IMG/VR virus record: IMGVR_UViG_3300002835_000015
Coordinates: 62,001-126,000 of that record
Source: a virus
Length of the DNA: 64,000 nt
Strand: one strand, 5' to 3'
Below, piece after piece: positions 1-64,000 of the stretch (positions are counted from its first letter, which is position 1; each line of letters opens with the position of its first letter). Position numbers and translations under genes: made by a program. Below the pieces are notes generated by a model. The model worked only from the letters and a program-made list of their open reading frames with translations. It searched no databases and was not told the origin of the DNA.

Positions 1-1460
1 CCCCCATAAATTCTACATCTGTTCAATTTACACCGCTATCATTAGAATTAGCATTATCTTCTACCAAAATCTTGGATAACGGACTTGGTGCTGTAATATA
101 TCCAAATAATGGAGGATATAAAAAATTAAAAACTAATTTAAACAATATTAAAGCATATGGAATATATGCTACAGATGATTCATTTTTTGGTAAAGCTTGG
201 GATCGTCTTCAAATTTCTGATGTTAATCTAGAATCAGACGGTTCAGTACTTGCAAAAATATCATTTGGAGACAGGTTAACAAATTTGGGATGGGGAAAAG
301 AGAACTACGGTAAACTTGAGAATATAGGTAAGCCATTCCGTGGAGATAGACCAGACGGTGGACCAGATCTAATACCAACACAGGGAAACAGCATGGAAAG
401 TTCTAATGTAGTAGGAATTATTGCTGCCAAAGCTACATTTTCACTTACTGCCGGTGGAGCAATAGAGTTAAAGACTAATAATAAATTCGGAATGCTTGCA
501 TATAAACAGTCCACTATGGCAAATAGTAGTTTTTCAACTGTGTTCGGTGGTATAGCTGGTCTTTTTATTCAAGATAATAGTGGTCTTTCTAAAACATCTG
601 ATAATGTTCAGTGGGGAGGAAGTCTTGGGGATGAAAAAGTACAAGATTTAGGAACAACTGCACTCTGGTGTGCCGTATATGATCACTGTCCAAATACCAT
701 ATATGATGGAAGATATTTTGCACCACTTCAATTTAATCCTTCTGGCGCATCTGTAGACTTTGATGAAGTTAATCTTTCTGTTGGTCAAATTGTTGGTTTA
801 GCTAATAAAACTATTCCAACAATTAAAAATAAAATTAGAAGAAACATGTTATTATCAAACGGTGGATTTGCATATGTTAAGAAAGTCATATCGGCTAATC
901 CAGCTTCAATAAATATTAAAAAGGCTGGACGGGGTTACAGTGAAGGGGATAAAGTAGTTTTTAAAATTGGTGGTAAAGAAGCAGTATTTTTGGTATCACA
1001 AACTTCTGGTGGTGGTGGCATAGGAGGTTTAATTCCAGATCCAGACCTTGGAGTTGACGCATATGGCGAAACCGCTGATGGAGGAACTAGTAATCCATTT
1101 AAATCTGGAGTCATAAACGGAGTTATAACATCAAATAATGTTGATCCCGACCCCGACGCAAAAGCTGTAATAGAATTAAGTTCTGGTAAAGTCATAGAAA
1201 AACTATTAGTTGATAAGTTACAGTTTCATGGCTACAAAAAAGTTACCCCGTCTGATGCAAATGGAAAGGGTGATTCTGGAGGATTTGTTTATGGTAATAA
1301 AACTACAACTTTTTCATTACCAAAAAATAGTACTGGAAAATACGATTTATTCTTTTTCTTTGTAAGCGATATTGCTAATTATCCAGAAGGAGGAGTCCTT
1401 TGGGAAGGTGCTAGCGAACCGCAGGGAAGATATGTCAATCTAGAAATAACAACTATATAA
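1..1460 (+). CDS. Virion structural protein, 5'-truncated by window edge
   Basis: The reading frame is open from base 3 with no start before the edge, so the gene begins upstream; a TTG at 72 is internal. About 485 residues are visible. The product is rich in Gly, Asn, Ser and Thr, has no signal peptide or membrane segment, and carries a GRGYSEGDKVVFKIGG stretch near base 930 that resembles the G-x-GYT...V.I..GG repeats of phage baseplate and fibre proteins. A Gly-rich linker follows near base 1010. It is followed 46 bases later by another rightward structural-type gene. I do not recognise a specific family; tail, baseplate or fibre component is an inference from composition and context. Confidence 0.6.
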   Translation, partial: PINSTSVQFTPLSLELALSSTKILDNGLGAVIYPNNGGYKKLKTNLNNIKAYGIYATDDSFFGKAWDRLQISDVNLESDGSVLAKISFGDRLTNLGWGKENYGKLENIGKPFRGDRPDGGPDLIPTQGNSMESSNVVGIIAAKATFSLTAGGAIELKTNNKFGMLAYKQSTMANSSFSTVFGGIAGLFIQDNSGLSKTSDNVQWGGSLGDEKVQDLGTTALWCAVYDHCPNTIYDGRYFAPLQFNPSGASVDFDEVNLSVGQIVGLANKTIPTIKNKIRRNMLLSNGGFAYVKKVISANPASINIKKAGRGYSEGDKVVFKIGGKEAVFLVSQTSGGGGIGGLIPDPDLGVDAYGETADGGTSNPFKSGVINGVITSNNVDPDPDAKAVIELSSGKVIEKLLVDKLQFHGYKKVTPSDANGKGDSGGFVYGNKTTTFSLPKNSTGKYDLFFFFVSDIANYPEGGVLWEGASEPQGRYVNLEITTI

Positions 1461-1465
1461 TAAAA

Positions 1466-1475
1466 GTGTATATTA
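1466..1475 (+). promoter_or_regulatory. Candidate phage-type promoter element GTGTATATTA
   Basis: GTGTATATTA lies in the 46-base gap between two rightward genes, 31 bases before the ATG at 1507. The same GTGTATA core recurs at similar distances before seven other genes in this window. No -35 box is obvious. Its role as a promoter for the phage sigma factor is inferred. Confidence 0.4.
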
Positions 1476-1506
1476 CTGTATAACCCACGAAAATAGGGAG
1501 AATTCT

Positions 1507-2226
1507 ATGGCTGAAATCAAATTTTATGGTAATTATGTAGCTTCATTGGATGAGAATCTAATAAGGCACGATTTAGGGTCTGGAATAGGATTTTATGGTC
1601 TAGACTTTGGAATTTCTGTTCCAATCGGCTCACAGCAAACATCAACTTGGATCACCAACTCTGATGGGACTGTTCCCGGCCCAAGATTGAACAATACAGC
1701 CAAAGTAGCCAGTGGTATTGGCAGCAGTAAAGGTACTGTCAGCATTAATGGTACTAATGCTATTGATTTAGATTTACTACCAAATTATTTATGCCCATTA
1801 AATATTAGATTCACTCATTCAACCCCAGTAAAAGTTCAAAATGGAAAATTAAGAATATTTGCTAGAAATGATGGAATTAGTAAGCCAGCCAGCGGAGTTA
1901 CAACTTGGGTTTATGAAGCTAGAAGACCAACATCTTCAACTAATCCAGCGTTAGGGAGTTTAAATCTCAGGGGGGTTTCAGATTTCGTGTGGGCAGAATT
2001 CGATCCATTATCGACCCAGACTGAATTGCCCCTTACTCCATCTCCGGGTATGAGTGGATTAAATACAAGTAATCTGGACGCTAATGCAAGTTTAGGATAT
2101 ACTAGTCAAAATGGTATATCTCATAGTTCTTCTAGACATGATTGGTATATTGCTCTCAGTTCAGAGCCAGAGAGTATCGGAAGTAAAACTAATTATGCTT
2201 TATATTATACAGTAGAATATCTATGA
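1507..2226 (+). CDS. Putative virion structural protein
   Basis: This is a 239-residue protein without signal peptide or membrane segment, rich in Ser, Thr, Asn and Gly like tail and capsid decoration proteins. The start is an ATG preceded by AGGGAG at good spacing. It follows another structural-type gene in the same direction and has its own candidate promoter, suggesting separate late expression. The C-terminus (WYIALSSEPES... to ALYYTVEYL) looks like a compact beta-rich end. No family is recognised. It is the last gene of the left rightward block and converges on the leftward genes. Confidence 0.6.
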   Translation: MAEIKFYGNYVASLDENLIRHDLGSGIGFYGLDFGISVPIGSQQTSTWITNSDGTVPGPRLNNTAKVASGIGSSKGTVSINGTNAIDLDLLPNYLCPLNIRFTHSTPVKVQNGKLRIFARNDGISKPASGVTTWVYEARRPTSSTNPALGSLNLRGVSDFVWAEFDPLSTQTELPLTPSPGMSGLNTSNLDANASLGYTSQNGISHSSSRHDWYIALSSEPESIGSKTNYALYYTVEYL

Positions 2227-2250
2227 AAAAAGGGGCGGTTTCCCGCCCCC
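2226..2250 (-). terminator. Intrinsic terminator between convergent transcription units
   Basis: A 7-bp GC stem (GGGGCGG at 2232-2238 with CCGCCCC at 2243-2249, TTTC loop) is followed on the minus strand by six T. It therefore terminates the long leftward unit. On the plus strand no T-run follows, so it is at best a weak stop for the rightward genes. Confidence 0.8.
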
Positions 2251-2256
2251 AGATCA

Positions 2257-2538
2257 TCAGTAATTCCAGCACCTATGTCTGTGTCTTACGACCGGCATAG
2301 GTGTTGTTGTATAATAAGGATACCCCCAATAAATTCTTTGATCAATAATTGGTTGAGGATAAACTACTATTGGCACAGGAACCGTAACGATTAACTGCGG
2401 TGCTTGGTACACCATAGTTTGGACAACCACCGGTTGCTGAACAATAGGAACCGGTTGTGGTACAATGTAAACTGGATAATTAGCAAATCCCTCATTTGAT
2501 ATCCCTATCAGCATAAATAGTATTGCTAAACATCTCAT
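2257..2538 (-). CDS. Small exported Pro/Val-rich protein
   Basis: The 93-residue product begins MRCLAILFMLIGISNEGFA, a plausible Sec signal peptide with cleavage after the Ala. The mature part is dominated by Pro, Val, Gln and Tyr in low-complexity repeats (VPQPVPIVQQPVVV) and ends in a His/Arg-rich VVRHRHRCWNY. The ATG overlaps the TGA of the upstream gene (ATGA), which fixes the start; a longer in-frame reading would put residues ahead of the signal peptide. It is the last gene before the leftward terminator. Function unknown; the composition resembles small periplasmic or envelope proteins. Confidence 0.6.
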   Translation of the reverse strand: MRCLAILFMLIGISNEGFANYPVYIVPQPVPIVQQPVVVQTMVYQAPQLIVTVPVPIVVYPQPIIDQRIYWGYPYYTTTPMPVVRHRHRCWNY

Positions 2539-2870
2539 TCTGCCTTCTCCGTCTTTGGATTCCACTTGACCCAACCGTTATCGGAAAGCCAGTTACCTTC
2601 ATTGTCCTTACGCTTTGGAAATAGACCGCCACCCTTCTTGTGGACACCGAATGATAGTCTAGCACCACACTTCATACAGCGAAGTTCGTAGTACTGGTTA
2701 TCATCAACGGTACGAACCACAAATCTGATATCATCAGATCCACACTTACCACATGTGGTTTCCTCAAATACCTCTTGAAATCTACTTAGTTCATTAAATA
2801 GATCCTTCTGTGATTCGCCCTCTATTTCTGCCTGTAGTCTGCCATTCTTTGTTGTATATAGAATCTTCAT
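2535..2870 (-). CDS. Zinc-ribbon protein
   Basis: This 111-residue protein carries CGKCG at residues 40-44 and CMKCG about 25 residues later, a classical four-cysteine zinc ribbon. The C-terminal stretch around LFPKRKDNEGNWL...GWVKW is conserved-looking and basic. Its ATG overlaps the stop of the putative annealing protein upstream by four bases, so the two are translationally coupled and probably act together. A nucleic-acid role is likely from the zinc ribbon and the neighbour; the exact function is unknown. Confidence 0.65.
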   Translation of the reverse strand: MKILYTTKNGRLQAEIEGESQKDLFNELSRFQEVFEETTCGKCGSDDIRFVVRTVDDNQYYELRCMKCGARLSFGVHKKGGGLFPKRKDNEGNWLSDNGWVKWNPKTEKAE

Positions 2871-3622
2871 TTACGCCACTCCTGTTTATAGCCTATAATA
2901 TCTTGTGGAATTGAACTCTTATCACGCTGGTAATCGTTTAGTGAATCAATGATTTCACTAGCGATCTTCTTAGAAACTTTCTTTCCGCTATCAACACTAA
3001 AACGTGCAAATAGCTTCTCTCCATCAATATTGAGTTGCTTACACTTTACATCAATAAAGTTGTATTGTGCATCACTCATTCTACTCTGATCGTCATACTC
3101 GCCCTCGCTAGCATTCTTAGTATTAGAAATATCCCTGACGATCTTTGCTGTATCCTTCTTAGTTAGTTCTTCGGCAGCAACACCCTTAATCTTTAGTGCC
3201 TTACGCAAAGCCCTTGCTTCTGCTCTGGTGCTAGCAATAGCAACCGCAAAAGCACAGAACATGTCATCAGTGTTGCCTTCCCAAGAGTCTGCAACTTCCG
3301 CATACCTCATACCATTAGCAAATTCTACGCTAAATATGACGGTCGCTCTACCATGATGATCTTCTCTTTGAACTGGAAAGACCTGTGTTGGGCCACTAAA
3401 CATAATTGGACCCAGCACAAGCTCTGCTACACGCCTTAAACCGGCAACTAGAGGATGACCATCAACCATCTCTGACTCAGTGAATAGAGTCATAGCGTAG
3501 TCATGCCACTCTGGGGAAAGCATGGATGGAACATCTGACACTACAACGTCCTTAACTGATGTATTTGTATTACTAGGTGAAGATAATACCACTTCTTCAA
3601 AAATACTTTCAATATTACTCAT
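2867..3622 (-). CDS. Putative recombination / ssDNA-annealing-type protein
   Basis: A soluble 251-residue protein. The middle (SWEGNTDDMFCAFAVAIAST, then RAEARALRKAL near residue 138) resembles the Ala/Arg helix of Rad52/Sak-type single-strand annealing proteins, where T-x-A-x-x-R-A-L-R-x-A-L is typical. The C-terminal part (MSDAQYNFIDVKCKQLNID, then KKIASEIIDSL) looks like the separate C-terminal helical domain of such proteins. It is coupled to a zinc-ribbon gene downstream and overlaps a homing-type nuclease upstream by four bases. The assignment rests on motif feel only; 'conserved phage protein' is the safe call. Confidence 0.4.
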   Translation of the reverse strand: MSNIESIFEEVVLSSPSNTNTSVKDVVVSDVPSMLSPEWHDYAMTLFTESEMVDGHPLVAGLRRVAELVLGPIMFSGPTQVFPVQREDHHGRATVIFSVEFANGMRYAEVADSWEGNTDDMFCAFAVAIASTRAEARALRKALKIKGVAAEELTKKDTAKIVRDISNTKNASEGEYDDQSRMSDAQYNFIDVKCKQLNIDGEKLFARFSVDSGKKVSKKIASEIIDSLNDYQRDKSSIPQDIIGYKQEWRK

Positions 3623-4386
3623 ATTTCAATCTCTATATACCTTTCTGATTTTGGAGGGAACGACTCCTTTATTCTACTCAAACATTTTAAAATGTCAAGT
3701 CTCAACTTCTCCTTATCGGCTAAACAAACCGAGTCAGATAAGTTTTTTATTCTCAAAATAACCATCCCTTTGCTTAAGATAAGACCACTCTTTTGCGTAT
3801 CGGCCTTAATTTGCTTCTGGAGCTTTTCTTCTCCCCATATCGGAAGAAAGTGGGATGGGCCGTCTACCTCTATTATAGTCTTGATGGAGGGTACGTACAT
3901 ATCAAGTTCCATGTCGTGATTTTGGATAAGGTGCTTTTTGTGATATTCAACACTATATCCTGCCCTAGTTATTTCTTCGTATAAAAATTTCTCTAATTTA
4001 GATCCTTCTTTGCCAGCAATTTGAATACTCTTAATAGCAGCAGTCATCATTTTATCCTTTTCTACGTCGGATAATTCTTCCCACCTTTTCTTTGATTGTG
4101 CTACGCGAGATTCATATATTTCGTCTGACATATCATCCCAATACTTTTTAAGACCAGAACTAATCTTTAGCTTTTCTTCTTGTGTTCTTATCTTGCCGCT
4201 AGTTGGGTGAGTGGCAGTTCCACTCTCTATTGCATTCTTCTGCGCCTCACTTTTAGTCTTTAGATTAACGCCACTCTTGATAAGAATACGTCTTATGCGA
4301 TTGGGATAAGTATTTAACTCTTCCGCAATCTCATAAGTACTCTTATGCTGTTTGGTATACATCGTTATTATTTGATTTGTATTCAT
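3619..4386 (-). CDS. Vsr-like (PD-(D/E)XK) putative homing endonuclease
   Basis: This 255-residue protein starts with a helix-turn-helix-like segment (KQHKSTYEIAEELNTYPNRIRRIL), then a basic NUMOD-like region (KIRTQEEKLKISSGLKKYW). The C-terminal nuclease core runs from EGSKLEKFLYEEI through MELDMYVPSIKTIIEVDGPSHF, the D...EVDG pattern of Vsr/DUF559-type nucleases used by some phage homing enzymes. It overlaps both flanking genes (44 bases upstream, 4 downstream) and sits at the border of the glycosylation island, consistent with a mobile insertion. Target site and activity are unknown. Confidence 0.7.
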   Translation of the reverse strand: MNTNQIITMYTKQHKSTYEIAEELNTYPNRIRRILIKSGVNLKTKSEAQKNAIESGTATHPTSGKIRTQEEKLKISSGLKKYWDDMSDEIYESRVAQSKKRWEELSDVEKDKMMTAAIKSIQIAGKEGSKLEKFLYEEITRAGYSVEYHKKHLIQNHDMELDMYVPSIKTIIEVDGPSHFLPIWGEEKLQKQIKADTQKSGLILSKGMVILRIKNLSDSVCLADKEKLRLDILKCLSRIKESFPPKSERYIEIEI

Positions 4387-4828
4387 CTTCGCACCTTGCT
4401 ATTAAGTTGATAATGTCATTAAAATTTTCTGATATTCCTATTGGACATTTACCTGTGATTCTATATATTTCTTTTGAGTCTTTTTCTGATCTAGATATAA
4501 TTTGCACATTTTGTACAGATGTCACCAATCTCAGAGTATTCTTCTCTTCATTCCATCCATGATAGTAAAAGATATTAATATTATTCACTACCTTTAAGGA
4601 CGTTGCTAAAGCCTCTAATGATGTGACTATCAAATTTCCATTGAAACTCCATAAGTCTGTTGAATTAAACATTCCGCACAGAGTATGATTTTCATTAAAA
4701 TCTACATCATCATAAAAGATACTTATATCATGTATTGATTTATTGTTTATATTGTTATTAACTAGAGAGCTTATATAATGTAGTTGTTCTTTATCTGATA
4801 ATCTAGATATATATATTCCTAAATTCAT
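4343..4828 (-). CDS. Unknown protein at the end of the glycosylation island
   Basis: This 161-residue product starts at an ATG overlapping the TGA of the GT-D-like gene upstream (ATGA). It alternates beta strands and helices (for example IHDISIFYDDV and NGNLIVTSLEALATSL) like half of a Rossmann-type GT-B domain, but no donor-binding motif is visible. Its end overlaps the homing nuclease by 44 bases. Tight coupling suggests a role in glycan assembly; the function is not recognised. Confidence 0.5.
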   Translation of the reverse strand: MNLGIYISRLSDKEQLHYISSLVNNNINNKSIHDISIFYDDVDFNENHTLCGMFNSTDLWSFNGNLIVTSLEALATSLKVVNNINIFYYHGWNEEKNTLRLVTSVQNVQIISRSEKDSKEIYRITGKCPIGISENFNDIINLIARCEDEYKSNNNDVYQTA

Positions 4829-5565
4829 TGATCCCACGCTCCTGTCATGTTTGAAAAATAATTGTTTCCTAAATAATAATGTCTATCAAATTCAGCGGAT
4901 TGTAAAAATGGATTCAGCGTTGATCCAATATCTAGGTATGTATTGTCTTCACAGTGTTTAGTTAGTTCATAACACAATATATTACCAAATGGCCCGCAAC
5001 AGAATAAGAATATCATATCTTTTAAGTTTCTATCGGTAATCATAGACTTACTTTTTTCAATTAGATCCCAATTGCTTTGCCAAGCATTGTTCTCTACCGG
5101 AAAAACTATTTTAGGTCTAAATGGTAGACGTTCTATTTTAGCGTTCTTATTACAAAATAAAACAACGGGTCTTTCCTTGTAGTGGGGCAATATGTTATTG
5201 ATATAATATTTATAATTGCTATTTACCCATATGTCTGCCCATGTCAAATGACTTTCTTCTTGACCGGACAACTCTTTCATTTGCTGGTGAGTTTCTAAGC
5301 CAAAAACGTTAACGCACGTAACTCCTACAAAATATCTAGAATTTTTATATTGAAAAGCATTTATTAGTTCTTGTCTCTTCAATTGATCTTGCTCATTATT
5401 AGGATCAAACCAAAACTCTTTATTGTTTATTGGTTGATTGCACATGACAGACCATTCTCCATCACAAAACTTCGAAAAGCTTATATTATCCTTAGACTTT
5501 AGTGCAGACTCTAAAACCTTGATATCTTCTCTATAATCTTTATTCGGTGGCGTTGTGAATTTCAT
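4825..5565 (-). CDS. GT-D-type putative glycosyltransferase
   Basis: The 246-residue protein shows the GT-D pattern: FSKFCDGEW near residue 30 (compare the F-x-R-x-GDGE motif), a central YFVGVTCVNVFG segment, and a C-terminal LFCCGPFGNILCYEL plus YLDIGSTLNPF, where a conserved glycine-proline loop and 'DIGS' end the fold. These match the family of putative glycosyltransferases that finish bacterial surface polysaccharides. AAAAGGAAC precedes the ATG. It lies between a GT2 enzyme and an unknown small gene, overlapping both. The substrate is unknown. Confidence 0.65.
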   Translation of the reverse strand: MKFTTPPNKDYREDIKVLESALKSKDNISFSKFCDGEWSVMCNQPINNKEFWFDPNNEQDQLKRQELINAFQYKNSRYFVGVTCVNVFGLETHQQMKELSGQEESHLTWADIWVNSNYKYYINNILPHYKERPVVLFCNKNAKIERLPFRPKIVFPVENNAWQSNWDLIEKSKSMITDRNLKDMIFLFCCGPFGNILCYELTKHCEDNTYLDIGSTLNPFLQSAEFDRHYYLGNNYFSNMTGAWDQ

Positions 5566-6331
5566 TTTGTTCCTTTTCTGATTCTTCTTCAGCTATTGTA
5601 TATCCCATTTGTCTCACAAAGTTCCAATATCTATTCATACCAATATTTGCGTGATAATCCATAGATATTGCTACTGGCTCTTCACCGTATTTTAATGCTG
5701 TCTCTGGCATAGATCCCCACATGTCCATATCACCTTTTGGGTGCGGTGGAACATATGTATTTAATCCAAAATGCCTTTTTACAGCGAATGATAGATGCGT
5801 ATCCTCTCCGTATCTCATTGGATTTATATCCGGCATTTCTGCCCAGAAAGCTCTCAACCAATTTTTTTCAAAGAACCAAGAATGACAACCCATGTCTACT
5901 CTTACGGTTTCTTCATTAGGATTACACCATCCAACGGCTGTATAGCTTTTTGGTGCTGGGTATGTCAGGTCATAACCTTTGTGTGCTATTACTCCCCTAG
6001 TACTCAATATACCATTATGAGTTTCCAATGTTTTTAAACAGTTTTCTAGCCACTTTTTACCCGGAATGGTATCATCATCAATTACACACACGTATTTAGT
6101 TCTTGCATTTAAAGCTACGGCAAATCTTCCCCAGCTACCATAATCAGTGTTTGATATTATTGTATTGCACTGGTTTAATATATCTCTGTCAAATTGTACA
6201 TTATCAACAACATTGACCCACATCATTATATCTATATCACTCACTGTTTGAGATTTGATGGCTTCAAACTGTTGCTTTAAAACGTGCGGCCTTTTGAATC
6301 CGCTAAGAACTATAGTAATTAGATTACTCAT
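5540..6331 (-). CDS. Family 2 glycosyltransferase (GT-A fold)
   Basis: A 263-residue enzyme with an N-terminal nucleotide-sugar-binding start (ITIVLSGFKRPHVLKQQFEAI) and the metal-binding acidic motif YVCVIDDDTIPG near residue 82. The GT2-typical downstream region includes GCHSWFFEKNWLRAF and GEDTHLSFAVKRHFG, the latter carrying the probable catalytic acidic pair. It would transfer a sugar from an NDP-sugar with inversion. The gene overlaps its neighbours by 26 and 4 bases, so it is cotranslated within the glycosylation island. Confidence 0.85.
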   Translation of the reverse strand: MSNLITIVLSGFKRPHVLKQQFEAIKSQTVSDIDIMMWVNVVDNVQFDRDILNQCNTIISNTDYGSWGRFAVALNARTKYVCVIDDDTIPGKKWLENCLKTLETHNGILSTRGVIAHKGYDLTYPAPKSYTAVGWCNPNEETVRVDMGCHSWFFEKNWLRAFWAEMPDINPMRYGEDTHLSFAVKRHFGLNTYVPPHPKGDMDMWGSMPETALKYGEEPVAISMDYHANIGMNRYWNFVRQMGYTIAEEESEKEQNEIHNATE

Positions 6332-7137
6332 TTAATTTCTCCAATAATTTTAGTAAGTTCTGATGCTTTGTCATCAATATGTAAACTATTTAATAGTGTT
6401 TTTAGTCTGTGTAAACAAGTGTGCTTGTTTTTTACTGATGATAATAATTTTTGCCCCTTGAATATATCGTCTATTTTATCTAGATCCTTGGTGTCTTTTG
6501 TGTCAAATGTGACCTTAGTTCCACTATATATAGAATTAAAAGCTAATTGTGAACCTATATATGATCTACCCTTAAACACAATCTCTTTGTAGTTACGGAA
6601 TAAAGTGTTCAAAACATGAACAGGCAAAATAAAATCTACTTTATCAGCTAACTTATGATTCCATGAAGAGTAATGATAAGTTCCATCTAATTCCACTATA
6701 TCCTCTTCTTTTTCTACAAAAATCAATTTTTCTATAGAATATTCAGCATTTCCAGAATTCAAAAATATATCTGCTGATTCTAGTATTTTAATATATGAGC
6801 CATTCTTTAGCTCAAGATTGCTATTTCCAAAAAATTTAGCATTTATTTTTTTGTCACTTAATGAGGCGGCAAAATCTTCTAATGATGTAGTATCTATATT
6901 ATTGATATTTATTAATAGTGATATATTTTTATTGGATAACATATAGTGTATCATATCTTTTGAAACACCGCTTATGTGAGTTATTAAAATATCCGGCTTG
7001 AAAAGATCAAATTCGTCATATATGCTGCTTCTACTATCGAAAATCTTAGACTCGATATTTATCTTAGAGAGGGCAGCATTGATATAAAACGGCTCAGTAT
7101 TCCAAGGTGTGCTGTAATCAGATATTAAAAATTTCAT
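6328..7137 (-). CDS. Unknown protein in glycosylation island (GT-B-like?)
   Basis: The 269-residue protein starts MKFLISDYSTPWNTEPFYINAAL and continues with LFKPDILITHISGV, an alternation of hydrophobic strands and helices like the first Rossmann domain of GT-B glycosyltransferases. The end (KHTCLHRLKTLLNSL) resembles the C-terminal helix of glycosyltransferase-associated proteins. No nucleotide-sugar motif is clear. It overlaps genes on both sides, so it belongs to the same transcript. Glycosyltransferase function is a guess from fold and context. Confidence 0.45.
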   Translation of the reverse strand: MKFLISDYSTPWNTEPFYINAALSKINIESKIFDSRSSIYDEFDLFKPDILITHISGVSKDMIHYMLSNKNISLLININNIDTTSLEDFAASLSDKKINAKFFGNSNLELKNGSYIKILESADIFLNSGNAEYSIEKLIFVEKEEDIVELDGTYHYSSWNHKLADKVDFILPVHVLNTLFRNYKEIVFKGRSYIGSQLAFNSIYSGTKVTFDTKDTKDLDKIDDIFKGQKLLSSVKNKHTCLHRLKTLLNSLHIDDKASELTKIIGEIK

Positions 7138-7879
7138 GATTATCCTTTATAGTGTGATAAGTTTTGATGTTATTTATTTTATAGATCGGAAATTTGTTTT
7201 CGATGCAAGAAATGGAGTAATCATTTTTGATAATGTCGTTTATAGCTTCAAAGATAAACTTTTTCTTACTATCTTGATGATTCAAAAATTTTCGTAATGT
7301 GTCTATTACCTCTGCACCGTTTAAATATAATAGCTCTGACCAAGTTTTATATGCACCAAAAGAAAAATGCTCTGCTATATTTTGAGAGTTTACATTTATG
7401 CCAATCTCTAGGTTTTCGCATGGGTTTCGTTCAACAACGGCACATATTTTATTAGTATCTATTAGCGATAAAGCTTTTTTGTTTATTAATAGACTCCCAT
7501 CCACGACAAGAATTTTCTCATTAAAAGTATTATTAATTGCTATTCTGAAGCCCTCACATGAATTGCAAGATCCAAATACTTGATTTTCAACTATTCTTAT
7601 ATTAAGATTTTTATACTTTGAGCGTATATACTTTGATATCTTTTCACCATCAAACCCAATGCAAACTATTATTTCGCTATTTGGGAAACATTTTTTAATG
7701 CATTCTATTTGTATATCTATTAACACTTTCTTATTTATTTGAATCAATGATACTGGACCATAAGATTTCATTCTATATCCCGGCAGATCACATAGCATTA
7801 TTATTGTAACAAAATCATGTATTTTTTCTTCGGCCTGTTTTTTGATTATTGTTCGTTTTTTCTTTATTATTCTTACCAT
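7118..7879 (-). CDS. Nucleotidyltransferase-like protein (sugar-nucleotide pyrophosphorylase fold)
   Basis: After a basic N-terminus, FVTIIMLCDLPGYRMKSYGPVSLIQINKKVLIDIQIE (residues about 23-60) follows the layout of NTP-transferases: a G-x-R-x-x-x-x-GPK-x-L loop, then 'GK-x-LI'. Here the canonical lysine is missing from the loop, so activity may be altered. FNEKILVVDGSLLINKKAL looks like the 'D-x-D' metal strand, reduced to one Asp. Family members (LicC, RmlA, MobA) make activated sugars or choline. It would supply the nearby transferases; identity uncertain. Confidence 0.55.
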   Translation of the reverse strand: MVRIIKKKRTIIKKQAEEKIHDFVTIIMLCDLPGYRMKSYGPVSLIQINKKVLIDIQIECIKKCFPNSEIIVCIGFDGEKISKYIRSKYKNLNIRIVENQVFGSCNSCEGFRIAINNTFNEKILVVDGSLLINKKALSLIDTNKICAVVERNPCENLEIGINVNSQNIAEHFSFGAYKTWSELLYLNGAEVIDTLRKFLNHQDSKKKFIFEAINDIIKNDYSISCIENKFPIYKINNIKTYHTIKDNHEIFNI

Positions 7880-8605
7880 TTAGAACTCAATATATAAGTT
7901 GTTATTTTTTATTTGTTGTTCTACTTCTGGGTATTTATTTTCGAAATCTAAATACAATTCTGGATATAGTATTTTAAAAGCTAATGTTGATATAGCTGTT
8001 TTCGATCCACTCTTAAATATTAGACCTCTCCCAAGATCCTCATTTATAATAGTATCAATATCTAGTATAAATTTTTCTATTCCTATGTAATTAGTTTCAT
8101 CTACTATGGTATGAAATGCACTAGCAGACTTGAGTAATGTCAAGTATATGTATTCGGCCTTATTAATGTACATAGAGACAAATATGTTATGATCAGTATA
8201 AACTAGATTTTTGATTTTCTCTTTTTTGTCATCAGAAATTTGATATGAATGAAACAACTTTAGTATGTATTTTTTATTGATTGTTGATAAAAGTGATTGA
8301 ATATATTCCATCATTTCATCATCTATATTATCGCAATTAATTAAAATATCACAGGTTATTGAAGATTCAAGCCTTGCTTTGCTTAAATCCTTTTGTCCAT
8401 TATTCCAATCCTTAGTTTTGTATAGGTTACATATTCTATTTATTACAAAAAACTCTTTTTCGTTATCATAGGCTTCTATAATATCCTTTTTGAATTTTTC
8501 TATCCGATTAGCTTCACATGCAACCTGAGTGTTATCTTCGTATATGGCAAAGATACATTCTTTACAGCTAGTTTGGCTAATTGTGCCTGACGGCATGTAA
8601 TTCAT
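7880..8605 (-). CDS. Cys-motif protein of the glycosylation island
   Basis: The 241-residue protein has an N-terminal cysteine set: CKEC at about residues 14-17, C29 in TQVACEANRIEKF, and C58 in FVINRICNLYKT. Four spaced cysteines could bind a metal or an iron-sulphur cluster. The rest is an alpha/beta domain with GT-like rhythm (ARLESSITCDILINCDNID, EDLGRGLIFKSGS). The start follows AAAGGATC. It abuts the nucleotidyltransferase-like gene. I recall similar Cys-headed proteins near phage glycosyltransferases, but name no function. Confidence 0.5.
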   Translation of the reverse strand: MNYMPSGTISQTSCKECIFAIYEDNTQVACEANRIEKFKKDIIEAYDNEKEFFVINRICNLYKTKDWNNGQKDLSKARLESSITCDILINCDNIDDEMMEYIQSLLSTINKKYILKLFHSYQISDDKKEKIKNLVYTDHNIFVSMYINKAEYIYLTLLKSASAFHTIVDETNYIGIEKFILDIDTIINEDLGRGLIFKSGSKTAISTLAFKILYPELYLDFENKYPEVEQQIKNNNLYIEF

Positions 8606-8993
8606 ATGTCGATCCTTTCAAAAACATTTTTTCAGTTTTGATGCCTAATGCATCTAATCTATCAGATAGATTTTTGCAGTCATAAATAGCTTTTCTGTTA
8701 TATACGACCTCATTGAATACATCGCAGTCAAGAACCTTATTTATCATATCCATGCATAGACAATTTGCATCAACCCCAGTAATTAAGAGATTACCATTCA
8801 TTCTAAGTAATTGTCTTATCTTTCCAAGAAAATTATTGATGTTATTGTGTGGTACTTGCTCTATGGTATTTATCATCACGATAGAACTGATAGAATTATC
8901 TGGTACATCTAAATTGATCATACCATTTTCTATCATAACTGGATTATAACCATCTACGCAGTCAGATATATCGTTTAATATCTGTATCTTCAT
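8577..8993 (-). CDS. SAM-methyltransferase-like protein, short
   Basis: At 138 residues this is about half a normal class I methyltransferase. It keeps the region after the cofactor loop: NSISSIVMINTIEQVPHNNI and FLGKIRQLLRMNGNLLITGVD, equivalent to the motif IV to VI stretch (D-x-I-x-x-x-HVLEH..., LKPGG-x-L-x-I) of Methyltransf_11 proteins. The glycine-rich E-x-G-x-G SAM loop is absent, so it may be inactive or structural. It overlaps both flanking genes and was probably acquired with the glycosyltransferases. Confidence 0.55.
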   Translation of the reverse strand: MKIQILNDISDCVDGYNPVMIENGMINLDVPDNSISSIVMINTIEQVPHNNINNFLGKIRQLLRMNGNLLITGVDANCLCMDMINKVLDCDVFNEVVYNRKAIYDCKNLSDRLDALGIKTEKMFLKGSTYELHAVRHN

Positions 8994-9982
8994 TTTGTTG
9001 ATTCCTCATAGGCTTCATCGAACAACTTATTCCAATTATTTACAAACTGTGTTTCTGAAAAATTATCTTCTATAGTTTTTCTAGCATTAGCACCGATTTT
9101 TTCTCTTAGGCTTTTATCATTTAATAGTAATTCTAGATATGACCTTAACTCACCCTCGTTATTTGAGATAAAGCCATTTTCTCCATTCTTGATTATCTTT
9201 GGTATCATGCACGTTGCCGTGGAAACAACAGCACACCCACAGGACATAGCCTCTAGCAAAGACATGGGTATTGGACTAAGAGTTGAACTATTAAAATATA
9301 CAGCGCACTGATTATATGAATCGACCAAATCATTTATACTTTTAGCAGCTTCTGAAAGCCCTTCTGTATCTCCTATTAGTTTTGTATTTAGTCCACTTGT
9401 TATTCTTTTCCACCCGGAGAAATTCAAACAATAATCTCTTTTAACAAAGTCATTAGCAACTGTTAAAATTGTATTATTTTTTTCAATGTCTTTGACACTA
9501 AAGGTGCTGGTATCTAATCCATGATGAATAACTTTTCCATCTAACTCCCAAGCAGATCTAGAAAAATCCGATATAAAAACATTTATGTCGCCATTCATAC
9601 TCCGCATTTCTTCAATTTGCTTTTGTGCCATTGAATTAGGGGTTGGTAAGGTGTGTTCTAAACATATGATTGGCAATCCAAGCTGCCTATTTATATTTTG
9701 AGCCATTTGAAACTGTCCAAATTTGCTCTGAACAAGAATCATATCAAAATTTAAATAATCACACAATTGATTTTCTGGTAGAATATGATAATTTGCTGGA
9801 ATATCTGTTTGATTTGAATTCCACTTTTTCATGTTTGAAATATTCAACGCATAAAACTCATGATTTGTTTTACATAGCCCTGTCTCATACCTTTCGTGAG
9901 TAGGAAAAGTAAGAATATTATACTTATCCTTTTTTGGACTATTTGCTAGACTAATAATTCTATTTGTTGTATTATTCAGCAT
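8990..9982 (-). CDS. GT4-family glycosyltransferase
   Basis: This 330-residue GT-B enzyme has the GT4 C-terminal signature: ILTVANDFVKRDYCLNF begins the nucleotide-sugar domain, and SPIPMSLLEAMSCGCAVVSTATCMIPKII carries the E-x7-E-like donor site (normally EAMACG-x-P-V-V). It ends LREKIGANARKTIEDNFS, the usual GT4 tail. It retains configuration of the donor sugar. Start ATG lies 11 bases inside the previous gene. It is one of three consecutive GT4 genes. Confidence 0.88.
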   Translation of the reverse strand: MLNNTTNRIISLANSPKKDKYNILTFPTHERYETGLCKTNHEFYALNISNMKKWNSNQTDIPANYHILPENQLCDYLNFDMILVQSKFGQFQMAQNINRQLGLPIICLEHTLPTPNSMAQKQIEEMRSMNGDINVFISDFSRSAWELDGKVIHHGLDTSTFSVKDIEKNNTILTVANDFVKRDYCLNFSGWKRITSGLNTKLIGDTEGLSEAAKSINDLVDSYNQCAVYFNSSTLSPIPMSLLEAMSCGCAVVSTATCMIPKIIKNGENGFISNNEGELRSYLELLLNDKSLREKIGANARKTIEDNFSETQFVNNWNKLFDEAYEESTK

Positions 9983-11087
9983 TTAGTATTTCCTTTATAA
10001 TATTTCCCACATTTTCATAAGAAAACTTTTCTGCACACTCTAGCCCTTTTGTTTTATCTATATTACCCCTATTGTCATAATAGAATCTCATGGCAGATTT
10101 TATCTCTTGCTCATCTGGAGTAAACCACAATTCCCTACCGGTAAAAATATTGGGAAAAGCAGAATCAGAATGTTCACAAACAGACTGTACCCCATTTATT
10201 AGTGTTCCATGATTTCTATCTAAGATATATTCTTTTGGTCCACCCTCATTGCTACATATTGGAGTATTGCCAAAGCACATAGCATCAAATGAAGGAATAG
10301 ACCACCCTTCACCGTGAGTTGTGTTGACCATACAATCACAAGATTTATGTAATATATCTATCTCTTCTGAAGTCATTTCGTCTGATATTATGATTTCTTC
10401 ATGATAATCTTCAATCTTAGGATAGATTCTTAGAGTCTTTTTAATTGAATCACACATACTTTTTACATGATTTTTTAAATCTGTTGAATTTACTCCAAAT
10501 TTCTTAATCTTAAGAACCAACGAAACCGGCTCATATGCATGAAATTCGCTATGAAAAGATTTGATAACTGATTCTATATTTTTTCTTTCATTTATATCTG
10601 CAATATAATAAAATTTGAAGCTGCTATTTTTAGCTCCAAAATTAACTCTCGTCTTTATGTCTTTTTTGTATCTACTAATATCAAATGCGTGTGGAACGTA
10701 TTTTACATTACTAAAGCCATCTTTTTTCATATTATGCAATTGAGTATTATTTGGAACCCATATTTCATCAACAAGACTCAGGCTTGTTTTCCAAGGATTG
10801 TATTTTAAAGTATTAGACTCACCAACATAGTAGGCAATATTCTTTTTGAACTTAGAAGTTCCAACTATATGGTGTGGTAATAGGTGCTGGATGCAAAAAT
10901 CAATATTGTCTAAAGACTTTTTTTCTAGCTCTGTTATCTTATCTGGTATACTAAATGGTTTTGGTGTTAGTTTTACATTCCTACAAACTACATCTATACC
11001 AGCTGAATCTATAGCATGTATTAAATCTATAGCTGCTTTTGACCAGCCGCTACTTTCTTTATAATGTCCTATATATAATAATTTCAT
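9972..11087 (-). CDS. GT4-family glycosyltransferase
   Basis: The 371-residue protein opens MKLLYIGHYKESSGWSKAAIDL, a typical GT4 acceptor-domain start with a Gly-Ser loop, and has LVDEIWVPNNTQLHNMKKDG ahead of the donor domain. The donor site reads HGEGWSIPSFDAMCFGNTPICSNEGG, equivalent to the E-x-FG-x-P-x-x-EAMA-x-G motif of GT4 enzymes, with Asp in place of the second Glu. It overlaps the next gene by 11 bases and the previous by 4. Acceptor unknown. Confidence 0.85.
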   Translation of the reverse strand: MKLLYIGHYKESSGWSKAAIDLIHAIDSAGIDVVCRNVKLTPKPFSIPDKITELEKKSLDNIDFCIQHLLPHHIVGTSKFKKNIAYYVGESNTLKYNPWKTSLSLVDEIWVPNNTQLHNMKKDGFSNVKYVPHAFDISRYKKDIKTRVNFGAKNSSFKFYYIADINERKNIESVIKSFHSEFHAYEPVSLVLKIKKFGVNSTDLKNHVKSMCDSIKKTLRIYPKIEDYHEEIIISDEMTSEEIDILHKSCDCMVNTTHGEGWSIPSFDAMCFGNTPICSNEGGPKEYILDRNHGTLINGVQSVCEHSDSAFPNIFTGRELWFTPDEQEIKSAMRFYYDNRGNIDKTKGLECAEKFSYENVGNIIKEILNAE

Positions 11088-12754
11088 GTCATCCCTCTAG
11101 CTTTCAGCATTTCGATTCTTTTGTTTTCCCAAAAATTTCTTCTTTGGCATAAATAAGCCATTTGATCATAAGCGGTATTAAAATCAAATGCATTTCTGCT
11201 ATTTTTTCCATCAAACATAGATGAATTTTCATTAAAATACATTCCACCAGTTGTGGATGTAGAACTTTGATATGTCAAATCTCTTATCATCCTTGATTCA
11301 AAGTATGAATTTAATCTTTCTGGTTCTCCTAGCACTTCCGCAATGAGCCATCTAGCAATATCTTTATGCGGTATGTTATTAGGTAATTTTTCTGGCTTTG
11401 GTTTTGGGGTAGATATCCTTGGTTGATTTTTCCAATTATCAAAATCTTCTGATATTTCTATACTATCAAAGAAACTTTCCCAAGCACTTCCGCTCTTATC
11501 CCACTGATAATGCTTTAGAAACGCTTGTCTGGTATCAAAACCTAGTCTTCTTCTTATACTGACAGGCTGTTCGAAAAACTCTTTAAACTTTTGAGCGGCT
11601 AATATATTGTCTGGAACCGCTCTAAAACATCCAGTTTCAAGTTCTTTGTATAAAGCTTTTGGAGTAAGTGGAGTTCCACCAAGATTTCTGACTACACTTT
11701 CCATAGCAGAATAATCTGTGGCCATTACTGGTACTCCACATGCGGCGGCTTCTACTTGTGGTAATCCAAAACCCTCACAATTAGCATACTGAACATATAG
11801 ATCAAACAAGTTTATGATCTTAGAAAGTTCTTCATATTCTACGCCGTGCTTTACGTTAGACAAAGATGAACCAAATTGACCAGTATATGGAGATTGTGTA
11901 ATAGCACCCTTAAATAAAGATGGGAAAGGTTTTCCAGTTTGTCCACATATATATGTAAAATATACTTTAGATGATAGCTGGTATTGCTGTAATAACTCTG
12001 GAATGTCCCAACCTAAGTCGGGGTAACTTGTATGACAATATAAATAATAATTACTGCTATCTTCTACGCTGTCTAATAAAAGTCTAAATGCTTGAAATAA
12101 ATCTGGATATAATTTTCTTCGCTGGTTTCTCATCACTGTTCCAATAATTTTAGCATCTGGATTAATTCCCATTGATGCTCTAAGTCCAGCCTTATCTTCT
12201 ATTGGTTGATAAGCACTGTGTGCAGACGGAGGAGAAATGCCAATATAGTTTATCTTACCGCCAGACTGTTGTTTCAATACCTCGCCAGCCCACTCAGAAT
12301 ATGTTAAACAGGCATCAGCGGATTCATATGTTGATACCCACTGCCTAGCCTGCGGTCTAGCATCTACTGTGGGCATAATGCACCATTTAAAATTTCTTCT
12401 AAAGGGCGACCGTTCAGCAAAATCAAGCATCCAAAAATCTCGTATATCGCATACAACGTCTGGTAAAAAGTCTAAACATACATGCTCAAACATTGTTTCT
12501 CCAAACTGAGCCATTGGATTTTGTGCGTATTGATCTTTTTCTTCTTGTGAGCAGGAATTGTCTGGAACAACTCCATAAAATTTCCAAGGTATATTTGATG
12601 CTCTTGGGTCGCTTCTTTCGCCATATGAAGCCATTTCCGCAATATCATACTTGCCAGTGCTGTATAAATAATTGAGTATTTCTCTTGTGTAAGTAGCATA
12701 ACCAGTATTTAAAAATGTTGCTTCACTGCAAAATAATATTCTGGGTTTTCTCAT
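11084..12754 (-). CDS. Large GT4-family glycosyltransferase
   Basis: This 556-residue protein is a long GT-B enzyme. It opens RKPRILFCSEATFLNTGYATYTREIL with the N-terminal Gly loop, and the donor-binding motif is NCEGFGLPQVEAAACGVPVMATDYSAMES (G-F-G-L-P-x-x-E-A-A-A-C-G-x-P), a perfect GT4 consensus. About 120 residues after the catalytic domain (from KPKPEKLPNNIPHKDIARWL) form an extra C-terminal part of unknown role. It is flanked by another GT4 gene and a GT32-like gene with four-base overlaps. Confidence 0.9.
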   Translation of the reverse strand: MRKPRILFCSEATFLNTGYATYTREILNYLYSTGKYDIAEMASYGERSDPRASNIPWKFYGVVPDNSCSQEEKDQYAQNPMAQFGETMFEHVCLDFLPDVVCDIRDFWMLDFAERSPFRRNFKWCIMPTVDARPQARQWVSTYESADACLTYSEWAGEVLKQQSGGKINYIGISPPSAHSAYQPIEDKAGLRASMGINPDAKIIGTVMRNQRRKLYPDLFQAFRLLLDSVEDSSNYYLYCHTSYPDLGWDIPELLQQYQLSSKVYFTYICGQTGKPFPSLFKGAITQSPYTGQFGSSLSNVKHGVEYEELSKIINLFDLYVQYANCEGFGLPQVEAAACGVPVMATDYSAMESVVRNLGGTPLTPKALYKELETGCFRAVPDNILAAQKFKEFFEQPVSIRRRLGFDTRQAFLKHYQWDKSGSAWESFFDSIEISEDFDNWKNQPRISTPKPKPEKLPNNIPHKDIARWLIAEVLGEPERLNSYFESRMIRDLTYQSSTSTTGGMYFNENSSMFDGKNSRNAFDFNTAYDQMAYLCQRRNFWENKRIEMLKARGMT

Positions 12755-13416
12755 ATAAAAAATCCTATTTCTTTATCTGTTCCGGGTGAATTTTTTCTGT
12801 AAGTTTCATATCTTGAGAAGGCTATGAGCCGGTTTTTATATACGCAGCACCACCTATTATTCATTGGAGTTTCTTGTCCTATACCTATAATTTTATCATT
12901 ATCAATATAGTCATTTGATATAACCTCATCTACTGAAAGGAAGTTTTTAATATTTTTATACATATCTCTAGTAGTAAAATAGAAGGCGTCATTTGATGAG
13001 GTCGGATTCATTATGTCTAATATGCAATTTTTAATGATTGGGTGATCTGATTCACAATATAAAAGAGCTTGAAATGTAGTATTCTGGCAAGCACCAGAAT
13101 TAATGCTGAAAAATTCTATGTTATCAGAAATATAACTTGATATTGGGGCAATATGTTCAATGTCTATATCGCAATAATAACCACCATACTTTAGTAGATA
13201 ACAATATCTAAAAAAATCACCTCTTGTGCATCCAAGATTTAGGCTATTAAAAAAGTCTACATACGATGAATCGTATTCTTTTGATAAGAATGAAACAATA
13301 TCATTATCTGTAAAAAAGAGTAAATTTTTATCTGAATTCAATCTTTTGATGTTATTGAATACATAGTTAGGAATATTATCATTTCTATATGTTAGTATGA
13401 TATTATTTGGTATCAT
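12751..13416 (-). CDS. GT32-type glycosyltransferase (DXD sugar-binding)
   Basis: The 221-residue enzyme shows the Gly_transf_sug pattern: an MIPNNIILTYRNDNIP start, SLNLGCTRGDFFRYCYLLKYGGYYCDIDIE around residues 80-105 (the D-x-D in Y-x-D-I-D and the preceding R-D-x-x-R-Y-x-x-L-Y-x-x-GG). This family uses a retaining mechanism on mannose- or glucose-containing acceptors such as OCH1. It is the first gene of the glycosylation island in transcription order and abuts the SSB-like gene. Confidence 0.85.
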   Translation of the reverse strand: MIPNNIILTYRNDNIPNYVFNNIKRLNSDKNLLFFTDNDIVSFLSKEYDSSYVDFFNSLNLGCTRGDFFRYCYLLKYGGYYCDIDIEHIAPISSYISDNIEFFSINSGACQNTTFQALLYCESDHPIIKNCILDIMNPTSSNDAFYFTTRDMYKNIKNFLSVDEVISNDYIDNDKIIGIGQETPMNNRWCCVYKNRLIAFSRYETYRKNSPGTDKEIGFFI

Positions 13417-13728
13417 TCAGTCCTCAATGTCGCCATGGCAAAAATCAAATTCATTTACCCTAAATATTATTTCAGAACTATCCTTATCTGGATGTTTGGC
13501 AGAAGCACTAACCACTAATTTGGTTCCTTTTGTTGCATATTTTTCTATGGTTTCTGCACCAGTATGCCAAGCTTCACAATTTATATAAGTTGGAATTCTA
13601 TTTTTTTCCCCGCTTTTAGTTTTGCGGTAAGTATAGACTACCATAGTAAATTCTGCTAAAACTACATCATTCACAACAGAAACGTTGGGATTTTCTACTA
13701 AATATCCCGTAAAAGAACATATATTCAT
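13417..13728 (-). CDS. SSB-like OB-fold protein (second SSB)
   Basis: A 103-residue single-stranded DNA-binding-type protein. NICSFTGYLVENPNVSVVNDVVLAEFTMVVYT matches the N-terminal strand pattern of bacterial SSB, and YINCEAWHTGAETIEKYATKGTKLVVSASA matches the 'C-x-x-W-x-x-x-A-E...GD-x-V...G' core. The acidic C-terminal tip (GDIED) is shorter than the usual DDDIPF tail. GGAG precedes the ATG. Lying directly downstream of the DnaE genes, it probably serves the phage replisome; another SSB gene is at 48902-49234. Confidence 0.75.
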   Translation of the reverse strand: MNICSFTGYLVENPNVSVVNDVVLAEFTMVVYTYRKTKSGEKNRIPTYINCEAWHTGAETIEKYATKGTKLVVSASAKHPDKDSSEIIFRVNEFDFCHGDIED

Positions 13729-13779
13729 TCAAATCTCCTATCTTAATATATTAGCAACGACTGATCAAAAAAACAACCG

Positions 13780-15351
13780 TTAAATTTCATGAATCTTATC
13801 TACTATAAATGATGTATCTTTATCACTTACTGACCCACAGAAAATTAAGTTGTTTCCTTCATATAGAATATATTTATACTTTTCACGGGTCTTTGGAAAT
13901 ACTATAACACTGTCTAATATGCACGTATCATCCTCTATAGTCAAAAATGACATGACCTGACCCTTAGATTCGCCTTTATTGATGGTATAATCTGATAGTC
14001 TTTGAATGTTGGCAACTACGCACATATCCTTACCCTTCTTGCCATTGATTATTTCTTTGCAAGTTGTGTTAGCAGCAGAAGTGTCAGAAGTCTCAACCTT
14101 CGTCATTGTAACTGGACATCCTAGAAATTTGACCTCTTGATCTATAATCCAAGTTGGATCGTCTTCTAGATCATACGGTGGACTTACTAATAGTTGTATT
14201 TCATTTTCTATAGCCTGCTTCCTGTCAGCTTTGCTAGTTCCACCACCATCTTTTTTAGTCGGTGCTAAATCTCTCAAGCAATCCACAAAGGAACTCCACT
14301 TTTTATCACTATAATGATTTAATATCCAAGTCTGTTCTGCTTTGGTGAGAGTTCTATAAATTTCATAATCATAGAGAGCTTTGTTTCTAGTAACACTGCT
14401 CTTGAAATTTCTAAAGAATCCTATTGAGGCTAAAGCCTTGAATGCAGTAGAGCTAATATTTGATCCTATAAAAAGCAAGATTTCAAGCCAAGTAAATTCC
14501 TTTACTGGTTTACTCAAAGTCTTTTCAGCTTCATTTATAGTTTCTATTAACTTATCTCCGGTCGCACCCGTTAGTGACTTTACATCCTTAATACCAAAGT
14601 ATATCTTACCACGCTTAATATTGAACTTTCTTTCAAAGTTGGTTAAGCTTGGAGTTCTTGTCTCAATATCAAATAGTTTTGCCTCAGATATCAATTCATA
14701 AACTTCTTGATGAGGGTCTTGCTTTTCATTCGCGTAGAACAGGTAAGACAAAAAGAATTCCTTGGTGTTATGAGCCTTAAAGTATGCACTCCAATAAGAA
14801 CATACAGCATATGAAACACTGTGGGATTTATTAAATGCGTATCTTGATGATTTCTCAATCCATCCGAAAATTTCTTCTGCGTTCTCCTTACTTACAATTC
14901 CAACACGCTCTGCCCCCGCTATGAATGATTTTTTGACTTCATTCATGAGGTCAGCCTTTTTCTTTCCAATGGCCTTACGAAGAACGTCTGCCTCTTGTAA
15001 ATTGAAACCAGCGATTTTCTCTGCTATACGCATAGACTGCTCTTGATATACAAGAACTCCATATGTTGGCTTTAGAATCTCTTCAAGTGCTGGATGAAGA
15101 TATGTTACTTCTTCTCTACCGTGCTTACGGTCTACATAATGCTGGGTCATGCTTTTCCCATCAACAATTGCTTTCAAAGTTCCCGGCCTAATGATAGCAA
15201 TTAGTGCTGATAGTTCTTCAATATTATTTGGTGCAACTTTTTTAGACCATGATTTTCCAAGGTTACTTTCTAATTGAAAGATTCCCTTAGTCTTGCCTTC
15301 TGCGAACAGTTGCCAAGTTGTTTTATCATTATAGTCTAAATTATTTAACAT
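13780..15351 (-). CDS. dnaE: DNA polymerase III alpha, C-terminal half (fingers, HhH, OB)
   Basis: The product (523 residues from ATG 15351) is the second half of a DnaE polymerase. It starts at the fingers: LFAEGKTKGIFQLES, then IRPGTLKAIVDG, YVDRKHGREE, YGVLVYQEQSMRIAEKIAGF, LRKAIGKKK and RYAFNKSHSVSYA, all strong DnaE motifs. The end is an OB-fold (GQVMSFLTIEDDTCILDSVIVF). It lacks the PHP and palm, which lie in the gene at 16014-17639. The start overlaps the exonuclease stop by 11 bases; upstream in-frame codons read through that gene's end and are less likely. The two halves must assemble as separate chains. Confidence 0.92.
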   Translation of the reverse strand: MLNNLDYNDKTTWQLFAEGKTKGIFQLESNLGKSWSKKVAPNNIEELSALIAIIRPGTLKAIVDGKSMTQHYVDRKHGREEVTYLHPALEEILKPTYGVLVYQEQSMRIAEKIAGFNLQEADVLRKAIGKKKADLMNEVKKSFIAGAERVGIVSKENAEEIFGWIEKSSRYAFNKSHSVSYAVCSYWSAYFKAHNTKEFFLSYLFYANEKQDPHQEVYELISEAKLFDIETRTPSLTNFERKFNIKRGKIYFGIKDVKSLTGATGDKLIETINEAEKTLSKPVKEFTWLEILLFIGSNISSTAFKALASIGFFRNFKSSVTRNKALYDYEIYRTLTKAEQTWILNHYSDKKWSSFVDCLRDLAPTKKDGGGTSKADRKQAIENEIQLLVSPPYDLEDDPTWIIDQEVKFLGCPVTMTKVETSDTSAANTTCKEIINGKKGKDMCVVANIQRLSDYTINKGESKGQVMSFLTIEDDTCILDSVIVFPKTREKYKYILYEGNNLIFCGSVSDKDTSFIVDKIHEI

Positions 15352-16021
15352 ACAAATTTCCGTCAGCAAAAGCCTTATCAAAGTTCATGTTTTGGTATAC
15401 CGCACGATGAGTTTTCATAAGCTTAATAAATATATTTGCTTCATCTTTAACGTCCTGTAGAGCATCGTGAGCATTGTCAAAACTTAAGCCCATTCTCTCA
15501 CGCAAAGAATCCATGCTTATAGATCTAACACTGGGATCGCTTTCAGTCCAAGCAAATACACTATCCATGATATCTATCTTATAGACTCTACTGAATAGTT
15601 TTTGCTGCTCTCTCTCTTTGTCCCAAGGTCCAAAATCTCTACATAGTCTGTTTATTATGTGCATATCGAAGCCAATTATATTAAAACCAACAGGGATAGG
15701 ATTAAAAAATGGTTCACCCTTCCAGTTGTATTGATCAACAAATTTTGTAAATTTATTCCATACGGACTTTAAGGATGGTGCTAATTCTAATTGCTCCCTT
15801 GTCTTCTTTGTTATCTTTAGAGCTTCATCTTGTATGGGGTCAAATCCAGCCGCTATAGCTTTTTCATCATCAAAAATAGGCTTAATTTCACTGTTGAATT
15901 GCCCCTTCATCTGCAATGTTCTTCCATCTAAGGCAATAGCGGCGATTTGTGTTGGTTGAGTACGATGTGGATTGCGTGATCCTGTTTCAAAATCAAATAT
16001 AATATAGTCTCTATTAGCCAT
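15341..16021 (-). CDS. DnaQ-like 3'-5' exonuclease (DEDDh)
   Basis: The 226-residue protein carries the DEDDh set: FDFETGS (D10, E12), VGFNIIGFDMHIINRL (D119), and NAHDALQDVKDE (H185, D190). This is the epsilon-type proofreading exonuclease fold. The gene lies exactly between the two DnaE halves and overlaps both (8 bases upstream, 11 downstream), which suggests that the products form a proofreading polymerase complex. No clamp-binding motif is obvious. Exonuclease function is well supported; assignment as the replicase proofreader is inference from position. Confidence 0.9.
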   Translation of the reverse strand: MANRDYIIFDFETGSRNPHRTQPTQIAAIALDGRTLQMKGQFNSEIKPIFDDEKAIAAGFDPIQDEALKITKKTREQLELAPSLKSVWNKFTKFVDQYNWKGEPFFNPIPVGFNIIGFDMHIINRLCRDFGPWDKEREQQKLFSRVYKIDIMDSVFAWTESDPSVRSISMDSLRERMGLSFDNAHDALQDVKDEANIFIKLMKTHRAVYQNMNFDKAFADGNLYVK

Positions 16022-17639
16022 TAGATACTCCTGTTAGTTCTTCAATCTTCATAATTTTATCTAGCAAATTGATTCCTAGAACGTCAAACTTTACGTGGCC
16101 CAGTGCCTCTAAGTCTGCCATTTCAAGTCCAGCCACCTTTTCTGACGAGCCTTTTTGTTTTACCATTGGGCATACCTTTTGAAGTGGCTCTGCTGAAATT
16201 ACCACACCGGCAGCGTGTTTGCCTTGAGTTTTAAATGTTCCCTCTATCTGAATAGCTTGTTCAAAATATTCAGCATACTCTCCCTCAAGTTTTCCATCTT
16301 CTGATATTCTACAGAAATCTCTTAGATCCTCAGAGTTATTAATCAAAGCCCACTTAATAATAGATCGATCTTCATCATCCATTTCTGCTAATTGATCTGA
16401 GATTCTTGCTTCGTCTGGTATACAGTTACTTATAGCATTCATTTCAGAGAATGAGCAAGCCTCATTAACACGTAAAACTTCCTTAATAGCACTCTTTCCT
16501 TGAAGTCTTCCAAACGTTAACATTTGGCTAACTCGACTATTCCCATACTTATCTTTTAGATATGCAATAATTTCATCACGCTTAGTACCGGGAACGTCTA
16601 TATCAATATCTGGTAGAGATATATGATCAGCACTGTTTCTTCCAGCGTTATAAAATCGTGCAAATAGAAGGTCAAACTCTATTGGGTCAATCTTCGTTAT
16701 GCCAATTAAATATGAGATTAAACATCCTGCGGCAGATCCTCTACCGGGACCAGATAGCCAACCCATATCATTAACGTGCTTTATAATATCACGAACAATA
16801 AGAAAATATCCGAATAGATTAGCATCTTTAATAACATCAAACTCTTCCTTGAATCTACTCAAATACTTCTGCTTATCTTCTTCGTTTGATACCTTGTTTT
16901 GATCTATTAATATTTTCTTCCAGCCAATACGACATAGTTCCTTGAGATAATCTTCTTCTGATGCCCCTTTTGGACATTCAAATTTAGGCAACATTGGCTT
17001 GCTGAGAATATCGTAGTCTTCACACTGGTCATAAATCTCTTTTAGTTTAGATGAGTCTAAGCCCTTAGATTCGTCTTTGTCTTTAACGTAGAAAGAGTCT
17101 TGCATAAAATATACCAATTTATCCATATGCTCTTGGGGATATTTTGAGTCTACATTTATACCACCGCTGTTGTCTGGCCTAATGCATTTCTTTATTTTTG
17201 GTAGCGTAGTCTTCATATCAGAACATAATAATATTCTGTGAAGTTTGGCATCTTCCCTATTTGTATAATAACTAATAGGCATTGATTCAGTAGGAGCATT
17301 ATAGACACTAATCAAATTTTTACTGATATTTGTGTTGTCATATTGCTCTGGTAATTTACCATTTTCATCTAGTGATGAAACCATCTCAATTAACTCGTAC
17401 CACCCATCTTTATTCTTAGCAAAAAGTGTAGCAAAATCAAATGAGCATCCAATGATGGGCTTTATACCCTGTTTTTTGCAGGCTTTATAAAAAGCAACTG
17501 CACCAGATAATGTTTTATAATCACAAATACCACATGCTGGATATCCATTATACTTACATTTTTTAGCCAATTCTTCTGGCTTTGAATAACCTTTGAGCAA
17601 ACTGTAATGGGTATAATTCTTCAACGGGAACCAGTTCAT
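16014..17639 (-). CDS. dnaE: DNA polymerase III alpha, N-terminal half (PHP and palm)
   Basis: The 541-residue product starts with a PHP domain (THYSLLKGYSKPEEL) but the usual 'TDH' reads GICDY, so metal-binding His residues are lost. The palm follows: GWLSGPGRGSAAGCLISYL, SLPDIDIDVPG (D344, D346) and, at the very end, VKFDVLGINLLDKI with the third catalytic Asp D519. The chain stops about 20 residues later, exactly where the fingers should begin. TKIDPIEFDLLFARF and GKHAAGVVISAEPL are also DnaE signatures. AAGGAAAT precedes the ATG, and a near-consensus sigma-70 promoter lies just upstream. Confidence 0.93.
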   Translation of the reverse strand: MNWFPLKNYTHYSLLKGYSKPEELAKKCKYNGYPACGICDYKTLSGAVAFYKACKKQGIKPIIGCSFDFATLFAKNKDGWYELIEMVSSLDENGKLPEQYDNTNISKNLISVYNAPTESMPISYYTNREDAKLHRILLCSDMKTTLPKIKKCIRPDNSGGINVDSKYPQEHMDKLVYFMQDSFYVKDKDESKGLDSSKLKEIYDQCEDYDILSKPMLPKFECPKGASEEDYLKELCRIGWKKILIDQNKVSNEEDKQKYLSRFKEEFDVIKDANLFGYFLIVRDIIKHVNDMGWLSGPGRGSAAGCLISYLIGITKIDPIEFDLLFARFYNAGRNSADHISLPDIDIDVPGTKRDEIIAYLKDKYGNSRVSQMLTFGRLQGKSAIKEVLRVNEACSFSEMNAISNCIPDEARISDQLAEMDDEDRSIIKWALINNSEDLRDFCRISEDGKLEGEYAEYFEQAIQIEGTFKTQGKHAAGVVISAEPLQKVCPMVKQKGSSEKVAGLEMADLEALGHVKFDVLGINLLDKIMKIEELTGVSNG

Positions 17640-17675
17640 ATATTTCCTTATTCAAAATCAAGAGATCAACAACTT

Positions 17676-17704
17676 ATTATACCGCCTTGGGGGCCATAAG
17701 TCAA
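17676..17704 (-). promoter_or_regulatory. Sigma-70-type promoter for the dnaE unit
   Basis: On the minus strand TTGACT (17704-17699) and TATAAT (17681-17676) are separated by exactly 17 bases, near-consensus for host sigma-70. The spacer overlaps the right arm of a GGGGGTCAT...ATGGCCCCC inverted repeat (17687-17713). The start codon at 17639 lies about 30 bases below the expected start site. It would drive the polymerase genes early. Confidence 0.8.
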
Positions 17705-17727
17705 TATGACCCCCATTCAAAATTTAA

Positions 17728-18714
17728 TTACCAACTCTTACACGCCCAATATCGACTTTTCCACTTTGGACCCGGATTATCACAATTGTGTCTAGCTCTG
17801 AAACTCTTACGTCTTTCTGGAATGTTTTTCTTAATTGTCATATTTGGATCGCCAAATCTAACAATAACAACATTTCCACTCTCATTTTTGACGTATACTG
17901 CAAACTTTTTAGGACCATTAGAAGTTCTAAATGGTTTATTAAGAGTAACTTTTCTTCCTTGGTACTCGCTGCCTTCACCCATATACATTAAGACTCTGCC
18001 ATCTTTTTCGTAATAGCCTTTGCGTCTGTATGTATAAACTTCTCCAGTTTTTGTATCTTGATATTCATATGAACCTTCTGTTTCTTCTTCATCGTCGCCG
18101 GTATATTCATCTTCGTATTTCCCCGGTTCATAGTATTTAACGAAATCATATACATTTTGTATATAGATTTCTGCTTTGGAAATCATATCCTTAGTCCAAT
18201 CTTGGAATTCTACTGACAACTGCATAACTTTTAATTTTGTGACTATTTCCATAAGCTGATCGTGCATTTTTTGTATTTGCTCAAGAGCCATTTCATCACC
18301 ACCATCAGATTGAGCTTTTTTCCAAGCTTCTGGATCTGGACGATCTTTGTCGCCCCTTTTTGCTGGCTTGTAGTTTTTACCTTCACGTTCTTTTTTCTTA
18401 CGTATATTTTCCCATAAGCCGGGTTTTTCTGCTGCAATATCATACTCTTCTACTTCTTCGCCAAAGTCTTCATACTCTGCTTGAGTTGGGATATAAAAAT
18501 TTTCTTCTGTGATTTCTTCTTCGTATCCATAATTTTCCATTTGCAATTTAAAATCAGCCGCTTCTACGCACCCACAATCTGCGGTAGCTTGACCAATACA
18601 AATTGCCACTCTTTGAGAATTATCTGGATATTCTTTTTTCATAACTTCGCTACCCATGCATCGTGCTACGAACTTATCTTTGTCTTCATCTTTATTTCTT
18701 TTAGGAAGTGGCAT
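17728..18714 (-). CDS. Conserved phage protein with head-associated C-terminal signature
   Basis: The 328-residue product has an N-terminal Cys-containing part (FVARCMGSEVMKKEY, QRVAICIGQA), a motif GLWENIRKKKEREG then GDKDRPDPEAWKKAQ near residue 105, an acidic linker (EYTGDDEEETEGS), and the C-terminal signature GDPNMTIKKNIPERRKSFR followed by ARHNCDNPGPKWK. I recognise this last block from phage prohead-associated and unclassified structural proteins, where it ends the chain with ...YWACK. TTGGAGAC precedes the ATG chosen. It lies among replication genes, away from visible virion genes, so a packaging or head role is tentative. Confidence 0.55.
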   Translation of the reverse strand: MPLPKRNKDEDKDKFVARCMGSEVMKKEYPDNSQRVAICIGQATADCGCVEAADFKLQMENYGYEEEITEENFYIPTQAEYEDFGEEVEEYDIAAEKPGLWENIRKKKEREGKNYKPAKRGDKDRPDPEAWKKAQSDGGDEMALEQIQKMHDQLMEIVTKLKVMQLSVEFQDWTKDMISKAEIYIQNVYDFVKYYEPGKYEDEYTGDDEEETEGSYEYQDTKTGEVYTYRRKGYYEKDGRVLMYMGEGSEYQGRKVTLNKPFRTSNGPKKFAVYVKNESGNVVIVRFGDPNMTIKKNIPERRKSFRARHNCDNPGPKWKSRYWACKSW

Positions 18715-19573
18715 AATTGTCTCCAAGTATTAGTTTTTTAGCGTCGTTAAAAATGTTATCTAAGCTTTCTCTGGGTATTCTATTTCTAAAATAGTTGTAA
18801 GCACCCAACACCATTATGTCATTTGGATCTTTAGTTATTTCTAGCCATCCAACGAAATAATTCCAAACCCTGTCCTCTAAGACTAGTCTATATTTAACAC
18901 CTTCTGGTCTACCAAATCTATGTAACCATCCTAGTTGTGGTAAGCATATTGCCCGTCCACCATTTCTTCTAAATTTTTCGTGTATATATCCTTCTTCTCC
19001 ACCAAATCCTTTGAAGTGCTTATTAAAGCCTAGCCAGTTTTTTGTCTCGCATGAAAAAAGTCCAAGCCCCATCATTGGTATATCAAAAGGTTCTCCCTTT
19101 TCGTAAGCTTCTGTATTTGTCCCCCATGTTCCAAACATATCTCCACGCCAAGCGGGATCAAATTGAGTTGAATAACTAACTTGATCGTCATATATCATTG
19201 GTCCTTGTATTATATCTTTGCAGTCTGGATTACTTTCATAGTATTTTAATAGCGATTCTATTGCACCGGGCTTGATTAAAACGTGGCAGTCAATAGATAT
19301 TGCATATTTACCAGACGAGTTAGAAAATATTTCATTTCTTACTGCTGTACTAGCCTTTTCTTCATATGGTATATATTTTACGTGATTTCTAAGCCACCCA
19401 GATACGTCTTTAACAGCCTGCCCGTGCTTTCCTGTTGGATTATTGTCTATAATTATTATCTCATAGTCAATATTTTTTAGTATCTCTTGGTACATTACTA
19501 ACGATTGAGTGGTAAAATACACTCCATCAAAATCGTCATATGTAGCCATTCCTATTGTAAGTAATTTACTCAT
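18701..19573 (-). CDS. Family 2 glycosyltransferase
   Basis: The 290-residue enzyme begins KLLTIGMATYDDFDGVYFTTQSL, the GT2 N-terminus, has IDYEIIIIDNNPTGKHG (nucleotide-binding DN) and SSGKYAISIDCHVLIKPGAIE (the D-x-D site read as D-C-H). LGLFSCETKNWLGFNKHFKG and FGGEEGYIHEKFRRNGG give the typical W-x-x-F...E-D/E region with catalytic acids. AAAAGGAAAT marks the ATG chosen. It lies outside the main glycosylation island, between a nuclease gene and the head-signature gene. Confidence 0.85.
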   Translation of the reverse strand: MSKLLTIGMATYDDFDGVYFTTQSLVMYQEILKNIDYEIIIIDNNPTGKHGQAVKDVSGWLRNHVKYIPYEEKASTAVRNEIFSNSSGKYAISIDCHVLIKPGAIESLLKYYESNPDCKDIIQGPMIYDDQVSYSTQFDPAWRGDMFGTWGTNTEAYEKGEPFDIPMMGLGLFSCETKNWLGFNKHFKGFGGEEGYIHEKFRRNGGRAICLPQLGWLHRFGRPEGVKYRLVLEDRVWNYFVGWLEITKDPNDIMVLGAYNYFRNRIPRESLDNIFNDAKKLILGDNYATS

Positions 19574-19584
19574 ATTTCCTTTTC

Positions 19585-20607
19585 TCAACCGGGAGCAGAA
19601 TAGAATCCAATATCAAATCCTGACCTTGTACAATCCTTTATGGTTTGTTCCATACCATTAGTTTTTATGCTATTCTCTATATATATACACATGTTCTGGT
19701 CGGTTTCGGGCCACTTGTTTTTGCAATAATGGCACAATTTAGTGCATTTCCAGTTCTCTCTATTGGGCGAAATTGGCTGTGGTTTTTCATTCTTTTTGAT
19801 GTCTAGAAACCTTTCCTTTAGCATCTCCAAGAACCTTTTTTCATCAGCTTTATCAAAACACATCGAAAATGGACCACCATCCTTAATAAAAAAGATACTC
19901 ATTATTGACTGCTTGTACTGGGGGAAGAGCTTAGAAATTGCATAATTATATAGCAATAACTGAGGATCTGAACATAGCTTACCATATGTCTTTTCCTCGC
20001 CGGTTGCCCAATCTAGCCTACGACCTGTCTTCCAATCTATTACTTCAATAATACCTTCTTCTGTTTCTGTTACTAAGTCAATAGTACCCTTAATAGCAAG
20101 CTGCCCTTTTATCTTTTGACCATTTACTTCATACTCATAGAAAGCCCAATCTTCATCGATTGGTATATCAAAGTGAGGCTCTGCCGCCACTATTTTCCTT
20201 AGTCTTGGATCAAACTGACCATTGTTATATCTAACAGCGTCAAAACACATTTTTAAACAATCTTCTCTATCTTTTTTGGTAAATTTATTATGAGAAGATC
20301 TATTAGAATAATAATCAAAACTAAGATTTAAAAGTTTATCTATTATCTTATCTGTCAAAAATTCATTTTTATCAATGATAATAGACCCTAAAGCATCATC
20401 TTGAAATTGTATTTTTTTGATCTTTAGATTTTGTTGAATTTTTTCTTTGGTTTTAGCTAATATTTCCATAACCTTGTGGACAATAGTACCCATATCTGCA
20501 CGTTTACCAGACGGTTGATTAAATCCTAAGTTATAAGTAATAAAATAACTCATTTGACAATATTCATATTGGTTATATGAAGAACTTCTAATATAAGTAC
20601 ATAACAT
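19585..20607 (-). CDS. Cas4/RecB-like PD-(D/E)XK nuclease with C-terminal Cys cluster
   Basis: This 340-residue protein shows the RecB-nuclease order: GTIVHKVMEIL (His of motif I), IKGTIDLVTE (motif II Asp), IIEVIDWKTGR (D-x-x... motif III with Lys) and SDPQLLLYNYAISKLF (QxxxY). A C-terminal cysteine set, CTKLCHYC plus CIYIE, with an N-terminal C in YEYCQMSYF, matches the 4Fe-4S brace of Cas4, AddB and similar phage exonucleases. It probably resects DNA ends for the RecA-type recombinase encoded upstream. No CRISPR genes are nearby. Confidence 0.82.
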   Translation of the reverse strand: MLCTYIRSSSYNQYEYCQMSYFITYNLGFNQPSGKRADMGTIVHKVMEILAKTKEKIQQNLKIKKIQFQDDALGSIIIDKNEFLTDKIIDKLLNLSFDYYSNRSSHNKFTKKDREDCLKMCFDAVRYNNGQFDPRLRKIVAAEPHFDIPIDEDWAFYEYEVNGQKIKGQLAIKGTIDLVTETEEGIIEVIDWKTGRRLDWATGEEKTYGKLCSDPQLLLYNYAISKLFPQYKQSIMSIFFIKDGGPFSMCFDKADEKRFLEMLKERFLDIKKNEKPQPISPNRENWKCTKLCHYCKNKWPETDQNMCIYIENSIKTNGMEQTIKDCTRSGFDIGFYSAPG

Positions 20608-21291
20608 TTATTGTTCCTTTGTTATTAATTTGCATAGCTCTATAAATCTCTCTTGACTTAATTCCCACTTCATTTTATTTATATCTTTGTGTAACCACTG
20701 GATATTGTCTGTCGTATACCCTAGATCACTGTTTATTCTGTCTAATGATGCGGTTTGTACTGTTGGTTTTTCTCCAAACTTTGGGAATTGTAATTCTAAT
20801 CCAGACAAAGAACATTTTCTATTTTGCATTTTAAATTGTTGCCATAGATCATCAACAGTAATTTGAAAATTAATCTTTCTTTTTTTCGCTCCATGCTTTA
20901 ATGAATAAAAATACCTTGCTGGTATAGTGTGATGTTTTCTATTATTTTCTATTGCTATTTGGAATTTTGAACTTTTAGTGTGTTCTCTCTCTGTAATTCC
21001 ATGTTTTTCTAGAGCCTTTTTTACTATAGCTTTTCTTTGAAATCCTGCAAGTATAGCTACGTCTTTTAGACTTAAATTTTGTTTGATATAATACTCTTCA
21101 AGGAATTCTTTGGTCAATATTTTAGAACTATCTTTTAAGTTAGATCTATACAGGCCATATTTTTTTATATATTGACTTATTGAATTATGAGAATTGATAT
21201 TGAATTCTTTAGCTATTTGGTTAATGCTCTTTCTTTGTTTAATATAATGCTCTTCAAGAAATTCTTTGGTTAAAAGATCTTTTGGTTTCAT
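20608..21291 (-). CDS. HNH-type putative homing endonuclease with HTH repeats
   Basis: The 227-residue product has two N-terminal repeats of a short DNA-binding helix-turn-helix (LTKEFLEEHYIKQRKSINQIA and LTKEFLEEYYIKQNLSLKDVA). The C-terminal nuclease has KCSLSGLELQF, ASLDRINSDLGYTTDNIQWLH, the DRI...G...N-x-Q-W variant of the HNH/beta-beta-alpha-metal fold. TAAGGAG seven bases before the ATG fixes the start; a candidate GTGTATA promoter lies 36 bases upstream. It sits between the dNMP kinase and nuclease genes, a usual place for a freestanding homing gene. Confidence 0.8.
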   Translation of the reverse strand: MKPKDLLTKEFLEEHYIKQRKSINQIAKEFNINSHNSISQYIKKYGLYRSNLKDSSKILTKEFLEEYYIKQNLSLKDVAILAGFQRKAIVKKALEKHGITEREHTKSSKFQIAIENNRKHHTIPARYFYSLKHGAKKRKINFQITVDDLWQQFKMQNRKCSLSGLELQFPKFGEKPTVQTASLDRINSDLGYTTDNIQWLHKDINKMKWELSQERFIELCKLITKEQ

Positions 21292-21326
21292 ATTATGCTC
21301 CTTAGTGAAGGACTTTAGTACATAAT

Positions 21327-21336
21327 ATGTATACAC
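21327..21336 (-). promoter_or_regulatory. Candidate phage-type promoter element GTGTATACAT
   Basis: On the minus strand GTGTATACAT ends 35 bases before the homing endonuclease start at 21291, in the 53-base gap after the dNMP kinase stop. It shares the GTGTATA core with seven other sites in the window. Promoter role is inferred. Confidence 0.35.
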
Positions 21337-21344
21337 ATAAAATA

Positions 21345-22085
21345 CTAATTTCTCCAAAAGGTATTATTCTTGAGTTCGTCACATAGAACTTCTAGTGTCA
21401 TATTATGATTATCAATTACTGTATCAAAATTGTGCCAATCAAATCTGTCGCTATCTAATGATGATTCTGATTCAGAATCACTATTGAACATGTTCCTAGT
21501 TAATCTTATAACTATTCCGCCATTGTCCTTGATAGCCTTGACTTCGTTTGGGAATCTAACATCTGGAACAATAGCCAACTGAGAATCTTCATTTAGTATT
21601 TTGTTTATTGTTGCGTGTACCCAAGCATCTGACTTAACCCGTCTTATTATTTTAGTTCCAAAGTATTCTAAAAACTCTCTATGAGTCATATTTCCAGTTT
21701 TATTTGTTGGGGTTGGCATTTCTTCCCATAGAAATGGGGTATGTTCATTCTTTTGATCGTCAGTGCCATATACATTCTTAGAATTGAGTCCAAATAAATT
21801 AACTGACATGTCTTTCAAGTAATCTGCGAAATGGTACACCTTGACATAAGGCCACAATTCTTTTTCTGCATACTCAATAAAAATTGAGTCTTTTCTAGTA
21901 ACATCAAATATTCCATATCCACTTGTTCCAGTTATATCCTGAGTATTTATTAGTAGGTTGCCATCGTCGCTGATAGCAAAATCATTAATCATAGACCTTT
22001 CTTTCAGCACTTGGCCATTAATATAATTCGCTACTGTGTTTTTACCAGACTGTTTTCTACCAGAAATCCCAATAATTTTAACCAT
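21345..22085 (-). CDS. Deoxynucleoside monophosphate kinase
   Basis: The 246-residue enzyme has a P-loop variant GISGRKQSGKNTVANYI at the N-terminus and resembles T4 gp1-type dNMP kinases: MSVNLFGLNSKNVYGTDDQKNEHTPFLWEEM, MTHREFLEYFGTKIIRR, AWVHATINKI and IVPDVRFPNEVKAI are characteristic. It phosphorylates dNMPs to dNDPs for replication. The gene overlaps the primase stop by eight bases and follows the helicase-primase pair in one transcript. Confidence 0.9.
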   Translation of the reverse strand: MVKIIGISGRKQSGKNTVANYINGQVLKERSMINDFAISDDGNLLINTQDITGTSGYGIFDVTRKDSIFIEYAEKELWPYVKVYHFADYLKDMSVNLFGLNSKNVYGTDDQKNEHTPFLWEEMPTPTNKTGNMTHREFLEYFGTKIIRRVKSDAWVHATINKILNEDSQLAIVPDVRFPNEVKAIKDNGGIVIRLTRNMFNSDSESESSLDSDRFDWHNFDTVIDNHNMTLEVLCDELKNNTFWRN

Positions 22086-23118
22086 TTATTGTTCCCCTAA
22101 CCTGTGGTATGATAATATTCTGTATTTGTTCGACTCTCATCTCGCCAACGTCTTTGGTTGGTATTTTGGGGAAAGATAACTTATACATTCTACCCAATTG
22201 TCTTTGGAGTTGAACTTTTGCCTCTCGACCCGCTTGATCATTGTCTAGTAAGACTATTATATGAGTGAGGGGCATTTTAGACAGTTTTAATTCTTGTTCT
22301 TTGCTAAGATTCCTACCAAAAAGACTCATTGACTGAGTAATACCAGCTTCATATAGTCTCCAAACATCGCCCTGTCCTTCTACTAGAAATAATGATGATG
22401 TTTGTTTAACACTTTCTATAGCTCGGTGATAGTTATAAAAGAAATATCTCTTATCAAACCCCTTTGGGTCTAGAAGAAACTTTGGGCTTCTATATTCTTT
22501 TATAGACCTTGCTATACAAGCTATTACTTTATCGCCCGTATCATTATGAATGGGGACTACTGATCTTTCGTATAATTTTGATCCACGATCATAACAATCT
22601 CCAACATCAAAATGAACTAAAGTTTCTGGTTTGAATCCCCTAGATATAAAATATTGTGACGGTGTTTTTACGCATTCTTCTATTTCAATTGCTGGATAAT
22701 TATCATCTAGTTTAACTTTAGAGTTTATTGTGTTTACTAGTTTATTAAAGTCATCTTCTTTTATTGGTTCTTTAACAATAGTTTTTTGAGATGAGCTTCT
22801 ATCTTTTTTGATACCTAGAAAATCACACGCCCATTTTAGAGCATCAGAAAATTCAGCCTCTACTCCAATCTCCTTTGAAAGTGATCCTCTTATAACTCCA
22901 AATATATCATTCCTGTATTGTTGCTGACAATCTCTAGTCCAGCATTTCCATATGCCTTTATCTTTAGAGAATGAGAATGCTCTTGGGTTATCGCTGCCTT
23001 CGTGGACAGGACAATTACAATAGATGTTATCTCCCAAAACTTCGTATTTCATACCTAGTTTTGAGAATACTTCTTCTGATTGCTCGTTAAGACTATTCTT
23101 GATCTTCTGCAAGTCCAT
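22078..23118 (-). CDS. DnaG-type DNA primase
   Basis: A 346-residue primase. The CHC2-type zinc-binding module uses C36, H39, C59 and C64 (CPVHEGSDNP, WKCWTRDC). The TOPRIM domain carries SLFLVEGQGDVWRLYEAG (the Glu) and IIVLLDNDQAGREAK (the D-x-D). The chain ends soon after TOPRIM, so the C-terminal helicase-binding region of bacterial DnaG is missing, as in many phage primases. It makes RNA primers at the fork. The start overlaps the DnaB-like helicase end by 26 bases, tying both to one replisome. Confidence 0.92.
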   Translation of the reverse strand: MDLQKIKNSLNEQSEEVFSKLGMKYEVLGDNIYCNCPVHEGSDNPRAFSFSKDKGIWKCWTRDCQQQYRNDIFGVIRGSLSKEIGVEAEFSDALKWACDFLGIKKDRSSSQKTIVKEPIKEDDFNKLVNTINSKVKLDDNYPAIEIEECVKTPSQYFISRGFKPETLVHFDVGDCYDRGSKLYERSVVPIHNDTGDKVIACIARSIKEYRSPKFLLDPKGFDKRYFFYNYHRAIESVKQTSSLFLVEGQGDVWRLYEAGITQSMSLFGRNLSKEQELKLSKMPLTHIIVLLDNDQAGREAKVQLQRQLGRMYKLSFPKIPTKDVGEMRVEQIQNIIIPQVRGTING

Positions 23119-24559
23119 TAATTTTTAGCTTATCTAATGTATTCTGATCTACCATACCAGTATCTCCAACTGGTTGATTCTTAAATTCATTACGTGTTTT
23201 AAGTTCTCTTAACTTGGCGTGAGATCCCTGCATTACCATGTTGATATAATCACCATCGTCCAAACCTCCACCATGCCTTGAAACAATTGGCACAAGCTTC
23301 CTATTGCCAGCATTTGGCCCATCTTCTGCTAGTTCTTCTGGAGATTTGATTTTGAATATACTGAATGATGTACATAGCCAAATCAATCTGTCCGATCCAG
23401 AAACAGCGTCTGTGCTTTCTTTTGTTATGCCGTCACGGTTCAATTGTACAAAGGACAAGCATGGTATGTCAAGCTTGACGCAAAGATTATGTAGCGATGT
23501 AATCTGAAAACCAAGTGCTTGGTACTCTTGTATATTATTAGTAATAGAAGTGGATGACATTAACTTAAGATAATCATATATAATAAGACAGTTATTTGTC
23601 TTGCCATTATCACCCATCTTGACTTCTTGCATAACCCAACGTTTAATTAGGTTAAGTATTTGTTCAAATGGTTTTCCAGCAACGCTAACATAACTATAAG
23701 GTATAGACTCAATCTTTTCAATTGCTTCCATTACCTTGCGTCGTTTTTCTTCATCTTCTGTAAACTTACCAGTGGCTACTTCATTGATTGGAACTCCACT
23801 TATGTTTGCCAATAGTCTATTTAAATGATCTTCCTTACTCATTTCAGTATCTAACATCAATACTGGAACTCCACCAGAAGATACATTTAATGCTACATTA
23901 TCAGCGAACACGCTTTTCCCAACTTTGGGTCGTGCTGATATTAAATCAACACACTTCCTTCGCAATCCACCGCCAATTGCTTCATCATACTTGTTGAAGC
24001 CGGTTGGAATGCCTATAATGTCACATTTATTTTCTTCTAGAAACTGTATATAATCTTTGGCATCCTTGCCAATCTTTTCTGGAAGATCGCCGCTATCATC
24101 TTCCCTTAAGAAATCAGTAACTGGATTCTCCAGTATTTGTATAATCTCATTTATAGACTCAGCACCAGTAACACTATCTACATCTTTATGAATTTTTGCA
24201 GTAAGACCTTTTATCTTACGTGCAAATTCAAACTTCTTCATCTGTATTGCAAAGCTAAACACATTATCTTTGTTGATTGGGAAGTCCATTAAAGACTTAA
24301 TATACTTCAACTCTTGATCTGTGTTTATGCTTTCAGAAAGATTCAACTGATCTGCTGCCGACAGTATTGATGGTATATCTACTTTCTGATCGTTGAGAAT
24401 AACCTTTTCAATGCACTTAAACAATATTTGATTATTCAAATGTCCGAAAGTATCTTGACTCACTACGTCAGATATAGCTACATATCCATCTATACCGTGC
24501 TGCAATAGTCCAGCTAAAACGGCTCTTTCTGATCCAATATCAGTTAGTTTAACTTCCAT
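23093..24559 (-). CDS. DnaB-type replicative helicase
   Basis: The 488-residue protein starts VKLTDIGSERAVLAGLLQHG (DnaB N-terminal domain) and continues into the RecA-like motor: IGIPTGFNKYDEAIGGGLRRKCVDLISARPKVGKSVFADN contains the Walker A loop, LMLDTEMSK is the H1a-type E, and NCLIIYDYLKLMSS is Walker B. SFVQLNRDG and VSGSDRL follow as motif H3 and H4. The ATG at 24559 directly follows the stop upstream and gives a normal DnaB start; an in-frame extension to 24637 overlaps the zinc-finger gene. It unwinds DNA ahead of the phage polymerase. Confidence 0.93.
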   Translation of the reverse strand: MEVKLTDIGSERAVLAGLLQHGIDGYVAISDVVSQDTFGHLNNQILFKCIEKVILNDQKVDIPSILSAADQLNLSESINTDQELKYIKSLMDFPINKDNVFSFAIQMKKFEFARKIKGLTAKIHKDVDSVTGAESINEIIQILENPVTDFLREDDSGDLPEKIGKDAKDYIQFLEENKCDIIGIPTGFNKYDEAIGGGLRRKCVDLISARPKVGKSVFADNVALNVSSGGVPVLMLDTEMSKEDHLNRLLANISGVPINEVATGKFTEDEEKRRKVMEAIEKIESIPYSYVSVAGKPFEQILNLIKRWVMQEVKMGDNGKTNNCLIIYDYLKLMSSTSITNNIQEYQALGFQITSLHNLCVKLDIPCLSFVQLNRDGITKESTDAVSGSDRLIWLCTSFSIFKIKSPEELAEDGPNAGNRKLVPIVSRHGGGLDDGDYINMVMQGSHAKLRELKTRNEFKNQPVGDTGMVDQNTLDKLKINGLAEDQE

Positions 24560-24560
24560 A

Positions 24561-24980
24561 TTATTTGCCGGTGCATCGATTGCAACGGTAGTAATCTCCA
24601 TGAACAAACTTGGGATCTTCCTTGAATGATTTTCCACAAACGTGGCACTCTACTTCTACTCTTTTATGTGGTTGACGGCGACGGGGTGTTCTCTCAAACT
24701 GTGGAGTTTCTACATCCTTAAACTCGCCCGTGTCTTTCCACTCGTTCTTTCTGGCTCTCACGGCTTCTTTTCTCCTAGTATTAGAATTACTATCCTGCTT
24801 AAAAACAGTAAAATCTTCATTCACGCTTGCAGGAGGCGTGGAAGATTGTATTTTCTTTATGCTTTCCTTTTTCACTTCTTTTGGAACGCTGGCTACGGTT
24901 GGACTATCACCAACTAGTGCTTTTAATAAAGCTTGCTTTTGCTCATCGTTAAGCATATTTATAAAATCGTTCATACTCAT
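24561..24980 (-). CDS. Zinc-finger protein upstream of helicase
   Basis: The 139-residue product has an N-terminal helix (MNDFINMLNDEQKQALLKAL), a disordered Lys/Ser-rich middle and a C-terminal C-x2-C...C-x2-C zinc finger (VECHVCGKSFKEDPKFVHGDYYRCNRC). This DNA-binding layout and the place between RecA-side genes and DnaB suggest an accessory role such as helicase loading or ssDNA binding. It overlaps the upstream gene by four bases. No named family is recognised. Confidence 0.65.
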   Translation of the reverse strand: MSMNDFINMLNDEQKQALLKALVGDSPTVASVPKEVKKESIKKIQSSTPPASVNEDFTVFKQDSNSNTRRKEAVRARKNEWKDTGEFKDVETPQFERTPRRRQPHKRVEVECHVCGKSFKEDPKFVHGDYYRCNRCTGK

Positions 24981-25453
24981 GATCGTTTACCTTTCTCAAG
25001 TAGTATATCGGCTTTTCTCTTTAGTTCAAATACTTTACCATCTAATGATTGTAGCCTAGCCTCTGCTACTTCTCTCATATTTTCTAGCGATGCAGCATAT
25101 GAATTACTATTAGCTAATATGTGCTTCTTAGATTCGTGCTTAGTATACTGACCAAACTCTTGACTATTCTTAACAATTAGCTTTTCCATTTGATCATTGC
25201 ACCAGTTCAATGCCACTTTATTCTTACTTATTTCGTCTTGAATGTAGGTAGCGTAACCATATAAAAGATATGCGGCATCAAATAGTTCTGTTTGTGTTAA
25301 CTTCCTAAGTTGATCAGAGGACATATCTGCTACAAACAAATATTCTTCTCTAAAAGAAGAGAACTTTGTATTACTCAAATTTATATAGTCATTAATTGAT
25401 GCTATATATTCTGCTAACTTATCAGATGCCTTTAATTCTTTGTCGCCACTCAT
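24977..25453 (-). CDS. Unknown helical protein in recombination/replication operon
   Basis: The 158-residue product is almost wholly alpha-helical, with heptad-like segments (LTQTELFDAAYLLYGYATYIQDEI and VAEARLQSLDGKVFELKRKADILL) that may form coiled coils. There are no cofactor motifs. It overlaps the Vsr-like nuclease by 32 bases and the zinc-finger gene by four. A scaffold or loader function near the helicase is possible, but I do not recognise it. Confidence 0.6.
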   Translation of the reverse strand: MSGDKELKASDKLAEYIASINDYINLSNTKFSSFREEYLFVADMSSDQLRKLTQTELFDAAYLLYGYATYIQDEISKNKVALNWCNDQMEKLIVKNSQEFGQYTKHESKKHILANSNSYAASLENMREVAEARLQSLDGKVFELKRKADILLEKGKRS

Positions 25454-25844
25454 CGTCGCTTTCTGAATATTTTAGGGTTATTAGTTCAATTCCATTCAAC
25501 TCACACCAGTTTATCTTATCATCGTCACGAACTTGACCTTTTATGAAGTCTGCTTTGCTCCTATGAAAGAATGGATTGTACTCATAGTGCTGCTCTCCAT
25601 GAACCTCAACCCCCAGTTTAATAGAAGGAATATAAAAGTCAAGGTACAGTACAGATTTTCTATGTAAGGCTGTGCTTCCCGGTAACTTTACTTCTTCTAG
25701 TATTCTATAACTATTGTAGATTTCTTTTAGTAAGTTTCTAGCCCGAATATGATATTTAGATCGCTTACGCTTGTCATCATTAAAAACATCATATCCAGTT
25801 AGATTCCACGCATATTCTTTACCATTTATGCCGGTAACTTTCAA
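25422..25844 (-). CDS. Vsr/DUF559-like nuclease next to RecA
   Basis: The 140-residue protein is a compact PD-(D/E)XK nuclease: SVLYLDFYIPSIKLGVEVHG gives the D...E-V-H-G core, then EQHYEYNPFFH, and INWCELNGIELITLKYSE closes the fold. It lacks the DNA-binding N-terminal module of the homing enzyme at 3619-4386. Overlaps of 4 bases with recA and 32 bases with the next gene show it is fully built into the recombination operon, so it may be a working repair or recombination nuclease and not a free mobile element. Confidence 0.7.
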   Translation of the reverse strand: MKVTGINGKEYAWNLTGYDVFNDDKRKRSKYHIRARNLLKEIYNSYRILEEVKLPGSTALHRKSVLYLDFYIPSIKLGVEVHGEQHYEYNPFFHRSKADFIKGQVRDDDKINWCELNGIELITLKYSESDDEWRQRIKGI

Positions 25845-26947
25845 TGAAGCTCCTTTATCTTGTTATAAATAAATGATGAAATTGCTAGATTGCCATTCAA
25901 GAATTCTGCTACGTTGTTAACGCCTTGAAACTTAAAGAATCTTTCTATTTCGTCTGGAGTCTTGCCTATCTGGTTTTCTTCTAGCACCTTAGAAACAATG
26001 GGATTTTCTGGTTCATCTACGGCACACTGTATAGTATACCAAGCACCAGCCGCTTTGATAAGTCTAAACTCACAGGCAATCTGAATTATCTCTTGTACTT
26101 CGTCAACTCCAACCCCGTACTTAATCCAACTTTCTGCTGTACTATTTGGCCTACCGCCAGCGGTTGATGTTTTTATTACCCAGTTTGCTATCTGACCAAC
26201 GTGTACACCAGTATCTTTTGGAACTTGCCACTTTCCGCGATGGGTGATCACCATGTTTGTACCGGCTTGATATTGTAACATGTTTCCACAATCTGCCATT
26301 TTTTGTGGTGCATATGGAGATCCACCAGTATTAGCAATATTGTGAGTGATACAAATTAGTATAGTCTTATTCTTCATAAGCGTACCACTGATACGCTTGA
26401 AAAACATGGAGAGTAATCTAGGCAAAGCATTTCTTACGCCAGTTCTAACTTCTCCCTCTAGTTCACACGCAGGAACCATGTTAGATAGTGAATCCGTAAT
26501 TATAACACAGCCGGGATCATTATTAATATAAAACTCAATAATGTTTAAGAAGTCTTCAGCAGATAGAACTCTCTCGTCGGTTGATTCTATAATGATGATG
26601 TTATCTGGCTCTAGACCTCTAATACCATCAAAGTTTTGCTTAGATAGTCTACCCTCTGTGTTTATATAAATGATTCTCTTACTGAGCTTTTGACATTTGG
26701 CAGCAAAGTGCAAAGCTGTGGTGGTCTTTCCGCTCTTTGGATCTCCTGTCATTACTACAACAGACCCCTCTCTTAGTCCACCACCAAGAGCAATATCTAA
26801 TGCTGGAGATATGCCTATAACTCCAAGATTATTTATATTTTGAAGAACCTCCGTTCCGCTCCTAACAACATCGCCATATTTACTAACTATTGAATTGCTA
26901 ACTGCATCTTCTGAAAACTTACCTGTTATCTTCTTGGCTTTGCTCAT
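25841..26947 (-). CDS. RecA/UvsX-like recombinase
   Basis: The 368-residue protein has GISPALDIALGGGLREGSVV leading into Walker A (TGDPKSGKTT), the catalytic-type Glu in YINTEGRLS, Walker B (CVIITDSLSNMVPA), and a loop-2 region ending in ICITHN. The C-terminal part (DEIERFFKFQGVNNVAEFL) is helical. Length and motif order fit phage UvsX/RecA strand-exchange proteins. It would drive recombination-dependent replication together with the nucleases encoded on either side. It overlaps both neighbours by four bases. Confidence 0.92.
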   Translation of the reverse strand: MSKAKKITGKFSEDAVSNSIVSKYGDVVRSGTEVLQNINNLGVIGISPALDIALGGGLREGSVVVMTGDPKSGKTTTALHFAAKCQKLSKRIIYINTEGRLSKQNFDGIRGLEPDNIIIIESTDERVLSAEDFLNIIEFYINNDPGCVIITDSLSNMVPACELEGEVRTGVRNALPRLLSMFFKRISGTLMKNKTILICITHNIANTGGSPYAPQKMADCGNMLQYQAGTNMVITHRGKWQVPKDTGVHVGQIANWVIKTSTAGGRPNSTAESWIKYGVGVDEVQEIIQIACEFRLIKAAGAWYTIQCAVDEPENPIVSKVLEENQIGKTPDEIERFFKFQGVNNVAEFLNGNLAISSFIYNKIKELH

Positions 26948-27465
26948 AAATTCCTCAATTGGTTCAACGTTGTCCTTTTTGTATTATAGCTGCTAGACGA
27001 TCTAGTTTCAAGCGGTTTATTTTCTTCTTTAACTTCGAGATTGACTTGGGGTTTATTTTGTTCTTCCTCAATCTTCTTTTGATATTTTGCAATTACTTTT
27101 TCTGCTTCTGGACTAATCTTATATCCTCTACCGTTTTGCACCCCAAGTACTAATAGTCTATCAAAGTCTTTTGACTTTATGGCTTGTAATATAGCTTCTT
27201 CGCTATATTTTTTTCTAAGCTGAACCGCAGCACCATGCTGTTTCTTCCACAGCCAATGTAGAGGATCACCTTTGGTCCAGAACTTATATGAAGGCTTGCC
27301 CAAGTTCAACTTCTCTGATCTTCTTAAAACTATATATTCTGCAACGTATGCTTCAAAAGTGCAATATTCACCAGTATGAATATGCTTGTACTTATGAGTT
27401 TCAGACCATTGCTTTTGATAGTCTTGATTAAAAAGGTCAGGCTTCTCTTTTTTTGGTGTAGTCAT
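26944..27465 (-). CDS. Unknown protein upstream of recA
   Basis: The 173-residue product is hydrophilic. A conserved-looking centre includes HTGEYCTFEAYVAEYIVLRR, then FWTKGDPLHWLWKKQHGAAVQLRKKY; the C-terminus is Lys/Glu-rich and probably disordered. The Trp-, Lys- and Arg-rich centre could contact nucleic acid. It is coupled to recA by a four-base overlap and overlaps the upstream gene by 22 bases. No family recognised. Confidence 0.55.
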   Translation of the reverse strand: MTTPKKEKPDLFNQDYQKQWSETHKYKHIHTGEYCTFEAYVAEYIVLRRSEKLNLGKPSYKFWTKGDPLHWLWKKQHGAAVQLRKKYSEEAILQAIKSKDFDRLLVLGVQNGRGYKISPEAEKVIAKYQKKIEEEQNKPQVNLEVKEENKPLETRSSSSYNTKRTTLNQLRNL

Positions 27466-27871
27466 ATATTAATGCTTCCTCAAAACAATCCTCAACATTA
27501 TCTTCGTCTTCTAATTCTTTAATCAATTCTGGGATAACCCAAATAGTTTTCTTAACAATATCATCGTGTAACATACCAATAGTAAATGTTTGGCGTGTTG
27601 ATTGACCGAATGATCCTATGATGGATCGTGTCAAGTATACACCATCTGAGTTTAGTGTGTCAACCTCTATAGAATGAGATCGGTACTGTAGCCCAACTTT
27701 CTTTACTGATAACTTGTTTTCTTTGCAATATGTTTTTAGTTCAAACCAATCTGAATAATCTGTTAGATATATCTCTAAATCATTAGATAAGATTGCTCTT
27801 ATCCAAGTCTTATACTTATCTTTTTTATACTCTTCAAGCCAATCTTTATATGATATTATGAAGTTTTTCAT
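27437..27871 (-). CDS. Unknown phage protein
   Basis: This 144-residue protein has an N-terminal amphipathic stretch (YKDWLEEYKKDKYKTWIRAIL), a beta-rich middle (VGLQYRSHSIEVDTLNSDG, SIIGSFGQSTRQTFTIGML) and an acidic C-terminus (ELEDEDNVEDCFEEAL). No motif gives a function. It overlaps neighbours at both ends within the recA operon. Confidence 0.5.
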   Translation of the reverse strand: MKNFIISYKDWLEEYKKDKYKTWIRAILSNDLEIYLTDYSDWFELKTYCKENKLSVKKVGLQYRSHSIEVDTLNSDGVYLTRSIIGSFGQSTRQTFTIGMLHDDIVKKTIWVIPELIKELEDEDNVEDCFEEALIYDYTKKREA

Positions 27872-28152
27872 CTGATCTTGGTCACGCAGTCGTGTTTTAC
27901 TGGGGTAGTCTTTTTATTCTCATCTATCATTGTAGATGCATTTTCAGTCATTATGGTAGCACCGCTCTGACGGGCAAATTGCTGATCAATCAAAGTTCTT
28001 GGTGCTTCGACTTTACTCTTTTTTATATATTTTTCTATAGCACCAGCTGCTCTATCTAAATCTGTTGCTATTTGTTCTATTGATTGTCCAGATTTAAATT
28101 TTTCCTCAACATAAAAAGCTTCTGCTTTACCAAGCGGTCCTGTCTTAGCCAT
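27868..28152 (-). CDS. Small HTH-like protein
   Basis: The 94-residue protein has a basic helix-turn-helix-like N-terminus: KAEAFYVEEKFKSGQSIEQIA and TDLDRAAGAIEKYIKK, as in small phage regulators and sigma-like recognition helices ('S-I-x-x-I-A-x-x-L-x-R'). The rest is a polar tail. It may bind DNA; target unknown. Overlaps of four bases downstream and eight upstream show it is part of the operon. Confidence 0.5.
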   Translation of the reverse strand: MAKTGPLGKAEAFYVEEKFKSGQSIEQIATDLDRAAGAIEKYIKKSKVEAPRTLIDQQFARQSGATIMTENASTMIDENKKTTPVKHDCVTKIR

Positions 28153-28492
28153 TAATGAAACTCCTTTGCGCTCTTGTCATATATAATGAGTTTTTGGTTT
28201 TTAAGTACGATGTATAATAACTGTGAGTTTGCTTACTAACGGGCTTGTATTCTAATCTTAGATTTGATTCTCTATGACTATCAGCACCATAAGGATCATA
28301 TGGTTGATTATTAAAAGTAAGAATAGCATATTTCATCTGAATTCTTCCTTCTCCCATATCTGTTGTAATAGTTTTAGCAAAAATTCTTTCTGACTCATCT
28401 GCAATTGGTAAACCCAACTTATTCAATGATACTTCATGAATTTCTTTTTTATCAATATTTTCAACACTATCTGATGAATTTATAAACTTCAT
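28145..28492 (-). CDS. Unknown phage protein
   Basis: The 115-residue product is soluble, with a beta-rich centre (IFAKTITTDMGEGRIQMKYAILTFNNQPYDP) that resembles small phage structural or tail-associated proteins. Its ATG overlaps the stop of the FmdB-like gene by four bases. I do not recognise a family. Confidence 0.5.
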   Translation of the reverse strand: MKFINSSDSVENIDKKEIHEVSLNKLGLPIADESERIFAKTITTDMGEGRIQMKYAILTFNNQPYDPYGADSHRESNLRLEYKPVSKQTHSYYTSYLKTKNSLYMTRAQRSFING

Positions 28493-28839
28493 TTTTCACC
28501 TGTCATTATGTATTTAGTTCTTTGAGTCTCAGTCATTTTATTTATCTCTTTTTTAGATGCGGACCCAAAAGTAGAAAGTGGAGAAGATTCCTGTGTATTC
28601 TTTTTAGAATTTGCTTCTATTTCAGATCTTTCATAGTGTCCTTTTTTGGACCAATTTTTGTCTGCCAAACTACCTATTGTTTTAGGATCAGACATAAAAG
28701 AAGCTATGCCACCATATATTACCCTTCTCAGACCATCTTTTCCACAACTTGGGCATTGTGTAAAAGCTTCATCTTTAATAGATTGGTAAACGTCATTCAT
28801 TTCATGCGAACATTCGTCGCAGATATAATCATATAGCAT
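28489..28839 (-). CDS. FmdB-like zinc-ribbon protein
   Basis: The first 42 residues form an FmdB-type zinc ribbon: MLYDYICDECSHEMNDVYQS and CPSCGKDGLRRVIYGG with C7, C10, C29 and C32 as ligands. The remaining 70 residues are polar and low in structure. FmdB ribbons are thought to bind nucleic acid or act in regulation; phages often carry them with longer tails. It lies one base from the glycosyltransferase gene. Confidence 0.75.
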   Translation of the reverse strand: MLYDYICDECSHEMNDVYQSIKDEAFTQCPSCGKDGLRRVIYGGIASFMSDPKTIGSLADKNWSKKGHYERSEIEANSKKNTQESSPLSTFGSASKKEINKMTETQRTKYIMTGEK

Positions 28840-28840
28840 A

Positions 28841-29518
28841 TTATTCCTTATCTATTGAATTAGCCCACATCTTCATTTTTGATACCATATCCTCATGCAT
28901 AGTTGCATGTAAAATTATCCCATCATTTTCACTGTTTTCATTATACCTCTTATCATGTAAATGTACATTATAGATAAAAGGTAACTGACATGTTTTTTCG
29001 AACAAGTCTTTTTTTTCTTTAGTAATTGGATTTCTGAACATTACATCTATAAGAGATCCTTGTTCCCACCATAGTGGATCTATAGAATTTTTGTTATTCC
29101 ATATATCATTTAATAGCGATATACATTCCTGTTTTAAAACCCAAGCCCCACAATTTGGAACATTAAAATTAATGCCCGGAATTTGATGAAAAACCAAGCC
29201 TTGGATGTAAGATGATTCAAAAAAACCATCAAAAATATCTTTAGAAGTTTTGTTTATAATAATATCTGAGTCTAACCATAAAACCAAATCATATTTTTCT
29301 ATTTCTAATAAATATTTTAGTATTGGAATTTTTAACCAAGACGGTGGCCTTTCATGATCCCAATCAAATAAGTTACATATAGCTTTTACTTTTTCATGTG
29401 ATGGCATGAACAAATCATAATTATGCTTTGTGGCATATTTATAAAATGATGGTAGAGCTATTTGCAACAAATTTGAATGCTTGTCCCCTAGTGCAAAACT
29501 AACAATTGCTTTTTTCAT
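28841..29518 (-). CDS. GT34-like galactosyl/mannosyltransferase
   Basis: The 225-residue protein starts KKAIVSFALGDKHSNLLQIALPSF and carries YDLVLWLDSDIIINKTS near residue 80, where D-x-D is the metal/donor site, and DPLWWEQGSLIDVMF, the W-x-E-Q motif of GT34-type and related enzymes. It ends with HLHDKRYNE and GIILHATMH, the expected C-terminal His. It sits between phoH and the FmdB-like gene, apart from the main glycosylation island. Confidence 0.8.
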   Translation of the reverse strand: MKKAIVSFALGDKHSNLLQIALPSFYKYATKHNYDLFMPSHEKVKAICNLFDWDHERPPSWLKIPILKYLLEIEKYDLVLWLDSDIIINKTSKDIFDGFFESSYIQGLVFHQIPGINFNVPNCGAWVLKQECISLLNDIWNNKNSIDPLWWEQGSLIDVMFRNPITKEKKDLFEKTCQLPFIYNVHLHDKRYNENSENDGIILHATMHEDMVSKMKMWANSIDKE

Positions 29519-29535
29519 GACTTCCTTATATTTAA

Positions 29536-30213
29536 CTAAGATTCAAGTGCAAATAAAACCGCACCTAATATACCATTTCTCTGTATATCTTGATAATCTA
29601 ATCCACAAACTCCAACACCATTTATGCCAGATAATTTAGTTATACATTCTATTAATCCATTACCGTGATATAAGTCAGTTTGCTTAGTATCGCCATTGAT
29701 CATAACTTTAGACTTTTCGCCCATTCTTGTAATAAACATTTTTATCTGTTCTAATGTACAATTTTGTGCTTCATCTAGAATCATGTAAGCATTATGGAAT
29801 GTAGAACCTCTCATGGTTTCTAATGGTTCAAATCTAATTCTTCTAGTATTATAATAAAGACCAAATTTATCTCTACCAAGAAAGTACTTTAGATTTTCTT
29901 CCATTGGTTGTAGGTATGGTTTTATTTTCTCATTAAGTTCTCCCGGTAAAGAGCCAATGTCTTTTCCGGTACAAACTAACGGTCGTGTTACTATTATAGA
30001 ATCTATTTTATCCTTTAACAAGTGGTCCGCAGCTATTCCAGCAGCGATAAATGACTTACCAGTACCAGAAGGTCCGGTGCAGAATATAATATCATTCTCT
30101 ACAATAGATCTGATATATTCTTTTTGATTGTCAGTTTTAGCAACTAGAACATTGTCTTTTGGTTGATTCTTGTTTTTCTTATTTTTTCTCGGATTGTTGG
30201 CCGCTGCTGACAT
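29536..30213 (-). CDS. phoH: PhoH-like P-loop NTPase
   Basis: The 225-residue ATPase has Walker A FCTGPSGTGKSFIAAG, the TRPLVCTGKDIGSLPG motif, Walker B YMILDEAQNCT and MINGDTKQTDL, all characteristic of PhoH. PhoH is widespread in phages; it is thought to act in RNA metabolism with a KH- or helicase-type role, though its job in infection is not settled. GGAG six bases before ATG 30213 supports this start over one 36 bases upstream. The start lies within the last 35 bases of the HNH gene upstream. Confidence 0.9.
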   Translation of the reverse strand: MSAAANNPRKNKKNKNQPKDNVLVAKTDNQKEYIRSIVENDIIFCTGPSGTGKSFIAAGIAADHLLKDKIDSIIVTRPLVCTGKDIGSLPGELNEKIKPYLQPMEENLKYFLGRDKFGLYYNTRRIRFEPLETMRGSTFHNAYMILDEAQNCTLEQIKMFITRMGEKSKVMINGDTKQTDLYHGNGLIECITKLSGINGVGVCGLDYQDIQRNGILGAVLFALES

Positions 30214-30934
30214 TGATTTCTCCATTGTTACATGGGGGGTTGTTTTCATACCACCATTTTATAGACTTTATCATGTCCTCAAACGACTTTAATCCCAATG
30301 ATTGTTTGAAGGAATTTATTCCAAATATACACCATATTACATTCCCCTTCACATAACCATCTGTCGGTTCGATTCTATCCAAAGATGGACCATCCCACGA
30401 TTGAAATCCATCCTGCTTCATAGAATTTTTCATAGGTATGTTTGAATAAAAACAGTGTCCATTTTGTTTTTTCCATAGATCAATAAGATATTCTATATCT
30501 AAATCAAATTTAATACCATTTTTTTCTGCTCTAGATTTTATCGTACCAATACGTCTTTTAATATAGAATTCAAAATCTCCATTTTCAATAGCAAATTTAA
30601 ATCTACGAGATCTAGATCGATTACATCTAATAACTGATTTTTCTTTGTTATAGCATTCTCGACATTCTTTTGAAACGCCTCCAGAAAGCTTACGACTTTT
30701 GTTAAAAAGGCTTAAATCTTTCCATTGTTTGCATTTATAACATCTTTTTGAATTTTCTACAACAGTAGGGCATTTATGTTTTGCATAAGCATTTCTACAC
30801 TCTCTATGTATATTTGAGTAACAATTATCACAAGTCACTACTATTTTTGAATGAGAACCTTTGTGCAAATCTGAAACTTTGTAACCAAAAGTTGCTAATG
30901 TCAATTCTTCATTAGGTGTAACGTCTGATAGCAT
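30179..30934 (-). CDS. HNH-family putative homing endonuclease with zinc motifs
   Basis: From ATG 30934 (SD TGGAGAAA) the product is 251 residues. The N-terminal half has several Cys pairs (CDNCYSNIHRECR, CYKCKQWKDL, CRECYNKEK) that look like zinc-binding DNA-recognition modules. The C-terminal nuclease has HCFYSNIPM, SLDRIEPTDGYVKGNVIWC, an HNH/beta-beta-alpha-metal-like layout similar to the enzyme at 20608-21291. It lies against phoH, whose start it overlaps. The reading frame extends to 30964, but that region contains the promoter motif. Confidence 0.78.
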   Translation of the reverse strand: MLSDVTPNEELTLATFGYKVSDLHKGSHSKIVVTCDNCYSNIHRECRNAYAKHKCPTVVENSKRCYKCKQWKDLSLFNKSRKLSGGVSKECRECYNKEKSVIRCNRSRSRRFKFAIENGDFEFYIKRRIGTIKSRAEKNGIKFDLDIEYLIDLWKKQNGHCFYSNIPMKNSMKQDGFQSWDGPSLDRIEPTDGYVKGNVIWCIFGINSFKQSLGLKSFEDMIKSIKWWYENNPPCNNGEINVSSGQQSEKK

Positions 30935-30968
30935 AATATTTCTCCATGCGGTTTGAAAAATCATACTA

Positions 30969-30978
30969 TTTTATACAC
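30969..30978 (-). promoter_or_regulatory. Candidate phage-type promoter element GTGTATAAAA
   Basis: GTGTATAAAA on the minus strand occupies the short gap after the dUTPase stop and ends 34 bases before the ATG with a good ribosome site at 30934. The identical 10-mer occurs at 60130-60139. Promoter function is inferred from the recurrent spacing. Confidence 0.4.
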
Positions 30979-30997
30979 CAAAAAGGTCATAAAGCCT

Positions 30998-31417
30998 TTA
31001 GTTTCCAGAACTTCCAAAGCCATTGTCTCCTCGTTGCGAGGAACCTAACGTTTCATGGACCTCCATACTTACGCGAGGAACCTCTTGGAATATAATCTGA
31101 GCGATTCTATCCCCGGTATTTATACCTACAACTTCATCAGAAGTGTTGTATAAGCATACCATTATTTCTCCTCTATATCCGCTATCCACTACCCCTGCTA
31201 AAACATCAATTCCATGTTTAACTGATAGTCCCGATCTGGGCCAAATTAAACCGGCAAAGTGTTCTGGCATTTGTATTGCTATCCCCGTTCTGACAGTCTT
31301 ACGTTGTTTTGGTGGTATGACGGTATCAAGCACTGAGTATAAGTCAAATCCTGCGTCATTTATATTAGCTTTTGTTGGAACTTTGGCATTATTATCAAGT
31401 AATTGAACAGAAATCAT
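30998..31417 (-). CDS. dut: dUTP pyrophosphatase
   Basis: The 139-residue trimeric-type dUTPase shows all five motifs: DAGFDLYSV, PRSGLSVKHG, GVVDSGYRGEI, GDRIAQIIF and RGDNGFGSSG. It converts dUTP to dUMP and pyrophosphate, keeping uracil out of DNA and supplying dUMP for the thymidylate synthase encoded at 55521-56156. Its ATG overlaps the nrdB stop (ATGA), so it is cotranslated with ribonucleotide reductase. Confidence 0.96.
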   Translation of the reverse strand: MISVQLLDNNAKVPTKANINDAGFDLYSVLDTVIPPKQRKTVRTGIAIQMPEHFAGLIWPRSGLSVKHGIDVLAGVVDSGYRGEIMVCLYNTSDEVVGINTGDRIAQIIFQEVPRVSMEVHETLGSSQRGDNGFGSSGN

Positions 31418-32493
31418 AGATCGAATCCTCCTAGGTCAACATCCTCTAAGTCATTCTTACTAGCACCAATCTTATATGAAGTAATTTCATGCTCTTGTGG
31501 TGCAACTTGTACTGATTCACTATTCATCCAAGGGTCAGTCCATCCAGATATTGGGTTTCTACAACCCTTATCGTATGGTAGTCCTATATTCTTTCTTCTG
31601 GTCATACATAGCCAATCAATGTATTCAGCCATTACCTTTTCATTTAAGCCAATGATTGATCCATCTTTAAATAGATATTCTGCCCATGCTTTTTCCTCAT
31701 TTGCTGCGGATTCAAACATTGCTACGGCTTCTTCTTGGCATTCTTCTGCTATCTTTACAAATCCCTCTTCTGGAACATTATGAAGAATCTTAATAATTTC
31801 CTGAGTATTATAAAGATGTAATGCCTCATCGCGTTTTATTAGTTTAATAATGTCTGCATTACCGATCATTTTCTTATTTTCTGCAAACGCGAATGCAGAA
31901 ATAAATGAGACATAAAATCTAACTGCTTCAAGTATGTTAACGCTAATGAGAGTTAGGTAAATCTGCTTTTTTATATCTTTAACTTTGCCGGAATGACCTA
32001 CTTCTCGTAAAGCGTTATATTCTTTTATTGCTACATTAGCTCGTTTGAGAATTTCTTTGTCTGTTAAACAGCTATCTAATATTTCACTAGGATTATTATA
32101 TACGTTCTTAATAATATATGTATAGCTGTAACTATGAATTTGTTCGAAAAATTGCCAAACATTCATACAAGCTTCTAATTCTGGATTAGAAACATACTGA
32201 TTGAAGCTTGGAACACCCCTACAAATAACTGAATCAAGCATAGTTTGATATTTAAGATTAGATGTGAAAATAAATCTTTCATTCTCACTCATAATATCAT
32301 CATTTTTGAAGTCATTACGATCTTTCTTCAGTTCTATTTCTTCTGGACGCCAAAAGAATTCAATTTGTTTCTTATATAAATCAAAAAATACTGGATATTT
32401 AAATTTATCATATCTCTGTAATGATAAGTTTTCGCCTAAAAATAATGGTTGCTTCAAGTAGTCAACGTTTTTAGTATTTAATATTGTTTTCAT
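31414..32493 (-). CDS. nrdB: Ribonucleoside-diphosphate reductase beta subunit (class I)
   Basis: The 359-residue subunit carries the radical site in FFEQIHSYSYTYIIKN (E117, H120, Y124, equivalent to E. coli E115, H118, Y122) and the later iron ligands in LIKRDEALHLYN. It generates the tyrosyl radical used by NrdA. The gene follows the HNH gene that separates it from nrdA; the ATG lies 23 bases inside the HNH gene. A GAPVQ-like C-terminal tail is replaced by DLGGFDL, which would bind NrdA. Confidence 0.95.
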   Translation of the reverse strand: MKTILNTKNVDYLKQPLFLGENLSLQRYDKFKYPVFFDLYKKQIEFFWRPEEIELKKDRNDFKNDDIMSENERFIFTSNLKYQTMLDSVICRGVPSFNQYVSNPELEACMNVWQFFEQIHSYSYTYIIKNVYNNPSEILDSCLTDKEILKRANVAIKEYNALREVGHSGKVKDIKKQIYLTLISVNILEAVRFYVSFISAFAFAENKKMIGNADIIKLIKRDEALHLYNTQEIIKILHNVPEEGFVKIAEECQEEAVAMFESAANEEKAWAEYLFKDGSIIGLNEKVMAEYIDWLCMTRRKNIGLPYDKGCRNPISGWTDPWMNSESVQVAPQEHEITSYKIGASKNDLEDVDLGGFDL

Positions 32494-32920
32494 GTTCCAA
32501 TCTTCTTTCTATAGCTTTATTTATATCATCAAAAAAGCCTAACTCTTTGCGTTTACCATTAATTTGTATTCTTACTTGCCACTTTTTTCTTATTTTATTC
32601 CAAGAAATACCTCTATACCCACTAGTTGAATCTTTTCTAACATGTGAATTACTTTGATTAATTTCTTGTGTGACATCTCGTAAATTATTAATACAATTAT
32701 TCTGTTTATTTCTATCAATGTGATCTATTTGATTTTTAGGCCATTCATCATAATACAAATACCATGCCAATCTGTGTGCTTTATATCTTTTATATCCTAC
32801 TGATATTACTATATACCCCTTATTATCAATAGTACCTGCGATATCTCCCGCCTTTGTATATCCCAAATTAGGATTTATTTTCCAGAATATATTTCCAGTG
32901 TTGGGGTCATATAATAACAT
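32471..32920 (-). CDS. HNH homing endonuclease with AP2-like domain, between nrdA and nrdB
   Basis: The 149-residue protein starts LLYDPNTGNIFWKINPN, the usual beginning of HNH_3/NUMOD4-type homing enzymes, and carries QIDHIDRNKQNNCINNLRDVT (the H-N-H core with D-H-I-D and N-N-L-R) followed by GYRGISWNKIRKKWQVRIQI and KRKELGFFDDINKAI, an AP2-like DNA-binding repeat. I prefer ATG 32920, just after the nrdA stop, since upstream codons overlap nrdA and do not fit the family. Insertion between nrdA and nrdB is a well-known homing position in phages. Confidence 0.88.
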   Translation of the reverse strand: MLLYDPNTGNIFWKINPNLGYTKAGDIAGTIDNKGYIVISVGYKRYKAHRLAWYLYYDEWPKNQIDHIDRNKQNNCINNLRDVTQEINQSNSHVRKDSTSGYRGISWNKIRKKWQVRIQINGKRKELGFFDDINKAIERRLEHENNIKY

Positions 32921-32930
32921 TTCTTTTAAA

Positions 32931-35165
32931 TTATATTGCACAAGAACCACCCTCACAGGTAGATAACAAATCTTTTTCAGTATTACCATCAGAATCTGGC
33001 GTATTGCAATAATAAAAGTTCTTTACACCATATTTATACCCCTGTATCTGATCTTTGATCAAAATACTCAAAGGAATATTGCCGTCAGGATAATGGGAAT
33101 AATTATAGTATAAATTAACACTTATGCTCATATCAACAAATTTTTGTAACACTGCACAAATATTTAATATTGCTTTGTTGTTTGGCATTTCCCACGCTAA
33201 AGTATAGTAATTTTTACGAGAAGCATAATTTGGCACTAATTGCTTGAGGATGCCGTTCTTAGCCTTTTTATAAGACATGAGGCTACGGACAGGTTCAATT
33301 CCATTTGTGCTGTTCTGGATGACGCTAGAGGACTCACAGGGCATTATAGCAGTCAGAGTAGAGTGTCTTAGACCATGAATTTTGATCCTAGCTCTCAAAC
33401 CCTCCCAATCCATAATATACTCTGGCTTAACCAGTTCGTCAACTGTTTTTTTGTACCAATCGATTGGAAGCAATCCGCGAGAATATTTAGTCTCATTAAA
33501 TTTATTACATGGACCCTTGAGTTCAGCAAGTTTGCAGGACTCATTTAGTAAGTACCACTGAATTTTTTCCATGATTTCATGAACTAATCTTAATGTTTCG
33601 GCATCATCATATTTTAGCTTGTGCTTTGCTAAAAATGCAGCAAAATTAGTAATACCAATTCCAAGTGATCTACGATTCTTTGTAAAGTTTTCACCAGCCG
33701 CTACTGGATAATCTTGATAATCAATAATAGATTCTAAAGACTTTACAGCAATAGAGCAAGCTTTTTCTATGTCCTTGTTATCTTCCAGTTCAAGTAGGTT
33801 TAATGCTGACAGAATACAAATACCAATTTCGCCTTCTTTGTCATCTATAGATGATATTGGTTTAGTTGGATGGATAATTTCTTGACATAGATTACTCATG
33901 TAAACTGGGGCATCCCATGATCCATGCTCATTAGCATTATCAATATTCATAACATAAATGCGACCAGTTTCTAATCTCTCTTTGGTAAAAATTTCAGCAA
34001 GCTTTCTTGCGTTAATTTTCTTCTTCATCTTTACGTAGCGAGCGTTTTCATATTTTTCATATAGCTTTTTGAAGTCTTCATTATTGTTCATAGAACTATA
34101 AAGACCACCAGTTTCATGAGGACTCATTAGTGTAATGTCTTCATTTTTAATTAAACGCTCATAGAATAACTTGTTAAACTGAACAGAATAATCTAGCTTT
34201 CTTACTCTATTATCGTCAGTTCCCGCGTTATTCTTTAATGTCATTATATCTTCAATTTCATAGTGCCAAAATGGAATATGCACAGTAGCAGAACCACCAC
34301 GAATACCATTCTGACTTGTTGCTTTAACCGTTGACTCAAATATCTTTAAGTATGGGATAAGACCAGTATGAATTACTTCGCCGCCCCTAATGCTAGAGTT
34401 AATTGGGCGAATGCGGCCAATATTTAAACCAATGCCAGCCCTTCTTGCAGTATACTTTCCAACAGCGTGTACGCTTGAAAATATAGAATCAAGATCATCT
34501 TCAACGTCTACTAGAACACAGCTAGCAAACTGTTTGATTTTAGTTCTTACTCCAGCCATGATTGGAGTTGGAAGATTAATCTTAAATGTAGAGAAACATT
34601 CATATGCCTCTTCTACTTCCTCTACGGTATCAAATAAAGACATAGCGATTGCTACATAAGCAAACTGTGGTGTTTCATACATCTGTCCAGTAGACCTATT
34701 CTTAATAAGATACTTATCTATCATTTGCTGTAATCCAGCATAAGTATATAAATAATCTCTATCATGATCCACGAACTTTTCAATCTGATCTATTTGTTCT
34801 TTACTCCACTTTGATAATAGAGTTTCATCATATATTTCAGCTTTTACATTACTAGATATATGAGACAACAAACTTGGTGGAGCATCATGGTTTTCCCAGA
34901 GATCTTTTCTAAGGGACATATTCAATAGTCTAGATGCAACATATTGATAGTTTGGCTTGCTGGGAGAAGTTAGATCGTTAGCAGACTTGATTAAGATTTG
35001 ATGGATTTCTTCTGTGGTTATTCCATCTTTTAAAGAGAGGTTAGCATTCATCTCTATATCTGACCAAGAAACGTTAGCGATGTCTTTTATCGCCCACTCT
35101 ACAACCTTATGAATCTTCTCAACTGTATAGACTTCGAAACTACCGTTCCTTTTTTGAACGCGCAT
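32931..35165 (-). CDS. nrdA: Ribonucleoside-diphosphate reductase alpha subunit (class Ia)
   Basis: The 744-residue catalytic subunit has an N-terminal ATP-cone (RVQKRNGSFEVYTVEKIHKV), redox Cys C216 (KQFASCVLVD), the N-L-C-Q-E catalytic set at 425-429, and the C-terminal redox pair in CEGGSC (C737, C742). It reduces NDPs to dNDPs using the NrdB radical; the ATP-cone suggests normal activity control. Its end is directly followed by an HNH gene and then nrdB. Length matches the family. Confidence 0.96.
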   Translation of the reverse strand: MRVQKRNGSFEVYTVEKIHKVVEWAIKDIANVSWSDIEMNANLSLKDGITTEEIHQILIKSANDLTSPSKPNYQYVASRLLNMSLRKDLWENHDAPPSLLSHISSNVKAEIYDETLLSKWSKEQIDQIEKFVDHDRDYLYTYAGLQQMIDKYLIKNRSTGQMYETPQFAYVAIAMSLFDTVEEVEEAYECFSTFKINLPTPIMAGVRTKIKQFASCVLVDVEDDLDSIFSSVHAVGKYTARRAGIGLNIGRIRPINSSIRGGEVIHTGLIPYLKIFESTVKATSQNGIRGGSATVHIPFWHYEIEDIMTLKNNAGTDDNRVRKLDYSVQFNKLFYERLIKNEDITLMSPHETGGLYSSMNNNEDFKKLYEKYENARYVKMKKKINARKLAEIFTKERLETGRIYVMNIDNANEHGSWDAPVYMSNLCQEIIHPTKPISSIDDKEGEIGICILSALNLLELEDNKDIEKACSIAVKSLESIIDYQDYPVAAGENFTKNRRSLGIGITNFAAFLAKHKLKYDDAETLRLVHEIMEKIQWYLLNESCKLAELKGPCNKFNETKYSRGLLPIDWYKKTVDELVKPEYIMDWEGLRARIKIHGLRHSTLTAIMPCESSSVIQNSTNGIEPVRSLMSYKKAKNGILKQLVPNYASRKNYYTLAWEMPNNKAILNICAVLQKFVDMSISVNLYYNYSHYPDGNIPLSILIKDQIQGYKYGVKNFYYCNTPDSDGNTEKDLLSTCEGGSCAI

Positions 35166-35191
35166 AATCCCCTCTTTCTTTTAATCAACTA

Positions 35192-35830
35192 TCAATATTC
35201 GTTAAAAAGTTTTCTAAACAATCTTTCAAGTATAAACTTTAATATAACGGGCAAAACAACATAGATTAGCAAGAATGATAGTATAACAGACCCATGAATT
35301 ACTTCTGGATCTTGTTTTACATTAGACATTACGAAGTCTTTGCAGTCTCTTTTTAGTTGCCTCTTGCTATATTTGTCACACTCCGCAAAGTTCATTCCGC
35401 CTTGGCTAGCTATTGTAGCCCATTCGTTGCCATACTGCAAACATTTTTTGGCTAAAAAGTTTCTTTCTTCGTCTGCGTATTCAGCATCAATCTGAGCTTC
35501 TATGTCGCTAGTGTCGAAAGAACCACCAAACAGAGTTTCTGAGTTTTCATCATAGGAAAACTTGATATCTGGAAGGTATCTCAACTTTAGTGTACCACCA
35601 TCTTTACCCAAAGTCAAGCCCTGTACGTAAGCACTTAACTTTATGTACTTTTTCCAAGTGACTTTTGGGAGAGATTCAGTAAATGAAAGAATGATATTTT
35701 CAGAGGTATCTTTTATGACTTTAATATCTAATGGTTGGGGGAAACTTATATTTAGATTTTTAATGTCATAACCATTCTTTGAAAAGATAAAATCAACAAT
35801 CTGTTTAATTTGTAAAATTGGTATTGCCAT
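35192..35830 (-). CDS. Membrane-anchored protein with C-terminal TM segment
   Basis: The 212-residue product is soluble for about 180 residues and ends with one hydrophobic span, VILSFLLIYVVLPVILKFIL, then a basic tail (ERLFRKLFNEY). The soluble part contains a beta-rich region (TLKLRYLPDIKFSYDENSETLF) and cysteines that could pair. Together with the two genes upstream it forms a run of single-span membrane proteins behind a lipoprotein gene, so envelope or lysis function is possible. No family recognised. Confidence 0.6.
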   Translation of the reverse strand: MAIPILQIKQIVDFIFSKNGYDIKNLNISFPQPLDIKVIKDTSENIILSFTESLPKVTWKKYIKLSAYVQGLTLGKDGGTLKLRYLPDIKFSYDENSETLFGGSFDTSDIEAQIDAEYADEERNFLAKKCLQYGNEWATIASQGGMNFAECDKYSKRQLKRDCKDFVMSNVKQDPEVIHGSVILSFLLIYVVLPVILKFILERLFRKLFNEY

Positions 35831-35831
35831 A

Positions 35832-36299
35832 TTAATTTTTCTGTATTAGTGACCAAGCCAAGCCCATAAATCTATCTGAGATTTTATTTTTTTCTTCATC
35901 TGTTAGTTTATGATTGTCATCACCACCAGCGGCAGAAGTAATTAAATCTATGATAGCGACATCTAAATCTTTATACTTATCGTTCATAGCCCCTTCAAAG
36001 AATCCACTTGCAGATAATGCTAGCACATCATTTACTTGTTGTAACTGAGCGTCATAGGTTTTTACCCTACTAGCAAACTCTTGACTATATATAGCCATCT
36101 TTGCTCTATCGGTAGGGTCAGTAATTAATGATGATACCGGTTTAACAAGTTCTATTATTTCATCGCTTGGGCGATCTATATTTAGAATAGCAACATCGGG
36201 CTTTGGAAAAACTGGAATTAAATTTAATACCGGTTTGTATAAAGCTAAACCTAGTAAAACTAGTGCTATAAGATTTCTAACCTTAAGAAACTTTTCCAT
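35832..36299 (-). CDS. Membrane-anchored protein with N-terminal TM segment
   Basis: Starting at ATG 36299 (GAGGAC upstream) the 155-residue product has an N-terminal hydrophobic helix, VRNLIALVLLGLALYKPVLNLIPVF, and a periplasm-like soluble part of about 125 residues that is mostly helical (TDRAKMAIYSQEFASRVKTYDAQLQ). It overlaps the upstream gene by 17 bases. Function unknown; place in the envelope cluster suggests action at the cell membrane. Confidence 0.6.
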   Translation of the reverse strand: MEKFLKVRNLIALVLLGLALYKPVLNLIPVFPKPDVAILNIDRPSDEIIELVKPVSSLITDPTDRAKMAIYSQEFASRVKTYDAQLQQVNDVLALSASGFFEGAMNDKYKDLDVAIIDLITSAAGGDDNHKLTDEEKNKISDRFMGLAWSLIQKN

Positions 36300-36558
36300 C
36301 GTTGTCCTCAATTACTTTGTTTAATAGTGGAAATACTTCGTCTAATTTCTCAGACGCTACGGTTAAATGGTATTCATCGCATTTATTTTTTAGCTGATAC
36401 CATAAACTAACTATTTCCAAAAATCCCTCTTCTTTGTTCTCTACAACTTTGACTTTAGACTTAGCAAATAATCTAGATACCCAGTATGGAATATCTACAA
36501 AGTTAGTTGCTAATATAAGTAAAGCAATTACAATCAACCAAACATTCCACGATTCCAT
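36283..36558 (-). CDS. Small single-span membrane protein
   Basis: The 91-residue product begins with a hydrophobic span (VWLIVIALLILATNFVDIPYWV) followed by a basic stretch (RLFAKSKVKVV) and a charged helical domain, giving a likely N-out, C-in topology. AGAGG precedes the ATG. It lies between the lipoprotein gene and a second membrane gene. A spanin-like or holin-accessory role is conceivable but not shown by motif. Confidence 0.6.
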   Translation of the reverse strand: MESWNVWLIVIALLILATNFVDIPYWVSRLFAKSKVKVVENKEEGFLEIVSLWYQLKNKCDEYHLTVASEKLDEVFPLLNKVIEDNDGKVS

Positions 36559-36562
36559 CTTA

Positions 36563-36868
36563 TTACCTCTTTAAATTAGTGGTCTTTGCATGAAATGGAC
36601 ACACTGTTTTATGACCATCTCCTTGAACTATTATTCCCGTGCCTTTGCAAACGCATTTGGCTGGGTCTGGATCAGTATCCACAACGGGCTGTGGTTTTGG
36701 ATCTACCTTAAAAACCTCTTTTTCTGCGTTATCAAAAGCTGCTTTACACTTCTCTTGCCACTCCGTTACGTAAGAAGAGTACATATTTGTTATATCTTCT
36801 GGATTGACAGAAAACATATTATTTGAGCATCCAGCTAATAATAATGCTAATAGTATATATTTATTCAT
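36563..36868 (-). CDS. Small lipoprotein with Cys-rich C-terminal motif
   Basis: The 101-residue product has a signal sequence ending in a clear lipobox, MNKYILLALLLAGC, with lipidated Cys14. The mature part is helical, then has a Pro-rich linker (DPKPQPVVDTDPDPA) and a CVCKGTGIIVQGDGHKTVCPFH segment like one zinc-binding arm of DnaJ. It should sit on the inner face of the outer membrane or on the cell membrane. Position next to membrane proteins recalls outer-membrane spanins, which are lipoproteins, but the Cys motif is not a spanin feature. Confidence 0.7.
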   Translation of the reverse strand: MNKYILLALLLAGCSNNMFSVNPEDITNMYSSYVTEWQEKCKAAFDNAEKEVFKVDPKPQPVVDTDPDPAKCVCKGTGIIVQGDGHKTVCPFHAKTTNLKR

Positions 36869-36876
36869 TGTAATTC

Positions 36877-38175
36877 CTAGTATAAAGTGAATGAAGACAA
36901 ATCAATTGTTGTTACAGTATATGAACTACCAGATCTATTATTTCTTGTCCAAAGTAGATTCATATTAGTATTTAATGTACTTATAAAATTACTATAGAAT
37001 GGTCCACTGTCTGGTCCGGTCCATGTTATTATCAAAACCAATTGATTATTGATGATTAAAAATGATGGGTTACCACTATCTCCACCGATTATTGATTCAT
37101 GAAATAATATTCTATTTGGGTATGTATTATAATAACTATTATTGGGATCAAGATAATTTTGTGTTGGTTGCTGTGTATATGCGGAACTGCCCGTTGGGTC
37201 CACGTATAGAAATTCTTTTACTAAAGCTTTTTCTTCTTGATCTAAAGATAGCATTGGAAGTCTGTAGATGGTATAAGTACCACTTTTATTTCTATAAATT
37301 GTAGGTAAATATATAGACCAATTAGAAGGAAGTAATTTGGCAAAACTAATGGAATTTGGTACGTCAGAATCTAAAAGTCCCAAATAAATATCACTAGTCA
37401 ATGTTGGCATTTTGTCTATTAATGTTCTTTCTATAACGACATTATCATTAGTAACAAATCTAACTTTAGCCCCGATATCTATTTCATAATGAGTAGCAAA
37501 AACTAAGTGACTTGGGCTAATTAGAGTTCCAGCTCTAGTATTTGATCCAGTTGTATTCCAAGGACTTATGCAAGTTAAATCTAAATCATAAGCCCAACAA
37601 TTAGTATTTCTAACGTATGTAGAAGTTGAATGGTTTTGAGTACTATAAATATCTTTTGCTATAGTTGGGTTTTTATTTAATAGTCTATTATCGACGCTAT
37701 CAGAACAATTTTTTGCTAAACTACCAGATGTAAATTCACAAAAAGCATCTATTTGTCCACCTATATTACAATTGACATTTACTTCTGCAATGTTAAAATC
37801 AGATGTATTTATTCCACTTGCTATAATTTTTACTGCTCTTTTAGAAGTGCTTCCCGTTGGCACTCCAGAACATATATAGTTGTTAGGATTTAAATTTGAT
37901 AAAATACTGTTATCTGTACTATATACAGTAACTGATATATCATCTTGTTTATATAATATTATATTAAAATCAGTTATAGTAGATGAATTAGTAGATCTGA
38001 ATACTGTAGCGTCATAATTCGTAGTATAACCAGAGCCAGTAGAAACTAATATCCTATCTTGGGGCTGTGCTGTGATTTTTACTCTATCTCCACCAATATC
38101 TGGTTTTTTAAACAGATAAGATGAATTCTCAGATATAGAACCACAATTGAGAGGTATATTTTGAGCTTCTATCAT
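36877..38175 (-). CDS. Trypsin-like serine protease, virion-associated (paralogue B)
   Basis: The 432-residue protein has a beta-rich N-terminal part and a chymotrypsin-fold C-terminal domain with the triad in LVFATHY (H229), SDIYLGLLDSD (D262) and IIGGDSGNPSF (S367). It aligns along its length with the gene at 39489-40700, sharing for example LTCISPWN and DSDVPNSISFAK. There is no signal peptide. Its ATG overlaps the last base of the fibre gene, so the two are cotranslated. A protease riding on or maturing the adjacent fibre is the simplest idea; a role in digesting host surface protein is also possible. Confidence 0.8.
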   Translation of the reverse strand: MIEAQNIPLNCGSISENSSYLFKKPDIGGDRVKITAQPQDRILVSTGSGYTTNYDATVFRSTNSSTITDFNIILYKQDDISVTVYSTDNSILSNLNPNNYICSGVPTGSTSKRAVKIIASGINTSDFNIAEVNVNCNIGGQIDAFCEFTSGSLAKNCSDSVDNRLLNKNPTIAKDIYSTQNHSTSTYVRNTNCWAYDLDLTCISPWNTTGSNTRAGTLISPSHLVFATHYEIDIGAKVRFVTNDNVVIERTLIDKMPTLTSDIYLGLLDSDVPNSISFAKLLPSNWSIYLPTIYRNKSGTYTIYRLPMLSLDQEEKALVKEFLYVDPTGSSAYTQQPTQNYLDPNNSYYNTYPNRILFHESIIGGDSGNPSFLIINNQLVLIITWTGPDSGPFYSNFISTLNTNMNLLWTRNNRSGSSYTVTTIDLSSFTLY

Positions 38176-39479
38176 TATGGTGTTCCATAGCTAGCTTGAC
38201 AGTAATTTACTGCCGCTACCCATCTAATATTTTTAGTTGCTAATCCAGTAACTCTAATAGACAATCCTCCATTTGTAGCATCTGCTGCTACGCTGGCTAA
38301 AGCCGAAGTCATACCAGCATCTTTCCAGCTTGTTTCAGTGGGTGTTTCAATCAAAGCGGTAGTACTAGCACCAACCCCTCTTTTAATACCTCCAACAAAA
38401 TTCCATACGGCTGAAGAAGTATCCGTGTCATTATAAGCACTAATTTGTATGTTAAAATTTACCGTAGTTTTATCTGGTAAAAATATAAAATTTCTTGAAG
38501 TCGTGTTACTTGGAGATGTTACTAGAGATGCAGATCCATTTGCCGTTAAAATTACATTTGATGTATTACTTGAGGTTTCAGTTCTTAGCACTATGGTTGA
38601 TCGCTGTGCATCTCCAGCAGAAGCAAAACTACCACCAGCCTGTGCCACTTCTCCATATAAAGTAGTTTTTGCGGATATACCACCTAAAATAGATGAATAT
38701 ATTCCGCTAGCAATATTGTTTTGACCGTTAATGATGCTAGAATAGTTAGCAGTTGCTGTGTTTTGATTCCCATTTCCAATAAAAGTATAATCTGAAATAG
38801 CAGAATGACCAAATCCATTTATAATAGAAGAATAAGTTCCTCTGCTCATATTAAAAGTTCCATTACATATCAACCCATAGTTAGGAGACGTTACAGTATT
38901 TCTTAAACCAGTGATTATGGTAGCGTTACTAGAGGCTGGTGATCCAGCAGTATTTCTATCTCCATTAAGAATAGATGTATAAACACCGCTACCAACACAG
39001 CCATTACCAGATAAAATTGTTATATTATAACCACTTGCAGTACAAGTATTAGCGTGATAAATACCATTATAGTTAAAACTTGAACCAAGCAGTGATGAAA
39101 TTATTGAGTTTCCTGATCCCAAGCATAGATTTCCGCTTCCTAATATATTGTTAAATTTTGTAGTATTATTACCAGAGATTTCAACTATTGGGGATGAGAT
39201 TACTATTCCGCCAACTGTAGATCCATCACCAACATATAGTTTTTTAGTATCGGTTGTCCATAACGGTTCTGCTACCGATGGAGTTACCAATAGTCTTTCT
39301 GAATCAAGACCCTGCTTTAATTGCAAAGTTGCAGCTTGATTTAGTACAGAACTTCTTAATGTGCTGGCAGAAACTTTTTTTGTTATTGCTTGATCATTTG
39401 GGCTATCCACCATAACAAAAAGATCATCATCTGTTACAGATGATACTGATGGTAACTGCGTTATTTTTACAACACCCAT
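38175..39479 (-). CDS. Tail-fibre-like protein B with YadA-type repeats
   Basis: The 434-residue protein begins VVKITQLPSVSSVTDDDLFVMVDSP, followed by LWTTDTKKLYVGDGSTVGG, a Mtd_N-like phage fibre head module also present in the gene at 40702-42207. The middle has short repeats such as YSSIINGFGHSAISDYTFIGNG and YSSILGG, the left-handed beta-roll pattern of YadA/hemagglutinin heads. The C-terminal region is a separate beta domain. It is likely a trimeric receptor-binding or adhesion fibre. It is coupled by one-base overlap to a serine protease gene downstream. Confidence 0.78.
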   Translation of the reverse strand: MGVVKITQLPSVSSVTDDDLFVMVDSPNDQAITKKVSASTLRSSVLNQAATLQLKQGLDSERLLVTPSVAEPLWTTDTKKLYVGDGSTVGGIVISSPIVEISGNNTTKFNNILGSGNLCLGSGNSIISSLLGSSFNYNGIYHANTCTASGYNITILSGNGCVGSGVYTSILNGDRNTAGSPASSNATIITGLRNTVTSPNYGLICNGTFNMSRGTYSSIINGFGHSAISDYTFIGNGNQNTATANYSSIINGQNNIASGIYSSILGGISAKTTLYGEVAQAGGSFASAGDAQRSTIVLRTETSSNTSNVILTANGSASLVTSPSNTTSRNFIFLPDKTTVNFNIQISAYNDTDTSSAVWNFVGGIKRGVGASTTALIETPTETSWKDAGMTSALASVAADATNGGLSIRVTGLATKNIRWVAAVNYCQASYGTP

Positions 39480-39488
39480 ATTAAACTC

Positions 39489-40700
39489 CTAATAAGATAA
39501 AAAAGATGAAAGATCTATTTCAGTTAGTTGATACCCACCGCCAAGCTGAGACATCATTGTGTTGATAGCATTTTTTCTTTGAGTTATAAATGTACCCAAA
39601 CTAGAACTAGTCCAAACTGTAAGAACTACTAATTGATTGTTAATTATTAGAAATGATGGACTACCAGAATCTCCGCCAATAATATCTTCATAAAATGATA
39701 ATCTAAAAGAATTTGTCGGGCGCATCAGTACAACTTGATTAGATATTGCATATAAATCAGCAACCATAGCTTTTTTTTCTTGATCCGTTATTAAAACTGG
39801 AAGTTTTATTGGATGAGAAATAGAAGGTAAATACGATGTCCAGTTTTCTGGCAAAATTTTAGCAAATGATATACTATTAGGAACATCAGAATTTAATACA
39901 CCAATAGTTATATCTGGATAATATGGAGTGTATGAAGGATCTGTTTGCAATGTTTCAATAGTTCTATTAATAACAATATTGTCTGATGTGACATATCTTA
40001 TTGTTGTTCCTACTGGTGGTTGATAGTGGGCGGCAAATAAAACATGACGAGGAGAAATAAGTACTCCCGCCATATTATTGCCACCATATGAGTTCCATGG
40101 ACTTATGCACGTTAAATCTATGTCTGAAACCCAACATCCTGTATTTCTAATATAAATATTAGATGAGTTGTTTATATTAGAAAAAATAGGTTTTGAGTAA
40201 CCGGGAACTTTGTTGCTTATACGACTGTCGATGGCATCAGTAGTATTTTTTGCTAATGAATTATTAGCCCAACTGTTAAAAGAGTCTATATTTCCAGAAT
40301 ATGTTTTTTGAGCATACAGTCCTATTGCTGATGTTTCACCATCATTAGATATTGCTGTAATAGTACAATATCCATCATTCTGATACGTAGCTATTCCACC
40401 ATTATTATTTATAGTTAATACAGATGGATTGGATGATGAAAATTTAACAAGGCTATTGAATGTAGATTGATTGAATATATTTTGTATAGTAAAATCTGTA
40501 ACATATTCAGCACTAGTTTGCCTATTGAGCATTTTATCTTTATCATAAGCTATAGAATTAGAGCCAGACACTGTAATTCTATTTATGACATTACCTACAA
40601 TGTCAAAAGATCTATCGCTAATCCTTTTTTTAGCATAATTATTGAAGTTTACGGTTGATGCTAAACCGCAGTTAATTGGATGATTTACAGATGGATACAT
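39489..40700 (-). CDS. Trypsin-like serine protease with Ig-like domain (paralogue A)
   Basis: The 403-residue protein has a bacterial-Ig-like (Big_2) segment, FSSSNPSVLTINNNGGIATY, then a chymotrypsin-fold protease with H225 (VLFAAHYQP), D263 (PDITIGVLNSD) and S345 (IIGGDSGSPSF). No signal peptide is present, so it probably leaves the cell inside the virion or at lysis. It follows fibre A by one base and precedes fibre B by nine. It is clearly homologous to the gene at 36877-38175, and the fibre/protease pair as a whole is duplicated. Confidence 0.82.
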   Translation of the reverse strand: MYPSVNHPINCGLASTVNFNNYAKKRISDRSFDIVGNVINRITVSGSNSIAYDKDKMLNRQTSAEYVTDFTIQNIFNQSTFNSLVKFSSSNPSVLTINNNGGIATYQNDGYCTITAISNDGETSAIGLYAQKTYSGNIDSFNSWANNSLAKNTTDAIDSRISNKVPGYSKPIFSNINNSSNIYIRNTGCWVSDIDLTCISPWNSYGGNNMAGVLISPRHVLFAAHYQPPVGTTIRYVTSDNIVINRTIETLQTDPSYTPYYPDITIGVLNSDVPNSISFAKILPENWTSYLPSISHPIKLPVLITDQEKKAMVADLYAISNQVVLMRPTNSFRLSFYEDIIGGDSGSPSFLIINNQLVVLTVWTSSSLGTFITQRKNAINTMMSQLGGGYQLTEIDLSSFLSY

Positions 40701-40701
40701 A

Positions 40702-42207
40702 TTAGTTAGTAGTTAGTGTTACTCCTCTGGTTACTAATGCTTTTGCACTAGAGCCAGCTTTAATGATAGTGGCTGTGCCAGCACCAGTTGCTGTTTGAGA
40801 TGATATAGTATAAGTAAATTGATTACTATTAGTTACCGTAATAACAGCATACCTGTTTGCATTTGTAGCTGTTGTAATTCCACTGACTCTTAATACATCT
40901 CCACTGAGATATCCATGATTAGTTAAATTTACAGTACAAGTTGTACCAGAACAAACGAAATTTGAACCATTGGTAGTAATACTGCCTAAATTTGAAGGAG
41001 ATGCGCTAGACCCTCCACTAATATTGATACTTCTTGCATTAGGAGATCCATAAGATGTTGTTCCATTAGTTCCATCCATGTATGCGAATGTTGCTAATAA
41101 ATTATCAACACTACTTTGATTTAGCGAAGCATTAGTTATAGACACATTCAAACCACAACTTTTCCATGTTCCAAGAGAAGGAAGAGTTAGTGTTTGTAAA
41201 ACGGGGGTTGTGAATGTTATGGTACTAGAAAAAGAACTCCCTACCGCTACTATCGATGGAATAGATATTGATGTCATAGAAGACGAAGAGATATTAAAAT
41301 TTCCACCGTTGCTAGTAACAACATACTGTAATGATGGTAGAGATAAAGAGCTTAAGCTGTTTGCTGTTAAATTAAAATAATCAATAGTATTTAATAATGG
41401 TAAGCTTATTGATGTCAAGTTTGAGCCAGTAAATAATAAATATTTTGCATAAGTGAGCTTTGGCATTTGAAAAGACGTTAGAGCATTTGCTGTTAATCCA
41501 AAATTCCCAGTAATATGTACAATTTCTGGTAATGACAGAGTTGTTAAACTATTCATCGTAGTAGAATCAAACAAATTTCCATTTATATATTTAAAATTAT
41601 TTAGTAATATGCTTGTAAGATTAGTGACAGTACCCATAGTAGAAAATAAATTACCGGTAAGACCTTCTATGTTGGATGAAATAGTAGCTATTCTACCATC
41701 AACAAAATCTTGATTATTATAGAGGGGCCACGAACCTTCAACCCACGGTCCTGTTCCTGTTAACACATTTCCATTTATTGTCATTATGTTTTTAGGAAAA
41801 GTAATAAGGGCTGCATTCCTTGAATATATTGGAGTAGACCCTGTGATAGTCGTCGTTAGTGCAGGTATGCTTTCAGAAAAACTTATTGGCACACCTCCTT
41901 GTGTAATACCATCACCCATTCGTAATACTTTGGAGTCGGTAGCCCATAAAGGCTCACCTTCTAATGGAGTTATTGCATTAACTTCTGCTAATGTTCCTCT
42001 ACGAATTTGTAAATTAGCTGGAGATGTAATATCAACCCACTGATTATTGCGGCGACCATATGTAATAGTGCCAGATGGTGCATCAACATCCTTCCATAAT
42101 ATTTTTTTAGTTACAGGTGTTCCATCTGGATTATCTACCATTACCAAAACATCGTCTGGAGTTATAGAGGAACTAGATGGTAATTGGTGTATTCTTGTGA
42201 CAACCAT
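40702..42207 (-). CDS. Tail-fibre-like protein A with leucine-rich repeats
   Basis: The 501-residue protein starts VTRIHQLPSSSSITPDDVLVMVDNP, then LQIRRGTLAEVNAITPLEGEP and LWATDSKVLRMGDGITQGG, the Mtd_N-like module that attaches phage receptor-binding proteins. The central third is a run of BspA-type leucine-rich repeats (ALTSFQMPKLTYAKYLLFTG, NLTSISLPLLNTI, SLSSLSLPSLQYV), each about 22-24 residues. LRR binding surfaces in a fibre suggest host protein recognition. The C-terminus is a small beta domain. The partner protease gene follows immediately. Confidence 0.8.
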   Translation of the reverse strand: MVVTRIHQLPSSSSITPDDVLVMVDNPDGTPVTKKILWKDVDAPSGTITYGRRNNQWVDITSPANLQIRRGTLAEVNAITPLEGEPLWATDSKVLRMGDGITQGGVPISFSESIPALTTTITGSTPIYSRNAALITFPKNIMTINGNVLTGTGPWVEGSWPLYNNQDFVDGRIATISSNIEGLTGNLFSTMGTVTNLTSILLNNFKYINGNLFDSTTMNSLTTLSLPEIVHITGNFGLTANALTSFQMPKLTYAKYLLFTGSNLTSISLPLLNTIDYFNLTANSLSSLSLPSLQYVVTSNGGNFNISSSSMTSISIPSIVAVGSSFSSTITFTTPVLQTLTLPSLGTWKSCGLNVSITNASLNQSSVDNLLATFAYMDGTNGTTSYGSPNARSINISGGSSASPSNLGSITTNGSNFVCSGTTCTVNLTNHGYLSGDVLRVSGITTATNANRYAVITVTNSNQFTYTISSQTATGAGTATIIKAGSSAKALVTRGVTLTTN

Positions 42208-42208
42208 C

Positions 42209-42457
42209 TTAAACTCCTAATATGCCAGAAGATCCGGTAGTATAATAAGTAACGTCATCAAATCTATCTTTTAGTCTGTTTTCTATAGCTGTATATGAAT
42301 AAGATTTCTCATATTCAAATGGACTTATAAGAGCTTGATAATTGCCACTCCCACTAACTGGCTTTCCGAACCAGCAATATACAACGGCTGAACCGTTTTG
42401 AATTGTTTCTCTACCAGAAACTACATTAGTGATTACATCTGTTGTTGAAATTGGCAT
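42209..42457 (-). CDS. Small virion-type protein upstream of fibre A
   Basis: The 82-residue protein begins PISTTDVITNVVSGRETIQN and is Gly/Ser/Tyr-rich with beta character (AVVYCWFGKPVSG, YQALISPFEYEKSYSYTA). Such short proteins often serve as fibre connectors or decoration proteins. It is separated by one base from the fibre A gene, suggesting joint expression. No named family. Confidence 0.55.
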   Translation of the reverse strand: MPISTTDVITNVVSGRETIQNGSAVVYCWFGKPVSGSGNYQALISPFEYEKSYSYTAIENRLKDRFDDVTYYTTGSSGILGV

Positions 42458-42470
42458 ATTTTACCCCTTT

Positions 42471-43391
42471 TTAGAATTGATCTTTTAATGTCCAAATTAC
42501 TTTTCTTGGAGGAAAGCCGTCTACATCACTAAATACCCAAGAGCCATTCTGTGCTAACATTTCTGCTGCATCTCGTTCTCTTATCCAGAAACTTCCATCT
42601 GGTTGATCTAAACGCTTCTCACCATTATTCCAAACCCCCCAAGAGTTTTGGACTAAGAATAGTGTTTCATTATAAATTTCATGAGTATCATCCATCCCAA
42701 TCCAAGCCATCGCGTGACCCCATGATCCAGATCGGGCGGCAATACCATTCTTATCTCTTCTAGAACTAAATCCAGAATTACTGCATACACTAATAGAATA
42801 ACCGTTGGCTATTGCATCTCTGGCTTGATCTATTGTGTTAATTAAACTGATAGTCTTAACTTGATGTTTCTTTGCTGCTTTTACTAATTCTTCTGGAACA
42901 CCAGTACGACCCCATCTGCCACCAATAGCACTATATGTTGAAAGATCATAATCTCCGTACTTTTGACGAAGTAATATTCCTCCATTTTGGTGGACGAATT
43001 TAGCAGCACCACCACAAGTCATACCTTCACCGCCGTGTCCGCGTGAACCATAAATACCTTCAGTAGCACCACGGGCCACAAACTCTTCTCGTTGTCCATT
43101 TATAATTTCACAACTGCGTGTAATATCTACGCTATTTCGCGTTGCATGTGAAACACAATCTCCTTGGACTTGCCTTTCTGATGGACCAAAAGAGGGATCA
43201 AACTTCAAGAGAGACTTAAACGGTAGGGATAGTTTTCCTTTTCCAGTACCATATAAATCATGTGCTGCCACACCAAATAGTGGATGTGGCAGTTCTCCTA
43301 AGAGCTTGTCCAACTCTTTTGGGTCACAGTATGATCCTACAAAGCCATCTTTATAGGCTTTTAATAAATCTTTCGGTGTCTTGAACATCAC
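42471..43391 (-). CDS. Papain-like (C1-type) cysteine peptidase
   Basis: The 306-residue protein has the C1 triad: ERQVQGDCVSHATRN (Q76, C79), SGSWGHAMAWIGMDD (H226) and LFLVQNSWGVWNNG (N249), in the right order and spacing for papain-fold enzymes. There is no propeptide signature or signal peptide. Papain-type peptidases are rare in phages; it may mature virion proteins or cut peptide bonds in cell wall or host proteins. The gene lies between a holin-like gene (four-base overlap) and the fibre block, so it could equally be a lysis or virion gene. Confidence 0.82.
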   Translation of the reverse strand: MMFKTPKDLLKAYKDGFVGSYCDPKELDKLLGELPHPLFGVAAHDLYGTGKGKLSLPFKSLLKFDPSFGPSERQVQGDCVSHATRNSVDITRSCEIINGQREEFVARGATEGIYGSRGHGGEGMTCGGAAKFVHQNGGILLRQKYGDYDLSTYSAIGGRWGRTGVPEELVKAAKKHQVKTISLINTIDQARDAIANGYSISVCSNSGFSSRRDKNGIAARSGSWGHAMAWIGMDDTHEIYNETLFLVQNSWGVWNNGEKRLDQPDGSFWIRERDAAEMLAQNGSWVFSDVDGFPPRKVIWTLKDQF

Positions 43392-43609
43392 TTTGAGTTA
43401 TCCTTTGCCCATTTAACTACTGTGTTAATTAATACTACTGTAACAGGCACAATTAGTGCTGTCATGCTACCAAGATCAAGCTTAGTTAGATTTTCGCCAA
43501 TATATGTTAATAGTGCGGCTAAACCAACTAATGCTGCGTTCTTACCAACTGAAATAAGATCAGTTGTATTTAATGAGAATGCTTTTGAACCTACTTTTAG
43601 ATCTAACAT
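43388..43609 (-). CDS. Holin-like two-span membrane protein
   Basis: The 73-residue protein has two hydrophobic spans, VGKNAALVGLAALLTYIG and GSMTALIVPVTVVLINTVV, joined by a short polar turn, and ends in KWAKDNSK. Size, two spans and charged tail fit class II holins. It sits directly upstream of the cysteine peptidase and downstream of a membrane PAS protein. No endolysin domain is recognised in the window, so the lysis role is tentative. Confidence 0.6.
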   Translation of the reverse strand: MLDLKVGSKAFSLNTTDLISVGKNAALVGLAALLTYIGENLTKLDLGSMTALIVPVTVVLINTVVKWAKDNSK

Positions 43610-43610
43610 C

Positions 43611-44204
43611 TTATATCTCCTTGAGTTGAGAAATGCTTATTAAAAATCCACCATGCTCCTTGTCATTTATCCTATATGGAAATCCCATCATTTTTACTAT
43701 CTTATCATCTACTGTTTGTACTGTTTTGACTAATTTTCTATTCATTTTTAAGCAAGATTTCAATTCATCAAAAAGATCTTCTCTATCTTCTTCTTTTATA
43801 TAATTGAGCCAATCATAACCTTCTACACTGTTAATAACTTCTTGTGTTAATTCATAAAAATTATTATTGGTCCAAGTTAGTCTACCATGATCATCTGTTT
43901 CAAATAATGCCGCATCATTATAGTGAAGTGCGGCTTTTGTTCTTTGTTCTATAACTTTTTGTCTTTTTTCCATCCTATTAACGGTAGATCTTAAGTCTAC
44001 AATAGCGTCTTTTAGGCTATTTCCACCATTAGTTGTTAGTTCTTTTTTGATTGTTTCTAATGATCTACCAACTTCTTCCTGCCCTTTAACAAATTTAACT
44101 GTTGGTTTTATTACCTTGACCCACATTAAGCTAAAAAATGTTCCTAGACCACCAATGATAGTAAATATAAAGGTGATATGTTCTGGACTTTTTATGTCTA
44201 GCAT
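43611..44204 (-). CDS. Membrane-anchored coiled-coil PAS-domain protein
   Basis: The 197-residue protein has one N-terminal span (HITFIFTIIGGLGTFFSLMWVKV), a coiled coil (VGRSLETIKKELTTNGGNSLKDAIVDL and MEKRQKVIEQ), and a PAS-like domain: AALFETDDHGRLTWTNNNFYELT, GYDWLNYIKEEDRED, and a C-terminal GGFLISISQL strand. PAS domains bind small ligands or sense redox state, usually to control kinases, but no kinase domain follows. In a lysis-like block, it may time holin action or sense infection state; this is speculative. Confidence 0.7.
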   Translation of the reverse strand: MLDIKSPEHITFIFTIIGGLGTFFSLMWVKVIKPTVKFVKGQEEVGRSLETIKKELTTNGGNSLKDAIVDLRSTVNRMEKRQKVIEQRTKAALHYNDAALFETDDHGRLTWTNNNFYELTQEVINSVEGYDWLNYIKEEDREDLFDELKSCLKMNRKLVKTVQTVDDKIVKMMGFPYRINDKEHGGFLISISQLKEI

Positions 44205-44219
44205 AATTGCCTCCGTAGG

Positions 44220-44267
44220 AAAAAGAAGGATAAAGTGCCTTAAGATTTCTCAAAAGGCACTTATCCA
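44220..44267 (-). terminator. Strong intrinsic terminator after virion protein gene
   Basis: On the minus strand a 13-bp stem (GGATAAGTGCCTT pairing with AAGGCACTTTATCC, one bulge) spans 44229-44267 and is followed by TTCTTTTTCC. It ends the transcript of the 205-residue virion-type protein. Confidence 0.85.
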
Positions 44268-44278
44268 AAAATAACGAC

Positions 44279-44896
44279 TTATTCGTTACTATCTTTAGCC
44301 TTGTAGGCAACATTACGAGTTGGTAAAGCTGCTCCAAATCTATAGGTAAGTTCACCGGGAACTGCTCTACTAGTACTTGCAGCATCATCAACGGCTGGGA
44401 AGTTACCGCTGGTAGCTCTATAAGTTACAGCAGTACCAGCACCAGTACCTCTGGTAAGACCGGGGAAATTGCCACTAGATGGAGTTGCAAGAACATTAAA
44501 TGTTCTTGTAGCATATGAACCAAACTGAGTAGTCTTTAGATTCTTATTAACTACGGCTTCTGTAGCACCACCGGGGATAGTTAAAATAGTTGAAGATGAT
44601 CCATTGATTTTACCAGCATTGGTATCACCAGCGGCCATTAATAGAAATTCGCTACCAGCGGGTGGAGTATATGCAAAAGTGCCACCCTCTTTTGCCCTTG
44701 TTACACCGTGTGGATCACGAAAATTATTTGGGGCTGTAGGTGTATCTTCAGTTACAACTGTACCATAGCCCGGAACGTCAGCTAAATTGTTGATAAGTGA
44801 TAGATCTGTTAGATTTTCACTAACAGCACCGCCATTTAGAACAACGCCACCGTCATTATTGTATGCATTTGCAGAAACTGCTTTTTGGGATGCCAT
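44279..44896 (-). CDS. Virion-type structural protein, monocistronic
   Basis: The 205-residue protein is rich in Ala, Gly, Thr and Ser, with beta-type sequence (TFNVLATPSSGNFPGL, YRATSGNFPAVDD) and near-repeats 'SGNFP' at two places. There are no membrane spans. It stands alone: a candidate GTGTATA promoter lies after the sigma gene and a strong terminator directly follows, a pattern seen for abundant capsid, decoration or tail-tube proteins. AGGAGAA precedes the ATG. Fold family not recognised; abundant virion protein is an inference. Confidence 0.65.
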   Translation of the reverse strand: MASQKAVSANAYNNDGGVVLNGGAVSENLTDLSLINNLADVPGYGTVVTEDTPTAPNNFRDPHGVTRAKEGGTFAYTPPAGSEFLLMAAGDTNAGKINGSSSTILTIPGGATEAVVNKNLKTTQFGSYATRTFNVLATPSSGNFPGLTRGTGAGTAVTYRATSGNFPAVDDAASTSRAVPGELTYRFGAALPTRNVAYKAKDSNE

Positions 44897-44968
44897 ATTA
44901 TTCTCCTTTTATTAAATAAAATTTGCAAAGTAATAATTCCGCATCCTTTTATAGTCCAGTTCCTAAAA

Positions 44969-44978
44969 TTATATACAC
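44969..44978 (-). promoter_or_regulatory. Candidate phage-type promoter element GTGTATATAA
   Basis: GTGTATATAA on the minus strand lies in the gap between the sigma-like gene and the virion protein gene, about 72 bases before the ATG at 44896. It matches the GTGTATA core seen upstream of other isolated genes. Confidence 0.4.
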
Positions 44979-44980
44979 AT

Positions 44981-45460
44981 TTAACAGAATTTATCTTTTA
45001 TGTTGTCTGCAAGTTTGTGGATTTTACGTCTAATACTTTCCCTATTTTTACCACGTTTTTCAGATATTTCTGCTATAGTCATATTGCTAAGTCTATCTTC
45101 AATCAAATCCCTATCTTCTGAATTCTTAAACTCGTCCATTAGATCAATACTAAAAAATGGATCTGTATTGGATGCTATATTTTGGTGCAACATTCCAAAA
45201 GACTTATTTTTATTGGCAAACTTAATCTCCTTCATGCACTCAATAAACACGCCCTTATATAGATAAGTTGTAAATTTAGCTCCCTTTTCTGCATTGTAGT
45301 TAACGAATGTTTTCCATAACGCATTAAGTTGGCAAGTCTTTATAGAATCAGCATCTAATTGATTTCTAAATCTCTTAGAAGCCTTATTCATAATTTTAAC
45401 AATATTTTCATCCTTAAGGGCAACCTGTATCTTATCATCTATGCAATTACTCATCATCAA
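44981..45460 (-). CDS. RNA polymerase sigma factor (gp55-like late sigma)
   Basis: The 159-residue protein resembles a small sigma-70-family factor. LDADSIKTCQLNALWKTFVNYNAEKGAKFTTYLYKGVF corresponds to region 2 (compare D-L-x-Q-E-G...KFD...G-x-F-x-TYA), and a C-terminal helix-turn-helix IEDRLSNMTIAEISEKRGKNRESIRRKI corresponds to region 4. Region 1 and full region 3 are missing, as in T4 gp55. It probably directs host polymerase to phage late promoters. AGGAG lies before a run of ATG codons at 45460-45454. It is directly upstream of a monocistronic virion gene. Confidence 0.75.
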   Translation of the reverse strand: MMMSNCIDDKIQVALKDENIVKIMNKASKRFRNQLDADSIKTCQLNALWKTFVNYNAEKGAKFTTYLYKGVFIECMKEIKFANKNKSFGMLHQNIASNTDPFFSIDLMDEFKNSEDRDLIEDRLSNMTIAEISEKRGKNRESIRRKIHKLADNIKDKFC

Positions 45461-45902
45461 ATTCTCCTTTTATAAGTTCTTGTTCAATATCAAATCTTAT
45501 ATTCTGAAAATCAAACATCTGTCCTATACCAACAAAAAATCTATAACGACTAAAGATTTTTAGTATCTCAATACCGGGCATTTTATTGAGTTTATTTTTT
45601 ATGGCTGGTGTAATATCGAAGTTTGTGTGACCAATCCAGCAGTCAAAATTAGCTAACATAGATATATCATCTATTACCTGCGGAGTGAGTGGCAACATCT
45701 TATGCAAAGCTGCTGACATCATATCTTTTTTATTGTCTTCATCTTCATATGATTCGTCTTCATCATCGTCATCGTCTTCTTCACCCAAAATATCTTCTTC
45801 TGCTTCTGGCATCATATTCTGTATTATATTCTGTAATATGGGGCATGATAATTGTTTTTCAATATAATCTTCATATTTTTGCCATCCTATTTTTTTAGAC
45901 AT
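45447..45902 (-). CDS. Acidic protein of unknown function
   Basis: The 151-residue protein has a strongly acidic middle (EDILGEEDDDDDEDESYEDED) between a basic N-terminal helix and a C-terminal part, ISMLANFDCWIGHTNFDIT and SRYRFFVGIGQMFDF. Acidic DNA-mimic or chaperone-like proteins have this make-up, but no family is recognised. Its stop overlaps the start of the sigma-like gene by 14 bases, so translation is coupled and a regulatory partnership is possible. Confidence 0.55.
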   Translation of the reverse strand: MSKKIGWQKYEDYIEKQLSCPILQNIIQNMMPEAEEDILGEEDDDDDEDESYEDEDNKKDMMSAALHKMLPLTPQVIDDISMLANFDCWIGHTNFDITPAIKNKLNKMPGIEILKIFSRYRFFVGIGQMFDFQNIRFDIEQELIKGEFDDE

Positions 45903-45911
45903 ATATGACTC

Positions 45912-46283
45912 CTATTTTGTGAAAACTTCAGACGGTTTTATACAAGGTTCATCCGCCTTACTATCTTTATGCCCATTTATGATTTTTGCTTTAGTATCTT
46001 TACTAATAAGATTGAAAATTTTAATTAGACAATCTTCTCTACCTTCTTCTACAAGGGCATTTTTTACTATATTCATAGTTTCTAGTATCGCCCTATCTTC
46101 TGCTAAAGTGTCGATTATATAACACAGTGATTCAATAGATTCATCACTATAATCCTCCAGTTCTACATCCACTATCGTAGAATCTGAACCTTTAGAAACT
46201 ATATAACTTATTTTTGCTAAAACTTCATTAGGTTCTGAAACTTGTTCATTATCTGGTTTTTTCTTGAAGAAATTAAATAACAT
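45912..46283 (-). CDS. Unknown helical protein
   Basis: The 123-residue product starts MLFNFFKKKPDNEQ and is mainly alpha-helical (SIESLCYIIDTLAEDRAILETM, NIVKNALVEEGREDCLIKIFNLI), like a small adaptor or scaffold. It lies between the sigma-linked acidic gene and a glycosyltransferase gene, overlapping the latter by 11 bases. No family recognised. Confidence 0.5.
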   Translation of the reverse strand: MLFNFFKKKPDNEQVSEPNEVLAKISYIVSKGSDSTIVDVELEDYSDESIESLCYIIDTLAEDRAILETMNIVKNALVEEGREDCLIKIFNLISKDTKAKIINGHKDSKADEPCIKPSEVFTK

Positions 46284-47346
46284 TTAATATTTTTCTCCCG
46301 GTGTTTTTCCAGCTAAAATTTTTAGCAGTTGTAATTCCATATTCGTTAACAGTTAAACTATTAGTTATATTTAGTTCATGGATATTTTGCATATATTTTA
46401 TAGCAATATTTTTGGCCCTATTATCTATCCTAGCCCAATTACCTTGACCGTGAAACCATTTACCGTCATATGCAGTTTCGGTTTCTTCTATAGGTATTAA
46501 CAATGCATTATTAGAGTTACAAAATTCTGTATGGGCAGAATAATCTGTGGCTATTACACGTTTTCCACAAGCCATCATTTCTAATAGCTCTAAATTCCAC
46601 CCCTCTGCTCTTGCTGGAAATATTCCACAATGAGTTTGGGACATTATATTATACACTTCTTGCTGAGTGTTCTGTCGTGGAATAATATGTATTTTAGATC
46701 CCAGTTTAGACTTTTTATATAGATTTATCCATTCATTTTGTTCCTGCTCTGTGCAGAAAGGATTTTCGCACATCATGAATAGTTCTACATTATCATCTTC
46801 GTTAAACGCTGAGTTAAATATATCAACTAATACATCATGCCCCTTTCTTATTTCCCATTTACCACAATTAAAAAATCTTGTTGGACTATTTTGTGGCATT
46901 TCAGACGGCTGAAAAATAGATGAATCAACACCCAGCGGGACTACTATAACGTTAGATTCTTCAATAGTTGTATTATTTAATACTATTTTCTTAGCCCATT
47001 CTGAACATACAAACACTCTATCTAAAGATTGAAGTTGATGCTTTTCAAAATCATTAAACTTATCCAACTCAAATATCGGAAACCCTATTCTGGTTCCTTT
47101 GCCAGCAAATTGTGCCATATCATGTTGATGCCATATTTTAATACATGGGGCATTATAATCATAAAACTGAGAATTTTTTATACATTTAGAGATTATGTCG
47201 GCATCTTCTTGATTTGTTACTTGAGGTTGTCCTATCATGAATAAAGAAACTTCTATGGATTTAGATAGTTCTTTGATAATGTTTAAGGATGATACGCCGT
47301 AACCAAGCTGATTAATTGGGGCCATTACATTAATTTTAGTATTCAT
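46273..47346 (-). CDS. GT4-family glycosyltransferase
   Basis: The 357-residue GT-B enzyme has NVMAPINQLGYGVSSLNI at the N-terminus, RVFVCSEWAKKIVLNN and VIVVPLGVDSSIFQPSE at the domain border, then FFNCGKWEIRKGHDVLVDIF starting the donor domain and FPARAEGWNLELLEMMACGKRVIATDYS as the GT4 donor site (A-E-G-x-x-L-x-x-x-E-M-x-A-C-G-x-x-V-I-A). It adds a further sugar-transfer activity away from the main island. Neighbouring genes overlap it at both ends. Confidence 0.9.
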   Translation of the reverse strand: MNTKINVMAPINQLGYGVSSLNIIKELSKSIEVSLFMIGQPQVTNQEDADIISKCIKNSQFYDYNAPCIKIWHQHDMAQFAGKGTRIGFPIFELDKFNDFEKHQLQSLDRVFVCSEWAKKIVLNNTTIEESNVIVVPLGVDSSIFQPSEMPQNSPTRFFNCGKWEIRKGHDVLVDIFNSAFNEDDNVELFMMCENPFCTEQEQNEWINLYKKSKLGSKIHIIPRQNTQQEVYNIMSQTHCGIFPARAEGWNLELLEMMACGKRVIATDYSAHTEFCNSNNALLIPIEETETAYDGKWFHGQGNWARIDNRAKNIAIKYMQNIHELNITNSLTVNEYGITTAKNFSWKNTGRKILNVI

Positions 47347-47896
47347 AGTTTATTTTGTTATTCCTAAAAAAGAACCATCGTTTTAGTTTTGTTACGTCTT
47401 CTTCTTGATTTATATAGCTAAGATAGTTTAATACCTCGCTCAGAGAATTAAATATATGTTCGTGTGGCAACATAAAGAATAACCAATTGGGTGCTTGGCT
47501 TTTACCCTGTTCGCACCATATTAAAACTGGCTTTTTCTCCCTATTAGCTGTTACTATCTCTTCGTATGTTCCACAAGCATGAATATTAAGATCAATATGA
47601 GCAATAATGAAGTCAGATATATCTACACATCGCAAATCTGCACTGCGTATTATACCAAATTTCTCTTTGATCTTTTCATACTTTTCTGTCTCTTTGTAGT
47701 ATTCTATCCAGTGCCTAGTCTCTTCATCTTCAATAACCCCATTGATTGGTTTGTCGCACGGGTCAATGACAGTTACCCCTAGTTCGTTTAGATATGGAGT
47801 TATTCGCTTACGCCAAGTAGTTCCACCGTCTGGAACTCTATCCATAGCACCAACTAAATAAACTCTCATGCCAACTAAGTTATTTATTGAATCCAT
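47336..47896 (-). CDS. Nucleoside 2-deoxyribosyltransferase-like protein
   Basis: The 186-residue protein starts MRVYLVGAMDRVPDGG, typical of this fold, and carries the key motif DISDFIIAHIDLNIHACGTYEEIVTANREKKPVLIW (SD-x-x-x-A...G-T-x-x-E-x-x-x-A, with the catalytic-type Glu). The enzyme family moves or hydrolyses deoxyribose from nucleosides or modified bases. Here it lies next to a cytidine-deaminase-fold gene, so a base-salvage role is likely. The substrate cannot be told from sequence. Confidence 0.7.
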   Translation of the reverse strand: MDSINNLVGMRVYLVGAMDRVPDGGTTWRKRITPYLNELGVTVIDPCDKPINGVIEDEETRHWIEYYKETEKYEKIKEKFGIIRSADLRCVDISDFIIAHIDLNIHACGTYEEIVTANREKKPVLIWCEQGKSQAPNWLFFMLPHEHIFNSLSEVLNYLSYINQEEDVTKLKRWFFFRNNKINYEY

Positions 47897-48287
47897 TGTC
47901 TATGCTCCACCATACTTTGTTAATACCTAGAGATCTCATTATTCTATCACACTTATCGCACGGCTGACTACATCTTAATTCGCCACGCTTATTTAGTCTT
48001 ATAATAACCATTTTGAGGCTATTATCTATATAATATTTACCCCATAAACGAGATATTAGATCAGTTTCTGCGTGAAAGTAAGGGTATTCACTATCTGTAT
48101 TGAACCTTTTAGCTAATACTAGTGCTTGAGTATGGGTTTTCTCTGGATTGTTTTGCCCTATTGCAAGAAGTTTATTTTTCTTGTATCCAAAAGCAAAGTG
48201 AAAAAATTTATTCTTAGTTTGTCTTTCCTCTTTGGCTTTAGGTAAAAGGCTCAGTGCTATTTCAAGTGATTGATCTATTATATTCAT
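47880..48287 (-). CDS. Cytidine-deaminase-fold protein
   Basis: The 135-residue protein has the zinc signature of the deaminase superfamily: PYFHAETDLISRL (HAE) and CSQPCDKCDRIMRSLGI (P-C-x-x-C). The N-terminus (FHFAFGYKKNKLLAIGQNNPEKTHT) resembles phage dCMP/cytidine deaminases. A separate dCMP deaminase gene is at 50003, so the substrate here is probably different. It overlaps genes on both sides and neighbours the deoxyribosyltransferase. Confidence 0.75.
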   Translation of the reverse strand: MNIIDQSLEIALSLLPKAKEERQTKNKFFHFAFGYKKNKLLAIGQNNPEKTHTQALVLAKRFNTDSEYPYFHAETDLISRLWGKYYIDNSLKMVIIRLNKRGELRCSQPCDKCDRIMRSLGINKVWWSIDNGFNK

Positions 48288-48784
48288 GAGAAATCTATAG
48301 TATTGATAGTAATAAGCTTGATAAATTCTTGAATACTAGTTACTTTATGATTATCAAAAGCTTGTTTGGTTTTCTGTTTTGCTTCTGTCTTTTTGTATCC
48401 AAGTGCTACAAGCGAACTAATACAATCATTGTAAAGTTGCTCATCTCGTACTGGTTTTGGTTTAGGGGTTGTTGTTGTTGGTGTAATAGTAGGTATGGTT
48501 GCCGGTTGATTAATGACGGGGTTATTTTTCTTAGGTTTGGGCTTATCTGCAACGGTGCGTTTTGGTACACTCTTGACAGCACAGCTTTGTGTTGGTACAA
48601 CCTTTACTTGTTTTGGTTTTTCAATATACGTGTAGTCTTCTACATATCCAATAACAAACTTATCTAGCTTGTTGAAGCTAATTGATTTGCCCTCAATGTA
48701 TGCCTTATATGTATAAAAAATTGTTAAGCAAATGATAACAAATGCCCAAAAATTTCCAACGCTAGGATGTGGCTGTGGGTTCAT
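48284..48784 (-). CDS. Membrane-anchored protein with RuvA domain III-like C-terminus
   Basis: The 166-residue protein has one N-terminal span (VGNFWAFVIICLTIFYTYKAYI), a long Pro/Thr/Lys linker, and a C-terminal helical domain, LYNDCISSLVALGYKKTEAKQK, that looks like RuvA domain III ('D-x-x-x-A-L-x-x-L-G-Y-x-x-x-E-A'). In RuvA this part binds the RuvB motor. Fusion to a membrane anchor is odd. A sigma-70-type promoter (48802-48829) and AGTAGGA ribosome site precede it. The resemblance is short, so function is open. Confidence 0.55.
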   Translation of the reverse strand: MNPQPHPSVGNFWAFVIICLTIFYTYKAYIEGKSISFNKLDKFVIGYVEDYTYIEKPKQVKVVPTQSCAVKSVPKRTVADKPKPKKNNPVINQPATIPTITPTTTTPKPKPVRDEQLYNDCISSLVALGYKKTEAKQKTKQAFDNHKVTSIQEFIKLITINTIDFS

Positions 48785-48801
48785 AATTTTTTCCTACTGT
48801 G

Positions 48802-48829
48802 ATCATACCATAACTATCGTCACAGTCAA
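48802..48829 (-). promoter_or_regulatory. Sigma-70-type promoter upstream of membrane gene
   Basis: On the minus strand TTGACT (48829-48824) and TATGAT (48807-48802) are 16 bases apart, between the SSB terminator and the ATG at 48784. It would restart transcription for the deaminase/deoxyribosyltransferase unit. Confidence 0.7.
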
Positions 48830-48840
48830 GACGCAAACTT

Positions 48841-48877
48841 AAAAAAAATGGCCCGAAGCACAAGGCGACGGGCCATT
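48841..48877 (-). terminator. Intrinsic terminator after ssb
   Basis: Minus-strand AATGGCCCG (48877-48869) pairs with CGGGCCATT (48855-48847) and is followed by a T run (complement of the A8 at 48841-48848). It closes the transcript that ends with ssb. Confidence 0.9.
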
Positions 48878-48901
48878 CCTTAGACAGATTGACTATCCAT
48901 T

Positions 48902-49234
48902 TCACTCTTTAGAGTCTTGCCCTACAATTCCAGACGGGCCTAAAGAAATTTCATCTGCCATTACGCAGATAGAGTTCTTTTGATTCCCATCCTTATCTTG
49001 ATAATCATCAATTTTTAGCTTCCCTTGAACGCCAACCAATCTGCCCTTCTTTAGATGATCCTTTAATGCTTCAGCCATTTTTCCAAAACATAGGATATTT
49101 AAGAATAGAGTATCTTCATTGCGACGATCATTCACGGCCATACGAAACTTTGCCATAGCAGTACCCTTTTGGGTTGTGCTTAATTCCGCATCCTTTGTTA
49201 ATCTGCCACAACCTAACCATGTATTAATATTCAT
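48902..49234 (-). CDS. ssb: Single-stranded DNA-binding protein
   Basis: The 110-residue protein aligns well with the bacterial SSB OB-fold: WLGCGRLTKDAELSTTQKGTAMAKFRMAVN, FLNILCFGKMAEALKDHLKKGRLVGVQGKL and YQDKDGNQKNSICVMADEI. The acidic tip is only DSKE, shorter than the usual C-terminal tail that binds partner proteins. It would coat ssDNA at the phage fork. It is followed by a strong terminator and is the last gene of a unit starting near rII. Another SSB-like gene lies next to dnaE. Confidence 0.92.
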   Translation of the reverse strand: MNINTWLGCGRLTKDAELSTTQKGTAMAKFRMAVNDRRNEDTLFLNILCFGKMAEALKDHLKKGRLVGVQGKLKIDDYQDKDGNQKNSICVMADEISLGPSGIVGQDSKE

Positions 49235-49238
49235 GCTA

Positions 49239-49556
49239 TCATACCTCCAATGCTGAACGAATTCTACCTCTTACTACCTGTGTATTGCCACGATTATAAG
49301 TGCCTAGTGTAGCACTGTATACGTTTCTAGCAATTGATCGCGGAATACCCAGAAGTCGAGCAGCGAACTCTGTATCTTCACGATTATTACGAAAAAATCC
49401 AAACCCAGACTTGTGTGCTAAAGCAGTAATTGGATTTAATGTTACACCCTTGTAGTGACCACTTTGAATGGTGGCAACAACACGATTATGATTAATATCC
49501 CAATGATATGCATCAGCTAGGTTTGATAGTCTGTCAAAAAATTCAGTATAATTCAT
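49239..49556 (-). CDS. Unknown small protein
   Basis: Starting at ATG 49556 (AAGGAG upstream), the 105-residue product begins with a helical region (YTEFFDRLSNLADAYHWDI) and then has a conserved-looking TIQSGHYKGVTLNPITALAHKSG and a basic C-terminal end (TYNRGNTQVVRGRIRSALEV). It precedes ssb by four bases. The basic, Arg-rich end suggests nucleic-acid contact. No family recognised. Confidence 0.55.
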   Translation of the reverse strand: MNYTEFFDRLSNLADAYHWDINHNRVVATIQSGHYKGVTLNPITALAHKSGFGFFRNNREDTEFAARLLGIPRSIARNVYSATLGTYNRGNTQVVRGRIRSALEV

Positions 49557-49557
49557 A

Positions 49558-49737
49558 TCAATCTCCTTCTTCATTGCTATTTAATTCTTCGAAAACTTGA
49601 ACATCTTTAACGCCATTTTGCACATAAGCCTTTAGTTGCTCAATCTCATTTTGAATTAAAGCCTGCTGCTTTGTCAATTCTTCAATCCTTTGAGCAACAT
49701 TTTGCAAATGTGCTTTTGCCATTTCTACAACCGTCAT
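49558..49737 (-). CDS. Small coiled-coil protein
   Basis: Using ATG 49737 with AAGGAG nine bases upstream gives a 59-residue product. VEMAKAHLQNVAQRIEELTKQ and QALIQNEIEQLKAYV form a clear heptad coiled coil, and the C-terminus is acidic. A longer start at 49797 overlaps the previous gene (ATGA) and is possible. Function unknown. Confidence 0.5.
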   Translation of the reverse strand: MTVVEMAKAHLQNVAQRIEELTKQQALIQNEIEQLKAYVQNGVKDVQVFEELNSNEEGD

Positions 49738-49793
49738 ATCTTTTTCTCCTTGTTCTTTCACCTTGTTATACCCATTAGTACTGTCAAAAACAA

Positions 49794-50006
49794 TCATGGT
49801 TTTTGTTCATATGTCATATAATCTAAAACTTGAAGATGAGTCCAATTAGGTTGATAATTGTCATCTGTTCCAAGTCTAGCAATATCTATATATTCACTTT
49901 CTAGCCTGACTACTAGTTCTGCAAGAAATTCTAGCTTGTTTGAGTAAACACATTCCTCTATCATATCTAGAGTCTCTTTTACTGTGCGTTTATTATTAGT
50001 ACTCAT
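49794..50006 (-). CDS. Small helical protein
   Basis: The 70-residue product (MSTNNKRTVKETLDMIEE...) starts at an ATGA overlap with the deaminase stop. It is mostly helical, with LEFLAELVVRLESEYID, and ends TYEQKP. It has no recognisable motif. The coupling suggests coexpression with the nucleotide genes. Confidence 0.45.
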   Translation of the reverse strand: MSTNNKRTVKETLDMIEECVYSNKLEFLAELVVRLESEYIDIARLGTDDNYQPNWTHLQVLDYMTYEQKP

Positions 50007-50428
50007 GTTTGATACTCCACACATTCGACATCAGATTCATGAAATAATTCCCTTGATAATTCAAAGTCTTTTTCCCATCTATCTATTTTGTTTACGAATG
50101 AAACTATTCTGCTTATTCCTGACTGTATTATTAAACCAGCACATCTTGGACATGGCATAAATGGGTAAGTATATAAAGTACATCCTTCTACAGATTTATT
50201 AGCAAATAAGATTGCATTTATCTCGCCGTGTACAATAATATTATACTTTGTATCTCTCTCTTTCAGTCTATCATTATCTTCTATATGTTTAGGAAAACCA
50301 TTATATCCAACAGAGACTATTCTATTATTTTTATCAACTATGACAGCACCAACTTTAGTCGATGGATCTTTAGACCATCCAGAAATAAATTTAGCTAAAT
50401 CAAGAAACCTATAATCCCATTTAGACAT
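50003..50428 (-). CDS. dCMP deaminase
   Basis: The 141-residue enzyme shows DPSTKVGAVIVDKNNRIVSVGYNGFP, the zinc motif IVHGEINAIL (HAE-type, read H-G-E) and YPFMPCPRCAGLIIQSGI (P-C-x-x-C). It deaminates dCMP to dUMP, the substrate of ThyX. Starting at ATG 50428, it overlaps the last stop base of the methyltransferase-like gene (TAATG). Near it are GMP reductase, rII and thyX genes, so the region serves nucleotide supply. Confidence 0.93.
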   Translation of the reverse strand: MSKWDYRFLDLAKFISGWSKDPSTKVGAVIVDKNNRIVSVGYNGFPKHIEDNDRLKERDTKYNIIVHGEINAILFANKSVEGCTLYTYPFMPCPRCAGLIIQSGISRIVSFVNKIDRWEKDFELSRELFHESDVECVEYQT

Positions 50429-50994
50429 TATAATTCCCAAACTATTTGATAGCCATCAAAAATAGGATCTATACCTATGTTCTTCATAAATTGTTTAACG
50501 TATTTACCTTTACCGTGTCCATTTTCAAAATTGTCATCTACAGCAATTATAGTTCCGGCAGAACATGAAGGCCAAATACATAACAATTCCATAATATGGT
50601 GCATAGATGATGGGTGAGGATTGTTATGATCAAAATCGTAAGAATCTAGATACAAAAGATCTACTGTTTTGTTTATTTCTCTCAACTGTTTATTCATATG
50701 AAATAAATAAGAAACTGAATCAGAACATATAAGACTTATATTTTTAGTTATACTTTTTGCTAATTCTATATTATATGGATTTATATCTATTGAATAACAT
50801 TGACCTTTATTGTCTTGAATAAACTTATCAAATATTACAGTTGACATTCCAGCACCGTAATCATTTACTTGTCTTACACAGCCAGTTTCTATAATCAACG
50901 GACTATCTTTTTTTGATAATTTGTCAATCATCAATTGAAAAGATTCTTTGCGTAATCCATTATTGTTTATTATTTCTTGTAATTCCAGTTCCAT
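50428..50994 (-). CDS. SAM-dependent methyltransferase (class I)
   Basis: The 188-residue protein has the class I cofactor loop in SPLIIETGCVRQVNDYGAGM and the acidic strand CYSIDINPYNIELAK, then ICSDSVSYLF and VDLLYLDSYDFDHNNPHPSS, in the order of Methyltransf_24-type enzymes. The end (GTIIAVDDNFENGHGKGKYV) fits this family's 'DD' strand. The substrate may be a sugar, nucleotide or small molecule. It lies between GMP reductase and dCMP deaminase genes with overlaps. Confidence 0.75.
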   Translation of the reverse strand: MELELQEIINNNGLRKESFQLMIDKLSKKDSPLIIETGCVRQVNDYGAGMSTVIFDKFIQDNKGQCYSIDINPYNIELAKSITKNISLICSDSVSYLFHMNKQLREINKTVDLLYLDSYDFDHNNPHPSSMHHIMELLCIWPSCSAGTIIAVDDNFENGHGKGKYVKQFMKNIGIDPIFDGYQIVWEL

Positions 50995-52037
50995 TAAATG
51001 CTCCTATCAAAGTGTACCCTATTAACTTTAACAAATTCTGCACATTTTGGAAGGTCTTTTATACTATCTGCCCCAACATATGCACAAGCACTTCTGATAC
51101 CACCCAATATATCATCAATGACATCTGATACCTCACCCTTATATTCTACCGTCTTAACGCGACCTTCACTGGCCCTATAATTTTTAATTCCACCATATTT
51201 TTCCTGTGCTGCATGGGAACTCATCCCATAGAATGTTAAAACCCTACTACCGTTTATATGACTCCATTCTCCACTGCATTCCTCTGTACCAGCAATCATG
51301 CCTCCAAGCATAACAAAGTCTGCACCAGCAGCAAATGCTTTTACAACGTCTGCTGGAGTCCTACAGCCACCATCTGCACAAATTAGACCCAAGTGCTTGT
51401 GTTGTGCTTTTAATCCATGGGCAGCGTGAGAGCATTCATTAATTGCTGATAATTGAGGATATCCTACTCCAGCTTTTAGTCTTGTTGTACATGCTGATCC
51501 CGGCCCAATTCCAACCTTAACAATATCAACGCCACCGTGAAGAATTAATTCATGAACCATTTCGGGAGTACATACATTGCCAGCCATTATAACGGGCCTA
51601 GTTCCAAACTTCTCCCTTATTTTTGCACAGTGGTCTACAAACTTATCTGTATATCCATTAGCAACATCAATACAGATATTTGGTATATCTTCTATTCTAT
51701 CAACTATCTTCCTAAGTTTGCTGACTTCTTCATCATTAATTCCCATGCTATACCAAAATGTATTTAGATCTTGGAGATTTTCTATATAATCTTCTATATT
51801 ATAATGTTTGTGTAGGCATGTGATACAATTTTTCTTTGATAGAGATTCTGCCATTTCGAATGTGCCAGTGGTATCCATATTCGCGGCCATTATAGGAACA
51901 CCACTCCACTCCAAAGATGAGTGAAAAAATTTAAACGTTCTTTTTACATCGACCAAGGACCGTGAGGCGGCTCGGGATCTCTGTGGAACGAGTAATACAT
52001 CATCGAAATCAAGTTTTGTATCGTTATTAATATTCAT
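50994..52037 (-). CDS. guaC: GMP reductase
   Basis: The 347-residue TIM-barrel enzyme matches GuaC in length and motifs: LDFDDVLLVPQRS, MAANMDTTGTFEM, DVANGYTDKFV, VGIGPGSACTTRLKAGVGYPQ with catalytic C183, ICADGGCRTPADVVKAFAAGADFVMLGG and NYRASEGRVKTVEYKG, the last being GMP-reductase-specific and not IMP dehydrogenase (no CBS domain either). It converts GMP to IMP with NADPH, opening a route to adenine nucleotides. It follows the rII terminator with TTGGAG before the ATG. Confidence 0.93.
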   Translation of the reverse strand: MNINNDTKLDFDDVLLVPQRSRAASRSLVDVKRTFKFFHSSLEWSGVPIMAANMDTTGTFEMAESLSKKNCITCLHKHYNIEDYIENLQDLNTFWYSMGINDEEVSKLRKIVDRIEDIPNICIDVANGYTDKFVDHCAKIREKFGTRPVIMAGNVCTPEMVHELILHGGVDIVKVGIGPGSACTTRLKAGVGYPQLSAINECSHAAHGLKAQHKHLGLICADGGCRTPADVVKAFAAGADFVMLGGMIAGTEECSGEWSHINGSRVLTFYGMSSHAAQEKYGGIKNYRASEGRVKTVEYKGEVSDVIDDILGGIRSACAYVGADSIKDLPKCAEFVKVNRVHFDRSI

Positions 52038-52050
52038 TATTTACTCCAAG

Positions 52051-52084
52051 AAAAAACCGACAGGGGAATTTCTTCCCCCATCGG
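52051..52084 (-). terminator. Intrinsic terminator after rIIB
   Basis: Minus-strand stem CCGATGGGG...CCCCTGTCGG (52084-52057, with a GAAGAAATT loop and a small mismatch) is followed by TTTTTTCTTGG. It ends the rIIA-rIIB transcript before guaC. Confidence 0.85.
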
Positions 52085-52097
52085 ATTTAACACACAA

Positions 52098-52967
52098 TCA
52101 AACACTAACAGCCTGCCTACGCTTGGAAAGAACTCTATTAAGTCTATCCATCTTTGCCGTAACCTCAACAACCCAATCCCGGTTACGCTTCTTACGATTA
52201 ACATGTTCAATATCATCACCGGTCATATGAACAACCTTATCGAAAATGCTATCAAATTCAGATACAACTTCATATCGACAAGTGCGAAGCTTTTGAAACT
52301 TAGAGTCATTTGGTACGCTAACAACATCGCGTGGATTAACCTTGCAAATCATTAGACGATTGCCACCGCCATCATTATCGTTATCAATATCAATGCCGCC
52401 ATAACTCTTAGCATAATCAATAGCACCAACGTGTAGACCCTTACCACAACCGTTGTCACGATTGCTGTCTACCTTACTACGCTGGACTTCGCAAATAGAA
52501 CCAACGCGATTGTCAAAAGTGCCGGAATAAATATCCTTGTAGTCTTCGCGTACAGCCTTATAGGACAAGAAACAACCATCATATGTGATAGGCATGTTCT
52601 TGTTTTCCATAAAGTCGAACAACTCAATAACAGCATGGTCAGATGGATTCTGACTAAGATTATCAAGGAAATTCAACATAGGCTCAAAAGGAAAACCTTG
52701 CTTAATCATATCAAGGATTGTTCCAGTAAACATATCGGGCATCTTAATTCCATCCCAACTCAAGCCACCATCTTGGCAATTTACATATCCATCGCAGTAA
52801 GCATTAACATGCGAAATGATATCGTAAGAAGCCTCAAAGTGTTCGACATTGTTATTCTTAAGATGATTAATTAACTTATTATAGTTAGGGTGGGACTTGC
52901 CGAAGCAGTATGCCTGACCACTAACAACCGCAGTAACAGTACCGTCATTTGCAATAATGTATTTCAT
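52098..52967 (-). CDS. rIIB-like protein
   Basis: The 289-residue protein resembles phage rIIB: a divergent N-terminus, then FLSYKAVREDYKDIYSGTFDNRVGS and RSKVDSNRDNGCGKGLHVGAIDYAKS, which match the K-x-V...DY-x-D-x-Y-x-G-T...V-x-M-x-R...C-x-x-G-L-H-V-G segment of rIIB relatives. LMICKVNPRDVVSVPNDSKFQKLRTCRYEVV is a second conserved block. In T4, rIIA and rIIB protect against host exclusion and associate with membranes. AAGGAGAC precedes the ATG. Confidence 0.82.
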   Translation of the reverse strand: MKYIIANDGTVTAVVSGQAYCFGKSHPNYNKLINHLKNNNVEHFEASYDIISHVNAYCDGYVNCQDGGLSWDGIKMPDMFTGTILDMIKQGFPFEPMLNFLDNLSQNPSDHAVIELFDFMENKNMPITYDGCFLSYKAVREDYKDIYSGTFDNRVGSICEVQRSKVDSNRDNGCGKGLHVGAIDYAKSYGGIDIDNDNDGGGNRLMICKVNPRDVVSVPNDSKFQKLRTCRYEVVSEFDSIFDKVVHMTGDDIEHVNRKKRNRDWVVEVTAKMDRLNRVLSKRRQAVSV

Positions 52968-52995
52968 GTTATGTCTCCTTAAACTTATTATAGCG

Positions 52996-55128
52996 TCACA
53001 GTGAGTTAAGAACAGTTTGGGCCTTCAGGCCCGATTCAATAGTATCGATATAGTCAGCAACAAGCTTCCTATCAGCATCATTCCAAGGAATCGAAAGCAG
53101 TCTGAGCATAGGATACTTCTTCATTTCCTTGTCAAACTTGCTAGCGAACTTATTATCATCGAGTTTCACATCGCTAAAACTAACCTTCTCAACATTGGGC
53201 AACATCTTTGACATGCTGTAAATCATATTCATTTCTGTTGCAATGTTATTAATGTTGGAGCAATATTCGTTGTATTCATTAATGATGTTCTTGACTTCGC
53301 TATTAGAAGTCATCGTAATGATATCCTTCCATCGATCATATCGCTCATTTGAAAGTGGAACCCTACGATTAACATTAATAATATTTTGCTTGTTGGTCTT
53401 TGTGGCATGATCAAAAACTTTTTCAAGTACGTTAACACCACGGGTCCAGTTACCACGCTCATCAAGCTTCCTATTCTTTACAACGGATGGCTTGACAATA
53501 TAAAACGTAGCATCTTCAACCATGTCAGAGTGATTCTTGCAAACATATTCAAGTACATTTTCAAGAAAACTGACATCAACTTCGTGAGAATCAATTTCAA
53601 CAGAACCCTTAGACTCTGTGAAATAGTGAGCATTCTCATACTTTACGCTCATGTTGCAATCCTCAAAGCGACCAGTTTCTTCATTGAAAACCCGTGCCTG
53701 TACAACTGGACCAGAGTTTGTAAACCCATAACTAGAACGATTGTAATTAACTTTATCAAGAGTTGAAGTCAAGACAACATCTGTCCGATCAGCATCACCA
53801 AGGATACCATACAAACGGCAGTTGTCAATAGTCTCGCTTTCCTTAAGCTTGTAGACATAGCAAGCCTGAGAGCCACCGTTCTCTTTCATGTACTGACGAA
53901 TTCGACTAACTCCACCCCTAGTAAGGTTATCAATAAAAAACTTTGTGTGAGTATTAAAGACAATACGCTCAACACCGTACTTAATATCAACCTTAGAACG
54001 ATACTGGGACTTTTCCATCAAGTTAATACCACTATCTTTAGCATTGATATACTCTCCAGCAACGCTATCAAAAAGCTTCATATCATTCCAAGTGATAGAC
54101 TTTTGAAGAGACTGAACAGCAGTATTGATAGACGAACACTGATTGCTAATCTGAACATACTTCATACGGGCCTTAAACAAAGAAGGCTGGCTAGCAATTT
54201 GTTCTTCAATCTTAACAGCAATCTCGTTAATGATATTATCAATCATGCTAAGAATATTCTTTTTAGTGTCTCGACTATATGAAAGAGACTCACGACTAGG
54301 AGTAATGTCAACATCTCCAATATTCACAAAGATTCTCAGTCCGTTAGAATACTCAATAAATTCACGATGACGTTGGAAAGACTTGTCACCATTAGCAGTA
54401 AACTGGTTAACGTCAATTGGGTATGAGATCTGACCCATCACAATAAGATTCTCTCTGGCATTGTCATCAAAGTACCAGTTGGTTCCAGCCAGAACCTTAT
54501 CAATGCTACGGAATGAGGGCTTATAAGCCACAAAGTTTGGCTTTACCTTGAAATGTTCATAAACATGGTGCGATTCATGTTGAAATCGGTTGATATCATA
54601 CTCATTCACATTGATAGAAACCTTGATACCATTCTGTTCGCTGGTATCAGACTCGTCCATCAAAGAGAAGACGGGACTGCCGCTCTCATCCTTATAGGCA
54701 GTATAAAGCCTACGAGTACCATCAAGATAAGCCTCAACGGTAAAACTATCGGAGTATGCAAAGGGAGCCTTGCTACCCAGACCAAGACAACCAACCGCAT
54801 CATTGCTATTATTTCGGGTGCTACGGAAATACGTAGTATAGAGTTGCATACAGTTTTCATGATCCATGCTAGTGCCGTAGTCACGAATAGAGAATACGGG
54901 CGAGATGGCGGTGGGGATATGAACGTCAAAAGGTACGTTTGCCTTGCCAGCCTCAACGTGAGAATCGTAGGCATTAGTAGAGAGTTCACGAACAACTGCG
55001 AGAATCTTGTTAGAATAAAGACCGTCAGAAAGGATAAAGAATGCCTTAGACGATGCTTCGATGCTGAACTTGGACTCTTCAAACTGACCGGACTTCTCAA
55101 TAACGTTCGTACTAGCGTGAAGTTTCAT
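52996..55128 (-). CDS. rIIA-like protein with GHKL ATPase domain
   Basis: The 710-residue protein starts with an HSP90/gyrase-type ATPase: N-box ELSTNAYDSHVEAG (N52), SIRDYGTSMDHENC (D83, G85) and AVGCLGLGSKAPFAY (G-L-G-S-K), as in T4 rIIA, whose length (725) is close. The rest is alpha/beta without known motifs. In T4 rIIA and rIIB prevent abortive exclusion and affect late DNA replication. A consensus-like promoter precedes it and rIIB follows 28 bases after its stop. Strand-swapped long open frames over this gene are codon shadows. Confidence 0.88.
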   Translation of the reverse strand: MKLHASTNVIEKSGQFEESKFSIEASSKAFFILSDGLYSNKILAVVRELSTNAYDSHVEAGKANVPFDVHIPTAISPVFSIRDYGTSMDHENCMQLYTTYFRSTRNNSNDAVGCLGLGSKAPFAYSDSFTVEAYLDGTRRLYTAYKDESGSPVFSLMDESDTSEQNGIKVSINVNEYDINRFQHESHHVYEHFKVKPNFVAYKPSFRSIDKVLAGTNWYFDDNARENLIVMGQISYPIDVNQFTANGDKSFQRHREFIEYSNGLRIFVNIGDVDITPSRESLSYSRDTKKNILSMIDNIINEIAVKIEEQIASQPSLFKARMKYVQISNQCSSINTAVQSLQKSITWNDMKLFDSVAGEYINAKDSGINLMEKSQYRSKVDIKYGVERIVFNTHTKFFIDNLTRGGVSRIRQYMKENGGSQACYVYKLKESETIDNCRLYGILGDADRTDVVLTSTLDKVNYNRSSYGFTNSGPVVQARVFNEETGRFEDCNMSVKYENAHYFTESKGSVEIDSHEVDVSFLENVLEYVCKNHSDMVEDATFYIVKPSVVKNRKLDERGNWTRGVNVLEKVFDHATKTNKQNIINVNRRVPLSNERYDRWKDIITMTSNSEVKNIINEYNEYCSNINNIATEMNMIYSMSKMLPNVEKVSFSDVKLDDNKFASKFDKEMKKYPMLRLLSIPWNDADRKLVADYIDTIESGLKAQTVLNSL

Positions 55129-55173
55129 AATTGCTAATCTCCTAAAAAGTGCTTAAGTGCTGTGTGTACTTTG

Positions 55174-55201
55174 AGTATACCAGAGTTATCGGCAGTGTCA
55201 A
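55174..55201 (-). promoter_or_regulatory. Sigma-70-type promoter for rIIA-rIIB
   Basis: Minus-strand TTGACA (55201-55196) and TATACT (55179-55174) lie 16 bases apart in the 93-base gap before rIIA. TAGGAGA directly precedes the ATG at 55128. The match is close to host consensus and supports early expression. Confidence 0.8.
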
Positions 55202-55221
55202 GCGGCCAGTTTAATTTTTTT

Positions 55222-55524
55222 TCAACGGTTGTCTTCTACACAGAAAGATATGGGTTCTAATGCAAAGTCAACTAAATGACCATCAATATATTCTGCCCAT
55301 TCATCAATAAAAGATCCTATGGTATCTATATCATCTGTGCAATATCTATATGAATTATAATCGTTTATAGAATCATCCCAAATCACTATAGAGTCATTGG
55401 TCACTTCTACATTCTTTATATTTTCTTTGAAGTGCTTTGCTGCTAATAACTCAAGTGGTGAATACCTATTATCACGCATAGCACGAATAATATCACTTTC
55501 ACTCATTTCAAGCTTGATTTTCAT
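55222..55524 (-). CDS. Unknown acidic protein after thyX
   Basis: Starting at ATG 55524, which overlaps the thyX stop (ATGA), the product has 100 residues. It opens KIKLEMSESDIIRAMRDNRYSP and continues with beta strands such as IKNVEVTNDSIVIWDDSI, then an acidic C-terminal part (DDIDTIGSFIDEWAEYIDG). No motif is known. It is coupled to thyX, so a link to nucleotide or replication functions is possible. The 91 bases between it and rIIA contain the rII promoter. Confidence 0.5.
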   Translation of the reverse strand: MKIKLEMSESDIIRAMRDNRYSPLELLAAKHFKENIKNVEVTNDSIVIWDDSINDYNSYRYCTDDIDTIGSFIDEWAEYIDGHLVDFALEPISFCVEDNR

Positions 55525-56156
55525 TTCCAATCCAAAGCCTCACTAATTGTAGGGAATTGTTGTACAAAAATTTCTTTGCATCCATTCGCTATATCCATAT
55601 GTTCCTTCTGAGTACCGCTTTTTTCTCTTAGTGCTATATACGTAATCCATGATCTGACATTTCCAGAAACATAAAGTCTGGTAGGAGTTGCTAGTGGTAA
55701 TACAAACCTAGCACACTCTTTAGCCACCCCGTCTTTAATCATGTCATCGTATATTGATTTTGTTTTAGCGAAATGCTCACGAATTTTTGTATTCCATTTA
55801 ACTCGTACTTCATCGCTAATGTCATCTATACTGTTTTGTCTATTTTTAGTATCTTGACGGCGAAGTTCAAATAACGGAATGTCTTCTGCTAACAATGCTG
55901 TATCGGCATAACGTTGGCTAAACTCTTGAAAAGTAAAGCTTCTGTGTCTTAGAATCTGAGCAGCAATACCTCTTGTTGTATTAATTTCAACAGTCATAAA
56001 GCCGTGCTCAAAAATACTCCAATGCTGATGCTCAATACAATATTTCAAAAGTTTAGCATAGTTATCGTTATCTTGTCCTTTTGGATTTGATACTCTAGCA
56101 CAATATGCCATTAATTTTTCTGCATCGGGAGTAACGCTAATTAATTTTACATTCAT
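55521..56156 (-). CDS. thyX: FAD-dependent thymidylate synthase
   Basis: The 211-residue enzyme has the ThyX motif RHRSFTFQEFSQR (R70-R82), preceded by HWSIFEHGFMTVEINTTRGIAAQILR and followed by a C-terminal FVLPLATPTRLYVSGNVRSW, all standard. It makes dTMP from dUMP with methylenetetrahydrofolate, FAD and NADPH, independent of ThyA. Together with dCMP deaminase and dUTPase it gives the phage a full dCMP to dTMP route. Four-base overlap with the PRTase-like gene upstream. Confidence 0.95.
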   Translation of the reverse strand: MNVKLISVTPDAEKLMAYCARVSNPKGQDNDNYAKLLKYCIEHQHWSIFEHGFMTVEINTTRGIAAQILRHRSFTFQEFSQRYADTALLAEDIPLFELRRQDTKNRQNSIDDISDEVRVKWNTKIREHFAKTKSIYDDMIKDGVAKECARFVLPLATPTRLYVSGNVRSWITYIALREKSGTQKEHMDIANGCKEIFVQQFPTISEALDWK

Positions 56157-56653
56157 GTTTTTTCTCTATTAAATTTATCTGTTCTAGTTTCCCACCAAAA
56201 ATGCGCCATTGTTGTATCGCCATCAAAATATATTGGACAAAAATCTGGACGAAAAACGCTATTAAGATCACAGGCTATGCAAGTAAAAAATAATTGAGAT
56301 CTTGGATAACCATAATCTAAAAGTTTTTGTTCTATTTTCTTAAAATTATTTCCACTGAGACATCCGCTATCTACTACAATTAAGATATAGTATGGATCTA
56401 ATTGATTTGGATGAATAAATGCTTCAAACTCATCTTTATATGGAATATTAACGGGTTCTATATCTATAGGCTCATCTTTATTTGATAATTTATGAGATAT
56501 TAATTGAGCCACAAGCCCAGAATATTCATAACTTAATTGTAATATACCTATGCGACTAGACAAGTTAATAAGACTATTATGACGAATTTCATCGCATATT
56601 TTATCTATACATTTGGTTTCCCATTCTCTATCAATAAATAAACTATTTTTCAT
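56153..56653 (-). CDS. Phosphoribosyltransferase-like protein
   Basis: The 166-residue protein has YYILIVVDSGCLSGNNFKKIEQ, similar to the PRPP loop of type I PRTases (h-h-h-h-D-D/S-x-x-x-T/S-G-x-T), and LFFTCIACDLNSVFRPDFCPIYFDGD, followed by FWWET, like the usual C-terminal P-D-F...W-x-x-x-P-W-E region. The acidic pair is read D-S, so activity is uncertain. It overlaps thyX, consistent with base salvage. PRTase-fold regulatory protein is the alternative. Confidence 0.5.
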   Translation of the reverse strand: MKNSLFIDREWETKCIDKICDEIRHNSLINLSSRIGILQLSYEYSGLVAQLISHKLSNKDEPIDIEPVNIPYKDEFEAFIHPNQLDPYYILIVVDSGCLSGNNFKKIEQKLLDYGYPRSQLFFTCIACDLNSVFRPDFCPIYFDGDTTMAHFWWETRTDKFNREKT

Positions 56654-56858
56654 TATACTCTCTTTGGTGATCTAGCCACTTACCATTCGTATGATGATTA
56701 AATATTGCCCTAGCCAGTTTACTAACGCTTGGAGCAGCACCGCTACCGCTAATAGAATTATCACTAGATTTTGCCCAATAATACTGAGCATCGTCTTTAT
56801 CTTTAATAGTCTCATATCCAAGACCTTTGGCCCACGATCTTATTTCTGTCCAAGTCAT
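56643..56858 (-). CDS. Small unknown protein
   Basis: The 71-residue product starts MTWTEIRSWAKGLGYETIK, then WAKSSDNSISGSGAAPSVS and a helical end (KLARAIFNHHTNGKWLDHQ). It looks like a small phage regulatory or adaptor protein but no family is recognised. Overlaps of 11 and 4 bases with flanking genes show that it is translated in the operon. Confidence 0.45.
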   Translation of the reverse strand: MTWTEIRSWAKGLGYETIKDKDDAQYYWAKSSDNSISGSGAAPSVSKLARAIFNHHTNGKWLDHQREYNEK

Positions 56859-57202
56859 TTTTGTAATTGGTCTTCTGACCTTACCTTTTGCTTGTGGGAA
56901 TACCCACTAGAAAATCCAGACATAAATGCTTCTTTTAAAAGCGGAATATCACTCTTCATTATGTTCTGGTTTTGTAGCCAATCGATGAACATTTTATCTT
57001 CGTCGCAAAGTTCTGGCCCACATAATTCATTATACCTATACTTTATGGTATTAAACATACTGTCTATGCATATAAAGTAGAAGTCATCTTTTATACAAGA
57101 ATTTTCAAAATTCTGATGCCATCCAGATATTACCACAATATCTCCAGAATGGGTGTAAATTTTATCACCAATTTTTATACGCAAGGCTTCTTTAAATATC
57201 AT
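56855..57202 (-). CDS. Unknown protein
   Basis: The 115-residue product begins with a beta-rich part, RIKIGDKIYTHSGDIVVISGWH, resembling small SH3-like folds, and ends with a polar helix (LKEAFMSGFSSGYSHKQKV). It contains three Cys. Its ATG lies 11 bases inside the glycosyltransferase gene. No function can be named. Confidence 0.45.
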   Translation of the reverse strand: MIFKEALRIKIGDKIYTHSGDIVVISGWHQNFENSCIKDDFYFICIDSMFNTIKYRYNELCGPELCDEDKMFIDWLQNQNIMKSDIPLLKEAFMSGFSSGYSHKQKVRSEDQLQK

Positions 57203-57839
57203 ATAATTTTTCTTTTGCTATTATCTCATAATATTCTGGAGTAAATTCGCCTTTTCTCATAGCTTCATTGTACCAAGGCGTATCTTGTTTGTCAAACAGT
57301 ATTCTGTGTTGCATACTGCTATTTAATCTTTTAGACCCATTTACCTCAAATTCCCAAGGGTTTTCTGAACCGTGGTTGATCAAGCAAGATTTAAAAAACT
57401 CTTTATTCCATATAGAAGCTTGCATTGATATTGTATATAAACTATGCTGACGCAATGCATACATGTTTCCTATTATATGAAACTTATTATATAATCTACT
57501 ATCTTCATGAATTCCTAATCTATTTATTCCCTGCCGACATATTTGAATATACATATCAAATTGTGACTTTGGTATAGTTTTTCTCAAAAAATAATCATCC
57601 TGTAACCATAATACGTACTCTGTATCGACTCTATCTAGAGCATACTTTAGACAATCTGAATAAGGTATTTTGCCCGGTAAAATAGATTTAAAACCATAGT
57701 CGTTAAATTCTAGGGTTTCTGATAAAAAATATCTTGGAATATCTATATTGTGGTCCCAGTATCTGTTGAATAATAGACCAAATTTGTTCCATAGGAAATT
57801 GTATTTATCGCAAGTGCCGACTAATAAAGTAATGTCCAT
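57192..57839 (-). CDS. Putative GT-A-fold glycosyltransferase
   Basis: The 215-residue protein starts MDITLLVGTCDKYNFLWNKFGLLF, like short phage and bacterial glycosyltransferases that begin 'V...T-x-D-K/R', and has VDTEYVLWLQDDYFLRKTIPKSQ, a clear D-D donor/metal site. IWNKEFFKSCLINHGSENPWEFEVNG carries the later W-x-x-E acceptor/catalytic motif. It lacks a membrane span. It heads a short leftward unit opposite the rightward gene at 57901. Confidence 0.72.
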   Translation of the reverse strand: MDITLLVGTCDKYNFLWNKFGLLFNRYWDHNIDIPRYFLSETLEFNDYGFKSILPGKIPYSDCLKYALDRVDTEYVLWLQDDYFLRKTIPKSQFDMYIQICRQGINRLGIHEDSRLYNKFHIIGNMYALRQHSLYTISMQASIWNKEFFKSCLINHGSENPWEFEVNGSKRLNSSMQHRILFDKQDTPWYNEAMRKGEFTPEYYEIIAKEKLYDI

Positions 57840-57849
57840 ATTGATTTTC

Positions 57850-57859
57850 GTGTATAATT
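57850..57859 (+). promoter_or_regulatory. Candidate phage-type promoter element GTGTATAATT
   Basis: GTGTATAATT lies in the 61-base gap between divergent genes, 41 bases before the ATG at 57901 on the plus strand. A TTGATT six bases upstream is too close for a sigma-70 -35 box. It matches the GTGTATA core of other sites. Confidence 0.45.
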
Positions 57860-57900
57860 GTAATGAGTACTCGATTTTAGAACCTTATAAGGAGATTTTT

Positions 57901-58269
57901 ATGCCTTTTTCACCAACACAATCTGGTAACATGTTTCCCGGCAGAAACGTATTCTTCCCCGGCATTATAGCTGGTCCATCTACTGTCACTGGTACTAGTG
58001 GCATATTCATCCCATTTGCCGCATTAGAAAGTTATAATGTTGGTAATAGTGGTGAAATCGGAGAATTAGTATATTCAATAGTAGATAAGTTTGTAACTGG
58101 TTTAAACAATTTATCTGGTGTTCCTACGCTTGCAGATGATCTCCCAAGTAAGTTTAGTGCTTCAAGACAAACATCGTTAACTTCAGATAACACTGCCACA
58201 AAAACATACTCAATGAGTTTTGATCTTAATGTTTCAAGTGCCAAGTATGATCTACAAAGCGAAGCATGA
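57901..58269 (+). CDS. Isolated rightward virion-type protein
   Basis: This is the only rightward gene in the right two thirds of the window. The 122-residue product starts MPFSPTQSGNMFPGRNVFFPG and has no signal or span; it is rich in Ser, Gly, Phe and Pro and ends SMSFDLNVSSAKYDLQSEA. AAGGAG nine bases before ATG 57901 fixes the start; the open frame runs further upstream across the promoter without a good start. Its own promoter element and strong terminator mark it as a monocistronic, probably abundant late protein such as a capsid decoration or internal protein. Family not recognised. Confidence 0.65.
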   Translation: MPFSPTQSGNMFPGRNVFFPGIIAGPSTVTGTSGIFIPFAALESYNVGNSGEIGELVYSIVDKFVTGLNNLSGVPTLADDLPSKFSASRQTSLTSDNTATKTYSMSFDLNVSSAKYDLQSEA

Positions 58270-58309
58270 TGGATAGGGTTTGATAGAGAACATACGTATG
58301 TTTGGTTAA

Positions 58310-58341
58310 GAGGGCGAACTTTTAGTTCGCTCTCTTTTTTT
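58310..58341 (+). terminator. Intrinsic terminator of the rightward gene
   Basis: GAGGGCGAAC (58310-58319) pairs with GTTCGCTCTC (58325-58334) in a 10-bp stem with a TTTTA loop, followed by seven T. The stop codon of the leftward protease gene at 58322 lies inside the hairpin. Confidence 0.92.
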
Positions 58342-59086
58342 GTATATGTGTCTTGATCCAATCTAAGAAGTTACTAATCCTCGTATGACAACCATCATCA
58401 TTATACGTTGAGTCTGGCTTTTTGTCAAGGGTTGTGACACAAGAATTTATACCAGCCAATTTGCCATCTATAAATAAACCGCCGCCGCTATCCCCGCTAC
58501 CTATTAAGAATTCAAGCTCTGTTCTATTTAATATAGAAGGACTGCAAATTAAAAGATCATTTTCTATTCTATCTATTTTATTTGATCCGCCCCTTTTTTT
58601 CTTGTCTCCATTCTGTATTCCAGTTATAAAAGTACCAGTTTTACCATAGCCAGCAATAGCGCATATTTTGTCAACTTCATTTGATTCTTCGTATAGCTTT
58701 GGATAAAATTCAAGCTCTATGTCTGATGTTGTATGACATAATGCTATATCTGCAAATCCAAATTGCTTCTCTTCAAAGTTTTCATGGCATATAATTTCAT
58801 CTATAACTATGATCTGTTTTTTCTTTTCGCTGTGTAAGAAAGCAAACTTAGAGTCTTTCACAACATGAGCCGCCGTTAATACCCAACGAGAATCTATAGC
58901 AACAGCAGAGGCTGAGAATAAACCATCATTATTATAAGAACCCATTATCTCTAATACGCAATCAAATTTTTTACCATATTCAATATATTTTTCATCTGGA
59001 GTATTGGGGTCTATTGTGCCAGCATATATATTAGATATTAAACCAATAAGAAATCCAACTACGAGGTTGTTGATAAGTTTGTTCAT
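58322..59086 (-). CDS. Exported trypsin-like serine protease
   Basis: Starting at ATG 59086, the 254-residue protein opens with a signal peptide, MNKLINNLVVGFLIGLISNIYAG, then a chymotrypsin fold with H74 (LTAAHVVK), D113 (GFADIALCHTT) and S200 (GSGDSGGGLF). Five Cys could make disulphides, fitting a periplasmic or secreted enzyme. It resembles the S1 family more than the two fibre-linked proteases in this window. A GTG start 39 bases upstream would bury the signal peptide. It may degrade host envelope proteins or block other phages; unknown. Confidence 0.82.
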   Translation of the reverse strand: MNKLINNLVVGFLIGLISNIYAGTIDPNTPDEKYIEYGKKFDCVLEIMGSYNNDGLFSASAVAIDSRWVLTAAHVVKDSKFAFLHSEKKKQIIVIDEIICHENFEEKQFGFADIALCHTTSDIELEFYPKLYEESNEVDKICAIAGYGKTGTFITGIQNGDKKKRGGSNKIDRIENDLLICSPSILNRTELEFLIGSGDSGGGLFIDGKLAGINSCVTTLDKKPDSTYNDDGCHTRISNFLDWIKTHIQKKRAN

Positions 59087-59393
59087 TATATGGCCTATTC
59101 TTGATTTTGAGTGATATTTGTTCACAGTCAGTGACTACATTTGTATTCCAGCTTTTGTAGTCCATCAAATGGCCCAATAATAGATGACAATCAGAGCATA
59201 ATGTGATTAAATTATCTGGATTTAATTCATTACTTGGATCTAAATGATATGGTATTATGTGATGAACTTGTAGATCGTTTTTTCTCCTACACGCCTGACA
59301 AATTGATTGATGTTTTAAATGTTCCTTCCTGACGTTAGACCACTTGGGCGATCTAGAATAGTCAGATATTTTATCTCTTAACCAATTAAACAT
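59031..59393 (-). CDS. HNH endonuclease, small
   Basis: The 120-residue protein has a canonical HNH core with zinc-type cysteines: HQSICQACRRKNDLQVHHIIP, ELNPDNLITLCSDCHLLLGH. The N-terminus is basic. Such small HNH enzymes are either homing endonucleases or terminase-linked nicking enzymes; no terminase lies nearby. It overlaps the protease start by 56 bases and has a GTGTATA element 32 bases upstream, so it could be a mobile insertion in front of the protease. Confidence 0.85.
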   Translation of the reverse strand: MFNWLRDKISDYSRSPKWSNVRKEHLKHQSICQACRRKNDLQVHHIIPYHLDPSNELNPDNLITLCSDCHLLLGHLMDYKSWNTNVVTDCEQISLKIKNRPYNEQTYQQPRSWISYWFNI

Positions 59394-59424
59394 AATTTTC
59401 CCATAAGATTAAAAAAACCCTTAT

Positions 59425-59434
59425 ATATATACAC
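59425..59434 (-). promoter_or_regulatory. Candidate phage-type promoter element GTGTATATAT
   Basis: Minus-strand GTGTATATAT directly follows the terminator of the upstream gene and ends 31 bases before the HNH start at 59393. The same 10-mer is found at 62032-62041. Confidence 0.45.
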
Positions 59435-59435
59435 T

Positions 59436-59467
59436 AAATAAAAAAGGGGGCAGCTTTCGCCACCCCC
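59436..59467 (-). terminator. Intrinsic terminator of Ig-like virion gene
   Basis: GGGGGTGGC (59467-59459) and GCTGCCCCC (59454-59446) on the minus strand form a 9-bp stem with two G-U pairs and a GAAA loop, followed by TTTTTTATTTAG. Confidence 0.92.
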
Positions 59468-59496
59468 TGATTCATTACTTATTAGGTAACTATTGT

Positions 59497-59790
59497 TCAC
59501 TCTTCACGAACAAAAGCCACGCCAAATTCACCCGGTGCTACGGGAGGTACAGTATCAACAGCAGTAAACTCCACGGTGGCTGGCGAACTTACATTGCCAG
59601 CATCGTCAACGTCTACTAAGGTTAAAACAACACTATCATTATCTGAGAATGATAGCTCACCAAAACTGGTGGTATTTGCTGGGAAGGGCGATGTTGAACG
59701 AACTTCACCATTAACAGCCACTGAAAGTCTACGCTCTGAAACGTCACTATCAACAACTGGGCCAGCGGTTACATTATAAACTAGTGCCAT
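59497..59790 (-). CDS. Ig-like / FN3-like virion decoration protein
   Basis: From ATG 59790 (AGAGAGGAA upstream) the product has 97 residues and one all-beta domain: ALVYNVTAGPVVDSDV, SERRLSVAVNG, LSFSDNDSVVLTLVDVDDAGN and VEFTAVDTVPPVAPG, the strand and 'V-P-P' pattern of fibronectin-III/Ig-like phage decoration domains. The open frame extends 41 codons upstream, but that part lacks a ribosome site. With its own strong terminator it is likely an abundant virion surface protein. Confidence 0.72.
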   Translation of the reverse strand: MALVYNVTAGPVVDSDVSERRLSVAVNGEVRSTSPFPANTTSFGELSFSDNDSVVLTLVDVDDAGNVSSPATVEFTAVDTVPPVAPGEFGVAFVREE

Positions 59791-59917
59791 AGAAAATTCC
59801 TCTCTGTATAAAAAATCACACTTAAATGCTATAGGATAGATACTACGCATATCCATCTTTCGCAAAACTTTTAGATATCTATTAAATAGTCTGTCATTTA
59901 GCCATAAAAACATAAAT

Positions 59918-60088
59918 CTACTCTGCTTTGTATGTTAGCTCATCTACCTTTTCCATTATTATACTCATCTTGTGCTCATTTACACTGTGGCTCTGATTAA
60001 TTTCATTAAGTATGTCAATATATAGTAAATTTACCGATAAAGATGATACTAATATTGAAAGTAATAATGCTACAAATGTATATTTCAT
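59918..60088 (-). CDS. Small signal/anchor protein
   Basis: ATG 60088, preceded by TAAGGAG, gives a 56-residue product with one hydrophobic segment, MKYTFVALLLSILVSSLSVNLLYI, and a polar helical tail (SVNEHKMSIIMEKVDELTY). It is a secreted peptide or single-span protein. A GTGTATAAAA element lies 42 bases upstream, inside the end of the coiled-coil gene. Function unknown. Confidence 0.5.
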   Translation of the reverse strand: MKYTFVALLLSILVSSLSVNLLYIDILNEINQSHSVNEHKMSIIMEKVDELTYKAE

Positions 60089-60123
60089 GAATAAACTCCT
60101 TAAGGTGGGATATTTTAGGTAGG

Positions 60124-60327
60124 CTACCATTTTATACACCAACCGGGGGGTTTATCGTTGTCTAAAATGGCTTTTCTTTCTTCTCTAAGTAGGGCTATTT
60201 CTTTTCTTTGGGTTTTTACTTCCAGTTTTAATGATTCTACTATATTTTTAAGGGATTCTATATCCCTCAACAGTTTATTTATATAGTCATCTATATCTAC
60301 TGGAAAGTCATTTATATTAATCTTCAT
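60124..60327 (-). CDS. Small coiled-coil protein
   Basis: The 67-residue product is dominated by a heptad coiled coil (IESLKNIVESLKLEVKTQRKE, IALLREERKAILDN) after a short N-terminal beta-like part. It overlaps the HNH gene upstream by 11 bases. Probably an oligomerising small adaptor; no family. Confidence 0.5.
   Translation of the reverse strand: MKININDFPVDIDDYINKLLRDIESLKNIVESLKLEVKTQRKEIALLREERKAILDNDKPPGWCIKW
60130..60139 (-). promoter_or_regulatory. Candidate phage-type promoter element GTGTATAAAA
   Basis: Minus-strand GTGTATAAAA near the 3' end of the coiled-coil gene ends 41 bases before the ATG at 60088. It is identical to the element at 30969-30978. Confidence 0.35.
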
Positions 60328-60886
60328 CTATTGATCCATAATGTTTTACTGCCGCCCTAGCATTTTGCTTGTGGGTTACTCTCTCTAAATTATCAAGGCT
60401 ATTATTAGACTTATTGTGATCTATATGATTGACGATGAATAACTCTCTTAGAAATACTTTGATAGATTCTGGAGTCTTTTTATAGTCTTTTGCATTAATT
60501 TCTTTTGGTAGATTTTGATCAAATGGCTTCCAGCTATCAATTACTAATTTATGAACTCGACAATTTAATGATTGTCTTTTAGCTCCATATCTTCCTTTTG
60601 AGCTATATTCATAATCAAAAGTACCACAATCAAATGAAATATCCACCTTATTATATCCTTGCTTACATATACGAGGTTTTAAAAGTTTTTTATATGAAGT
60701 ATCAATAATGCAAATACGATAACCACTTTTTTCCTCATTAATTCTTTTAAAATGAGAGTATATATTACCACTTTTTGAAACGCTGTATTCTTTTATTGGA
60801 ATTCCATTCAAGATTACTGTGGTTAACTCTTCTTCATCGTCTACTTGATCTTCTGAAAAATCAAACTCTAGTTGATTCATTTGCAT
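60317..60886 (-). CDS. HNH homing-type endonuclease
   Basis: From ATG 60886, with GGAGGG just upstream, the product has 189 residues. The C-terminal third has FIVNHIDHNKSNNSLDNLERVTHKQNA, the HNH_3 core with H-I-D-H and N-N-L. The N-terminal part (IKEYSVSKSGNIYSHFKRINEE) looks like a NUMOD4-type DNA-binding module. It overlaps the upstream small gene by 26 bases. This is one of at least six homing-type nucleases in the window. Confidence 0.85.
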   Translation of the reverse strand: MQMNQLEFDFSEDQVDDEEELTTVILNGIPIKEYSVSKSGNIYSHFKRINEEKSGYRICIIDTSYKKLLKPRICKQGYNKVDISFDCGTFDYEYSSKGRYGAKRQSLNCRVHKLVIDSWKPFDQNLPKEINAKDYKKTPESIKVFLRELFIVNHIDHNKSNNSLDNLERVTHKQNARAAVKHYGSIDED

Positions 60887-61151
60887 ATAAAGCCCTCCCA
60901 AGTGCTATTCTAACACCAAGTTTCTTATCATAGTTATCTTCTGTGCTACAAATAGCAAGTCCATGAAAACGTTCGCCAGTAGGAGAATCAATAATAACTT
61001 CGGTAGAGCCACCCTTGGTATCTGGGCCAATAATTCCATCAGTATAACCATAGACTCTCTTACCGTTTTGCCAAGCATGATATCCATTATAAAGACGGTT
61101 GTGAAAAACTTTTACTTTGTATCCATTGTCTTGCAATTCTTTGACAGTCAT
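60861..61151 (-). CDS. Small unknown protein near tRNA
   Basis: The 96-residue product starts MTVKELQDNGYKVKVFHNRL and has YGYTDGIIGPDTKGGSTEVII and SPTGERFHGLAICSTEDN, a compact beta-rich fold without known motif. It ends KLGVRIALGRALYANEST. The region around the ATG at 61151 lies just downstream of the tRNA 3' end, so tRNA and mRNA probably share the promoter at 61269-61297. Function unknown. Confidence 0.5.
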   Translation of the reverse strand: MTVKELQDNGYKVKVFHNRLYNGYHAWQNGKRVYGYTDGIIGPDTKGGSTEVIIDSPTGERFHGLAICSTEDNYDKKLGVRIALGRALYANESTRV

Positions 61152-61176
61152 TATTCAACCTTTCATAAAAAAGTAA

Positions 61177-61263
61177 CGGAAGAAGTAGGATTCGAACCCA
61201 CGGAAGTTTTTACGCTTCTTCTGATTAGTAATCAGATGCATTAGTCCACTCTGCCATTCTTCC
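61177..61263 (-). tRNA. tRNA-Ser, anticodon ACT
   Basis: An 87-base class II tRNA. The acceptor pairs GGAAGAA with TTCTTCC (7 bp), discriminator G as in bacterial tRNA-Ser; the T arm is GTGGG-TTCGAAT-CCTAC; a D arm GCAG...TGC is present; the anticodon stem TCTGA/TCAGA encloses TTACTAA, giving anticodon ACT; and a long variable arm (AGAAGCGTAAAAACTTC) forms a stem. CCA is not encoded. The anticodon with A at position 34 would decode AGU Ser; bacterial Ser tRNAs for AGY normally use GCT. Promoter starts almost at its 5' end. Confidence 0.93.
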
Positions 61264-61268
61264 TACTA

Positions 61269-61297
61269 ATTGTATCTCTATTAGTTGCTATTGTCAA
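61269..61297 (-). promoter_or_regulatory. Sigma-70-type promoter for the tRNA
   Basis: Minus-strand TTGACA (61297-61292) and TACAAT (61274-61269) are 17 bases apart, wholly inside the gap between tmRNA and tRNA. The predicted start at about 61262 is next to the first tRNA base at 61263, so the tRNA would have almost no leader. Confidence 0.75.
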
Positions 61298-61298
61298 G

Positions 61299-61646
61299 TG
61301 GAGGCGGCGAGAATCGAACTCGCGTCCAGAATAATTTCAATATAAACATCTACATCCTTAGTTAGTTGTTCTCGCACAGCTAACAAAGCTAACAGAATTA
61401 TCTGTGTCAGATTGAATACAATCATTACCCCCATTTATGTTTGGTGAGGATACCATATCCGATTATCGGAGTCAGCATGATTGGGCAATACGGTTCATGC
61501 CACCGCACTCTTGCCTAACTAGGTCAGGCAGCGAGAGCGAAACGAGTTTCGCCAACTAACATTTTAATCGACTTTTATACTGGCCGGTCGATTAACCAGT
61601 GGATGCCATCTATATATCCGTTTACCTGTCGATACCTTTCGCCCCC
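61299..61646 (-). ncRNA. ssrA: Transfer-messenger RNA (tmRNA)
   Basis: A single-piece 348-base tmRNA. The 5' end GGGGGCG pairs with CGCCTCC at the 3' end, giving a 7-bp acceptor with a G-U at pair 3 (alanine identity), discriminator A, CCA not encoded. The T arm is GCGAG-TTCGATT-CTCGC. Pseudoknot PK1 is exact (ACTGG/CCAGT and TTAATCGAC/GTCGATTAA). The tag reading frame ends V-G-E-T-R-F-A-L-A-A then TGA, the stop lying in helix 5 as in E. coli. The first base directly follows the thioredoxin stop codon. It rescues stalled ribosomes. Confidence 0.97.
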
Positions 61647-61988
61647 TTATTTTAAGAAGTTTATTAAACCGCTTGGCCCATTATAGCCAATCTTCCTTCC
61701 CTTCTCTTTACCGTTTTCGAAAACCACAAAGGCAGGGATCGTCTTTATATTGTAGCCTTCAACGATGTCTTTGTCAACATCAAAATCTACGTCTACGATG
61801 GTATAATTTTTTACAATCTCTGATAGTTGTGGGTCATTCTTCATATCATTCTTAGCTATGTGGCAGTATTTACACCAATCGGCGGAAAATATGATTAAAA
61901 CCTTTTCGTTTGTATTATCAAAAGCAAAAACAGAAGCGATAGATATTAAACACGAAATCAAAAGGATAGATACTAGTGTATTTCTCAT
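61647..61988 (-). CDS. Exported thioredoxin-fold protein
   Basis: The 113-residue protein has a signal peptide, LVSILLISCLISIASVFA, then a thioredoxin fold with the active site SADWCKYCHIAK (C-K-Y-C instead of C-G-P-C) and the cis-Pro in YNIKTIPAFVVFENGK. It should act as a disulphide exchange or reductase enzyme in the periplasm. CTGGAGGG precedes the ATG and a GTGTATATAT element lies 44 bases upstream. The stop codon abuts the tmRNA 5' end, so both may be one transcript. Confidence 0.88.
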   Translation of the reverse strand: MRNTLVSILLISCLISIASVFAFDNTNEKVLIIFSADWCKYCHIAKNDMKNDPQLSEIVKNYTIVDVDFDVDKDIVEGYNIKTIPAFVVFENGKEKGRKIGYNGPSGLINFLK

Positions 61989-62031
61989 GCTATAACCCTC
62001 CAGTTGGTAAATAATATATTCTACCTTGAAT

Positions 62032-62041
62032 ATATATACAC
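62032..62041 (-). promoter_or_regulatory. Candidate phage-type promoter element GTGTATATAT
   Basis: Minus-strand GTGTATATAT lies in the 60-base gap before the thioredoxin gene, ending 43 bases ahead of the ATG at 61988. It may drive both thioredoxin and tmRNA. Confidence 0.4.
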
Positions 62042-62048
62042 TTTTTAA

Positions 62049-62237
62049 TCAATCATTATTATCAACACCACCCTCGTATGTTAACTTGGGTATTAAATCA
62101 TCATTTGTTTGTTCTACCTTTTTGATGGTGATCACCAAGAATGTATCTCCTTGGTGATTTCCACCATCCAGTAATTTTTTCAGAGCATTACATACCTTTT
62201 CGCATGTAAGTTCTGGATTTATTTTAAAGCAAATCAT
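62049..62237 (-). CDS. Small unknown protein
   Basis: The 62-residue product (MICFKINPELTCEKVCNALKK...) starts at an ATGA overlap with the 30-residue membrane gene. It has a helical N-terminus and a beta strand TFLVITIKKVEQ, and ends acidic. No known family. Confidence 0.45.
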   Translation of the reverse strand: MICFKINPELTCEKVCNALKKLLDGGNHQGDTFLVITIKKVEQTNDDLIPKLTYEGGVDNND

Positions 62238-62326
62238 CTTTTCTCAATTTGACAGATTATTACTGTGACTATTGCACATATAATATATACTATACCCAAT
62301 ATTGTCCAAGCGGTTGGTTCATTCAT
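62234..62326 (-). CDS. Very small single-span membrane protein (30 aa)
   Basis: The frame from ATG 62326 to TGA 62234 encodes MNEPTAWTILGIVYIICAIV and then TVIICQIEKR, one hydrophobic helix with a basic end. The start lies eight bases within the previous gene and the stop overlaps the next start as ATGA. This chain of overlaps supports translation even at this length. Function unknown. Confidence 0.5.
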   Translation of the reverse strand: MNEPTAWTILGIVYIICAIVTVIICQIEKR

Positions 62327-62531
62327 TTAAATCGACCTCAATTTCTGCACCATCAAATACCCAATGATCTATACTATCTATATAGTTGTGGGTTGGAATT
62401 GGTTCATTTACAATTTTGAATTTAACGTCAAAAATTCCACTTATTCCTTGATTTTGATAAAGATACTTTATAATAGCATCCTTAACATCTTCATCGCTCA
62501 TAGTTATATGAGTCTTGTTATTAATCTTCAT
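62319..62531 (-). CDS. Small unknown protein
   Basis: From ATG 62531 (GGAG upstream) the product has 70 residues: MKINNKTHITMSDEDVKDAI, then YLYQNQGISGIFDVKFKIVNE and WVFDGAEIEVDL. The helix-plus-beta layout resembles small phage proteins found in T4-like accessory regions. The start lies 11 bases inside the previous gene. A longer reading from 62564 lacks a ribosome site. Confidence 0.45.
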   Translation of the reverse strand: MKINNKTHITMSDEDVKDAIIKYLYQNQGISGIFDVKFKIVNEPIPTHNYIDSIDHWVFDGAEIEVDLNE

Positions 62532-62718
62532 GGTTCTCCATAACAAATTTTTTGCTTTGCTCATTAAATAGTTTAGATATTAGATAGAATCTTTCATTTT
62601 CTAAGTATTGAATTTGTTCGTTTATGAAATCTATTCGTTTCTTAGTATCTTGTATACCTATACTGTTTTCGTACTTTTCTTTCATATACTCATTTAGTTG
62701 TTGTTCTCTTTTACTCAT
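62521..62718 (-). CDS. Small helical protein
   Basis: The 65-residue product is a helical, coiled-coil-like protein (KREQQLNEYMKEKYENS, KKRIDFINEQIQYLENERFYL). It overlaps both neighbours. No known family; possibly an oligomerising or adaptor protein. Confidence 0.45.
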   Translation of the reverse strand: MSKREQQLNEYMKEKYENSIGIQDTKKRIDFINEQIQYLENERFYLISKLFNEQSKKFVMENHED

Positions 62719-62854
62719 TGGTTATTGCCTTTAGCTTTTTTGTGATATTCTCTATAGTTTTAATAACCGGTGCTGTTAATGCATAGTCTTTTTTATATGC
62801 CTGTATAGCATCTATAATCTTCCAAGCCTCATTTTTAGAAATATCAATGTTCAT
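62711..62854 (-). CDS. Very small helical protein (47 aa)
   Basis: The frame starts at ATG 62854, overlapping the previous stop as ATGA, and ends TAA at 62711, eight bases into the next gene. It encodes MNIDISKNEAWKIIDAIQAY, then KKDYALTAPVIKTIENITKK. It fills the only gap in this chain of small genes and has a normal helical composition. Function unknown. Confidence 0.5.
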   Translation of the reverse strand: MNIDISKNEAWKIIDAIQAYKKDYALTAPVIKTIENITKKLKAITNE

Positions 62855-63021
62855 ACAAATAACCTGTCCTTTAGCAATTCTGCAATAGTTTCATTAATAT
62901 TTATTCCGTTTACAACTATATCTTTGTTAGAATCATATTCATCAATTTCCATATATTTCATGGCATTATTGAAACACCAAAAGATAGCAAACTTTTGTTC
63001 TTTTGTGAGATTACCATTCAT
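62851..63021 (-). CDS. Small unknown protein
   Basis: From ATG 63021 the product has 56 residues (MNGNLTKEQKFAIFWCFNNAM...), with a helical hydrophobic middle and VVNGININETIAELLKDRL at the end. GGGAA lies ten bases upstream. An alternative ATG at 63054 adds 11 residues but has only a weak ribosome site. Function unknown. Confidence 0.45.
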   Translation of the reverse strand: MNGNLTKEQKFAIFWCFNNAMKYMEIDEYDSNKDIVVNGININETIAELLKDRLFV

Positions 63022-63370
63022 TTCTATAAATTCCCGGTTGTAATCTTGGCTCATAAGGTTTAACAGTCCATCCCATCATCATTAAATCTAATTTAATTTC
63101 ATCAGTAACAACCCCTTCGTTGCCAGAACAATACCAATCCATATATTCTCCACTATTGATTATATCAGCTACTATGCCGCCAGACATTCTCCATGAGCAA
63201 GTCCACTCTTTATCACCATAAAAGAATCTGTTATTGCACAAAGCCCCATATAGGTCTGTGCAATAGACTTGGCTATTAATACATTTGGCTACTATACGTT
63301 CATTATTAATGAGATCATATTCTAAGTCTGGCTTATCAAAAACTGCTTTTAGTGTACCATTTAAGTCCAT
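63011..63370 (-). CDS. Unknown phage protein
   Basis: The 119-residue protein is mixed alpha/beta with several Cys and Trp (KEWTCSWRMSGGIVADIINSG, YMDWYCSGNEG). The centre IVADIINSG...YMDWYCSGNEG and the C-terminal MMGWTVKPYEPRLQ look conserved in character, but I recognise no family. It overlaps the truncated gene upstream by ten bases. Confidence 0.5.
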   Translation of the reverse strand: MDLNGTLKAVFDKPDLEYDLINNERIVAKCINSQVYCTDLYGALCNNRFFYGDKEWTCSWRMSGGIVADIINSGEYMDWYCSGNEGVVTDEIKLDLMMMGWTVKPYEPRLQPGIYRNEW

Positions 63371-64000
63371 AGCGAACTCCTAATCTTAATTAGTTCAATT
63401 AGTTTTTCAGTATCTTCTTCGTCATACTTATGCTCCATCTCATCAATTTTGCGATAGTAATACTTTCCGTCTTTTTCTTTAGTGAACAGATCATATGGAT
63501 TCGCCCTGTAGTCTCTATCTAGCCACCAATTGTAAAGTTCCAAAATCTTTTGAGAGGCTATTGCTTGTGCTGTTGCCTTATTGTAATCTTCATCATCTGG
63601 ATTAAAACCATTATCTTCATTAAGTTTAAGGTCACAGGCCCAATTTAAATAGTCTAATCCTGCTTGTTTGCATCTTCCGTTAACAAACTTATAGTTACGC
63701 TCTGGATATGCTTTCATCAAATGAGCCTGATCACTCTCAACAAAAAGAACTAACTCATTAAAAAGACCATGAAGAATACGATAGTCAAGATCATAATACT
63801 TCCCCGGCTTTAGTCCTGTTCGTAAATAATGAAGTTTGTCAATATATCTGTTACGAACATAAACTTCTATGGTATAGTAAATATCCATAGGAAGATGCAC
63901 AATGTCCTGTAAAAAGTTTAGAACTTCTTCAGCAATCCAGTGTCGTAAAGGGTGTTTTGTTTTAGATTCTTGTCTCCAAGTTTCCCATTCATCTAAACCT
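63361..64000 (-). CDS. Unknown phage protein, 5'-truncated by window edge
   Basis: The frame is open to base 64000; a GTG at 63900 and an ATG at 63888 are internal, since the upstream residues (EWETWRQESKTKHPLRHWIA, EEVLNFLQDIVHL) continue the same helical, Trp-rich protein. About 212 residues are visible. NYKFVNGRCKQAGLDYLNWAC and a long charged helix near the C-terminus are visible. Function unknown. Confidence 0.6.
   Translation of the reverse strand, partial: GLDEWETWRQESKTKHPLRHWIAEEVLNFLQDIVHLPMDIYYTIEVYVRNRYIDKLHYLRTGLKPGKYYDLDYRILHGLFNELVLFVESDQAHLMKAYPERNYKFVNGRCKQAGLDYLNWACDLKLNEDNGFNPDDEDYNKATAQAIASQKILELYNWWLDRDYRANPYDLFTKEKDGKYYYRKIDEMEHKYDEEDTEKLIELIKIRSSLWT

Follow-up and report, generated by a model that had tools for sequence, protein, structure and literature searches.

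Among virion-borne enzymes that open the way to the receptor, glycan-cutting tailspikes are the main ones known. These phage tailspike depolymerases are coupled to host recognition and cut polysaccharide. The two cassettes described here differ from them, as the enzyme is a predicted protease and is encoded apart from the fibre. No description of a fibre-linked phage protease was found in the open-access literature searched.

The stretch of DNA analysed (the window) comprises 64,000 nucleotides, positions 62,001 to 126,000 of the IMG/VR virus record IMGVR_UViG_3300002835_000015. Its two proteases are comparable to S1-like peptidases of the PA clan with the chymotrypsin/trypsin fold because of the fold (protease 2, Z 15.5), the His-Asp-Ser order and the GDSG motif. 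An identity of only 13%, an extra Ig-like N-terminal domain and the tie to phage fibres set them apart. Another phage gene annotated as a trypsin-like serine protease is gp099 of Sinorhizobium phage phiM9 (PF13365; NC_028676; PMC10783043). Unlike the window cassettes, gp099 is next to the major head gene, on the other strand, and the nearest annotated tail fibre is about 24 kb away. In UmbA of the Streptomyces umbrella toxin particles, a trypsin-like domain is likewise joined to binding modules of diverse kinds, and the whole forms part of a large particle (PMC11062931). UmbA has an incomplete triad and is inactive, whereas the triad here is invariant and the binding module mostly has a gene of its own.

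We read each cassette as a receptor-binding fibre plus a chymotrypsin-fold serine protease that are predicted to act together at the host surface, and we give this reading an even chance of being correct. Tight adjacency of the genes, the fold of protease 2 and the invariance of the triad are shown at the level of sequence, as set out below.

Organization of the locus

The two cassettes proposed in the preliminary description, on the minus strand from 42207 to 36877, are present with all four open reading frames (ORFs).

42214-42218, minus: AGGAG Shine-Dalgarno-like site of fibre 1
40702-42207, minus: fibre 1, 501 aa; N-terminal module containing Mtd_N, followed by a leucine-rich-like middle
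41881-42207, minus: N-terminal module of fibre 1 (residues 1-109), common to fibre 2, 43/109 identical
39489-40700, minus: protease 1, 403 aa; H225, D263, S345; trypsin-like domain from about residue 139; N-terminal part Big_2-like with a score below the Pfam cut-off
39486-39490, minus: AGGAG Shine-Dalgarno-like site of fibre 2
38175-39479, minus: fibre 2, 434 aa; N-terminal module containing Mtd_N, and head repeats of YadA-like type
36877-38175, minus: protease 2, 432 aa; H229, D262, S367; chymotrypsin-fold domain starting near residue 143, preceded by an Ig-like N-terminal domain

The spacing within each pair is as tight as had been claimed. Cassette 1 has a 1-base gap (+1) and cassette 2 a 1-base overlap (-1, TAATG), and both proteases begin at the stop codon of their fibre. 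The window proteases clearly lack a Shine-Dalgarno site. Family-wide, such a site precedes 9/37 tightly spaced proteases versus 13/37 upstream ORFs, and its absence is not clear at that level. Translation of the protease may be coupled to that of the fibre.

The cassettes lie about 35 kb from a block of large plus-strand ORFs and on the opposite strand, which counts against our reading. We took this block for the virion module from the size and order of its ORFs, without annotation. Small ORFs that read as membrane-protein-like, lipoprotein-like and papain-like neighbour the cassettes in the window and in relatives; the match of the papain-like ORF (E 0.0017) is below the cut-off.

The fibres

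The two fibres are alike only over their first ~109 residues (43/109 identical, E 8e-20), in agreement with the preliminary description. The Mtd_N domain scores above the Pfam cut-off in both and occurs nowhere else in the record. Further downstream, residues 188-267 of fibre 2 match UspA1, a YadA-type head (E 0.0027), and the distal part of this fibre gave one weak match among GenBank phages. The leucine-rich character of fibre 1 comes from reading the sequence and from a weak PDB match (FLRT3, E 0.41). A constant N-terminal module with differing distal parts, by which receptor-binding fibres are recognized, is thus found in this pair. The C-terminal Peptidase_S74 domain of the self-cleaving fibre type was found in neither fibre at E ≤ 1.

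Mtd_N links both fibres to those of the major tropism determinant (Mtd) type. Unlike Mtd systems, the possibly incomplete record of 158,798 bases contains no match to the reverse transcriptase family PF00078, so there is no sign of a diversity-generating retroelement. A retroelement of this kind with an Mtd-type fibre as its target was rejected as a candidate for this reason.

Fold and catalytic residues of the proteases

The proteases are paralogous from end to end, as had been claimed, with 171/439 identical positions (39%, E 8e-87). An AlphaFold2 model of protease 2 has a mean pLDDT of 87.8. For protease 2, the proposed chymotrypsin fold is borne out by this model, as delta-chymotrypsin (1dlk_B) aligns with a Z of 15.5 and an rmsd of 3.0 Å over 183 residues at 13% identity. 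By alignment, the triad is complete in both enzymes (H229-D262-S367 in protease 2 and H225-D263-S345 in protease 1). Triad residues that fail to align had been named beforehand as grounds for dropping the idea; they do align.

In protease 2 numbering, R189, H229, D262, D366 and S367 are invariant in 74/74 viral clusters. In two of the searches for relatives, one of the two patterns included the Ser motif, and in two others none did; no pattern contained the catalytic His or Asp. One locus, L007, has LYDSG instead of GGDSG, which counts against our reading. The position six before the catalytic Ser varies widely among relatives, and this variation fits differing substrates of the predicted protease.

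The same fold could also serve as a non-catalytic, peptide-binding clamp that holds the fibre in the manner of UmbA. The fold matches include the UmbA structure 8w20_C, and the trypsin-like domain of UmbA binds the N-terminus of its partner in the substrate cleft (PMC11062931). UmbA, however, has no full triad and showed no activity, whereas His, Asp and Ser are invariant in all 74 viral clusters here. We hold such a structural or docking role to be very unlikely.

Neither window protease matches any protease family of Pfam, PHROGs or NCBIfam, and a PDB sequence search with protease 2 gave no match. PF00089 is found in 5/41 relatives at E ≤ 0.01 (best 1.5e-5) and in neither window protease at E ≤ 1. 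The N-terminal domain of protease 2 is Ig-like; its best structural matches are a PKD domain (Z 7.7) and Big_2 (Z 7.0), both under the level of a clear match, and Big_2 is found in 6/41 relatives at E ≤ 0.01. The conserved N-terminal PxNCG segment was considered as a docking tag common to non-proteases and rejected, as the profile hits are proteases only; the single remaining row is the window's own protease in truncated form. One leucine-rich ORF, L014 9728-10522, contains a short string similar to PxNCG by regular expression, not by profile.

Linkage of fibre and protease in relatives

A first scan of genome contigs for protease relatives found none. The second scan gave 116 relatives, of which 80 were kept, representing 79 loci. 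With protease queries (n = 5), GenBank phages yielded one record, MW202510, or nothing.

The protease adjoins a fibre at 12/12 loci found by the full fibre N-module and at 0/54 loci that have only the generic Mtd_N domain in common; both counts refer to the best 80 of 258 matches, with 14 incomplete loci set aside. Among the 49 clusters with an upstream ORF, 26 show a spacing of -1, +1 or -4 nt between that ORF and the protease. The domain is also built into other proteins. In L077, it is embedded in a protein, and the regions on either side of it match (E 1e-11 and 1e-27) a 287-aa protein encoded upstream of the L076 protease; this 287-aa protein has a weak match to a PHROG tail family (E 0.005) and none among GenBank phages. 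In L017, the part to which it is fused matches phrog_2647, which is labelled head decoration. Taken as a functional unit in the preliminary description, fibre and protease are linked in other phages as well, and the tight spacing in the window and the fusion to or insertion in structural-like proteins elsewhere back this claim. Proteases without a linked fibre in all relatives had been named as a refuting outcome, and this is not what we found.

Several observations count against our reading. An upstream ORF of at least 140 aa ending within 60 nt is lacking in 16/57 clusters; some of these are fusions, are truncated by the end of the contig or have the fibre at a distance of 177 nt. When 20 proteins (19 upstream ORFs and one from a prophage-like locus) were scanned one by one against PHROGs, 5 matched a tail family, 4 families of unknown function and 11 nothing. 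Sulfotransferases make up 2/53 upstream ORFs. Bacterial relatives look secreted and are distant from fibres.

Exchange of cassettes between phages

The preliminary description assumed that the fibre is swapped while the protease is kept. This did not hold, as fibre 1 and protease 1 are both exchanged between the window and L004. Eight flanking ORFs are 89-100% identical around the replaced cassette 1; one 86-aa ORF, which overlaps another gene and is without counterpart in L004, is not among the eight. Fibre 1 is 41% identical over the first 108 aa with nothing beyond, and protease 1 is 41% identical. The alternative cassette of L004 is common to L049 (91% and 94% identity), and the flanks are similar in the window, L004 and L049.

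In L005, which belongs to another lineage, cassette 2 (protease 2 together with fibre 2 beyond about residue 50) lies in foreign flanks that are unmatched or at most 54% identical. Residues 1-50 of fibre 2 are 44% identical, later 50-residue blocks 62-96% and protease 2 74-94%. These comparisons demonstrate, at the level of sequence, that the fibre from about residue 50 and the protease were exchanged between phages as one unit.

A protease that trims its own fibre during assembly would have to fit the cleavage site and would co-move with it, and the two genes do lie side by side and change together. The same domain, however, has very different proteins as neighbours or fusion partners and also occurs in bacterial proteins without a fibre nearby; we regard maturation as unlikely. 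Release at lysis, with the enzyme degrading proteins of the host envelope or debris instead of being virion-borne, would suit the membrane-protein-like, lipoprotein-like and papain-like neighbours in the window and relatives as well as the secreted-looking bacterial relatives. It leaves unexplained the tie to fibres, the exchange as one unit and the insertion into a tail-like protein, and reading of the window proteases revealed no signal peptide; we consider it distinctly unlikely.

Proposed mechanism

In our reading of joint action at the host surface, the first ~50 residues of the fibre would be retained by the recipient phage and would serve as the fibre's anchor, and the remainder would recognize the host. 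The protease would be carried on the virion, probably next to its fibre, and may cut a host surface protein near the receptor, such as an S-layer, outer-membrane or matrix protein. Its role at protein coats would parallel that of tailspike depolymerases at polysaccharide coats. With two cassettes, one phage would have two binding-and-cutting specificities.

More tentatively, and at somewhat less than even chances, we propose that this phage system is widespread and that the fibre, together with its cognate extracellular protease, forms one exchangeable specificity unit. The fibre would find the host, the protease would cut a host surface protein, host range would be set by co-evolving and co-moving binding and cutting specificities, and some phages would stack two units. 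The joint exchange suggests that some phages carry a protein-cutting enzyme to the cell surface. If true, an intact, fibre-coupled, co-moving trypsin-like protease adds host surface proteolysis to the phage entry toolkit, is a plausible entry aid for phages of protein-coated bacteria and offers a recognizable specificity unit to search for in environmental phage genomes. Prophage-like copies are present in cultured Luteolibacter pohnpeiensis and Anabaena lutea, which makes the question testable.

Origin of the two cassettes

The tandem duplication put forward in the preliminary description is, as a recent event in this genome, contradicted by phylogeny. The window proteases are not sisters (AU test, p 8.6e-7 against sisterhood) in a tree calculated without 9 long-branch rows and without any row labelled as a bacterial contig. 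An older duplication (7-row clade) was not rejected by the AU test (p 0.233). In a quick tree of 100 rows, the window proteases fall on opposite sides of a branch with an SH-aLRT support of 99.

Gene order and predicted translation of the cassettes

The window was taken from an IMG/VR virus record of 158,798 bases. Four ORFs follow one another on its minus strand:

40702-42207, minus strand, fibre 1 (501 aa)
39489-40700, minus strand, protease 1 (403 aa)
38175-39479, minus strand, fibre 2 (434 aa)
36877-38175, minus strand, protease 2 (432 aa)

Protease 1 starts 1 base past the stop codon of fibre 1, and protease 2 starts 1 base inside that of fibre 2. Because AGGAG is present ahead of both fibres, within near-identical leaders, and no Shine-Dalgarno-like site was found ahead of either protease, translation of the proteases is likely coupled to that of the fibres. 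Family-wide, this contrast is weak (such a site in 9/37 tightly spaced proteases vs 13/37 upstream ORFs). The proteases share 39% identity from end to end, whereas similarity between the fibres is limited to about 109 N-terminal residues. Each fibre holds one of the two Mtd_N matches of the whole record. Directly upstream of the cassettes lies a papain-like ORF (42471-43391, minus strand; PF00112, E 0.0017, below the cut-off); in the lineage of the related loci L005, L006, L007 and L013, the relative of this ORF lies downstream of the cassette, unlike in the window.

Fold and catalytic residues

Neither window protease was recognised in searches of sequence libraries. For protease 2, an AlphaFold2 model built from 41 sequences had a mean pLDDT of 87.8. 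Z was at least 8 for 926 of the 1000 PDB chains compared with it, and chymotrypsin-like proteases were best among the matches listed (delta-chymotrypsin on top, Z 15.5). The part N-terminal to the catalytic domain is a predicted beta-sandwich, probably Ig-like, with an uncertain Z.

For conservation, 170 viral loci gave 190 protease domains (at least 180 aa) in 74 clusters at 90% identity. R189, H229, D262, D366 and S367 (protease 2 numbering; triad H229-D262-S367) were unchanged in 74/74 clusters; the invariance of the Ser motif is partly selection because this motif served in one of two patterns in some searches for relatives (in others in none), while no pattern contained the His or Asp of the triad. 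That the protein is a non-catalytic clamp resembling UmbA is thus quite improbable in our view. At the residue six ahead of the catalytic Ser, position 189 in chymotrypsin numbering, protease 1 has D and protease 2 has S; elsewhere in the family this residue is widely variable. In the L006 and L007 proteases, LYDSG replaces GGDSG at the catalytic Ser and the triad is intact.

Linkage and exchange of fibre and protease

Viral contigs were searched with the fibre N-module alone, without a protease query, and the best 80 of 258 relatives were taken. A protease adjoins the fibre in 12/12 loci matching the full module (about five lineages; three loci are identical copies). The other 68 share the Mtd_N part only; 14 ended at contig ends, and a protease was found nowhere in the locus in any of the 54 assessable ones. 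The linked pair proposed in the preliminary description is thereby recovered from the fibre side, and linkage is a property of this full-module fibre type, not of Mtd_N fibres generally.

L004 comes from nearly the same phage as the window, with eight flanking ORFs at 89-100% identity. Its cassette 2 is retained (fibre 92%, protease 97%). In cassette 1, similarity of the fibre is confined to the first 108 residues (41%), and the two proteases share 41% identity. This cassette 1 is common to L004 and another relative, L049 (91% and 94% for fibre and protease), and cassette 2 of L049 is of a third kind (fibre of 231 aa; protease 29% identical to that of L004). L005 holds a window-type cassette 2 in foreign flanks (unmatched or at most 54% identity to the window), which are the same as those of L006. 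Fibre residues 1-50 of L005 are 44% identical to the window vs 86% to L006; beyond residue 50, identity to the window is 62-96% for 50-residue fibre blocks and 74-94% for the protease. This places the joint near fibre residue 50; the moving unit is the remaining fibre with its protease. Fibre and protease therefore change together, contrary to the initial proposal that the protease is kept while the fibre is swapped.

Nor do the cassettes, initially described as tandem duplicated, stem from a recent duplication: sisterhood of the two proteases was rejected (AU p 8.6e-7), and protease 2 groups with the proteases of L005, L007, L011 and L012. An older duplication is compatible with the test (p 0.233).

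L014 (6560-10522) encodes a fibre and protease, then a second fibre and a leucine-rich protein. The latter carries in its N-terminus a short NINCGS string similar to that of the proteases and is a possible alternative partner.

Partners in the wider family and proposed function

In a first set of 57 clusters, a same-strand ORF of at least 140 aa ended at most 60 nt upstream of the protease in 41 and was absent in 16. Among 53 upstream ORFs scanned, 12 matched Mtd_N and two sulfotransferase, and single matches included phage tail, lectin-like, tail-lysozyme and GDSL families. PHROGs scans one by one (19 upstream ORFs and one from L122) gave tail in five, families of unknown function in four and no match in 11. 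Joins of the domain to other proteins also occur:

L077: The protease domain is inserted in a protein; the parts on either side of it are homologous to a 287-aa protein encoded upstream of the protease in L076.

L017: Fused to the domain is a part whose PHROG match carries the label head decoration.

L097 (5932-7836): Two tandem protease domains lie within one protein.

L064, L070: Reading of the sequence showed repeats resembling a beta-propeller beside the domain.

Our best reading, held at about even chances, is a fibre-targeted predicted protease: the fibre would direct its partner to the host surface, where the protease would act. This reading draws on the triad, on exchange as a unit, on the joins with structural-like proteins and on the variability of the pocket residue. 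Maturation of the fibre by the protease, which the same pairing might serve, is unlikely. About 35 kb separate the cassettes from the ORF block read as the virion module, which counts against our best reading. An enzyme released at lysis seems to us a rather remote explanation.

A trypsin-like protease is already known in a phage, namely gp099 of phiM9 (PMC10783043). It adjoins the head gene and is distant from fibres, whereas the window proteases are directly beside theirs. No description of a fibre-coupled phage trypsin-like protease was found in searches of one open-access literature library.

Bacterial relatives

A genome scan (80 of 116 relatives taken) gave at least 79 bacterial loci with the protease domain. 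Several are prophage-like as read from gene order (L104, L107, L111, L114, L122, L124), and these include cultured Luteolibacter pohnpeiensis and Anabaena lutea; the domain of the A. lutea locus is identical to that of viral contig L016. Because other members, in Patescibacteria, Kiritimatiellota and Verrucomicrobiota, look secreted and lie distant from fibres, the family as judged from sequence extends beyond phages and beyond fibres. Phages seem to have linked the domain with structural proteins of their own, perhaps on more than one occasion.

Other features of the window

A phage-encoded tmRNA (61298-61646, minus strand; tag GETRFALAA) adjoins a tRNA-Ser. The adjacent ORFs 13780-15381 and 16014-17639 (minus strand) match parts 246-617 and 621-1063 of a single DNA polymerase family, an arrangement as in a split polymerase. 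Three ORFs had PHROG matches to a glycosyltransferase:

9972-11087, minus strand, glycosyltransferase, phrog_2170
11084-12754, minus strand, glycosyltransferase, phrog_2170
46273-47346, minus strand, glycosyltransferase, phrog_2170
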